Origin: a virus
Length of the DNA: 32,367 bases
Strand: one strand, 5' to 3'
Virus record (IMG/VR): IMGVR_UViG_3300009790_000043
Span: 1 to 32,367 of that record
The number at the start of each line of letters is the position of its first letter. Within the stretch, counting starts at the first letter, position 1. Positions 1 through 32,367 of this stretch are shown here, one piece after another. The position numbers and the translations under genes were made by a program. The notes under the pieces are model-generated. The model was not told where the DNA came from, made no database searches, and saw only the letters and a program-made list of their open reading frames with translations.

Positions 1-19
1 AACAAACATAAGAAAGGTT

Positions 20-412
20 ATGCAGACAACTCAATCTTCGTTGGATCCTTACCATACCACCACAAAAGTGTTTAGGTATTGCTTTGATATAGATGGTACT
101 ATATGTACACCTGGTACATGTAAGTCATGCCAGTATGAAGGTGCTACTCCTAAGAAGGATAGGATAGAAAAGATTAATAAGTTGTATGATGAGGGACATT
201 ATATTATATACATGACTGCTCGTGCTATGGGTAGGAATAAAGATCTCCCTCATGCAGAAGCAGCAAAGGAAGCAGTGGATATAATAGAACCCCTCACTAA
301 AATGCAGCTAGATATATGGGGGTGTAAATATCATCAGTTAATCTTTGGCAAACCTCATGCTGATTATTTTATTGATGATAAAGCTGTGAATGATGAGGAA
401 TTTTTTAAATGA
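20..412 (+). CDS. HAD-superfamily phosphatase-like protein
   Basis: 130 aa. HAD motif I is seen as FDIDGT with the two aspartates at residues 23 and 25, motif II threonine in YMTAR (T66), and motif III/IV as K111 followed by IDD (119-120). There is no room for a large cap domain, so this is a minimal HAD of the kind found in capsule or sugar-phosphate clusters. The start follows an AAGAAAGG ribosome site. It overlaps the next gene by ATGA, so the two are probably translationally coupled. Next to a sugar-type cupin and an HldD-like epimerase, a sugar-phosphate substrate is a fair inference, but the substrate cannot be read from sequence. Three cysteines (C29, C34, C37) close behind motif I are unusual and could bind metal. 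Confidence 0.8.
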   Translation: MQTTQSSLDPYHTTTKVFRYCFDIDGTICTPGTCKSCQYEGATPKKDRIEKINKLYDEGHYIIYMTARAMGRNKDLPHAEAAKEAVDIIEPLTKMQLDIWGCKYHQLIFGKPHADYFIDDKAVNDEEFFK

Positions 413-765
413 AAAAGAAACAACCTAAGTTTGTAGATAAAGGATGGGGTTACGAGAAGTGGATCGCTAACTCCGATGAGTACTGTGGTAAGTTACTGTT
501 TATTAAGAAGAACCACAGGTGCTCATGGCATTATCACATACTAAAAGATGAGACCTTCTACTTACAGTCAGGTAAGATAGAACTATTCTATAGTCAGGAT
601 AATGATAGAGATCAAGCAAAGAAGATGATCTTAGAACCAGGTGAGAGTTTCCATTGCTGTAGGAATACTAGGCATCAGATGCTTGCACTGGAAGACTCAG
701 AACTATTTGAATTTTCTACTGAACATTTTGATGAAGACTCACACAGAATTATTCCTGGCGATTAA
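409..765 (+). CDS. Cupin-domain protein, likely sugar-related
   Basis: 118 aa single-domain cupin. Cupin motif 1 is visible as WHYH followed by KDETFYLQSG (two His, then Glu, then Gly), and motif 2 as PGESFHCCRNTRHQM with the last metal-binding His. The N-terminal GWGYEKWIANSDEYCGKLL resembles small cupins found with nucleotide-sugar enzymes. Start and stop overlap the HAD gene as ATGA. The 3' end overlaps the 3' end of the minus-strand epimerase by 17 nt. A role in sugar-phosphate isomerisation or epimerisation is inferred from context; a purely binding role is possible. Confidence 0.75.
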   Translation: MKKKQPKFVDKGWGYEKWIANSDEYCGKLLFIKKNHRCSWHYHILKDETFYLQSGKIELFYSQDNDRDQAKKMILEPGESFHCCRNTRHQMLALEDSELFEFSTEHFDEDSHRIIPGD

Positions 766-1534
766 GATAGTCTTCAACTGTTAAGAAATTATAATCTTTT
801 AACCAATCCATGTCAGCTTTGGTATAATATTGGTACTTACCCTTAAGATGAGGTGGAAATGGGATTGGAATCAATTTCGACTGCGTTTTTGATGAAACTA
901 GTTGAGCTACAGTGCCAATTGCTGTTGGCGATCCTGTGCCAAGATCGAATATGCCAGAGCCCGCAGTGTTTGATAAAGCTACATTCACAAGATCCCCTAC
1001 CCACACATAGTCACGAAGGATTTGATCGGAGCCTTCAAACGGATGTATTTGACCAGTAGCTGCTTGCCAAGTGAATTGACTGACTAGTGATGCCATCGCT
1101 CCTTTATGATGCTCACCTGATCCATACACATTAAAGTATCTAAACCCCTGAACATATCTAAAGCGTTCCATATTATCTAAGACCCAGTAGTCTACTGTTG
1201 CTTTAGATAGTGCGTAGTAGTTCAGGGGATTTATAATGCCTTGTTGATTACCGTAGACAGATGCTGAACTAGCATACTTAACAGGGATACCATACTCTAT
1301 TGCTTTCTCAAATAGTTTAATACTGAAGTCTATATTATATTTGTACACCATCTCAAGGTTCTTGTTGGTTGTAGAAGACAACGCACCTTGATGGATAATC
1401 ATATCTATTTTGTCCCAACTCTTGAAGTTGTCCAAGAAAGTAAGACAGTTCTCTAAGTCCACTTCAACTACACCATCAAGAGAACTCTTGAAGTGTTTAC
1501 CAATGAATCCATCAGCTCCAGTAAGAATATACAT
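749..1534 (-). CDS. HldD-like NAD(P)-dependent sugar epimerase
   Basis: 261 aa extended SDR. The Rossmann motif TGADGFIG (residues 5-12) gives GxxGxxG; the catalytic SAS/VYG segment is at about 89-95 and YALSK at 107-111 supplies Tyr and Lys. The C-terminal half (RYFNVYGSGEHHKGAMAS, FEGSDQILRDYVWVGD, FDLGTGSP, KGKYQYYTKADM) follows ADP-L-glycero-D-manno-heptose-6-epimerase closely. At 261 aa it is shorter than bacterial HldD (about 310). It is transcribed opposite to the neighbouring fibre gene and converges on the cupin gene. Likely role: providing an epimerised sugar nucleotide for a glycan of host surface or virion. Family is firm; exact substrate is not. Confidence 0.85.
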   Translation of the reverse strand: MYILTGADGFIGKHFKSSLDGVVEVDLENCLTFLDNFKSWDKIDMIIHQGALSSTTNKNLEMVYKYNIDFSIKLFEKAIEYGIPVKYASSASVYGNQQGIINPLNYYALSKATVDYWVLDNMERFRYVQGFRYFNVYGSGEHHKGAMASLVSQFTWQAATGQIHPFEGSDQILRDYVWVGDLVNVALSNTAGSGIFDLGTGSPTAIGTVAQLVSSKTQSKLIPIPFPPHLKGKYQYYTKADMDWLKDYNFLTVEDYLNRQE

Positions 1535-1566
1535 ACCAAAATCTTTATTGTATATATTCTAGCACA

Positions 1567-1575
1567 GATAAATAC
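1567..1575 (+). promoter_or_regulatory. T4-like late promoter box
   Basis: GATAAATAC lies between the divergent epimerase and the fibre gene. The 14-nt context ACAGATAAATACTA is identical to that at 13318-13331 before the DUF1825 gene, which supports a functional element. It matches the T4 late -10 consensus TATAAATA at 7 of 8 positions. Confidence 0.6.
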
Positions 1576-1594
1576 TAAAAAAGTGCATAGAGCC

Positions 1595-4216
1595 GTGATA
1601 GGAAGACTCGCATCGTTAAAAACGACATACCAGAAGGGTACAGTTACCAACACTCTACTGTACACTGCTACCCAGTTAGTTACTCTTTCTGTTTCAGCAT
1701 CGAATCAGGTTGAGGATAATTTAACTCATTCAGTATCTATTAGTAGAGCACCTGCTACTACAGCATATACTATTGATGCTGATGATGCGAATGATTATAA
1801 GTTTACTGATGGAGATATAGGTAATGTTCCACAGTATGATCCAACTCTAACACTTATAAGAGGCAACACATATACTTTTGATACTTCAGCACTAGGAGGT
1901 TCACATCCTTTTAGAATACAAACAGGACCAGCAATAGGTGGAGGTAACACTCAGTATAATGATGGTGTAACTAATAACGATTCTAATGGTGCTCCTGGTA
2001 ATAGTTTATTAACATTTGTTGTACCTGATGATGCACCTGATACATTATATTATCAGTGTACAGCACACCCAGTTATGACTGGGCAGATTAATATTCAAAC
2101 AAGTGATGCTGGTCACACAGATTCTGACTACCTTGCCTATGGTATTCCGATGGAAGTGGGAGGCAATGCACTGTATGAAGATATAACTTTAAAGTCAGGA
2201 GATAGAGTATATGTTACATCATCTGAACCAGGTGTAAGTTTTGTTGCAATAGCATCTAAAAGTTTTCCTAATATTAAAGTAGATGTTGCAAGTTTATTAG
2301 GTAGTCAGAACTCATACATTAGTAGCACTGCTTACCCTCAGATCAATGATAATGTGGGTCTAGTAACTGCTACCTATGATGGTGTAGCAACTGTACATGT
2401 ATCTAATAGAAACTCTGATAGAACTGCTTCTGTCTCTGTTGGTATTGCATCAGGAGATATTAGTACCTTCAGTGTTGCTGACTACTTCTTATTTGGTTTA
2501 AGATTAAAACCATTACAAGATTTAACGATAGACAATATAGGTCTTGCTAAAGATCAAACTCTAGTTACTAGAGCATCTAGAACTGATGTAGCATTTGCTG
2601 CTTACACTGCACCTACTGTTGAAGGACCGACTGGTGTTGGAACTGATGGAAATGTTAATACTATTGGTGTCATAACTGCTACTGCATTTGTTGGTGATGG
2701 TTCTGCTATTACTGGTGTAACTGCTGCAGGATTTGGTGTCAGTATCAGTGATAATATGTCACCGATTGGTGTTGCTGCTACAGTTAACTTCGGTCAGTAC
2801 TTAGATGTAAGTCCTATCTCTGCTGGTATTGTAACAGTTAGTGTACCAAACCTAGTAGGTACTGCACAGACTGCTAACAGTCTTGCTGTTGGTGTTGCTG
2901 TTACTCGTTCAGATACAGCAGGTGTTGCTGATTATGCTCCAGTAGCAGGATTAGCGACTGAAGCTATTGTTTCTCAGAGTACGACAGGTAATGCTGCTAC
3001 TGCTAGTTTAGCTCTAGGAGTTGGAACTAACTTTGATATTATATCTTACAATCCTATCAGAACATATGATAAGTTCTATGGTGATGGTAGTATGCTTACC
3101 AATGTCACTGCAGTTGGTAGTGGTATTGAAGTAAAGAATAGTGGATCTGTTGTAGGTACTGCATCAACTATAGACTTTGGATTAAGTCTAGATGTAAGTG
3201 CATTAGTAAATGGTAGTACTACTATTTCAGTACAGAAGGTTCCTCATGCTGACATCGCTGGTGTCTCTAGTTACTCAGACAAGTGTGGTGTTGCTACCTA
3301 CGCAGGTAACGCAGGGATCGCTTCTAACGCATTGAATGCTAACTTTGCACAGACTTCATCGTTCTCTACCTTAACAGGTGCTGCAGAGACCGCTAAGAGT
3401 CTTTACACAGAGTTTCAGGGTGTCTTTAAACCATTACCTGTTACCATTGGTGGTAAGACTGTCAACCATAGGTATAATGGTATTGGATCTGATAAGACAG
3501 TTAATATTCAAGGATACAGTTCACCTTACTTAAGGTTTGAAGTTGGACAGACATATAGATTTGAGAATGCTGCACAGCAAGCAAACTATCCTATTGAGTT
3601 TTACTATGCAGCATCAGGTGATCCAGTAGGATTTGGTACTACCAGTCCTTCTAAGATGACTCAGGGTGTTACTGTTACTGGATCTTATACTGAGATTGAA
3701 GTTACTGAAGAGACACCACAGTTATTCTATTATGGTGCAGGTGTTGGTAGTACTGGTGGTAGCATGGGTAACTCCGTTCAGGTGTTTAACCATGAGTTCC
3801 ATAAGTTTGTTAGAGTTGGAGAGTATAAGAACCTTGCAGGTCTGAAGACATGTACTCACACCCAGATGTTTGAGGGTCGTGCTACTGCATGGTACATGAA
3901 CACTAACTTAGGTGTAGGTAACAGTGACTATGTTCCTGGAGATCGTTCACATAATGTTAGTTCGATTGAGCAGACATCTACTGGTGTTTATACTGTGAAC
4001 TTTGCTGATGCAATGAAGGATAATAACTATGCTGTTGTTATAGATGGTAGAGGTACTAACAACTTCCCAGGTGGTTTGGTTAGGGGAACAGTATATGATA
4101 GGACAACAACAGGATTTGGTGTTACAATATACAACGGGATCCCCGCCGTTGAAGACCTACGAGATGTTAACATCGTTGTGTATGGAGGACAAGACGGAGA
4201 GCCTACTTACCTATAA
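1595..4216 (+). CDS. Large virion fibre/structural protein with cupredoxin-like domain
   Basis: About 873 aa from the GTG at 1595 (MIGRLASLK). GTG at 1583 is an alternative, and the open frame extends back to 1493, but that would run into the opposing epimerase and pass the late promoter at 1567. No clear ribosome site decides it. An N-terminal cupredoxin-like domain lies at about 1770-2095, with a His in GGSHPF and a CTAHPVM motif that reproduce the ligand set of type 1 copper sites. The middle is a repeat region rich in TxTAFVGDGSxITGV and FYGDGSMLTNV motifs, typical of cyanophage tail or fibre proteins. A second, degenerate domain of the same layout sits at about 3415-3790. The C-terminus (SIEQTSTGVYTVNFADAM and later) looks like a phage receptor-binding head domain. 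Role in adsorption is inferred. Confidence 0.8.
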   Translation: MIGRLASLKTTYQKGTVTNTLLYTATQLVTLSVSASNQVEDNLTHSVSISRAPATTAYTIDADDANDYKFTDGDIGNVPQYDPTLTLIRGNTYTFDTSALGGSHPFRIQTGPAIGGGNTQYNDGVTNNDSNGAPGNSLLTFVVPDDAPDTLYYQCTAHPVMTGQINIQTSDAGHTDSDYLAYGIPMEVGGNALYEDITLKSGDRVYVTSSEPGVSFVAIASKSFPNIKVDVASLLGSQNSYISSTAYPQINDNVGLVTATYDGVATVHVSNRNSDRTASVSVGIASGDISTFSVADYFLFGLRLKPLQDLTIDNIGLAKDQTLVTRASRTDVAFAAYTAPTVEGPTGVGTDGNVNTIGVITATAFVGDGSAITGVTAAGFGVSISDNMSPIGVAATVNFGQYLDVSPISAGIVTVSVPNLVGTAQTANSLAVGVAVTRSDTAGVADYAPVAGLATEAIVSQSTTGNAATASLALGVGTNFDIISYNPIRTYDKFYGDGSMLTNVTAVGSGIEVKNSGSVVGTASTIDFGLSLDVSALVNGSTTISVQKVPHADIAGVSSYSDKCGVATYAGNAGIASNALNANFAQTSSFSTLTGAAETAKSLYTEFQGVFKPLPVTIGGKTVNHRYNGIGSDKTVNIQGYSSPYLRFEVGQTYRFENAAQQANYPIEFYYAASGDPVGFGTTSPSKMTQGVTVTGSYTEIEVTEETPQLFYYGAGVGSTGGSMGNSVQVFNHEFHKFVRVGEYKNLAGLKTCTHTQMFEGRATAWYMNTNLGVGNSDYVPGDRSHNVSSIEQTSTGVYTVNFADAMKDNNYAVVIDGRGTNNFPGGLVRGTVYDRTTTGFGVTIYNGIPAVEDLRDVNIVVYGGQDGEPTYL

Positions 4217-4219
4217 ATA
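4211..4219 (+). promoter_or_regulatory. T4-like late promoter box (perfect)
   Basis: CTATAAATA contains the exact T4 late consensus TATAAATA (4212-4219) and overlaps the stop codon of the fibre gene. It sits about 20 nt before the glutaredoxin start. Confidence 0.65.
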
Positions 4220-4237
4220 TTATTTTAACCTGAGAAC

Positions 4238-4486
4238 ATGTTCATAGTTTACTCAATGGATGGATGTAATTACTGTGAGAAAGTTAAGGAACTGATGGAG
4301 TTGACAAACCAGACATATGTGGTGTATACTCTAGGTCAACACTTCTCCATTGAAGCTTTCGAGGATGAATTTAATACTAAACAATTTCCTCAGGTAGTTG
4401 TTGATGTTAAAGGAAAAGACGAAAGAAAAGTTATTGGGGGTGCAGCTGAGCTTGCTCAGTATTTCAAGGAACATAGTCTCGCATAA
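4238..4486 (+). CDS. Glutaredoxin
   Basis: 82 aa with the thioredoxin-fold N-terminus MFIVYSMDGCNYC, in which C10-x-x-C13 is the dithiol active site. The cis-Pro strand follows as FPQVVV, and then the GG-A-EL-Y glutathione-side segment (VIGGAAELAQYF). Length is normal for a phage glutaredoxin. In T4-type phages these proteins feed electrons to ribonucleotide reductase, though no reductase lies in this window. A perfect late-type box precedes it, which is odd for a nucleotide-metabolism gene and suggests expression late as well. Confidence 0.9.
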   Translation: MFIVYSMDGCNYCEKVKELMELTNQTYVVYTLGQHFSIEAFEDEFNTKQFPQVVVDVKGKDERKVIGGAAELAQYFKEHSLA

Positions 4487-4490
4487 ACCT

Positions 4491-4499
4491 GCTAAATAA
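4491..4499 (+). promoter_or_regulatory. Late promoter-like box
   Basis: GCTAAATAA in the 72-nt gap between the glutaredoxin and the small membrane protein; CTAAATA is a common variant of the T4-like late box. About 60 nt upstream of the next start. Confidence 0.45.
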
Positions 4500-4558
4500 A
4501 ATTAATTAGCATGGAGGTACAAAGTTTTTAACTTCTGTAAACCCTAGCGAGTAAGAAA

Positions 4559-4792
4559 ATGTTAGCAGCATCATTGGTCTTCGGATCCTTCTTTATTGTT
4601 TTGACTGCGATAGTGTCAGTCATGTTAGGATGGGTACTCCGAGAGTACATGTTCTATCATCACGATAGACCTAACATTAATCCACCTAGTCACCCTGAGA
4701 TGTATGATGAGAATGGGAATATTATACCTGAATCATTGATTGCATTTCGATTTGACAATGTTGCGGATGAAGAAGACGACGACGACGATTAA
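4559..4792 (+). CDS. Small single-pass membrane protein with acidic tail
   Basis: 77 aa. Residues 2-25 form one strong hydrophobic segment (SLVFGSFFIVLTAIVSVMLGW), followed by a charged region and an uninterrupted run of Glu/Asp at the C-terminus (EEDDDDD). No enzymatic motif. I do not recognise a function; small membrane proteins of this shape recur in cyanophages next to the glutaredoxin and fibre genes. The N-terminal helix could be an uncleaved signal anchor. Confidence 0.65.
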   Translation: MLAASLVFGSFFIVLTAIVSVMLGWVLREYMFYHHDRPNINPPSHPEMYDENGNIIPESLIAFRFDNVADEEDDDDD

Positions 4793-4806
4793 CTTTTGAA
4801 ATTATC

Positions 4807-5256
4807 ATGGCTAAATTACCACCAAAACCTACTGTTGCTGAAGTCCTAGACGCTGTTCATAAGCAAAAGACTAAGCAGAAAAAGATAGAAGTACTAAGAG
4901 AGTATGACTCTAAGGCATTAAGGTATTGTCTCATCTGGAATTATGATGAGAGTCTTAAGAGTGCTTTGCCTGATGGTGAAGTACCCTACACACCTAATCC
5001 TTCTCCAACACCTGATGCAACCAGCAAGCTTGCATCTGAATACAGAACCCTGTATAATTTCATTGAAGGCGGAAACTATGATATAAACAACACTCGAAGA
5101 GAGGTATTGTTTATTCAACTATTGGAAGCAATAGATCCTGGTGAAGCCGAAGTATTATGTTTAGTAAAGGACAAGAAACTTGCCAAAAAATACAGATGCA
5201 GCTTCCCAGTCGTTAAAGAAGCCTACCCCGATATCGTCTGGGGAGGACGCACCTAA
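4807..5256 (+). CDS. Conserved cyanophage hypothetical protein (DUF6433-like)
   Basis: 149 aa, starting MAKLPPKPTVAEVLDAVH. The pattern LIWNYDESLKSALPDGEVPY, a YNFIEGG segment, RREVLFIQLLEAIDPGEAEVLCLVKDKKL and the terminal AYPDIVWGGR match my memory of a family of T4-like phage proteins labelled DUF6433. Mostly helical, charged, no catalytic motif visible. Its 3' end overlaps the next reading frame by 77 nt. Function unknown. Confidence 0.7.
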   Translation: MAKLPPKPTVAEVLDAVHKQKTKQKKIEVLREYDSKALRYCLIWNYDESLKSALPDGEVPYTPNPSPTPDATSKLASEYRTLYNFIEGGNYDINNTRREVLFIQLLEAIDPGEAEVLCLVKDKKLAKKYRCSFPVVKEAYPDIVWGGRT

Positions 5257-5569
5257 GATTTGGAGTGCTGAAGACAGGAAGTTAGCAAAGGAAAAGTATT
5301 GGATTAATATCCATGCACCTGATTGTTCATTGGAAAAATCTAATCTCAAATCGTTACCTACCAATTCTTATTTGGTAGAGTATACTGTGGACAACTCTGA
5401 CAAGACTCACTATGATATAGTGATTGCTGCCAAGAGAGCAGATGTATTTGATTTTTATTGGGACAAACTTAAAGTTGGTCTCAAAAAGATTGGATACACT
5501 AATGGTACAAGACATCCAGGCATGTGGGGTAATCCACCACCACCTGCACCTAAAAAGAAACGCAAATGA
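5180..5569 (+). CDS. Hypothetical protein
   Basis: Open frame of 129 aa from a TTG at 5180. The start is uncertain, because that would overlap the previous gene by 77 nt; an ATT at 5258, 11 nt after GGGGAGG, is a plausible later start. The body has alternating strands and helices (NSYLVEYTV, THYDIVIAAKRADVFDFYWDKL) and ends in a basic, proline-rich tail (PPPPAPKKKRK). No known domain recognised. It ends in ATGA coupling with the epimerase that follows. Confidence 0.55.
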   Translation: MPKNTDAASQSLKKPTPISSGEDAPKIWSAEDRKLAKEKYWINIHAPDCSLEKSNLKSLPTNSYLVEYTVDNSDKTHYDIVIAAKRADVFDFYWDKLKVGLKKIGYTNGTRHPGMWGNPPPPAPKKKRK

Positions 5570-6333
5570 CAAAGATCCTTGTTACTGGTCATAAGGGATT
5601 CATAGGCAGTTATGTCTTCAATCACCTTAGACATGATGCAGGTTATGGTTACTTAGTTGATGGTATGGACTTCCCCGATGATGTCGGGGATTTTCAGTCT
5701 GAGATCAGCATGTTTGATAAACCATATGATTACATCATACACTTAGCAGCATTTGCTAACATTAGAGGTAGTTTAGACAATCCAGATGTATTCTGGGAGA
5801 ATAATGTAGAGAAGTCCAAACCTATTTTTGATTATTGTAAGAGATATAATACTAGGTTACTTTATGCTAGTTCAGCACAAGTAGAGGAGTGGTGGCAAAA
5901 TCCTTATGGTATTACCAAGAAGGTTAATGAACTACAAGCACCACCTAACAGTGTAGGAATGAGGTTCCAGACTGTGTATGGTGAGAATAGTAGGTCTGAT
6001 ATGTTATTCAGAATGCTACAGGACAAGACTGTTAAGTATATTACTAATCATTATAGAGATTGGATTCATGTCAAGGATGTTGCTAGAGCAATCTGTTATC
6101 TAATGTCTAGTACTTACACTGGACACATTGATGTTGGAACAGGTGAGACTATAGCAGTCAAAGATTTAGCAGAAGCATTTGGGTATGTAAATCTACCAGT
6201 CAAGGAGAGTACACCAGGTGAAAGAGATGAAACATGTGCTGACACTGCTGCCTTGCGTGAGCTTGGTTGGTTTCCAAGGGAAAAAGTTTTAGAATGCATT
6301 CCTGAGGGAAAACCGAACTCTCGTTTCAAATAA
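5566..6333 (+). CDS. NAD-dependent epimerase/dehydratase (extended SDR)
   Basis: 255 aa. TGHKGFIG at residues 7-14 is the NAD-binding glycine motif, with the usual HLAA at 59-62. The catalytic region has YASSAQ (100-105) and YGITK (114-118), giving the Ser and Tyr-x3-Lys. RDWIHVKDVARA and GTGETIAVKDLAE are typical of UDP-glucose 4-epimerase-type enzymes. It is short (about 310-340 aa is usual), with trimming in the substrate domain. It is a distant paralogue of the minus-strand HldD-like gene at 749-1534. Substrate unknown. Confidence 0.85.
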   Translation: MTKILVTGHKGFIGSYVFNHLRHDAGYGYLVDGMDFPDDVGDFQSEISMFDKPYDYIIHLAAFANIRGSLDNPDVFWENNVEKSKPIFDYCKRYNTRLLYASSAQVEEWWQNPYGITKKVNELQAPPNSVGMRFQTVYGENSRSDMLFRMLQDKTVKYITNHYRDWIHVKDVARAICYLMSSTYTGHIDVGTGETIAVKDLAEAFGYVNLPVKESTPGERDETCADTAALRELGWFPREKVLECIPEGKPNSRFK

Positions 6334-6376
6334 TCGGGAAAAAAAACTCAGCAATTTTTTTGAGCCACAGGATTTA

Positions 6377-6392
6377 TGTAACAAATGTTACA
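6377..6392. promoter_or_regulatory. Perfect dyad, NtcA-like site
   Basis: TGTAACA, two A, then TGTTACA is a perfect 7-bp inverted repeat. Inside it, GTA-N8-TAC (6378-6391) is the consensus for NtcA, the cyanobacterial nitrogen regulator. The gap from TAC to the -10 box at 6420 is 28 nt, longer than the 20-24 nt of classical NtcA-activated promoters. Confidence 0.5.
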
Positions 6393-6416
6393 AAACTGGT
6401 CTTATACATAGTCATG

Positions 6417-6425
6417 TGTTATAAT
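6417..6425 (+). promoter_or_regulatory. Extended -10 sigma-70 promoter
   Basis: TGTTATAAT is a TGn-TATAAT extended -10 element with no good -35 box. Initiation 6-8 nt downstream would place the first base at about 6432, almost exactly at the 5' strand of the riboswitch-like stem that starts at 6434. Confidence 0.6.
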
Positions 6426-6433
6426 GCACATAT

Positions 6434-6476
6434 CGTTCAACCTCACAAGAGGTCGCAAGTAAGCCGACTCGGAACG
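6434..6476 (+). ncRNA. Downstream-peptide (glutamine-II) riboswitch-like RNA
   Basis: P1 pairs CGTTC (6434-6438) with GAACG (6472-6476). After one A, P2 pairs ACCTC (6440-6444) with GAGGT (6449-6453) over an ACAA loop. CGCAAGTAAG and CCGACTCGG follow. This is the layout of the glnA/Downstream-peptide RNA class: CGUUCA, P2, CGnAAGUA, then GGAACG. That class binds L-glutamine and occurs in cyanobacteria and marine phage sequences. A short ORF starts 15 nt after it, as the class name implies. Assigned from memory of the consensus, not a covariance search. Confidence 0.75.
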
Positions 6477-6480
6477 GAAT

Positions 6481-6656
6481 CGTTCATCCCATGATACCTA
6501 TCCTATTAGCTACTTCTTTAACCTGCTCTGATGCACACATACTTGTCGATAAGATGAGTAAGTATAAAGTCGAAGATGAGGTTAAATCTGAAATGATTCA
6601 GATTGTAAAAGAAGAGACGGTAGGTTGTTGGGACGCAAAAGCCGACTGAAGGAACG
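6481..6656 (+). ncRNA. Second glutamine aptamer-like fold enclosing an ORF
   Basis: CGTTC (6481-6485) can pair with GAACG (6652-6656); after a single A, TCCCA (6487-6491) can pair with TGGGA (6629-6633). The 3' half CGCAAAAGCCGACT (6634-6647) then GAAGGAACG repeats the 3' half of the first aptamer (CGCAAGTAAGCCGACT, then CGGAACG). The P2 loop would be 137 nt and contain nearly all of the 52-codon ORF at 6491-6649. Sequence match is clear; folding across the ORF is inference. Confidence 0.5.
6491..6649 (+). CDS. Riboswitch-associated short peptide (downstream peptide)
   Basis: 52 aa, starting MIPILLATSLTCSDAH and ending GCWDAKAD. A short hydrophobic N-terminus is followed by a charged amphipathic helix (MSKYKVEDEVKSEMIQIVKEE). 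Two cysteines (C12, C46). Small proteins of this type are recurrent in T4-like cyanophages. The start lies directly after the first glutamine riboswitch-like RNA, and there is no strong Shine-Dalgarno sequence: the purine-rich GGAACGGA (6471-6478) belongs to the aptamer, so ligand binding could hide it. The stop codon lies within the 3' half of the second aptamer-like fold. Function unknown. Confidence 0.7.
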   Translation: MIPILLATSLTCSDAHILVDKMSKYKVEDEVKSEMIQIVKEETVGCWDAKAD

Positions 6657-6690
6657 GAGTAAAATCCCAACTACTTCAGGAGTTAATCCA

Positions 6691-6813
6691 ATGGCACAAG
6701 TCACTTATCGTGGTGTCTCATACGACACCGATGCTAGAAAGCAGTCAACATCATCTAAGTGTGAACTCACTTATCGTGGTGTTAAGTTCCAAAAGGAACA
6801 AGCTAAAGTTTGA
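6691..6813 (+). CDS. DUF4278-like small protein with duplicated TYRGV motif
   Basis: 40 aa from the ATG at 6691, preceded by CAGGAG. It holds two copies of the DUF4278 signature, VTYRGVSYDTD (residues 4-14) and LTYRGVKFQKE (26-36). DUF4278 proteins are short and cyanobacterial. From memory, the Synechocystis PII-binding regulator PirA belongs to or resembles this family, so a role in nitrogen signalling is a hypothesis. It lies downstream of two glutamine riboswitch-like elements and an NtcA-like site and upstream of an intrinsic terminator, so this is a compact nitrogen-themed unit. Confidence 0.7.
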   Translation: MAQVTYRGVSYDTDARKQSTSSKCELTYRGVKFQKEQAKV

Positions 6814-6835
6814 AAAAAACTTGCATATAATTAAG

Positions 6836-6860
6836 GAGGGGTAGACACCCCTCTTTTTTT
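6836..6860 (+). terminator. Intrinsic terminator
   Basis: GAGGGGT (6836-6842) and ACCCCTC (6847-6853) form a perfect 7-bp stem over an AGAC loop, followed directly by seven T. It closes the DUF4278 transcription unit. Confidence 0.9.
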
Positions 6861-6870
6861 GTATTATAAT
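6842..6870 (+). promoter_or_regulatory. Sigma-70 promoter embedded in the terminator
   Basis: TAGACA (6842-6847, 5 of 6 to the -35 consensus), a spacer of 17 nt, then a perfect TATAAT (6865-6870). The -35 box is the loop and loop-closing bases of the terminator. The next start codon is 19 nt downstream, after AAAGGAG. Confidence 0.75.
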
Positions 6871-6888
6871 ATCCAAAAGGAGAATTTT

Positions 6889-7122
6889 ATGTTACACATG
6901 CGAGAACAACTACTCAGGGCAGTATTAGCACATGCTACTGGTGAAGTTGAAAAACACAAAGCAAATGTTAATGTCTATCTTGAACATCCTGCTGGTATTG
7001 GAGAACATTCAGATATCACAGAAGCAATAGGTGTTGAGTTAGATAAGATTGCTAGATATCATGATCAGATAGAAGTTATTAATAAGTACTTTAGAGCACC
7101 TAAGCAATCATTAAATGAATAA
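6889..7122 (+). CDS. Conserved cyanophage hypothetical protein
   Basis: 77 aa starting MLHMREQLLRAVLAHATG; the ATG at 6889 is chosen because AAGGAG precedes it, and the in-frame TTG upstream lies in the promoter. Predicted all-helical (HKANVNVYLEHPAGIGEHSDI, then IARYHDQIEVINKYF). Similar small proteins occur at the head of early gene clusters in T4-like cyanophages, but none has a function that I know. It overlaps the next gene by 8 nt. Confidence 0.75.
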   Translation: MLHMREQLLRAVLAHATGEVEKHKANVNVYLEHPAGIGEHSDITEAIGVELDKIARYHDQIEVINKYFRAPKQSLNE

Positions 7123-7273
7123 AGGAAAATTAAAAGTATTGACTATGGCTCTTAAAGAGATCGTAGAGGAATTAGAGTCAGAGATCTATTCTGACACTGA
7201 GGCATATACTCAACCTCCTTCAAATAGTGAAATCGATGAAGTATGGGATGATGACGATGGATACCCCGATTAA
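7115..7273 (+). CDS. Small acidic hypothetical protein
   Basis: 52 aa (MNKGKLKVLTMALKEIVEEL... ending WDDDDGYPD). An N-terminal helix (LTMALKEIVEELESEIY) is followed by a polar linker and a highly acidic tail. An internal ATG at 7145 is an alternative start. Overlaps both neighbours, as is usual in this early cluster. No family with known function. Confidence 0.6.
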   Translation: MNKGKLKVLTMALKEIVEELESEIYSDTEAYTQPPSNSEIDEVWDDDDGYPD

Positions 7274-7484
7274 TGACGAAAAACTGAAGCTACGACAGGA
7301 TGTTCTTAAAATCTTGTTGTCTAAATACGGTAATAGTACCTACTCAAATCGTGCCATTTACGAATGTGCAGATGATTGGTGTAGTAAACAAGTTACAACA
7401 AACGGACTAGCAGGTTATTTTAAAGCGTATTATGCGACTAAAGGAAACGATCAAATTGGTGAAGAAAGCACTGAAACATCCTGA
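7257..7484 (+). CDS. Small hypothetical protein
   Basis: 75 aa from the ATG at 7257 (MDTPINDEKLKLRQDVLKIL); earlier in-frame starts at 7227, 7236 and 7248 lie deep in the preceding gene. The sequence has a helix, then YSNRAIYECADDWCSKQV and GLAGYFKAYY, a compact helical unit. Such short ORFs recur in cyanophage early regions. Function unknown. Confidence 0.6.
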   Translation: MDTPINDEKLKLRQDVLKILLSKYGNSTYSNRAIYECADDWCSKQVTTNGLAGYFKAYYATKGNDQIGEESTETS

Positions 7485-7614
7485 AATGTACTCAGAATCT
7501 GAGTTAACATATATGCGAAGAGCCAAGAAAAAGGCGAAAGCAGCACTTAAAATGAAACAATTGAGAAAACTACAGAATGACAGTAAAACTGATTCAGATA
7601 ACACCAAAACCTGA
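7432..7614 (+). CDS. Small basic hypothetical protein
   Basis: 60 aa (MRLKETIKLVKKALKHPEMY). Strongly basic and helical (MRRAKKKAKAALKMKQLRKL), ending in a polar tail. It fills the only stretch between the preceding gene and thyX not covered by another frame, overlapping them by 53 and 38 nt, which supports coding. Could bind nucleic acid on charge grounds alone; no motif shows it. Confidence 0.55.
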   Translation: MRLKETIKLVKKALKHPEMYSESELTYMRRAKKKAKAALKMKQLRKLQNDSKTDSDNTKT

Positions 7615-8215
7615 GGAGCAAATAGCGTATATCGCTAGAGTCTCTAATCCCAAAAATCAGGATAATCCAGATTATGCCAAATTGCTTGCTTATTGCATTA
7701 AGCATCAACATTGGTCTATATTTGAACAAGCATTTATGACACTTGAGATTGAGACCACCAGAGGTCTTGCTGCTCAGATATTGCGTCATAGGTCTTTTAC
7801 TTTTCAGGAATTTTCTCAGCGTTATGCTGATACTTCTTTAATGACAAAGGGTTATGCAATACCTTTGCCAGAATTGCGTCGTCAAGATTTAAAGAATCGT
7901 CAAAATTCTACAGATGATCTTGATCCAGAAAAGGTGAAAATGCTGAATAAAGAGATTTATCAACATTTTCATGATGCTCAAGATCTCTATCGCTATATGA
8001 TAGATATGGGAGTAGCTAAAGAATGTGCTAGATTTGTATTACCACTTGCTGTACCCACTAGACTGTATATGAGTGGTAGTGTAAGATCTTGGATACATTA
8101 TATTGATCTTAGATCTAATCATGGCACTCAGAAGGAGCATAAGGATATTGCAGAAGGATGTAGAGTAATCTTTAAGGAACAACTTCCTACAGTTGCCGAG
8201 GCATTGGGATGGTAG
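7577..8215 (+). CDS. thyX: Flavin-dependent thymidylate synthase
   Basis: 212 aa. The ThyX signature RHR-x7-S is at residues 70-80 (RHRSFTFQEFS) followed by QRY, which binds FAD and dUMP. The C-terminal region has SVRSWIHYIDLR and a late helix, as expected. It converts dUMP to dTMP with FAD, methylenetetrahydrofolate and NADPH, replacing ThyA. Supplies thymidylate for AT-rich phage DNA. Length is normal. Ends in a short overlap with the first of three tandem oxygenase-like genes. Confidence 0.95.
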   Translation: MTVKLIQITPKPEEQIAYIARVSNPKNQDNPDYAKLLAYCIKHQHWSIFEQAFMTLEIETTRGLAAQILRHRSFTFQEFSQRYADTSLMTKGYAIPLPELRRQDLKNRQNSTDDLDPEKVKMLNKEIYQHFHDAQDLYRYMIDMGVAKECARFVLPLAVPTRLYMSGSVRSWIHYIDLRSNHGTQKEHKDIAEGCRVIFKEQLPTVAEALGW

Positions 8216-8832
8216 TTAAGGTACATCAATTTAAGAGTGAACTTACAATTTCACCTTTTGCACCTTCTTGGAATTTTATTATTGCCGAGAAAAAGATCGA
8301 TATTGATCTGGATGAGCTTTCTAGGTTGATTTTAGAAAAAGCAAGTCCAGAGTATGAAATTACAACTGCTCCTAATTGCAAATCTTACTTTTTTAATGTA
8401 TTAAAGTGGGATTATCCAGTATGTAAGAAATTACATGAACAGATAATAGAATTTCATGATGAATATGTTCGTGGTACAAGAAGTCCTCGTTTATCTAATC
8501 TTAAGATTAGGTGTTGGGCAAATGTGATGACTAAAGGTGATAAGATATCTAAGCATCATCATGGTAACGCACCTCATTCTTATCTTAGTGGAAATTTTAG
8601 TATTAAGTGTGAAAACACTTCAACAAACTATTTTCATCCATATGATAACAATGAGATGTATCCTATAAAGAATGAGTCGGGTCATATGCACTTATTTCCT
8701 TCTTGGCTTCCTCATGATACAAGTAAGCATGAAGGTGATTCTGAGAGGATTATCGTTGCGTTTGATATATATCTGAAAGATAGTCCATTGACTACTTTAG
8801 AGCATTCAAATGAGTTAATTGATCTAAGATGA
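8209..8832 (+). CDS. 2OG-Fe(II) oxygenase-like protein, tandem copy 1
   Basis: 207 aa. Shared blocks with the next two genes: FAPSWNFII near the N-terminus, LKIRCWANVMTKGD, an HHH/SYLSG block, ENTSTNYFHPY, FPSWLPHDT and SERIIVAFD. The last blocks are the distal-His and Arg strands of the 2OG-FeII_Oxy_5 (PF13759) fold. The first iron site has H-x-H rather than H-x-D/E. Substrate unknown. The stop overlaps the next ATG (ATGA). Confidence 0.75.
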   Translation: MVVKVHQFKSELTISPFAPSWNFIIAEKKIDIDLDELSRLILEKASPEYEITTAPNCKSYFFNVLKWDYPVCKKLHEQIIEFHDEYVRGTRSPRLSNLKIRCWANVMTKGDKISKHHHGNAPHSYLSGNFSIKCENTSTNYFHPYDNNEMYPIKNESGHMHLFPSWLPHDTSKHEGDSERIIVAFDIYLKDSPLTTLEHSNELIDLR

Positions 8833-9542
8833 GTGAAGTAGCGTTACATACATTTCAGTCTCAACCCCCTGAGACACCTTTTGCTCCTTCTTGGGACTAT
8901 ATCATTGGTTGTAAGCAAACTGATATTGATACTAGTGAACTTGCTAAAGTGATTTTGTCGCAAGAGAAAAAAATACTTGAACAGTATCCAGATGGATCTT
9001 TTGACTATACTAATTATAGTGATGGATCAACTGGACTAGGAAAGGATAGTTTAACTTCTAGATATAGTTTTTATAACTTGTTAGAATGGGATTATCCGAT
9101 TTGTAAGGAACTTTTGGAGAATATTCGCATATTTCACAATGAGTACTTATATGGTACTATAGGACAATCAAAGAAAAGGCATAAGAATTTAAATGGTTTG
9201 TTAAAGATAAGGTGTTGGGCAAATGTAATGCGTAAAGGTGATAAGATTAGAAAACATGCACATTCAAGTCATCCTTGGACATATTTGAGTGGACATTTTT
9301 GTGTTCAGTGTGATAATACTTCTACTAACTATTTTCACACATATACTGGTAATCCATATCCTATAGAGAATAATGCAGGTCAAATGACTATATTCCCAAC
9401 ATGGGTTCCTCATGATACTGATGAGCATAAAGCAGATAATGAAAGAATTACTATTGCTTTTGATATAGTTTGTGATAATGAGAAACAGTTCAAACATGGA
9501 TTTGGTAAAGATCCATTGGAGGATAACTTGATTGTATTATGA
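8829..9542 (+). CDS. 2OG-Fe(II) oxygenase-like protein, tandem copy 2
   Basis: 237 aa paralogue of its two neighbours. FAPSWDYIIG, LKIRCWANVMRKGD, KHAHSSH then YLSGHF, DNTSTNYFHTY, FPTWVPHDT and NERITIAFDI are the matching blocks. It carries an insertion of about 25 residues after the first helix (YPDGSFDYTNYSDGS) that copies 1 and 3 lack. H-x-H at the first iron site. Four-base overlaps on both sides imply one coupled operon with thyX. Confidence 0.75.
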   Translation: MSEVALHTFQSQPPETPFAPSWDYIIGCKQTDIDTSELAKVILSQEKKILEQYPDGSFDYTNYSDGSTGLGKDSLTSRYSFYNLLEWDYPICKELLENIRIFHNEYLYGTIGQSKKRHKNLNGLLKIRCWANVMRKGDKIRKHAHSSHPWTYLSGHFCVQCDNTSTNYFHTYTGNPYPIENNAGQMTIFPTWVPHDTDEHKADNERITIAFDIVCDNEKQFKHGFGKDPLEDNLIVL

Positions 9543-10210
9543 CTGATAAAATTAAAGTACATAGGTTTAAGAATAACGAAACTACAACTCCTTATGCCCC
9601 AACTTGGGATTTTATTGTTGCAGAGAAACGAACTGATCTTGATGTAAAAGGGTTAGCTAAGATACTCTTAGATGGTACTATAGATCATTTCTTCTTTCCT
9701 GGAGTTGAACAAGCACCTCTTGCTGGATCTCTAAGATTTAAGGATAAAAATATATTAAAAGTTGATCATCCATTATGTAAGCAATTGCATGAGGAGATTA
9801 GAAATTTTCATAATGAATATGTTAATGCTACTATTGGACAATTTGATCGTAAGATAGACATTAAATGTTGGGCAAATATAATGCGTAAGGGTTCTAGTCT
9901 TCCTAGACATTTTCATTCAAGTAAACACAGTTCATATCTTAGTGGACATCTTAGTGTTCAGTGTGAAGATACTTCAACTAATTATTATCATCCATATATT
10001 GTTGGTGAATATCCCACACCTAATTTTCCAGGTCAAATGACTATATTTCCATCATGGGTTCCTCATGATACAAGTATTCATAATGGTGATTCTGAAAGGA
10101 TTACTATTGCGTTTGATTTTATTCCAGAAGGTACACCTCTAGAGGACTTAGATACTTTTTATAGTGCTAAGAAATGGAGGAATGATCGGAAGGAATTAAT
10201 ACCCCTCTAA
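9539..10210 (+). CDS. 2OG-Fe(II) oxygenase-like protein, tandem copy 3
   Basis: 223 aa. YAPTWDFIVA, IKCWANIMRKGS, RHFHSSKHSSYLSGHL, EDTSTNYYHPY, FPSWVPHDT and SERITIAFDF align with copies 1 and 2. The tail (LDTFYSAKKWRNDRKELIPL) is longer and basic. Copies 2 and 3 agree more in the PHDT-SERI region than either does with copy 1, by eye. Acts presumably as an Fe(II) enzyme or a fold-only relative. Its stop codon lies in the late-type box that precedes the next gene. Confidence 0.75.
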   Translation: MTDKIKVHRFKNNETTTPYAPTWDFIVAEKRTDLDVKGLAKILLDGTIDHFFFPGVEQAPLAGSLRFKDKNILKVDHPLCKQLHEEIRNFHNEYVNATIGQFDRKIDIKCWANIMRKGSSLPRHFHSSKHSSYLSGHLSVQCEDTSTNYYHPYIVGEYPTPNFPGQMTIFPSWVPHDTSIHNGDSERITIAFDFIPEGTPLEDLDTFYSAKKWRNDRKELIPL

Positions 10211-10214
10211 ATAA
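10207..10214 (+). promoter_or_regulatory. Late promoter-like box
   Basis: CTAAATAA overlaps the stop codon of the third oxygenase-like gene, 20 nt before the next ATG. Matches the CTAAATA variant seen at 4491 and, on the minus strand, at 19102. Confidence 0.5.
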
Positions 10215-10233
10215 CACTACCTTGTAAAGTTTT

Positions 10234-10488
10234 ATGGCTACCTATCCTGTTATTAACAAAGAGACTGGCGAACAAAAAGAAGTTGTCTTAAGTGTACATG
10301 AATGGACTAAGTGGACAGTAGATAACCCCGATTGGACTAGAGATTGGTCTGATCCTTCAACAATGCCTGGTGTAGGAGAAGTTGGAGAGTGGAAAGACAA
10401 ACTTAGAAAATCTAAACCTGGTTGGAATGAGGTCTTAGGAAGAGCTCAGAAAACAGGTCAAAATCGCCAAAAACTCACTTTAGACTGA
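10234..10488 (+). CDS. Conserved cyanophage hypothetical protein
   Basis: 84 aa. The N-terminus MATYPVINKETGEQKEV has the look of FmdB-type small proteins but lacks their paired cysteines. The middle, DNPDWTRDWSDPSTMPGVGE and a GEWKDKLRKSKPGWNEVL segment, is strongly conserved in T4-like cyanophages as I remember them. Rich in Trp and Asp, likely soluble. It sits immediately upstream of phoH. Function unknown. Confidence 0.7.
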   Translation: MATYPVINKETGEQKEVVLSVHEWTKWTVDNPDWTRDWSDPSTMPGVGEVGEWKDKLRKSKPGWNEVLGRAQKTGQNRQKLTLD

Positions 10489-10489
10489 T

Positions 10490-11245
10490 ATGCCACGGAA
10501 AAGAAAAACTGCTTCAGTTGTTGCTGGTATTGGTATGACTGCCAAGCAGATGAAACGAAAGAAACCTATTAGTAGTGATTTCTTAGTAGATATTTCTGCT
10601 CTTACTGATAATCAGAAGACATTATTTAAAGACTATAAGGCAGGTAAGAATCTTTTTGCGTATGGATGTGCTGGTACAGGTAAAACCTTTATCACGCTCT
10701 ACAATGCTCTTAAAGAGGTATTAGATCCTACGACACCTTTTCAGAAGATATACATCGTCAGATCCCTTGTAAGTACTCGTGAGATTGGTTTCCTACCAGG
10801 AGATCATGAAGATAAGTCTGCACTATATCAGATTCCTTATAAGAACATGGTGAAATATATGTTTGAGATGAATACTGATGCAGATTTTGAAATGTTATAT
10901 GGAAATCTCAAAACACAGGAGACCATTTCCTTCTGGAGTACTTCATTTTTGAGGGGAACTACACTTGATAGTTCTATTGTGATAGTTGATGAATGCCAAA
11001 ACTTGAATTTTCACGAGTTAGATAGTATAATAACAAGAGTTGGAGAAGATACCAAAATCATGTTCTGCGGTGACGCTACTCAAAGTGACCTCACTAGAGA
11101 TAAAGAACGGAATGGTATCATTGACTTTATGGGAATCCTACGGCAAATGCCATCATTTTCATGTATCGAATTCGGTCTTGAAGATATCGTTCGTTCAGGT
11201 CTCTGTAAAGAATATCTAACCACAAAACACGCAATGTCTATGTAA
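10490..11245 (+). CDS. phoH: PhoH-like P-loop ATPase
   Basis: 251 aa. Walker A GCAGTGKT at residues 59-66, Walker B IVIVDECQN, and sensor segment IMFCGDATQSD, all as in PhoH family ATPases related to the SF1 helicase core. The basic N-terminal region (about 25 aa, RKRK, MKRKK) precedes the core. Common in marine phages; its biochemical role is unsettled (RNA-related ATPase activity is the leading idea). No Pho box was found before it; a late-type box lies further upstream at 10207. Overlaps the next gene by one base. Confidence 0.93.
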   Translation: MPRKRKTASVVAGIGMTAKQMKRKKPISSDFLVDISALTDNQKTLFKDYKAGKNLFAYGCAGTGKTFITLYNALKEVLDPTTPFQKIYIVRSLVSTREIGFLPGDHEDKSALYQIPYKNMVKYMFEMNTDADFEMLYGNLKTQETISFWSTSFLRGTTLDSSIVIVDECQNLNFHELDSIITRVGEDTKIMFCGDATQSDLTRDKERNGIIDFMGILRQMPSFSCIEFGLEDIVRSGLCKEYLTTKHAMSM

Positions 11246-11922
11246 TGTTTAATCATGTACCAGCGAATCTCACTCCATTGGAGAGGGAAACGATTGATGG
11301 TGTGAGATACTATAAAGTTCCCGATGAGGATGAATTTTTAAAGTTAGTATCAATTACTTCAGTAACTAGTCACTATAATAGAGAAAAGTTCGCTAAGTGG
11401 CGTAAGAAGGTAGGTGAGAAGAAAGCTAACGAGATTACTCGTAAGGCAACTTCTCGTGGTACTGATATGCACACACTTACAGAGCACTATTTGTTAAATG
11501 AAGATCTTCCTAAAGTTCAACCGTTATCAGAGTATCTCTATAAGATTGCGAAACCTACCCTTGACAAAATTGACAATATTCATTCGTTAGAGGGATCTCT
11601 TTATAGTAAAGAGTTGGGTGTTGCTGGTACTGTTGACTGTATCGCAGAGTATGAAGGCGAATTAGCAGTTATTGACTTTAAGACTTCTAAAGCACCTAAA
11701 CCACGAGAGTGGATTGATGGTTACTTTGTACAGGCAGCAGCATATGCGTGTATGTATTATGAACGAACAGGTATTGCTGTCAAAAAACTAGTCATTATTA
11801 TGGCATGTGAAGATGGTGAATGTGTTGTTTATGAAGAACGAGATAAGTTGAAATATATGAGATTACTCGTTAGTTACATTGAATGTTTTTTAACCTATCA
11901 CCTACAACTACATGGAAAATGA
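11245..11922 (+). CDS. PD-(D/E)XK nuclease, exonuclease-like (MGME1/RecB type)
   Basis: 225 aa. The active-site pattern is seen as GVAGTVDCIAEY (Asp) followed by LAVIDFKTSK, i.e. D-x(n)-D-x-K, then YFVQAAAYACMY, the QxxxY motif of RecB-like nucleases. The N-terminal half has GTDMHTLTEHYL, a His near the usual position. Expected to degrade DNA ends, probably during recombination or nucleotide recycling from host DNA. Placed between phoH and gp33, typical of cyanophage core replication genes. Confidence 0.85.
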   Translation: MFNHVPANLTPLERETIDGVRYYKVPDEDEFLKLVSITSVTSHYNREKFAKWRKKVGEKKANEITRKATSRGTDMHTLTEHYLLNEDLPKVQPLSEYLYKIAKPTLDKIDNIHSLEGSLYSKELGVAGTVDCIAEYEGELAVIDFKTSKAPKPREWIDGYFVQAAAYACMYYERTGIAVKKLVIIMACEDGECVVYEERDKLKYMRLLVSYIECFLTYHLQLHGK

Positions 11923-12166
11923 ATTCACATCAGCTTTGAACAAGAAGTTTATGAACTCTGCAAAATTTGCAGTGGAAATAGAAAAACTTGTCAAAAAGGA
12001 AAATCTTAATTATATCGATGCTATTGTTCTTTATTGTGAAGAGAATAGTATTGAGATTGATTCAATCACTAAATTGATTTCTAAACCATTAAAGGAGAAA
12101 TTGAAATGTGATGCACAACAGTTGAATTTTATGAAGAAAACTACTCGTGCTAAGTTGCCGTTATGA
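11912..12166 (+). CDS. 33: gp33-like late transcription co-activator
   Basis: 84 aa. IEKLVKKENLNYIDAIVLYC followed by EENSIEIDSITKLIS and KEKLKCDAQQLNFMK lines up with the T4 gp33 core (MSYLEATTAFLEENSI, then SEAIDENLL). gp33 bridges RNA polymerase and the gp45 clamp at late promoters. This copy lacks the longer N-terminal region of T4 gp33 (112 aa) and ends in AKLPL, a short hydrophobic terminus where T4 has its clamp-binding LDFLL. Its presence agrees with the many TATAAATA-type boxes in the window. Overlaps the previous gene by 11 nt. Confidence 0.8.
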   Translation: MENEFTSALNKKFMNSAKFAVEIEKLVKKENLNYIDAIVLYCEENSIEIDSITKLISKPLKEKLKCDAQQLNFMKKTTRAKLPL

Positions 12167-12720
12167 AAAGACTTCGGAATCCAGAGACTATTAATTATAC
12201 AAACTTTAAGAAGTGGGCTACTGGATCTGAATGCTTATGGTCATATATTCCATCAGCAACTCCTAATTATGATGATCCTACAGAAATAGAAGGTGAGCAG
12301 AGAAATTTACCTTTTTATACTAGAACAATTTTAAAGAGACCAGAGAATGAGTTTCGGTATCCTAGATTAGAGCATTCTACTAGTGAAGAAGCTCATAGAG
12401 TCATTGAGGTATTGAATGAGATATTAGATTTTAATAATATTAAGATGTCAAGTTATCTTAGGATATCACTTAATTGTGTTCATCCTGAGAAAGAAATTTA
12501 TAATACACTACCACACATAGATCATAGTTATCCTCATGGTAATATAATATTATATTTGACAGATGCTGGTGGTAAAACTTATGTTAAGAATGAAGAGACT
12601 TCTAAGTATGAAGGATATGATCCATTAGAAGATGATGCAGTCTTGTTTAGTGGTAAGCACTTCATGCAGAATCCTTTAAAGAAGAGAAGAGTTATTTTAG
12701 TTTCTACTATACTTCCATGA
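12163..12720 (+). CDS. 2OG-Fe(II) oxygenase (P4H-like)
   Basis: 185 aa. H-x-D is visible in LPHIDHSYPHGNI, followed by the strand IILYLTDAGGKTYV, the distal His in FSGKHFMQNP and the 2OG-binding Arg in KKRRVILV. So the facial triad and the Arg are complete, unlike the tandem oxygenases at 8.2-10.2 kb. Begins within the stop of gp33 and ends in ATGA coupling with the next oxygenase. Substrate unknown; protein, sugar or metabolite hydroxylation are all possible. Confidence 0.75.
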   Translation: MKRLRNPETINYTNFKKWATGSECLWSYIPSATPNYDDPTEIEGEQRNLPFYTRTILKRPENEFRYPRLEHSTSEEAHRVIEVLNEILDFNNIKMSSYLRISLNCVHPEKEIYNTLPHIDHSYPHGNIILYLTDAGGKTYVKNEETSKYEGYDPLEDDAVLFSGKHFMQNPLKKRRVILVSTILP

Positions 12721-13316
12721 GTACTAATCCTTGGTTTCCTATACCAGTATATTCTGGAAAAGCAGTTGGTGATGAATATGAAAATATTCAGAAAGAACTA
12801 TCTGACATTTATGATGATTTAGAGTTTCGTCAAAATCCTAATTGGACAGATGATACTAATGATTTGAGTGTGGGTAAAAGTGGAAAAATATTCGGTGATT
12901 GTATTCTTACACAATATAAGTGTAAGAAGATGTTGGAATTTATTGATAAAAGTATAACTTTATATCTTAATGATATCCGTGCAGCAGAACCTAGGAACTA
13001 TAAAATATTAGAATCGTGGTTGACTAGAACTACAAAAGGTAAGTATGCACATTTACATGATCATAACTTATGTGATATATCTGGAGTATATTATTACAAA
13101 ACTAATGGTAAAGATGGTAATATAATGTTTCCAAATTATCTTAGGCAATTTGGGTCTAATTATGTGATAGGACAGGTAGCTAATTCTATTTCATCATTCC
13201 GATTGGAGCAAGGAGTAATAGGACTTTGGCCATCAATGCTTATGCATAATACCGAACCTAATCCTACTGATAATGATCGGGTTAGCGTAAGTTTTAATAT
13301 CAAATTTGTGGTATAA
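12717..13316 (+). CDS. 2OG-Fe(II) oxygenase (PF13759-type)
   Basis: 199 aa. The N-terminus NPWFPIPVYSGK is typical of this family (phage oxygenases that begin with a FPTPVY-like motif). ESWLTRTTKGKYAHLHDHNL, ISGVYYYKTNGKDGNIMFPN and GLWPSMLMHNTEPNPTDNDR with RVSVSFNI give the His-rich first site, the distal His and the Arg. Coupled to the preceding oxygenase. Promoter elements of the next gene start at its stop codon. Confidence 0.8.
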   Translation: MSTNPWFPIPVYSGKAVGDEYENIQKELSDIYDDLEFRQNPNWTDDTNDLSVGKSGKIFGDCILTQYKCKKMLEFIDKSITLYLNDIRAAEPRNYKILESWLTRTTKGKYAHLHDHNLCDISGVYYYKTNGKDGNIMFPNYLRQFGSNYVIGQVANSISSFRLEQGVIGLWPSMLMHNTEPNPTDNDRVSVSFNIKFVV

Positions 13317-13320
13317 TACA

Positions 13321-13329
13321 GATAAATAC
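13321..13329 (+). promoter_or_regulatory. Late promoter box
   Basis: GATAAATAC, within the 14-nt string ACAGATAAATACTA that is identical to the one before the fibre gene (1564-1577). Lies 21 nt before the DUF1825 start. Confidence 0.6.
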
Positions 13330-13349
13330 TAGTGTTCATAGAGGAATTT

Positions 13350-13688
13350 ATGTCTAACTTTTTTGAATCTGATTTCGTTCAAAATGAAATGGAAGAGATC
13401 AATGAAGCACAAGAGAAGATTTATTCACAAGTCTTCAAATTTCCAGAACTTTCTCTTGATGAGCAACTTGAACATCTAGAGGAGTTGGATGATTTGCTTG
13501 AAAAACAGCAGATCCTTTATACTCGTATGAAATTGTCTGATGACCCTCGTGCTAAGGAGATGGCTGACAATGTTCGGCAATCTGCTATAGTAATGGGGTT
13601 CCCTAAGGATGTTGATTGTAACCTTCTGTTTTCTAACATGAGAGATACTCTCAACAGAGTTCGTCAGGGTATTGACAAGGGAGCATGA
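13350..13688 (+). CDS. DUF1825 family protein
   Basis: 112 aa from the ATG at 13350, which follows AGAGGA; the open frame begins earlier at 13332 but without a ribosome site. MSNFFESDFVQNEMEEI, a long helix with LDDLLEKQQILYTRMKLSDDP, then VMGFPKDVDCNLLFSNMRDTL matches the cyanobacterial DUF1825 pattern (FFDSEIVQQEA, then RYRIFMKRFELSDD). Helical. The function of the family is unknown. The -35 box of the gp32 promoter lies inside its last codons. Confidence 0.8.
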   Translation: MSNFFESDFVQNEMEEINEAQEKIYSQVFKFPELSLDEQLEHLEELDDLLEKQQILYTRMKLSDDPRAKEMADNVRQSAIVMGFPKDVDCNLLFSNMRDTLNRVRQGIDKGA

Positions 13689-13700
13689 CTGCCCTATAAT
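13672..13700 (+). promoter_or_regulatory. Consensus sigma-70 promoter for gp32
   Basis: TTGACA (13672-13677), exactly 17 nt, TATAAT (13695-13700): a perfect match at all 12 positions and the optimal spacing. The -10 box lies in the loop between GACTG (13687-13691) and CAGTC (13702-13706), a perfect 5-bp dyad that could be an operator or an RNA hairpin. Confidence 0.85.
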
Positions 13701-13706
13701 ACAGTC

Positions 13707-13739
13707 ACACAAGCCAAATCCAATTACACAGGCCAAATC
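13707..13739 (+). repeat. Direct repeat in the gp32 leader
   Basis: ACACAAGCCAAATC (13707-13720) and ACACAGGCCAAATC (13726-13739) agree at 13 of 14 bases with a 19-nt period, ending 2 nt before the gp32 start. The leader has no Shine-Dalgarno sequence. In T4, gp32 represses its own translation by binding its leader, so these may be its binding sites (inference). Confidence 0.6.
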
Positions 13740-13741
13740 TT

Positions 13742-14596
13742 ATGTCTTTCGCATCGCTTAAAAAGCAATCATCTCTTGGTAGTCTAACTGCTAAACTTGT
13801 TAAAGAGGTTGAAAAAACCAATTCTGCAAATAAAGGAGATGAGCGTCTCTGGAAACCAGAGGTGGACAAAGCAGGTAATGGTTATGCCGTTATCCGTTTC
13901 CTACCAGCACCTGATGGAGAAGATCTCCCTTGGGTAAAACTATACTCTCACGCCTTTCAAGGACCAGGTGGATGGTATATTGAGAATTCATTAACTACAG
14001 TGAATCAGAAAGATCCTTGTTCAGAATTTAACACTGGTCTTTGGAACAGTGGAGTAGAATCTGATAAGCAAATTGCTCGTAATCAGAAGCGTAAGCTTTC
14101 TTACTTTGCAAACATCTATGTTGTAAAGGATCCTGCTAATCCTTCTAATGAAGGTAAAGTATTCCTGTACAAGTTCGGTAAGAAGATCTTTGATAAGGTC
14201 ATGGGTGCAATGCAACCAGAATTTGAGGATGAGACACCTCTCAACCCATTCGATTTCTGGCAAGGAGCAGACTTTAAGGTTAAGATCAAGAAGGTAGCAG
14301 GTTTCTGGAACTATGATAGTTCTGAGTTTGCTGCTGCTAAACCACTCCTTAAGGATGATGATGCTTTAGAAGCACTCTGGAAGAAAGAATACTCTCTTCA
14401 AGAACTTGTTTCTGCTGATAAGTTTAAGTCTTATGATGAGCTTAAGAAGCGTCTTGAGTCAGTTCTAAAACTTACTTCACCACCTGCTCGTCAAGTAGCT
14501 GAAGAAGTTGCTAACGAAGAGGTTGCAGAAGTTGCAGCAGCTCCTGCTGCTGAAGATGATGCACTATCATACTTTCAACAGTTAGCTGAAGAATGA
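13742..14596 (+). CDS. 32: Single-stranded DNA-binding protein gp32
   Basis: 284 aa. The basic N-terminus (SLKKQSSLGSLTAKL) corresponds to the cooperativity domain with its LAST-like stretch. The OB-fold core has WKPEVDKAGNGYAVIRFLPA, GWYIENS, SYFANIYVVKDPANP and YKFGKKIFDKV, strongly like T4 gp32. The C-terminus is Glu/Ala rich and acidic, ending DALSYFQQLAEE, as expected for the partner-binding tail. Of the T4 zinc ligands (His and three Cys), a His (H70) and one Cys (C93) remain; the CPVC pair is gone. Coats ssDNA in replication and recombination. Confidence 0.95.
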   Translation: MSFASLKKQSSLGSLTAKLVKEVEKTNSANKGDERLWKPEVDKAGNGYAVIRFLPAPDGEDLPWVKLYSHAFQGPGGWYIENSLTTVNQKDPCSEFNTGLWNSGVESDKQIARNQKRKLSYFANIYVVKDPANPSNEGKVFLYKFGKKIFDKVMGAMQPEFEDETPLNPFDFWQGADFKVKIKKVAGFWNYDSSEFAAAKPLLKDDDALEALWKKEYSLQELVSADKFKSYDELKKRLESVLKLTSPPARQVAEEVANEEVAEVAAAPAAEDDALSYFQQLAEE

Positions 14597-16263
14597 ATAT
14601 ATTAGGAATCTATGGTGCATTTGAATGGGATGCCAATCATGGCAAACTTACTGATTATTTTAGCGTAGGTTCTATAGAAAGTACATCCTGGTCTCACGAC
14701 TCAGGGTGTACTCTTTTTATGGATGGAAAACATATTTGTAGTGTTAGTGAAGAAAGAATTACACGGACAAAGTATGATGGAAATTATCCAAAGAATTCTA
14801 TTCAGATGTGTTTGGATAGAGGTGATATTCATAGGAGAGATGTAGATCTAGTATATTTTGTACCAACTCATCATTTTATTGCTTTCCATCAAATTAAAAG
14901 TGGTGCAGTAGGTTTCTTTTTAAAACAGTCATTTCCTAAGGCAGAGATTAAATTTACTGGACATCATCTTGCACACGCAGCTTCCACTGTTTTTACATCA
15001 GATTTTAATGAAGGTACTTTTGTAACCTTTGATGGTGGTGGATCTGCTATTCAAGATCCCATTAGAGAATATGTTGATCATATTGAGAATAATTCTATAG
15101 GATACTTTAACAAGAAGAAGCGTATCTTTAGATTCTATAATATGTTCGAGCATCAATATAATAATTTCGGACAATTATATCAGACTGTAGCATCAAAGAT
15201 TTATCAGAAGAAGACTGGTGAAGAAATAAAACACTGGGAAGGTATCACTGCCTCTAATGGTAAGATAATGGGATTGTCTGCATATGGCACACCAGGTGAT
15301 CATCCTAAAGGATATAAAGTAACTGAACATTCTATTCCTTATATTAATTTTGATGCATTTGCTGAGAAATCAGATTACTATCATGAGAAGATATGTGATA
15401 CGATGTCACCTGAGGATGCTGCATATTATCTTCAGAGAACTTTTGAAGATGGAATCATAGATCTTCTTAAATCTTTAAGGAAGGGTCATTTAGATAAAAA
15501 TACTTGCTTTGCTGGTGGAGTTTTTCTTAATGTTTTAGGTAATACTCTTATTAAAGAGAGTGGTATCTTTGAAGATATTCATATACCACCATTCACAGAT
15601 GATTCTGGTGTACACTTTGGTGCTGCTATATGGGGTTGTTATGAGAATGGTGAAGATATATCTTTACCAGATAATCTTGCTCTTTTAGGTAGAGATTTTC
15701 ATAATGATGAAGTAATACAGTATCTTGATATGTTTGATCTTTCCTATAGAGATTATGACATAGATGTTGTTGCAGATCTTATTAAGGATAATAAGATTGT
15801 TGCTTGGTTCCAAGGAAGATCAGAGGCAGGTCCAAGAGCATTGGGATCTAGATCTATTTTTATGAGTCCTACCAGAGCTGAGAATAAGGATATTTTAAAC
15901 AAGAGAGTAAAGCATAGAGATCATTGGAGACCTTTTGCTGGTACAATATTAGAGGATCGTGTAGGAGAATACTTCTCAGAAGCATATATTAGTCCATATA
16001 TGCTATACTCTCAACATTCTATAACTGATAAATTACCTGCTATTACTCATGAAGATAAGACTTGTAGGATTCAAACAGTTAATTATAATCAGAATCCTAG
16101 AGTACATGACCTCTTGACTAGGTTAGATCCTCCTGCTATACTCAATACATCATTTAATGATAATGGAGAACCTATAATAGATTCACCTTATGATGCTGTT
16201 CGGGCATTTACCCAATTGGATATTGACCATATGGTAATTGGTGATTTTATTGTAGATAAATAA
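14593..16263 (+). CDS. NodU/CmcH-type carbamoyltransferase
   Basis: 556 aa. N-terminal ASKHA-type domain with HDSG (35-38), SEERITRTK and HHLAHA (124-129, metal-binding His cluster), then TFDGGG. The C-terminal domain has CFAGGVFLN, FQGRSEAGPRALGSRSI, HRDHWRPFAGTIL and ILNTSFNDNGEPI, all hallmarks of the family. It transfers carbamoyl from carbamoyl phosphate to a hydroxyl, via an acyl-adenylate. The targets of phage homologues are unknown; sugars, nucleobases or modified antibiotics are those in bacteria. Overlaps gp32 by ATGA and ends in a late-type box. Confidence 0.92.
   Translation: MNILGIYGAFEWDANHGKLTDYFSVGSIESTSWSHDSGCTLFMDGKHICSVSEERITRTKYDGNYPKNSIQMCLDRGDIHRRDVDLVYFVPTHHFIAFHQIKSGAVGFFLKQSFPKAEIKFTGHHLAHAASTVFTSDFNEGTFVTFDGGGSAIQDPIREYVDHIENNSIGYFNKKKRIFRFYNMFEHQYNNFGQLYQTVASKIYQKKTGEEIKHWEGITASNGKIMGLSAYGTPGDHPKGYKVTEHSIPYINFDAFAEKSDYYHEKICDTMSPEDAAYYLQRTFEDGIIDLLKSLRKGHLDKNTCFAGGVFLNVLGNTLIKESGIFEDIHIPPFTDDSGVHFGAAIWGCYENGEDISLPDNLALLGRDFHNDEVIQYLDMFDLSYRDYDIDVVADLIKDNKIVAWFQGRSEAGPRALGSRSIFMSPTRAENKDILNKRVKHRDHWRPFAGTILEDRVGEYFSEAYISPYMLYSQHSITDKLPAITHEDKTCRIQTVNYNQNPRVHDLLTRLDPPAILNTSFNDNGEPIIDSPYDAVRAFTQLDIDHMVIGDFIVDK
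16255..16263 (+). promoter_or_regulatory. Late promoter-like box
   Basis: GATAAATAA overlaps the stop codon of the carbamoyltransferase, 26 nt before the next small gene. Confidence 0.45.
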
Positions 16264-16288
16264 ATCAGAACCTATTAATTTTGAGACA

Positions 16289-16441
16289 ATGGCTTTTTCG
16301 GCAACTCATTATATTGTTAATTACAAAACAGGTAACTCAGACAAGAGTATAGAAATCTATGCTACCAGTGCTTCTGATGCAGAAACTAAACTCAAGAAGA
16401 AGTTTCCTGATGCTACAAGCGTTGTTGCTTCTGCTGTATAA
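16289..16441 (+). CDS. Small hypothetical protein
   Basis: 50 aa (MAFSATHYIVNYKTGNSDKS, then IEIYATSASDAETKLKKKFPDA). The pattern of strand, strand and an A-x-A-E-x-K-L-K helix resembles small cyanophage proteins of unknown role. The reading frame is open from a late-type box to a stop 2 nt before the next gene. Not a known family to me. Confidence 0.6.
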   Translation: MAFSATHYIVNYKTGNSDKSIEIYATSASDAETKLKKKFPDATSVVASAV

Positions 16442-16443
16442 CG

Positions 16444-16848
16444 ATGTCACGCAATAAAGTTATCGCATATGCCGATGCTAACGGTAAGTGTAGAGTAGTA
16501 ATCCCCACAATGGATTGTGCTCTATCTGATGAAGCTGTTATTGCAAAGGATATACCCACATCGGATTATTCTGTCATCGATCCTGCTAATCTACCCTCTA
16601 ATGAGTTTAGATCTGCATGGCAGTACAATCATGGAAGTAAGACTGTTACAGCAGATCTTGCTACAGCAAAGACACTTACTACTGAGATATTGGAAACTAA
16701 GTTTCTTGCTACGAAGAAGGAGAACGCTGATATACAGTCAATAGCAGACATGAAGGGAGAATCTGCATCTCTTAAATCGAATCCCTCAGTACCATATACA
16801 ACAATTACTAACGCTACTACTATATCTGAATTAGAAGCATTGATTTAA
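16444..16848 (+). CDS. Hypothetical protein, tail-type conserved domain
   Basis: 134 aa. MSRNKVIAYADANGKCRVVI, MDCALSDEAVIAKDIPTSDY, and SNEFRSAWQYNHGSKTVTADL follow a pattern found in cyanophage structural genes near fibres (short beta strand, AKDVP, and an F-x-A-W motif before the helix). The second half is a helical segment with repeated Ala/Thr/Ser. Role unknown; could be a chaperone or fibre-tip protein. Stop overlaps the next start by one base. Confidence 0.55.
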   Translation: MSRNKVIAYADANGKCRVVIPTMDCALSDEAVIAKDIPTSDYSVIDPANLPSNEFRSAWQYNHGSKTVTADLATAKTLTTEILETKFLATKKENADIQSIADMKGESASLKSNPSVPYTTITNATTISELEALI

Positions 16849-17435
16849 TGAAAACATTTGAAGAGCATAATGCTCAACATGAGGAGTATAACTATTCTCG
16901 TGAAGATCCTTTTTATATTGTTGCTTTAAGTAATGATGCTATAGAGCAATTGTGGGATTATATTGAAGATATTCCAGATGATGAATGGTGGGAATGTAAT
17001 CAAGATTTTGAAGATAACGAGTATAGAAAATCAGATATTCATGTCCCATTAACAGATACATTCCCATATAAAGTGGGAATGAATATGTTTAATTTTGTGA
17101 ATAATAAAAATTATCAGATGGATATTACTGGATATGAATTCCAGATCCTTAGGTATGGTGAGGGTGGTGCATTTCATTGGCACTGTGACTATGGTATTGC
17201 ACCAAAGAAAGATGTATGGAGAAAATTAAGTATAAGTGTTCAACTTTCTGGTCCAGAGGACTATGAGGGTGGTGAATTAATTCTTATAGATTATTCCAAT
17301 AGACATTGCGAGATCCCTAAGAGTAAGGGTGCTTCTGTTGTTTTTGATGCCAGATGTCCACACAAAGCATGTCCTGTCACCAAGGGTGAAAGATATGTAT
17401 TAGTTGGGTGGGCTAATGGACCTAAACTTAGATAG
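16848..17435 (+). CDS. 2OG-Fe(II) oxygenase (prolyl-4-hydroxylase type)
   Basis: 195 aa. FHWHCDYG supplies H-x-D, SVQLSGPEDYEGGELILIDY is the usual core strand with the D-Y-E-G-G-E-L signature, and the distal His and Arg are in FDARCPHKACPVTKGERYVLVGW. This agrees with PKHD-type hydroxylases. The N-terminal 90 residues are acidic and Trp-rich. It converges on the minus-strand gp53, with an 8-nt overlap. Substrate unknown. Confidence 0.85.
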   Translation: MKTFEEHNAQHEEYNYSREDPFYIVALSNDAIEQLWDYIEDIPDDEWWECNQDFEDNEYRKSDIHVPLTDTFPYKVGMNMFNFVNNKNYQMDITGYEFQILRYGEGGAFHWHCDYGIAPKKDVWRKLSISVQLSGPEDYEGGELILIDYSNRHCEIPKSKGASVVFDARCPHKACPVTKGERYVLVGWANGPKLR

Positions 17436-18069
17436 GATTATGTGCTTTCTTTAAGAACCTAGATTCAAACTGAGATGATTTAGTATATTCAAGGGTTTCT
17501 TTCATATCCATTAAGAACATTGTAAGATATTGTTCTCTCATAACTTTTATATTTCTTTTCTTTTCATTTTCTCTAGTTTCTGCAAGGAAATTGCTAATCC
17601 CTACAACTGGATTAAGTGTAATATTGTGAGTATCTGGATGTGGAATTGTAAATCCTTGATCTACATTTTTACCAGCAGGTAGGATTAATCTACCATTAGC
17701 GTCTGTTACTTGTGTTGTTTCATAAAATTGAGTAGCATTTAGTTCAGTACCATATTTGTTTTCACAATAATCATATAATACCTTACTGGTCATCGGCCAT
17801 TCATCTCTGACATTAATAATATTTGCAACAGTTAACACTATCCAATCATATTCTGCAGAACCATATAATTCTTCTGCAACCATGTCAGGTCTTACACCTT
17901 CTTTAATTGTATATGATTGTAGAAATGTAATACTTTTTGTAACATCATCTCTAACTTTTGCTCTTAGAAATAAATTCTTAGCATAGACATAATTCTCTCT
18001 ATCAACTGCTGATGTGAGATTATTTTTATACCCTATATTAGGTATATTTCTAAAATAGTGTTTAGCCAT
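17428..18069 (-). CDS. 53: Baseplate wedge subunit gp53
   Basis: 213 aa (T4 gp53: 196). YFRNIPNIGYKN near the N-terminus, then VAEELYGSAEYDWIVLTVANIINVRDEWPMT, is the gp53 core pattern, and KKRNIKVMREQYLTMFLMDMKE is the closing helix. It joins wedges to the baseplate rim around the hub. It is the last gene of a minus-strand unit with gp48; their stop and start share a base. Confidence 0.88.
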   Translation of the reverse strand: MAKHYFRNIPNIGYKNNLTSAVDRENYVYAKNLFLRAKVRDDVTKSITFLQSYTIKEGVRPDMVAEELYGSAEYDWIVLTVANIINVRDEWPMTSKVLYDYCENKYGTELNATQFYETTQVTDANGRLILPAGKNVDQGFTIPHPDTHNITLNPVVGISNFLAETRENEKKRNIKVMREQYLTMFLMDMKETLEYTKSSQFESRFLKKAHNPI

Positions 18070-19082
18070 TAGTAACCTACTCCTAGTTCAACTTCATCAT
18101 GATCTTCAGCATATATTGGGTTCACTTCAGTGAATTGTAGATCCAATTTCATATGAACTGGAGTACCTTCATTATATGTCGCATAAGTTCCACTACCTGT
18201 GTAATTTACTGCGACATTTTTTAATGCACATGTTTTAAAGTGATGTAAGAATGGATGTGGTTTTCCCCCTTTCATATAGTTTAACCTATAAACATCAGGA
18301 GAATTTAAAAATCCTAAACCTTTCTTACCCATCTTTGCTGCACTTGTCTTTTTAAGAGTTCTTATTAGTTTTTGTACAACTAGAGATTCATCCCTACTCC
18401 TAGGGGTTAGATCCCAAGAGAAGTTGAAACTTCTTACAGTAACACCACCAAAAACCATCTCAACATTCTCGTTGATTACTTGTCCACTAGCCCTTGATAG
18501 TAGTCCACCTACGGTTACATTTCCACCAAGACTATTTACAGCAGATGCAGCAGCAACCATTTTTCCATATCCCATAACTTGAGATCCTCTAGTACCTGTA
18601 GCAGCTTGACCTGCTTCAGTCATAGTATCTTTCATTACTTCTAGTGCTCCTCTACCATCTTTGCTCATGGCTTCTCCCATTTTACTGAGTCCCCATGCAG
18701 CAAAATCATTCAGTTTACTCTCACCCCATGAAACTCCATTACTATCTTTTATATTCTGTGGTATTGGTAAAATAATTACAGCAGATGTTGGTAGATCTTT
18801 ATATCTATCACTAGCTTGCATTGTCTTTCCATCTTTTAGGGTTCCTTCAAATAACCCTTTCATACCACCTTGAAACTTTCTTGTTTTAACTTCCTTTGTA
18901 GTTTCAACACCATCATCCCCTTTAACTGTTTCTGTCTTTGTGTGGACAGTTGATTCTGCAGCAAAGTCATCAAATCCAGCAGTCTTTCCTTTATACTCCA
19001 AAACTTCGATCATGAAGTAATCAGTAGTATGATCAATCAGATCTTCTGGGTATCTTATAACTTTTCCGAGATTAGCTGGCAC
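18069..19082 (-). CDS. 48: Baseplate tail-tube cap gp48
   Basis: 337 aa (T4 gp48: 364). The C-terminal 130 residues carry the tube-like fold: NENVEMVFGGVTVRSFNFSW, DLTPRSRDESLVVQKLIRTL, PFLHHFKTCALKNVAVNYTG and HMKLDLQFTEVNPIY. The middle (about 130-190) is Gly/Ala/Met rich and predicted flexible. gp48 caps the baseplate, and the tube grows from gp54 on top of it. gp54 was considered, but a better gp54 candidate lies at 19907. Downstream of its own late-type box. Confidence 0.82.
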   Translation of the reverse strand: MPANLGKVIRYPEDLIDHTTDYFMIEVLEYKGKTAGFDDFAAESTVHTKTETVKGDDGVETTKEVKTRKFQGGMKGLFEGTLKDGKTMQASDRYKDLPTSAVIILPIPQNIKDSNGVSWGESKLNDFAAWGLSKMGEAMSKDGRGALEVMKDTMTEAGQAATGTRGSQVMGYGKMVAAASAVNSLGGNVTVGGLLSRASGQVINENVEMVFGGVTVRSFNFSWDLTPRSRDESLVVQKLIRTLKKTSAAKMGKKGLGFLNSPDVYRLNYMKGGKPHPFLHHFKTCALKNVAVNYTGSGTYATYNEGTPVHMKLDLQFTEVNPIYAEDHDEVELGVGY

Positions 19083-19097
19083 TATCTTATACTCTTT

Positions 19098-19448
19098 TTA
19101 TGTATTTAGCTTGAATTTGGCATATGACAGTTCTCTAGCATGATTTAATTCAGCAACTGACAGTTCATGTAGTTCTCCTACTAATTCATTCCATGTATAG
19201 TTTCTCATTTTATTCCAATGATAATTAAATCCTCTAAATCCCCATTGCTTTATTTCCATACATGCTATCAAAGGAAATTCATCATACTCAATCATCGGAG
19301 TTTTTGGTAGATATACAAAGGTATAGAAACCACCTTCTTCTGGTAGGATAACTTTAGTGTCCTGTATGGCATCTAAAACTTCCAGCATTGTATCTTCAGG
19401 ATCTTCTGTCCCAACAAATCCATCTACAATTGGCTGAAGTCTAGACAC
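19098..19448 (-). CDS. Conserved hypothetical protein between gp4 and gp48
   Basis: 116 aa. MSRLQPIVDGFVGTEDPEDT, then FYTFVYLPKTPMIEYDEFPL and KQWGFRGFNYHWNKMRNYTW. Two aromatic-rich strands suggest a beta structure, followed by a terminal helix (VGELHELSVAELNHARELSY). It overlaps gp4 by 8 nt and ends inside the late box before gp48. Position in a head/baseplate operon suggests a virion-assembly role, but I cannot assign one. Confidence 0.65.
   Translation of the reverse strand: MSRLQPIVDGFVGTEDPEDTMLEVLDAIQDTKVILPEEGGFYTFVYLPKTPMIEYDEFPLIACMEIKQWGFRGFNYHWNKMRNYTWNELVGELHELSVAELNHARELSYAKFKLNT
19102..19110 (-). promoter_or_regulatory. Late promoter-like box (minus strand)
   Basis: On the minus strand GCTAAATAC, 20-28 nt upstream of the gp48 start, overlapping the end of the 116-aa gene. 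Matches the other CTAAATA boxes. Confidence 0.5.
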
Positions 19449-19875
19449 CTAAGTTATCCTCCGTTAGTATTTTAAACTCCATCATTCTGTCTTTACAGAA
19501 TTCTTTCGCTGCATCCCATTTCGCTTGGTTCTTAGCATATTCCATCACTTCTCTTACATACTTTCTATTTTTAGTCTTTTGAACCTTTGGTGCAGTACAT
19601 TGTCTTTTGGGTTTAACCTCAATGATATATTTCTTAGGTACTCCTGAATTGTCTTTTACTTTAACATAAAAGTCAGGAAAGTATCTATGTAATCTGTTGT
19701 CAAGTGGTGACCTGTAGGGTATAATAACTTCTTCGCTACCCCACTCAATTATGTTATCGTTCTTGTCACAATATGACATAAAAACTTTTTCCCAAGAACT
19801 ACGATAAATAATGTTACGATAATCCCCTCGATATTTCTTTATATTAGAAGGTTTATATCTTCCTGAACGAGCCAT
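19441..19875 (-). CDS. 4: Head completion protein gp4
   Basis: 144 aa (T4 gp4: about 150). YRGDYRNIIYRSSWEKVFMS, IIEWGSEEVIIPYRSP, YFPDFYVKV and YIIEVKPKRQ match T4 gp4 closely. PDF and EVK also form a PD-(D/E)XK-like nuclease site (Asp in PDF, Glu and Lys in EVK), shared with TnsA-type enzymes. gp4 joins late in head filling; whether it cuts DNA is not settled. First gene of the minus-strand unit. Confidence 0.9.
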   Translation of the reverse strand: MARSGRYKPSNIKKYRGDYRNIIYRSSWEKVFMSYCDKNDNIIEWGSEEVIIPYRSPLDNRLHRYFPDFYVKVKDNSGVPKKYIIEVKPKRQCTAPKVQKTKNRKYVREVMEYAKNQAKWDAAKEFCKDRMMEFKILTEDNLGV

Positions 19876-19896
19876 ATGTCGTATAAGATCCCGTTA

Positions 19897-19905
19897 GGTA
19901 TTTAT
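19897..19905 (-). promoter_or_regulatory. Late promoter-like box (minus strand) for gp4
   Basis: On the minus strand ATAAATACC, with TAT-free flanks, 22 nt upstream of the gp4 start. It lies in a 31-nt divergent gap against the gp54-like gene, so late promoters for both strands must share this space. A weaker plus-strand TATAAGAT is at 19882-19889. Confidence 0.5.
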
Positions 19906-19906
19906 T

Positions 19907-20743
19907 GTGCCAGTCTATCCAAGAGTAAAGAAAACTGAACAGATTCGTAGTCTATTCCAAAAGGTTGCTACTACGAATCATTATGAGGTGTTCTTTTCTG
20001 GTTTTGGATCTTTAAAGAAACTCAGAGGTTATATGACCTCTAAGTCACCAAGAGTTAGTAATTGGTTCATTAGTAGAGAACTTGGTTTGTTATGTAATGC
20101 TGCTGAGTTGCCAGCAACTTCTATGGCAACTGCACAGATTGAAGGTCAAAGGATGGGTATAGTTGAGAAATTCGCTCATTCAAGAGTATATACTGATGTA
20201 AGTTTTACTTTCTATGTTGATAGTGATTATAAGACTCTAGAGTTCTTTGAACTATGGCAAGAATTTATAGCATCTGGATCTGATACTGATGATGGTGCAG
20301 ATAAGACGCATATAGCATATTATCATAGGATGCAGTTTCCAGAGGAATATAAGGTTGATACTATAAGGATTCAAAAATTTAATAAAGATCATTTCAGAAG
20401 TGTTGAGTATACTTTCCTTAACTGTTATCCAGTTTCTGTATCTTCAATGCCTGTTTCTTATGATGGTAATAGTGTTCTTGAGTGTCAGGTGACCTTTACT
20501 TATGATAGATATTACTTTGGTAAGATTGGTTCTCTTGATAGGAGAGTGTTTAATTCCGCATATAAACCAGTAGATACAGGAACTTCTGTTGGTAATGCTC
20601 CAGAGAAGATGAACGAGCCTAAGTCAGGTGAGGTCTCTGCTAAAGAAGTATATAAAGATGATGTACAAACTACTGATACTGTTCAAACTGAAACTATGAA
20701 TGAGAAAGGTAAAGAAGCTCTTGCTGCATTGGAAGATAAGTGA
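19907..20743 (+). CDS. Baseplate tail-tube initiator, gp54-like
   Basis: 278 aa from a GTG start (MPVYPRVKKTEQ). The tube-fold blocks are LLCNAAELPATSMATAQIEG, VYTDVSFTFYVDSDYKTLEF and the closing VEYTFLNCYPVSVSSMPVSY then VTFTYDRYYF. The end block matches T4 gp54 (FTGCIPISVSAPQLSYESDN, then DVTFAYR). The last 60 residues are a polar, charged tail without fold. gp54 starts tube polymerisation on gp48. A gp19-type tube protein is the alternative; no second tube gene is seen here to compare. Confidence 0.72.
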   Translation: MPVYPRVKKTEQIRSLFQKVATTNHYEVFFSGFGSLKKLRGYMTSKSPRVSNWFISRELGLLCNAAELPATSMATAQIEGQRMGIVEKFAHSRVYTDVSFTFYVDSDYKTLEFFELWQEFIASGSDTDDGADKTHIAYYHRMQFPEEYKVDTIRIQKFNKDHFRSVEYTFLNCYPVSVSSMPVSYDGNSVLECQVTFTYDRYYFGKIGSLDRRVFNSAYKPVDTGTSVGNAPEKMNEPKSGEVSAKEVYKDDVQTTDTVQTETMNEKGKEALAALEDK

Positions 20744-20751
20744 TATATATG

Positions 20752-20760
20752 CTATAATAT
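20752..20760 (+). promoter_or_regulatory. Extended -10 promoter for ho1
   Basis: TGCTATAAT is TGn-TATAAT with no clear -35 box; it lies 19 nt before the ho1 start, which is preceded by ATGGAGAT. It gives ho1 early-type transcription inside a late structural region. Confidence 0.6.
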
Positions 20761-20778
20761 ACATAATGGAGATTTAGT

Positions 20779-21465
20779 ATGGGATTAGCACAAGATTTAA
20801 AGGAAGGAACCAAACAGTCGCATTCCGCAGCAGAGAACACTAAGTTCGTTTCATCATTCCTTCGTGGAGTGGTGAGTGAAGATAATTATAAAAAATTAGT
20901 TGCCAATTTCTATTTTGTCTACAGGGCAATGGAGGAGGAGGTCTTTAAATTAAAAGATGATCCTATCATTGGTCCTATTCGTTTTCCAGAACTTAATAGG
21001 ACTAGTGCTCTTGAGATGGATCTAAGGTATTTTTATGGTCCAATTTGGAGATCCATAGTTACACCATCTGAAGCATGTCAACAGTATGTTAATCGTATTC
21101 GTGATGTAGCACAGGACAATCCTGAACTCCTTGTGGGTCATCATTATACTAGATATTTGGGTGACTTATCTGGTGGTCAGATTCTTAAGAATATTGCCGA
21201 GAAGGCTCTTAATTTAACAGATCAAGGATTGGATTTCTATAAGTTTGCTAATATTACAGATAAAAAAGAATTTAAAGAAAATTATCGTGCTGTACTAAAT
21301 ACACTGCCAGTGAGTCAATCACAGGTCTCTGCTATCATCTCTGAGGCAAACTTCGCATTTCGTTTGAATATGTTTATGTTTGAAGAATTGGATGGTAACG
21401 CATTCAAATCCACAATCGCTTATATTTGTGGTATAATTAAAGGAAAAACTGATGCCACTACCTAA
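20779..21465 (+). CDS. ho1: Heme oxygenase
   Basis: 228 aa. The proximal heme His is H15 in GTKQSHSAAE, and the distal helix GD-x-SGGQ is YLGDLSGGQIL; FRLNMFMFEELDG closes the fold. It oxidises heme to biliverdin IX-alpha, iron and CO with ferredoxin electrons. In cyanobacteria this starts bilin synthesis for phycobilisomes; cyanophage copies are auxiliary metabolic genes. Length is normal (about 235). It overlaps gp26 by 14 nt and is flanked by virion genes, with no other bilin gene in the window. Confidence 0.95.
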   Translation: MGLAQDLKEGTKQSHSAAENTKFVSSFLRGVVSEDNYKKLVANFYFVYRAMEEEVFKLKDDPIIGPIRFPELNRTSALEMDLRYFYGPIWRSIVTPSEACQQYVNRIRDVAQDNPELLVGHHYTRYLGDLSGGQILKNIAEKALNLTDQGLDFYKFANITDKKEFKENYRAVLNTLPVSQSQVSAIISEANFAFRLNMFMFEELDGNAFKSTIAYICGIIKGKTDATT

Positions 21466-22171
21466 GATTACCGCACCAACTTATGAGTTGGTGATTCCTT
21501 CATCTAAAAAGAAGATTAAATATAGACCCTTTTTAGTTAAAGAAGAAAAGATTCTTGTTATTGCGATGGAAAGTGATGATATCAAGGACATTGCTAGAGC
21601 AGTTAAACAGGTTCTAGGAAATTGTATAATAACTAGAGGTATTAAGATTGATAAGTTAGCTACCTTTGATATTGAGTATCTCTTTCTTAATGTTAGGGGT
21701 AAGTCAGTTGGTGAAACTGTTGATATCCAAGTGACTTGTCCTGATGATGAAGAGACTAAAGTTCCAGTAACTGTTGCTCTTGATGAGATACAGGTGACAT
21801 TTGATCCAGAGCATACTAAAGATATTATTTTAGATGATAAATTGACTATGAGGATGAAGTATCCTTCACTTGATCAGTTTATTAAAGAGAATTTCCAATT
21901 AGGAGATGGTGTTGGATTTGAGCAGTCTATTGATATGATTGCTGATTGTGTTGACCAGATTTTTTCTGAAGAAGAAACATGGACTGGAGCAGATTTTACT
22001 AAGAAAGAGATGGTTGAATTCTTAGAAGGATTAGGATCTAAACAGTTTAAGTTGTTAGAGAAGTTCTTTGTTACTATGCCTAAACTCTCGCATGAGTTTT
22101 CAGTAACTAATCCTGAAAGTAAACAAACTAATACTATTAAGTTGGAGGGGTTAGCAGCTTTTTTCAATTAG
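21452..22171 (+). CDS. 26: Baseplate hub subunit gp26
   Basis: 239 aa (T4: 208). LPKITAPTYELVIPSSKKKI at the start and IKYRPFLVKEEKILVIAMES are the recognised gp26 core, with VKQVLGNCI and FDIEYLFLNVRGKSVGE further on. The middle is a beta domain (IQVTCPDDEETKVPV) and the C-terminus helical. Hub assembly protein. Adjacent gp51 matches the T4 gene order 51-27-29-26 group, though the order here is its own. Confidence 0.85.
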   Translation: MPLPKITAPTYELVIPSSKKKIKYRPFLVKEEKILVIAMESDDIKDIARAVKQVLGNCIITRGIKIDKLATFDIEYLFLNVRGKSVGETVDIQVTCPDDEETKVPVTVALDEIQVTFDPEHTKDIILDDKLTMRMKYPSLDQFIKENFQLGDGVGFEQSIDMIADCVDQIFSEEETWTGADFTKKEMVEFLEGLGSKQFKLLEKFFVTMPKLSHEFSVTNPESKQTNTIKLEGLAAFFN

Positions 22172-22173
22172 CG

Positions 22174-22347
22174 ATGTTGCATGAAGATCTTGTATCTTAT
22201 TACAAGATCAATTTCGCTCTCATGCAGCATCATAAATATAGTTTGAGTGATATTGAAAATATGATCCCGTGGGAACGGGAGATATACATTAGTTTATTGA
22301 AAAATCATATCGAAGAGGAGAATTTAAGACAGCAACAAAATGGCTGA
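22174..22347 (+). CDS. 51: Baseplate hub assembly protein gp51
   Basis: 57 aa. MLHEDLVSYYKINFALMQHH, YSLSDIENMIPWEREIYISLL and IEEENLRQQQNG. The segment ENMIPWEREIYISLL is the family hallmark in T4-like phages. Acts as an assembly catalyst for the hub and is not in the virion in T4. Starts 2 nt after gp26 and overlaps the next gene by 8 nt. Confidence 0.85.
   Translation: MLHEDLVSYYKINFALMQHHKYSLSDIENMIPWEREIYISLLKNHIEEENLRQQQNG
22231..22240 (+). promoter_or_regulatory. Late promoter-like box inside gp51
   Basis: CATAAATATA, matching TATAAATA at 7 of 8 positions, about 100 nt before the next gene. It is intragenic, so chance is possible in AT-rich DNA. Confidence 0.35.
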
Positions 22348-24184
22348 CATTAAAGACAAACTACCTAAACCACCAGGAGAAAAAGATTCTAAACTGGGGG
22401 GTGCTTCTCATGGCACGATGTCAAAGTCTTTTGGATTGCAGAGAAAAACACTAGCAAGAGTTATTGGATTAGAGAAGAGGGTAGATAAGATAGAAACTGG
22501 TGAAGGAGGTATTGATGCTGATAAATTTGCTGATCTTAATAAATCTATCTTCGCAGTTAATTCTAATTTAATAGCAATAAGAGATGCTATAGAGGCTGAT
22601 CTAGCACAAGATCAAAGTGCAGCAGATGATAAGAAAAAGGATGATGCAAGAAAACTTGATAAATCTAAAAAATTAGATTCAGAGAAGTTCCTTGAGACTA
22701 AACAAGAGCAAGAAGCTATTAAACCAGTAGAGAAAGTAACTAAGTCAGCTAAAGGTATTTTCCAAGGATTGTTTGATGCTTTAACTGCTGTATTTGGTGG
22801 ATGGTTATTGGATAAGGGTGGAAAATTAATGAAGGCATGGGCTGAAGGTGATATGGAAGAATTTGAGAAGATGAAAGGTGAGATAATAAAAGCATTGTCT
22901 GTTGTTGGTTTAATATTTGCTGCTGCTAATATTGGAACTATCATTGCGTCAATGAAACTTATCATTGGTGGTCTTAAGGTAGGTGTGCCAGCAGTTCTTG
23001 GACTCTTAGCAAACCCTTGGACTTGGGTTGTACTGGGTGTAGGTACTGGTTTATACTTTGGTGTTAAAGCAATTCACAAAAGGGTTACTGGTGGAGAATC
23101 CTTCTCTGAATTTGATAAGCAACTGAGAGCACAGACAAAATCTGCTGGTATTGATATGTACCAGAATCAAAAAGGAGCACATGTATTAGAGGAAGATGGA
23201 AAGTCTCATAAGCGTATTGATTTTTGGGGTGAGCATGGTTTGATGGGTAGAGAAGCAACAGAAGAGGAGAAGGAGGATCTTAATTATAATGCAGATAAAA
23301 GAGTGAAATTAAATCTTCAAAATGAAAAGCATCGTGCTTGGATTGAAAAGAATATGGGTGCAGATAAATTAGCAACAATGGATAAAGCATTTGATGATTA
23401 TAAGACTATGATGAAGAAGAAAGATGATATTAAAGATGAAATGCATTTGATGTTGAAGAAGGAAAAGAAATTATGGTATGCTGCTAAACGCAAAGAAGAA
23501 AAGGAACTCCGTGCTAAAGGTGAAATTGGTGGATGGAACACTACTAAGGGTTGGATGGATCCAGCACAGTGGATGGATAGTTCTGCTGGTAGATGGTGGT
23601 CTAAGCAAGATAAACACTGGAAGAAGAGACATTTAGAAATTAGAGCAGAATATAATGGTAAATTGAGAACAACATTCCCTGAGTTCTTTGATAATGATCC
23701 AACTACCAGTGCTGGTGCTGATTTCCCTAAGGATGTCTTTATGGCGAAGAGTGATGAGGAAACTGATGATATGGCATTAGAAAGGCATAAACAGATGATT
23801 GCAGAAGGTGAAATTTCAAATGAAGATTTGGATAAAGATATCAAAACTTTGAAAGAGAATGCTAAGGGTGATGGTCCATCTCATGCCAACTTAGAAGGAC
23901 AAAGAACAAGTGTTCCTTTACCTGACAGTATATTAAAACCTTCACAAGCAGCAAGTAGAGCTGCAAATTTGGCAAAGACTGATGAGATTTCTACAACTAC
24001 TCCTATCAGTGATATTAAATTTGAGTTCCCTGCTGCAGATGGAGGGGAATCACAAATAGCAGAAGATAATGGAATGCCTTTAGAACAAGGTGGTGCATCT
24101 GAAGTACCGTCATTAAATACATCTAATCGTTCTAATGACTATAGATTTTTCTATAGTCACATATATCAACAGGGTGATGTATAA
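22340..24184 (+). CDS. Tape-measure/hub-like structural protein 1
   Basis: 614 aa, near the size of T4 gp29 (590), which it may replace. N-terminal coiled coil (about 30-130, heavy in Lys/Asp/Glu). IFQGLFDALTAVFGGWLLDK (140-159) is shared with the next gene. Residues 186-243 are strongly hydrophobic with a Pro-Trp turn (ANPWTWVVLGVGTGLYF), as in tape measures that insert in the host membrane. The C-terminal half is charged, Trp-rich and likely helical. No enzyme motif. Its length would set tail length if it is the tape measure. Confidence 0.6.
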   Translation: MADIKDKLPKPPGEKDSKLGGASHGTMSKSFGLQRKTLARVIGLEKRVDKIETGEGGIDADKFADLNKSIFAVNSNLIAIRDAIEADLAQDQSAADDKKKDDARKLDKSKKLDSEKFLETKQEQEAIKPVEKVTKSAKGIFQGLFDALTAVFGGWLLDKGGKLMKAWAEGDMEEFEKMKGEIIKALSVVGLIFAAANIGTIIASMKLIIGGLKVGVPAVLGLLANPWTWVVLGVGTGLYFGVKAIHKRVTGGESFSEFDKQLRAQTKSAGIDMYQNQKGAHVLEEDGKSHKRIDFWGEHGLMGREATEEEKEDLNYNADKRVKLNLQNEKHRAWIEKNMGADKLATMDKAFDDYKTMMKKKDDIKDEMHLMLKKEKKLWYAAKRKEEKELRAKGEIGGWNTTKGWMDPAQWMDSSAGRWWSKQDKHWKKRHLEIRAEYNGKLRTTFPEFFDNDPTTSAGADFPKDVFMAKSDEETDDMALERHKQMIAEGEISNEDLDKDIKTLKENAKGDGPSHANLEGQRTSVPLPDSILKPSQAASRAANLAKTDEISTTTPISDIKFEFPAADGGESQIAEDNGMPLEQGGASEVPSLNTSNRSNDYRFFYSHIYQQGDV

Positions 24185-25860
24185 TGGCAGATGCGAAGTT
24201 AGATAAAAAGAAACTTATCCCTGCTGGTGAAGCTTTTGATGTTGTATCATTTGGCGTTAAAGCAATTCAGGATACAACACAAGGTCTTAAAAAAGCATTT
24301 AAGGCTAGATTGCAGCAGCAGAAACAGATAAAGAAAGATCAAAAAATTGCTGCTAGTAGATTATTAAACAAACAGAAACAAAAAGACAAAGAGAAGGCAC
24401 TTGAAGCAACACCTCAGAAAAAGAAGGGTGGAGTTAAAGAGTCAATTAAGAAAACAAGTGGAAGCATATTTAGTCGAGTGATGTCAGCAGCTGCTGCTGT
24501 ATTTGTTGGTTGGTTTATGGATAAAATGCCAGCAATTCTTGAGGGCATTCAAAGAGCAGTTGAGACAATTCAAAGAGTGGTTGGTGCAGTGAGTGGTGTT
24601 TTTGGTGGTATTTTTGATGCTTTAAGTGGTTTTTATGAAGGTGCTAAGGATATGATTTCTGGATTTAATTCCAAATCACTTCCTAAAGAAGAAGATGTTA
24701 AAGGTGAATGGGATTCGTTAGATCAAGAATTGAAAGGTCAAGCAGATGGAGTGAAAGAGAGTCTTGGTGAGACTACGGAGGCTATTAAAAAGTTTGCTAA
24801 AGATAATGCTGATAAGAACACAGCAGATCCAGAGAAGTCACCAGTAGGTAAGGCTGATGCAGAACTACATTCATCTACTGCAGAGAAACCAGAAGGATTA
24901 GATACTGATCAACATGCTAAGGCAATGCATCCTGAGAATTATGTTGAACCAGATAAGGCAGATGAAGAAGCAAGAAAGAATTTTGAAAAAGAAAACCCAC
25001 CAGAGGCACAGTCTCCTGCAAAGGATGCTAAAAAGAAACCAGAACTAGATTATAACGATCAAAGTAAAGTTGTTGCTGCTGATCTTGCCAAGATTAGACC
25101 AGAGGACTACACTGCTAGTGCAAAACCTGCTACAATATCAAAGTCTGAACCAGAAACACCATTGATTGAAGCACCACCAGCAGTAGTTACACCAGCACCA
25201 TCTTCTTCTGAAGCAGTTGGTGATGGTATTAAGGCTCCGAAAATAGTTACTCCATCAGGTTTGGGTATGGATATGTATAGTCGAAAGATTATACTTAACC
25301 CAGATGCTGCAAGAGGATGGAAGAAACTTCTTGTTGAAGCAGCAAAGGATGGTATAGATTTGACTAAGGCAGTTACATCATCTTATAGATCACCAGAGAA
25401 ACAAAGAGAATTGATTGCAACAGAGGATGGTGTTAATGTTATTACACCTGCTCCAGTTCATCAGTCTCCTCATGTTCAGGGTTGGGCGGTTGACCTTGCT
25501 ACTAACACTCCTGAGTGGAACTGGATGAAGAAGAATGCTCATAAGTTTGGTTGGAGATGGCAAGGTGAGGCTGATCCAGTTCACTTTGATTTTATGGAGG
25601 GTGCTTCTAGTAATACTCATTGGATGGAACCAGGAAGAAATGATTGGATGCAAAGTAACCTTAATAGTGGAGAGACAGTCGCATCTATTCAGACTAAACC
25701 TAGGAAAATTGTTGTTCCTATCCCAATAAATACCATGAGGAAGTCTTCTCCTGTTGGTGGAGGTATGCCTCCAATGGATAATAAAGGAATATCATCACCT
25801 AAAGTTGGTGGTATTAATATTCTAGCAGCAATGAAGACAATTAATAGAGCGTATACTTAA
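24184..25860 (+). CDS. Tape-measure-like protein with C-terminal M15 peptidase
   Basis: 558 aa. N-terminal coiled coil with Lys-rich stretch, then SIFSRVMSAAAAVFVGWFMD (94-113), paralogous to the preceding gene, and a hydrophobic/amphipathic region to about 165. A linker of 200 residues rich in Pro, Glu and Ala follows. The C-terminal domain (about 360-490) is a VanY/M15 peptidase: SSYRSPEKQ, SPHVQGWAVDLA (H430, D437) and DPVHFDF (H467) make the zinc site. It would cut peptide cross-links of host peptidoglycan during DNA entry. Starts one base inside the preceding stop. Confidence 0.8.
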   Translation: MADAKLDKKKLIPAGEAFDVVSFGVKAIQDTTQGLKKAFKARLQQQKQIKKDQKIAASRLLNKQKQKDKEKALEATPQKKKGGVKESIKKTSGSIFSRVMSAAAAVFVGWFMDKMPAILEGIQRAVETIQRVVGAVSGVFGGIFDALSGFYEGAKDMISGFNSKSLPKEEDVKGEWDSLDQELKGQADGVKESLGETTEAIKKFAKDNADKNTADPEKSPVGKADAELHSSTAEKPEGLDTDQHAKAMHPENYVEPDKADEEARKNFEKENPPEAQSPAKDAKKKPELDYNDQSKVVAADLAKIRPEDYTASAKPATISKSEPETPLIEAPPAVVTPAPSSSEAVGDGIKAPKIVTPSGLGMDMYSRKIILNPDAARGWKKLLVEAAKDGIDLTKAVTSSYRSPEKQRELIATEDGVNVITPAPVHQSPHVQGWAVDLATNTPEWNWMKKNAHKFGWRWQGEADPVHFDFMEGASSNTHWMEPGRNDWMQSNLNSGETVASIQTKPRKIVVPIPINTMRKSSPVGGGMPPMDNKGISSPKVGGINILAAMKTINRAYT

Positions 25861-27189
25861 ATGCCAGCATTAGCCACACAAGCATCAACCTTTGAAAAAA
25901 TAGAGATTTATCCTTTAGGTGGTGAGGATGGAACAGATTTTGTTGATTTAAGGATGGGTTGTACTCATTTTGAGTATTATGAGGATTTAATGTCTCCAGT
26001 TATTACTGCTACTATGGGAGTAACTAACGCTGGTAATACTATTCGTGGTCAAGGTGTTTATAATGGTCTTCCTATTAGAGGTGGAGAAGAGGTAAAATTA
26101 CATTTTACAAGTCCTCAAGAAGAAAGTGCAGAGGAAACTCCAGGTCTCCTTGAGATGACACTGTATGTAAATGGGGTTACTGATTATTATGCTGAGAAGA
26201 ATAAAGAAATATTTACTTTACACCTAGTATCTAAAGAAGGTATTACTAATTTAAATAAGAGAATTATTAAAAAGTATAAGCAGAAGAGAATCGATGAGGT
26301 TATAAAAGATTTTCTTGATATTTTGGAGTGTGAGTATGAGGAGGCAGATATTGAACAGACTTTAACTAAAGTTAATTTTATTGGTAACATGAGAAAACCA
26401 TTTTCTCTTGTTCCTACCTTGGCATCTAGAGCAGAACCTATAGGTAGTAATAGTGCTAGTGCTGGTTTCTTTTTATGGCAGACAAGGACTGGTATAAAGT
26501 TTAAATCTATTGAGAGTATTATTAAGCAAGCAGATATCAAGATGGATTACTATTATGATCGTAGCAATGAAGGTCTAGATAATCCTGAGAAAAGTTTTAG
26601 AAAGATTTATGATTATTCAATTTTAAATAATAATAGTATAACAGGTTCTCAACAGACTGGAGAGTATTCAACTTATAGGATATATTTTAACCCACATACC
26701 TTTCAGTTTACTAAACCTGCTGATTCTCTCTTTAAACCAACAAAAGAACTAAAGAAAGAACAGGAAAAGTTAGGCACAGAGGAAACGCCAATTCCTCCAC
26801 TGGCAAGTCCAGAAAATATTCCCAGCCCAGAAATGGCCCACAGGATCGTTTCAGGTGTTTATAGTGTGGGTTGTTTAGAAGAGATTGCTGATCCTGCTGT
26901 TGTAGGTACAGCTTCAACTGCTATTAACCAAGAAAATCTTAATGATAGTGGACAGGCTATATCTCGTTATAGTTCTTTATTTACGCAAGTCCTAACAATG
27001 ACAGTTGGTATGAATGTTGAACTTCAAGCAGGTGATATAATAAGGTGTACATTTCCACAAGTAAGCGGTGATGATGAGATAGATGACTCCCAAAGTGGTC
27101 TATATATCATTAAGGAACTAAGTCATCATATGACATCTACTAGATCCTACACTGCCCTGAAAATTATCCGAGACACCTCAGGAGGTTAA
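25861..27189 (+). CDS. 27: Baseplate hub subunit gp27
   Basis: 442 aa (T4: 391). FEKIEIYPLGGEDGTDFVDL, FEYYEDLMSPVITATMGVTN, LPIRGGEEVKL, FTLHLVSKEGITNLNKRIIK, and SYTALKIIRDTS at the end match the gp27 torus fold (tube-like domains). The segment LVPTLASRAEPIGSNSASAG then FFLWQTRTGIKFKSI is typical. It forms the trimeric cylinder that carries gp5. It begins directly after the M15 gene and lies 3 nt before the CP12-like gene. Confidence 0.88.
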   Translation: MPALATQASTFEKIEIYPLGGEDGTDFVDLRMGCTHFEYYEDLMSPVITATMGVTNAGNTIRGQGVYNGLPIRGGEEVKLHFTSPQEESAEETPGLLEMTLYVNGVTDYYAEKNKEIFTLHLVSKEGITNLNKRIIKKYKQKRIDEVIKDFLDILECEYEEADIEQTLTKVNFIGNMRKPFSLVPTLASRAEPIGSNSASAGFFLWQTRTGIKFKSIESIIKQADIKMDYYYDRSNEGLDNPEKSFRKIYDYSILNNNSITGSQQTGEYSTYRIYFNPHTFQFTKPADSLFKPTKELKKEQEKLGTEETPIPPLASPENIPSPEMAHRIVSGVYSVGCLEEIADPAVVGTASTAINQENLNDSGQAISRYSSLFTQVLTMTVGMNVELQAGDIIRCTFPQVSGDDEIDDSQSGLYIIKELSHHMTSTRSYTALKIIRDTSGG

Positions 27190-27192
27190 CAC

Positions 27193-27462
27193 ATGACAAC
27201 TAAAGTACCCGATCATGATCTTAATCATGAGGTTTACATAGATCCTAAAGATCATAAAGAGCATGTCAATCATGGCATGATTGAATACACTGAAGCAGAT
27301 TTAGAAATGCACAATGATGCTTTTCATGCTCATGAAGAGAATGAAGAGAATCTAGGTGATGCTAAGATTAATGATTGGCATACCAGACATCAAGATCAAA
27401 ATCTTGAAGTGTATTGTGATAATCATCCAGATTCCCTAGAGTGTAGAGTATACGACGACTAA
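27193..27462 (+). CDS. CP12-like protein in the tail hub operon
   Basis: 89 aa. The C-terminus LEVYCDNHPDSLECRVYDD matches the C-terminal GAPDH-binding arm of CP12 (typical EYCDENP, ECRIYDD): Cys75 and Cys84 with eight residues between, then the YDD end. The N-terminal CP12 Cys pair and the AWD-VEEL PRK-binding core are absent. The rest is His-rich (11 His in all) and acidic. CP12 shuts down the Calvin cycle under oxidising conditions and is known in cyanophages. Here it lies between gp27 and gp5, 3 nt after the first and sharing a base with the second. Confidence 0.75.
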   Translation: MTTKVPDHDLNHEVYIDPKDHKEHVNHGMIEYTEADLEMHNDAFHAHEENEENLGDAKINDWHTRHQDQNLEVYCDNHPDSLECRVYDD

Positions 27463-29768
27463 TGAGCTTAGAAGAGTCCCTATTAGGTAACAGTCAATTT
27501 TTAGGCAGAGACGGATTCAGATGGTGGATCGGTCAAGTTGCCCCTAGGGAAGCTCAGGCTGATCAAACTGATGATGGAGCAGGTTGGAGTAATAGATATA
27601 AAGTTAGAATAATGGGGTATCATCCTTTTACGGATGATGTTACTGATAAAGATTTGCCTTGGGCATTAGCACTACTACCTACTACATCAGGTAGTGGTGC
27701 TGCTAACTATGCAACATCTACAATGTTGCAGCAGGGTGATGTTGTATTTGGATTTTTCTTAGATGGTGATGAAGGTCAGGTTCCTGCTATTATAGGTCAT
27801 TTTGGAAGAGCAAACGGAATTCAGCAGGATGGAGAATTTACTGGTAAGTTTGAGACTGGTACTGCATTTACAGATAATACACCAGTAAACCCAAAGACAG
27901 AACTTAATGAGAATGGTGTACCAGATCAGACTGGTGAGCAAAATAAGGATGCAAACCCAACTAACTCTAGTGCTACAACAGGTAAGAATGTAGACCAGTC
28001 AGGTGCTGGTACTCCTATAATTGCACCAGATACTTGTACAAGTAATTCTGTGTCCAGAATGGCACAGGCAGTTGAGAATTTGGCACAGAGAGTTGAAGAT
28101 TTATCTTTGACAGGGATGAAACTAGAGGCCGAAATAGATGCTGTTGCTGATCAAATTGAATCCATGGCTAATGGGTTTGTTGGTCGTATGATGGATTCTA
28201 CTTATGATTTTCTTGAACCACAATTACAGAAGGGATTAGATAAAGTATATAAGGATACTTTTAGTGAGGTGTTTGAACAGATGGGCAACTCTCCACAGTC
28301 ATATGCTTCTGCACATGCTGCTGGTGTTGCATCACAAGTTGGACAAGTACCTGCTATTAAAAATGCAGAAAATTCTTTAGCATGTGTAGGTAATAAGGTA
28401 GTAGAAGGATTAAGAGGTACTGTATCAGATATGTTAAAGGATCTGCTTGCTTCAGGTCTTGGGATGGCAGGTTGTGTCTCTGCTAATTTTGTTGGTAAGT
28501 TTGTAGGTGATATGATTAATGGTATTGGTGATGCTATGAAGAGTCCTTTGAGTGGATTAAGTGATCTATTATCTCCTGGTGTTGACATTGCTGAGTTTCT
28601 AAGAAGTTCTGCATTTGTGTTAGAAGATTTCTCTGGATTCTTAGATTGTGGTCAGACAAATAAAGATAAGTGTCCTCCAGTTAAGAAGTATCAAGTTGGT
28701 GGTGGAGCAATGGAGAAGGGTGCTGATCCATTTAACTATATCACCAGTCAGATGAAGAAGAGTGCCAAAGGTGGTAGTGGACTTGGTGCTATAAGTGGTT
28801 TACTAGGAGATGCAACAGGTGGTGGTCTCTTAGGTGCTGCAACTGGTCTTTTATCTGGTGGTGGGTTGTCTGGAATGGCATCTGATTTGTTTGATAATTT
28901 AGTACCACCAGGTATAAGTAAGACTCTTGGTGCTGCTGGTAGAGTATCTGGATTGATGGATGAATTGAGTGGTGGTGGATCATGTGGTGGTGGTAATAAA
29001 GATTGTGGTAATCCTACATTGCAGATATTTGGTGGTGGAGGAATTGGTGCTATAGGAAATGTTGTATTAGGTAAAACTATTGAGAATAGTGGTTTGGGTG
29101 GAATCGCACAAGGTATTAGTAAGACTGCAAGTATTATTGGTGTGGATCTAAAAGTTCCTGGTATGAATTATAAGTCACCTCCTGCTATTAGCTTCTCTGA
29201 TAAGTGTGGTAAGGGTTATGGTGCTCATGGTCATGCTGTACTTAATGAGGATGGTACGATAGGTGCTGTTGTTATTGATACTGTAGGTGAAGGATATCCA
29301 GTTATTACAGATCCTCCAACTAATGTTGGTTTAACTACTGTATTTGTTGAGGATCCTGGTAGTGGATATATTCCAGGTGATGTAATTGATGAGAGTGTAT
29401 TTGTTGTAGAATATCCAACAGGATTTGCAGATCCTGAAGTGGGTATTGGAACACCAACTACTGTTGATCCAGATGATCCAAGCATAGTTTCTGATCCATA
29501 TGTTAATTTGGTTCCTAAAGAAGGAACTCAAAGAGTTACTTTGGCAAATATCTCTAGTAAACCAACTTTTGACATTGTAGTTAATCCAGAAACAGGAGGA
29601 ATCGAGGCAGTTAGGGTTCTAAATATTCTTAAGTATGACACTCCTCCAGTGATTAAAGTTCTCTCTACTACTGGTCAAGGAGCAGTTCTTAGACCTGTAT
29701 TTGGAGAAATTCCACCTGATGTTCAAACTGGATTTATTACTGTTATCGATTGTGTGGGGGTAGGATAA
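27462..29768 (+). CDS. 5: Baseplate hub protein gp5 (OB-fold, no lysozyme)
   Basis: 768 aa. N-terminal OB domain of gp5: GFRWWIGQVAPREAQ, WSNRYKVRIMGYHPFTDD, DLPWALALLPTTSGSG and GDVVFGFFLDGDEGQVPAII then GHFGR. After it there is a helical region (about 190-310), a Gly/Ser-rich central part (LSGGGSCGGGNKDCGNP) and a beta-rich end (GHAVLNEDGTIGAVVIDTVG, GEGYPVITDPP, DPGSGYIPGDV). T4 gp5 has a lysozyme domain and a beta-helix needle here; neither is seen. The OB domain should bind gp27. Confidence 0.82.
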   Translation: MSLEESLLGNSQFLGRDGFRWWIGQVAPREAQADQTDDGAGWSNRYKVRIMGYHPFTDDVTDKDLPWALALLPTTSGSGAANYATSTMLQQGDVVFGFFLDGDEGQVPAIIGHFGRANGIQQDGEFTGKFETGTAFTDNTPVNPKTELNENGVPDQTGEQNKDANPTNSSATTGKNVDQSGAGTPIIAPDTCTSNSVSRMAQAVENLAQRVEDLSLTGMKLEAEIDAVADQIESMANGFVGRMMDSTYDFLEPQLQKGLDKVYKDTFSEVFEQMGNSPQSYASAHAAGVASQVGQVPAIKNAENSLACVGNKVVEGLRGTVSDMLKDLLASGLGMAGCVSANFVGKFVGDMINGIGDAMKSPLSGLSDLLSPGVDIAEFLRSSAFVLEDFSGFLDCGQTNKDKCPPVKKYQVGGGAMEKGADPFNYITSQMKKSAKGGSGLGAISGLLGDATGGGLLGAATGLLSGGGLSGMASDLFDNLVPPGISKTLGAAGRVSGLMDELSGGGSCGGGNKDCGNPTLQIFGGGGIGAIGNVVLGKTIENSGLGGIAQGISKTASIIGVDLKVPGMNYKSPPAISFSDKCGKGYGAHGHAVLNEDGTIGAVVIDTVGEGYPVITDPPTNVGLTTVFVEDPGSGYIPGDVIDESVFVVEYPTGFADPEVGIGTPTTVDPDDPSIVSDPYVNLVPKEGTQRVTLANISSKPTFDIVVNPETGGIEAVRVLNILKYDTPPVIKVLSTTGQGAVLRPVFGEIPPDVQTGFITVIDCVGVG

Positions 29769-31145
29769 ATGACAGCAGAAAGTACCTGGGCAAGAAGAGT
29801 TGTTGATTCTAGAGGTGGACACTTTAGAATAGAGACTGGCAGCCCTAGAGTTGGTAGAGATGGTCCAGAACCTACTAAGATCTATTCATCTAATGATAAC
29901 GGTGAAGTATTTTTAATAGCACATGGTCATGGATCAGGTCTTGGTAGGATAGCATGTGATAAGTCTATTGAAATTAATGCAGGTGATAAGAATGATCCTA
30001 ATAGTATTGATATTAGAATCAGTGCTGCTACTGGAGATATTACTATAGTTGCACCTAGAGGAAGGATTAGGTTCCAAGCAAAGGATATGATGTTTAGTGC
30101 AGATAGGGATATTGATATTAATGCTGGTAGAAATATTAACTTACACTCCAGTGTAGGTCGTACTTATATTAAAGCTAATAGTGCTCAGATTCAGGCAAAG
30201 AGAGGAAATATGGCTCCTGAGTCTTATGGTGCTAAAGTAACGAAGAATAGTTTTGTACCTGATAGTACATTAGATAAAGTATTTGCTCCTGCTGCTCAGA
30301 ATACTAAACCAGGTGCAGCACCAGGTGGTTTTGATGGTGTTGCTGGTGGAGCATTGAAAGGATATGGATTTAGTCTTGAAGATCTTGGTATTAGTGAACA
30401 GACTGGTGCTGTTGATGCTGTAGAAACTGCTCAGAAAGCAGCAGCATCTAAACTAATCAATCCTTTGCAGAAAGCATCTAATCTACTGTCAGGAAAATTA
30501 GGAGATAATTTGGGAGATGTGTTGAAGGGTGCTGGTGCTGGTGATATTCTTGAGAAGGTTCAGGGTGGAATGGATGCTCTTGATAGTCCAGTTAAAACTG
30601 CTTTAGGTCTTGGTGGATTAGATAAGATACCTGGATCTACAACTATAGGTAATGCTGCCAAAAATTATCTTGGTGGTCAATTACCTGGTGTTGGTGGTGC
30701 AATGGATACTATTAAAGGTATCGGTAATACTGTATTAACTGGTAATATAGAAACATTAACAGCATCAGCAGCAAGTGCTCTAGGTGTCACACCAGGAGGT
30801 AATGCCCTTACAGGACTTAAGACCATGATTGGTACTGGTTCTGTTGCTAAGGGTGCTGCAGCTACTGTTGGTAACTTTACTAGTGATAAATTGGCATCAT
30901 TAGCAGGGGATACTGCACCAACTCACCCAGACATACCATCAGAGCAGCAGATTAAAGGTATTGCCAATTCTACTGCTATGTACATGAAGGAATTAGAGCA
31001 AGATCTATTGACTGCTGCTAATACACCTAATGTACTTAAGAAAATGGGTGAAGCAGCAGGTGTAGATGTCAATAAGAAACTTCTTGAAGGAGAAGAGATT
31101 CTTGGTGACATTGTAGAAGTTGGTAGTAAATTTAAATTGGAGTAA
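29769..31145 (+). CDS. Beta-helix needle-like structural protein (gp5C-like N-terminus)
   Basis: 458 aa. Residues 70-160 are a run of short repeating strands (IRISAATGDITIVAPRGRIR, AKDMMFSADRDIDINAGRNI, NLHSSVGRTYIKANSAQIQA), the pattern of triple-stranded beta-helices such as the gp5 C-terminal domain and VgrG. N-terminus WARRVVDSRGGHFRIETGSP. The latter 250 residues are Gly/Ala-rich with helical segments, perhaps a spike-linked shaft. Follows gp5 without a gap, so the needle may have been separated from the OB domain. Confidence 0.7.
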   Translation: MTAESTWARRVVDSRGGHFRIETGSPRVGRDGPEPTKIYSSNDNGEVFLIAHGHGSGLGRIACDKSIEINAGDKNDPNSIDIRISAATGDITIVAPRGRIRFQAKDMMFSADRDIDINAGRNINLHSSVGRTYIKANSAQIQAKRGNMAPESYGAKVTKNSFVPDSTLDKVFAPAAQNTKPGAAPGGFDGVAGGALKGYGFSLEDLGISEQTGAVDAVETAQKAAASKLINPLQKASNLLSGKLGDNLGDVLKGAGAGDILEKVQGGMDALDSPVKTALGLGGLDKIPGSTTIGNAAKNYLGGQLPGVGGAMDTIKGIGNTVLTGNIETLTASAASALGVTPGGNALTGLKTMIGTGSVAKGAAATVGNFTSDKLASLAGDTAPTHPDIPSEQQIKGIANSTAMYMKELEQDLLTAANTPNVLKKMGEAAGVDVNKKLLEGEEILGDIVEVGSKFKLE

Positions 31146-31151
31146 CTAACT

Positions 31152-32033
31152 ATGGCTGGATTTATGAATATAAACTTATTCAATTGTCTTCCAAAAGAGG
31201 ACATTGCGAATAAGCCATATGAAATTGGTGATGACACGACTTATTTTGAGGATCCTGTTGTATGCTCAGGATTTGTTGATATCCAAGGTATACCAGAGCG
31301 TCCTACTAATATAGAGGTTACTAATGGTGATGTTAGAATCTATACAGGTAATTTATTAGTCAGACCTGGTATTACTACATTACAACAGCTCCAGTGCGAG
31401 AAGGAATTATATGTCTGTAATGATACAGATTTAATGGCTAAGTTATATGTTGGAGGTGCTACCTATCAGGATGGAGATGTTTATATTAAAGGTACTACTG
31501 GTACTCCTTTAGTTGTAGCTGGTGATGGAAATTTTGGAGCAGGTATTGGACAACTAACATCAAGATTTGCAGCAGCAGATGCTTCACCAAAACCATTTGA
31601 TCTAAATCATCCATCTAAAGAAGGGTGGAGACTTCGTTATGCTTGTATTGAGGGACCAGAGGTAGCAGTATACCATAGAGGAAGATTAAAGGATTCTAAT
31701 ACAATTGAATTGCCATATTATTGGAAGGATTTGGTTGCAGAAGAGAGTATTACTGTACAGTTACAACCTATTGGTAAGAGACATTTTCATCTTAATGTAG
31801 TTGAATTTGATAATGAAAAAATAATTGTCGCAGAGGCAGATGATAAACCAATCGATTGTTTTTACCATGTGTATGGTGAAAGAAAGGATATTAATCCTTT
31901 GATAGTTGAGTATGAAGGAGATAGTTGGAAAGATTATCCAGATCCAAACTATAATCCAAGTGATGTTCCTATGGATAAGAAGATATTCAACGACCCTAGA
32001 TTCGCAGGACCACCGAATACTTATACAAAATGA
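31152..32033 (+). CDS. Tail/fibre structural protein
   Basis: 293 aa. MAGFMNINLFNCLPKEDIA, beta-rich central repeats (VTNGDVRIYTGNLLVRPG, YQDGDVYIKGTTG), then PFDLNHPSKEGWRLRYACIE GPEV and DSNTIELPYYWKDLVAEESI, TVQLQPIG and CFYHVYGERKDINPL. This block, in particular DHP/NHP-K-GWRLR-ACIEGPE, is a recurring C-terminal module of cyanophage tail proteins. Probably a fibre or baseplate-attached subunit; C-terminal self-assembly module inferred. Overlaps the next gene by ATGA. Confidence 0.72.
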   Translation: MAGFMNINLFNCLPKEDIANKPYEIGDDTTYFEDPVVCSGFVDIQGIPERPTNIEVTNGDVRIYTGNLLVRPGITTLQQLQCEKELYVCNDTDLMAKLYVGGATYQDGDVYIKGTTGTPLVVAGDGNFGAGIGQLTSRFAAADASPKPFDLNHPSKEGWRLRYACIEGPEVAVYHRGRLKDSNTIELPYYWKDLVAEESITVQLQPIGKRHFHLNVVEFDNEKIIVAEADDKPIDCFYHVYGERKDINPLIVEYEGDSWKDYPDPNYNPSDVPMDKKIFNDPRFAGPPNTYTK

Positions 32034-32367
32034 GTCTACCATATACTGAAGAGGACTTCATCTCTGCCAGTGAATGTCAGAGATTGATAGACTATGCTAT
32101 TGCAAATAAGAAGGCAGATGTTAGTAGTGATGATGAGTATTCTACTGAGGTAGAATGGAAGGATCATGGTGCAAAGTATTATGGAAATAATGTAGATCCA
32201 GTAACACCTGCATCTGATGATCCAGTTGTAGTGGCAGTTAATACTAAATGTAAGACCTTTGTTGATTGTGAATTAGACTATGCTGGTATAGTAAGATGGC
32301 CAGTTGGTACATTCATGAAACCACATGTTGATAGTAATACAGGACATAAACAAAATATTATAGCAGC
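32030..32367 (+). CDS. 2OG-Fe(II) oxygenase, P4H type (truncated by window end)
   Basis: The first 112 codons are present and the frame is open to the window edge. MSLPYTEEDFISASECQRLI begins with a helix, and GIVRWPVGTFMKPHVDSNTG carries the H-x-D of the 2OG-Fe(II) site with the Lys-Pro before it, as in prolyl 4-hydroxylase-like phage proteins. The distal His and Arg would lie beyond the end. Coupled by ATGA to the structural gene. Confidence 0.75.
   Translation, partial: MSLPYTEEDFISASECQRLIDYAIANKKADVSSDDEYSTEVEWKDHGAKYYGNNVDPVTPASDDPVVVAVNTKCKTFVDCELDYAGIVRWPVGTFMKPHVDSNTGHKQNIIA

Follow-up and report, generated by a model that had tools for sequence, protein, structure and literature searches.

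In the present study, we analysed a window of 32,367 nucleotides (the whole stretch of virus record IMGVR_UViG_3300009790_000043), which was assigned to a genome fragment of a T4-like cyanophage because it comes from a virus record and its nearest matches are Kyanoviridae and related cyanophages. The region of interest holds an inverted repeat, two copies of the core motifs of a glutamine riboswitch, an open reading frame (ORF) nested in the second copy, and a DUF4278 gene followed by a terminator-like hairpin (Table 1). The nested ORF runs from the ATG at 6491 to the TGA at 6647-6649, and the gap from this stop to the DUF4278 start is 41 nt. A single A (6486) stands between the CGTTC of 6481-6485 and the P2b stem, whose strands (6487-6491 and 6629-6633) are separated by 137 nt, and 3' of P2b the window reads CGCAAAAGCCGACT (6634-6647) and GAAGGAACG (6648-6656), the whole of 6634-6657 being CGCAAAAGCCGACTGAAGGAACGG. 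All elements described in the original prediction, which had read this region as a second glutamine aptamer with a gene in its P2 loop, were found at their positions letter for letter. The nested peptide matched the PHROG 504 profile (E = 6e-13), and the nested peptides gave no Pfam match; in DUF4278, a YRG motif is present in 228 of 234 relatives. Rfam, when run on the whole window, reported copy 1 only (6432-6480, glutamine-I, 36.4 bits against a gathering score of 35), and a permissive search added just glutamine-II on the same copy, with 29.3 bits against 33.

Table 1. Position of the riboswitch elements, genes and signals in the window
Feature	Position	Strand	Remarks
Inverted repeat	6414-6431	+	Overlaps TATAAT-like -10 (6420-6425); ends a few bases 5' of the riboswitch
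Outer P1, 5' strand CGUUC	6434-6438	+	Pairs with 6652-6656; invariant
P2a hairpin	6440-6453	+	Plain in the window; two-sided changes at all five pairs
Outer-site CGC strand	6454-6456	+	C6456 pairs long-range with G6657
Loop E, 5' strand AGUA	6458-6461	+	Copy 1 only
P3, 5' strand AGCCGACU	6462-6469	+	Pairs with 6640-6647; two symmetric C-A/A-C mismatches
Inner helix GAACG (6472-6476)-GAAU-CGUUC (6481-6485)	6472-6485	+	Core of the permuted second site
G of the inner long-range pair	6477	+	Partner C6636
P2b, 5' strand UCCCA	6487-6491	+	Final A opens the nested AUG
Nested ORF, 52 aa, PHROG 504	6491-6649	+	Hydrophobic N-terminus, two helices, two invariant Cys
P2b, 3' strand UGGGA	6629-6633	+	Also a Trp codon of the peptide
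Inner-site CGC strand	6634-6636	+	
P3, 3' strand AGCCGACU	6640-6647	+	P3 covariation
Alternative hairpin CUGAAG (6646-6651):CUUCAG (6674-6679)	6646-6679	+	Predicted; hides the DUF4278 Shine-Dalgarno AGGAG (6678-6682)
Loop E, 3' strand GAA	6648-6650	+	Overlaps stop codon UGA (6647-6649)
Outer P1, 3' strand GAACG (6652-6656) and G6657	6652-6657	+	G6657 is the partner of C6456
DUF4278 gene, 40 aa	6691-6813	+	PF14105, 30.2 bits, cut-off 25.3
Intrinsic terminator-like hairpin and T run	6836-6860	+	After DUF4278; read from sequence

Relatives of the locus

DNA matches to the region were found in 73 phage records, 62 of which encode the peptide. From pattern scans over viral contigs, 278 distinct complete composites were obtained, a small number of which come from phage isolate records and genome contigs; the composite counts below are of distinct sequences with kinship ignored, and the diagnostic swaps are confined to a limited number of lineages. 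The scan patterns themselves fixed some of the motifs, and every base used in a test was free in at least one scan. The inserts between CGUUCA and CGC are bimodal in length (below 48 nt or at least 130 nt, with none intermediate among the 278). Written as P2a/P2b, the most frequent combination is plain/ORF (153 composites), followed by ORF/ORF (55), plain/plain (52) and ORF/plain (18), and in the two scans that left the junction unselected the second P2 carries an ORF in about 85%. The second copy of phage S-PM2 is without an ORF, and P-HM1 and P-SSM4 have ORFs in both copies. One contig (L194) was seen to carry two complete composites, P2b being plain in one and ORF-bearing in the other. Two rare loci (L217 and L265) consist of one CGUUC, the ORF and the 3' half of copy 2, with copy 1, the loop E strand AGUA and the inner hairpin missing; these are possibly deletion derivatives.

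The search of bacterial and archaeal genome contigs returned just seven matches, in contigs of marine single-cell, metagenome-assembled and isolate genomes, and so a clear host version of the composite was absent from the contigs searched. The assemblies are labelled Prochlorococcus, Dehalococcoidia, Rhodospirillaceae, Nonlabens and Euryarchaeota, and one of the matches lies on a contig of phage-genome size; all seven are probably cyanophage contigs binned with the labelled organisms. Upstream of the riboswitch, an inverted repeat of at least 6 bp was present in 166 of 243 distinct relatives, against 17 of 243 after shuffling. The repeat at 6414-6431 may be a promoter element or a 5' hairpin. 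Since its arms differ between relatives and remain complementary (TGTGTTA/TAACACA, GGTCTA/TAGACC, GGTATG/CATACC), it would appear more like a hairpin than an operator.

Pairing of the two copies

The window and all 278 composites contain the outer ligand core (CGUUCA, CGC and GGAACG), the third base of CGC being G in 19 composites, in which the partner base is swapped too. The outer long-range pair is accordingly C:G in 259 and G:C in 19 composites, with zero exceptions. Outer P1 gives no covariation of its own because its sequence is invariant; next to it, both the long-range pair and P3 do covary. For P3, 30 distinct strand pairs were counted, in which positions 1, 5 and 8 vary in a compensatory manner (AGUCG:CGACU, AGUCA:UGACU, GGACGG:CCGCCC and self-paired AGCCGACU are variants found across the copies). 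The three-way junction of P1, P2 and P3 together with loop E (AGUA/GAA) exists at the outer site only and requires the two copies to be combined. The Rfam glutamine-I alignments themselves bridge both copies, with AGUA supplied by copy 1 and GAA or AAA by copy 2; ORF-free composites score 38.4-43.6 bits in this way, and in the ORF-bearing composite of the window the model reports copy 1 alone.

The inner module reads as a circular permutation of the same ligand core, in the order GGAACGG, short loop, CGUUCA, P2b and CGC, which places two cores back to back on a shared P3, where each end receives a CGC strand and gives off a GGAACGG strand. The inner helix is GGAACG/CGTTCA in 270 and GCAACG/CGTTGA in 8 of the 278 composites with zero exceptions; in the 8, the helix is CAACG:CGUUG and the outer strands are unchanged. 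Its loop has 3-4 nt in 253 of the 278. The inner long-range pair is G:C in 266 and C:G in 12, again with zero exceptions, and all four combinations of the outer and inner swaps occur. Both sites contain the core bases given for the crystal structure of glutamine-II (PMC6698751). Moreover, a two-piece form of glutamine-II made of two separate RNAs binds glutamine in vitro (PMC6698751), which makes a ligand core split by a gene plausible. The inner module is without loop E, so that ligand binding at this predicted site is uncertain.

The second copy had originally been taken as a self-contained aptamer following the first, with the CGTTC of 6481-6485 paired to the GAACG of 6652-6656. In the alignments of relatives, compensatory changes across the copies show the two as one nested, interlocked RNA rather than tandem aptamers, and the partner of that CGTTC is 6472-6476. 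Two independent aptamers in a row, each with a P1 of its own and the second with the ORF in its P2 loop, would agree with the presence of all core motifs in each copy, with the score of copy 1 alone (36.4 bits) and of some second copies alone (about 35 bits), and most of the sequences are compatible with both readings. However, the tandem arrangement breaks a pair without compensation in 31 of the 278 composites, the nested arrangement breaking none of these diagnostic pairs in any of the 278, and the tandem one leaves the covarying P3 and the loop E split between the copies without a role. For an alignment of 50 diverse sequences, made of real segments joined with the loops and ORFs cut out, the nested structure had 98.1% of its cells paired; 15 of its pairs were changed on both sides, and 36 extra pair types were seen. 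The pairs peculiar to the tandem structure gave breaks only. The predicted stability of the tandem fold is also lower, the nested one being better by about 3-9 kcal/mol in the 25 plain relatives listed, and the tandem P1s reach an ensemble probability of 0.00-0.07 in ORF-bearing relatives. With the glutamine-II model, copy 2 alone scored 34.0 in one relative (L123) and 27-32 in the others, where at least 33 was looked for. The tandem reading is strongly disfavoured and we regard it as very improbable; copy 1 could still adopt such a fold for a short time during transcription.

The nested gene

Among 70 distinct ORF-bearing stems, pairs 3, 4 and 5 of P2b were paired in 70, 67 and 60, and the shuffle control gave lower means of 56.5, 40.5 and 33.4 (maxima 61, 51 and 45), so that the closing of P2b around the ORF, as judged across these stems, is not a matter of chance. 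The strands covary in relatives (UCUAUG..CAUAGA, UCUUAUG..CAUAAGA, UCCCA..UGGGA, UCCUUA..UAAGGA, UCCAAU..AUUGGA and CCCC..GGGG). This check on the relatives had been set beforehand, and with the pairs kept above shuffle across the ORF, one part of the original interpretation stood, namely the placing of the ORF within a P2 stem-loop of a glutamine-riboswitch core; the part that did not stand is the tandem, self-contained second aptamer. When the codons were shuffled synonymously with the protein kept, predicted P2b pairing fell from 0.76 to 0.43.

Long inserts were counted 208 times in P2b and 73 times in P2a among the 278 composites. The median dN/dS is 0.225 for the P2b ORFs and 0.166 for the P2a ORFs, values which mark the nested ORFs as real genes under purifying selection. 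Exactly two cysteines were found in 205 of 205 P2b proteins and 72 of 73 P2a proteins. AlphaFold2 gave a helical-hairpin model of the peptide with modest confidence (pLDDT 74.6), the model being small and uncertain. All but one of 278 distinct nested peptides combine exactly two cysteines with a hydrophobic N-terminus, and the two-cysteine peptides span several families (PHROG 504, 6471 and 13397), suggesting small exported, disulfide-linked helical hairpins.

The conservation of the 3' half could in principle be that of the protein only (the C-terminal WDAKAD), the likeness to an aptamer being incidental, and the peptide tail is indeed strongly conserved. Against this, the conservation runs on beyond the stop codon, and the same bases are kept in the absence of any ORF in S-PM2 and in 70 composites with plain P2b. 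In addition, the tail residue tracks the P2 partner (W, K, E, I), and one protein family terminates ahead of the element in L017 and within it in L043. Protein-only conservation was rejected on the bases kept past the stop and without an ORF, and we attach practically no probability to it; the RNA conservation that had been predicted for the 3' half held, the nested stop or the frame differing between phages. A further locus (L253) has a P2a insert of ORF length in which start and frame are lost and the 7-bp P2a is kept, and serves as a natural test of RNA pairing selected without protein.

The start and stop signals of the nested gene have fixed places in the riboswitch. In 206 of 208 P2b ORFs, the first base of the AUG is the fourth, fifth or sixth nucleotide 3' of CGUUCA, and the stop falls on the URA of loop E in 195 of 208; the P2a stops lie mostly within the P2a 3' strand or on the UAA of AAGUAA. 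Of the 208 composites with a P2b ORF, 98 have a GGAG built from the last stem base of the inner helix and its loop, against none of the 70 plain ones, and the window has GGA only, not GGAG, 5' of the nested ORF. Because this GGAG is built from the inner helix, ribosome binding and the inner ligand site would share bases. A simpler explanation is that the gene is a passenger, P2 loops tolerating long inserts in which a compact phage genome stores a gene with no regulatory interplay. P2 loop lengths do vary freely, the ORF and plain forms interchange (153/55/52/18), and one protein family is found in P2a of one phage (L057) and in P2b of others (L043 and L017), with different C-terminal ends, so that genes seem to move between P2a and P2b. 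The fixed offset of the start, the stop on loop E, the GGAG that appears only where an ORF follows and the codon order that favours P2b all speak against a mere passenger, which we consider unlikely.

Proposed switching

In the ligand-free fold of the window, P2a (0.96), the inner hairpin (0.98), P2b around the whole ORF (mean pair probability 0.95) and the Shine-Dalgarno hairpin (0.93) were predicted, and outer P1 and P3 were not formed; the mean ligand-free folds of 90 relatives agree with this. The Shine-Dalgarno hairpin competes with P3, loop E and the ligand core. Opposite the stop codon it has A-U in 83 relatives and A-C in none, and G-C in 53 and G-U in 88, and compatibility of this hairpin with the bases across relatives was thereby shown. 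It masks part of the DUF4278 Shine-Dalgarno. As the P3 end, loop E and the leading G of the outer core are all taken up by it, the hairpin should give way when ligand binds.

We read the region, with fair assurance, as one interlocked two-site glutamine riboswitch with a protein gene in a stem, and comparison of the relatives supports the nested pairing, the closing of P2 around a real gene and the compatibility of the Shine-Dalgarno hairpin. In the proposed structure, P1 of the outer site would join the CGUUC of copy 1 to the GAACG of copy 2, along with P2a, the split loop E and P3. The latter would be capped by the inner module, that is, the tight GAACG/CGUUC hairpin, then P2b looping out the 52-codon ORF, then CGC. 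Without glutamine, the hexamer containing the nested stop would pair ahead of the DUF4278 Shine-Dalgarno and keep DUF4278 off, and the nested ORF would be translatable by ribosomes that invade P2b. In the presence of glutamine, outer P1, P3 and loop E would form and free the Shine-Dalgarno, turning DUF4278 on, and the folded inner site together with P2b would restrain the nested start region, turning the ORF off. We infer here the binding of glutamine at both sites, the sense in which the switch works and the influence of translation.

Because the start and stop codons lie within aptamer elements, translation and folding compete anatomically, as had been predicted. A ribosome on the last codons would dismantle P2b, P3 and loop E, and hence peptide synthesis and ligand binding would exclude each other. 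It is plausible from this layout that DUF4278 expression reads both glutamine and translation of the peptide. The full scheme, in which the same nucleotides would serve as glutamine core and as signals of the nested gene (Shine-Dalgarno, start and stop) and the ligand picks either the secreted-type peptide or DUF4278, is offered tentatively, with a chance that we put a little short of even. Low glutamine alone may not open the nested ORF, given that P2b is well formed in the predicted ligand-free state.

The reciprocal switch is the simplest reading, and translational coupling that turns DUF4278 on is its serious rival. A ribosome terminating on the nested stop codon could unfold the Shine-Dalgarno hairpin and increase DUF4278, the opposite of simple exclusion. 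Here, finishing the nested ORF would open CUGAAG:CUUCAG for reinitiation at DUF4278, which would be on rather than off. The nested stop codon sits within the very hairpin that hides the DUF4278 Shine-Dalgarno, and the M. tuberculosis ppe2 uORF and the speF leader orf34 act positively (PMC11260477; PMC6386406). On the other hand, the same hairpin is predicted in ORF-free relatives, where a ribosome on the nested ORF cannot be the opener, and 41 nt separate stop and start; we keep coupling as a possible but rather improbable explanation.

Comparison with known systems

Among the published glutamine riboswitches, both types act as ON switches and have been linked to DUF4278 (PMC6316151). Like glutamine-I (RF01739), the composite has the CGUUCA/CGC/GGAACG core, P2, loop E (AGUA/GAA), P3 and a downstream DUF4278. 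Unlike it, P1 and loop E are split over two copies, the P2 stems hold protein genes, and P3 is capped by the permuted core, usually with an ORF, in place of the simple short P3 hairpin of RF01739. The long-range pair, G:C in glutamine-I, is usually C:G in the composites. With glutamine-II (downstream-peptide, RF01704), the composite shares the ligand core, the C:G long-range pair and a small peptide gene downstream, and differs in that copy 1 is below the gathering score (29.3 vs 33) and that the conserved 3' hairpin holding GGAACGG as a pseudoknot was not established in the composites. This hairpin was dropped in favour of P3, its candidate pairings being inconsistent between loci.

The original statement that no riboswitch was known with a peptide inside its aptamer is out of date, as the M. 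tuberculosis metE B12 riboswitch has a translated uORF (uMetE2) in the aptamer (PMC11260477). The likeness lies in an ORF inside an aptamer, with translation and ligand folding presumed exclusive; the metE uORF is poorly conserved, sits in a peripheral extension and belongs to one organism group (PMC11260477), whereas in the composites, which amount to hundreds of phage sequences, entire conserved genes sit in a core stem. As in mgtL (PMC6460261) and orf34/speF (PMC6386406), by analogy, a ribosome on a short leader ORF would decide the fold of the downstream gene, and the stop codon in loop E together with the Shine-Dalgarno hairpin gives an anatomy that allows leader-peptide attenuation. Those ORFs sense codons via stalling and are not closed in a metabolite-aptamer stem (PMC6460261; PMC6386406), whereas purifying selection acts on the nested peptide itself, whose two cysteines are fixed. 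Tandem glnA RNAs, on record since 2010 (PMC2864571), also have two core copies in a row, which in the composites interlock rather than fold separately; some of the reported tandem RNAs may be the same interlocked thing, and reported tandem glutamine riboswitches are to be reread. In the literature consulted, with few subscription journals covered, an ORF inside an aptamer was met only in the B12 case and the leader ORFs, and interlocked copies or conserved genes closed in aptamer stems were not described, so that the interlocked, gene-carrying architecture seems to be undescribed.

These findings indicate that the strands forming one riboswitch core can lie about 200 nt from each other, its stems enclosing whole genes, and that standard covariance-model searches miss such cores, Rfam detecting one copy here. 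In viruses of ocean cyanobacteria, glutamine sensing and the synthesis of a small conserved protein probably compete for the same RNA letters, which probably makes a testable case of a metabolite and a ribosome contesting the same bases. It points to a widespread cyanophage link between nitrogen status and the choice between two small proteins during infection. Other structured RNAs were seen in the neighbourhood, a manA RNA lying directly upstream of the composite in P-SSM4 (117-302 of locus L007) and a PhotoRC-II RNA near a related riboswitch in another locus (L047, 1021-1116).
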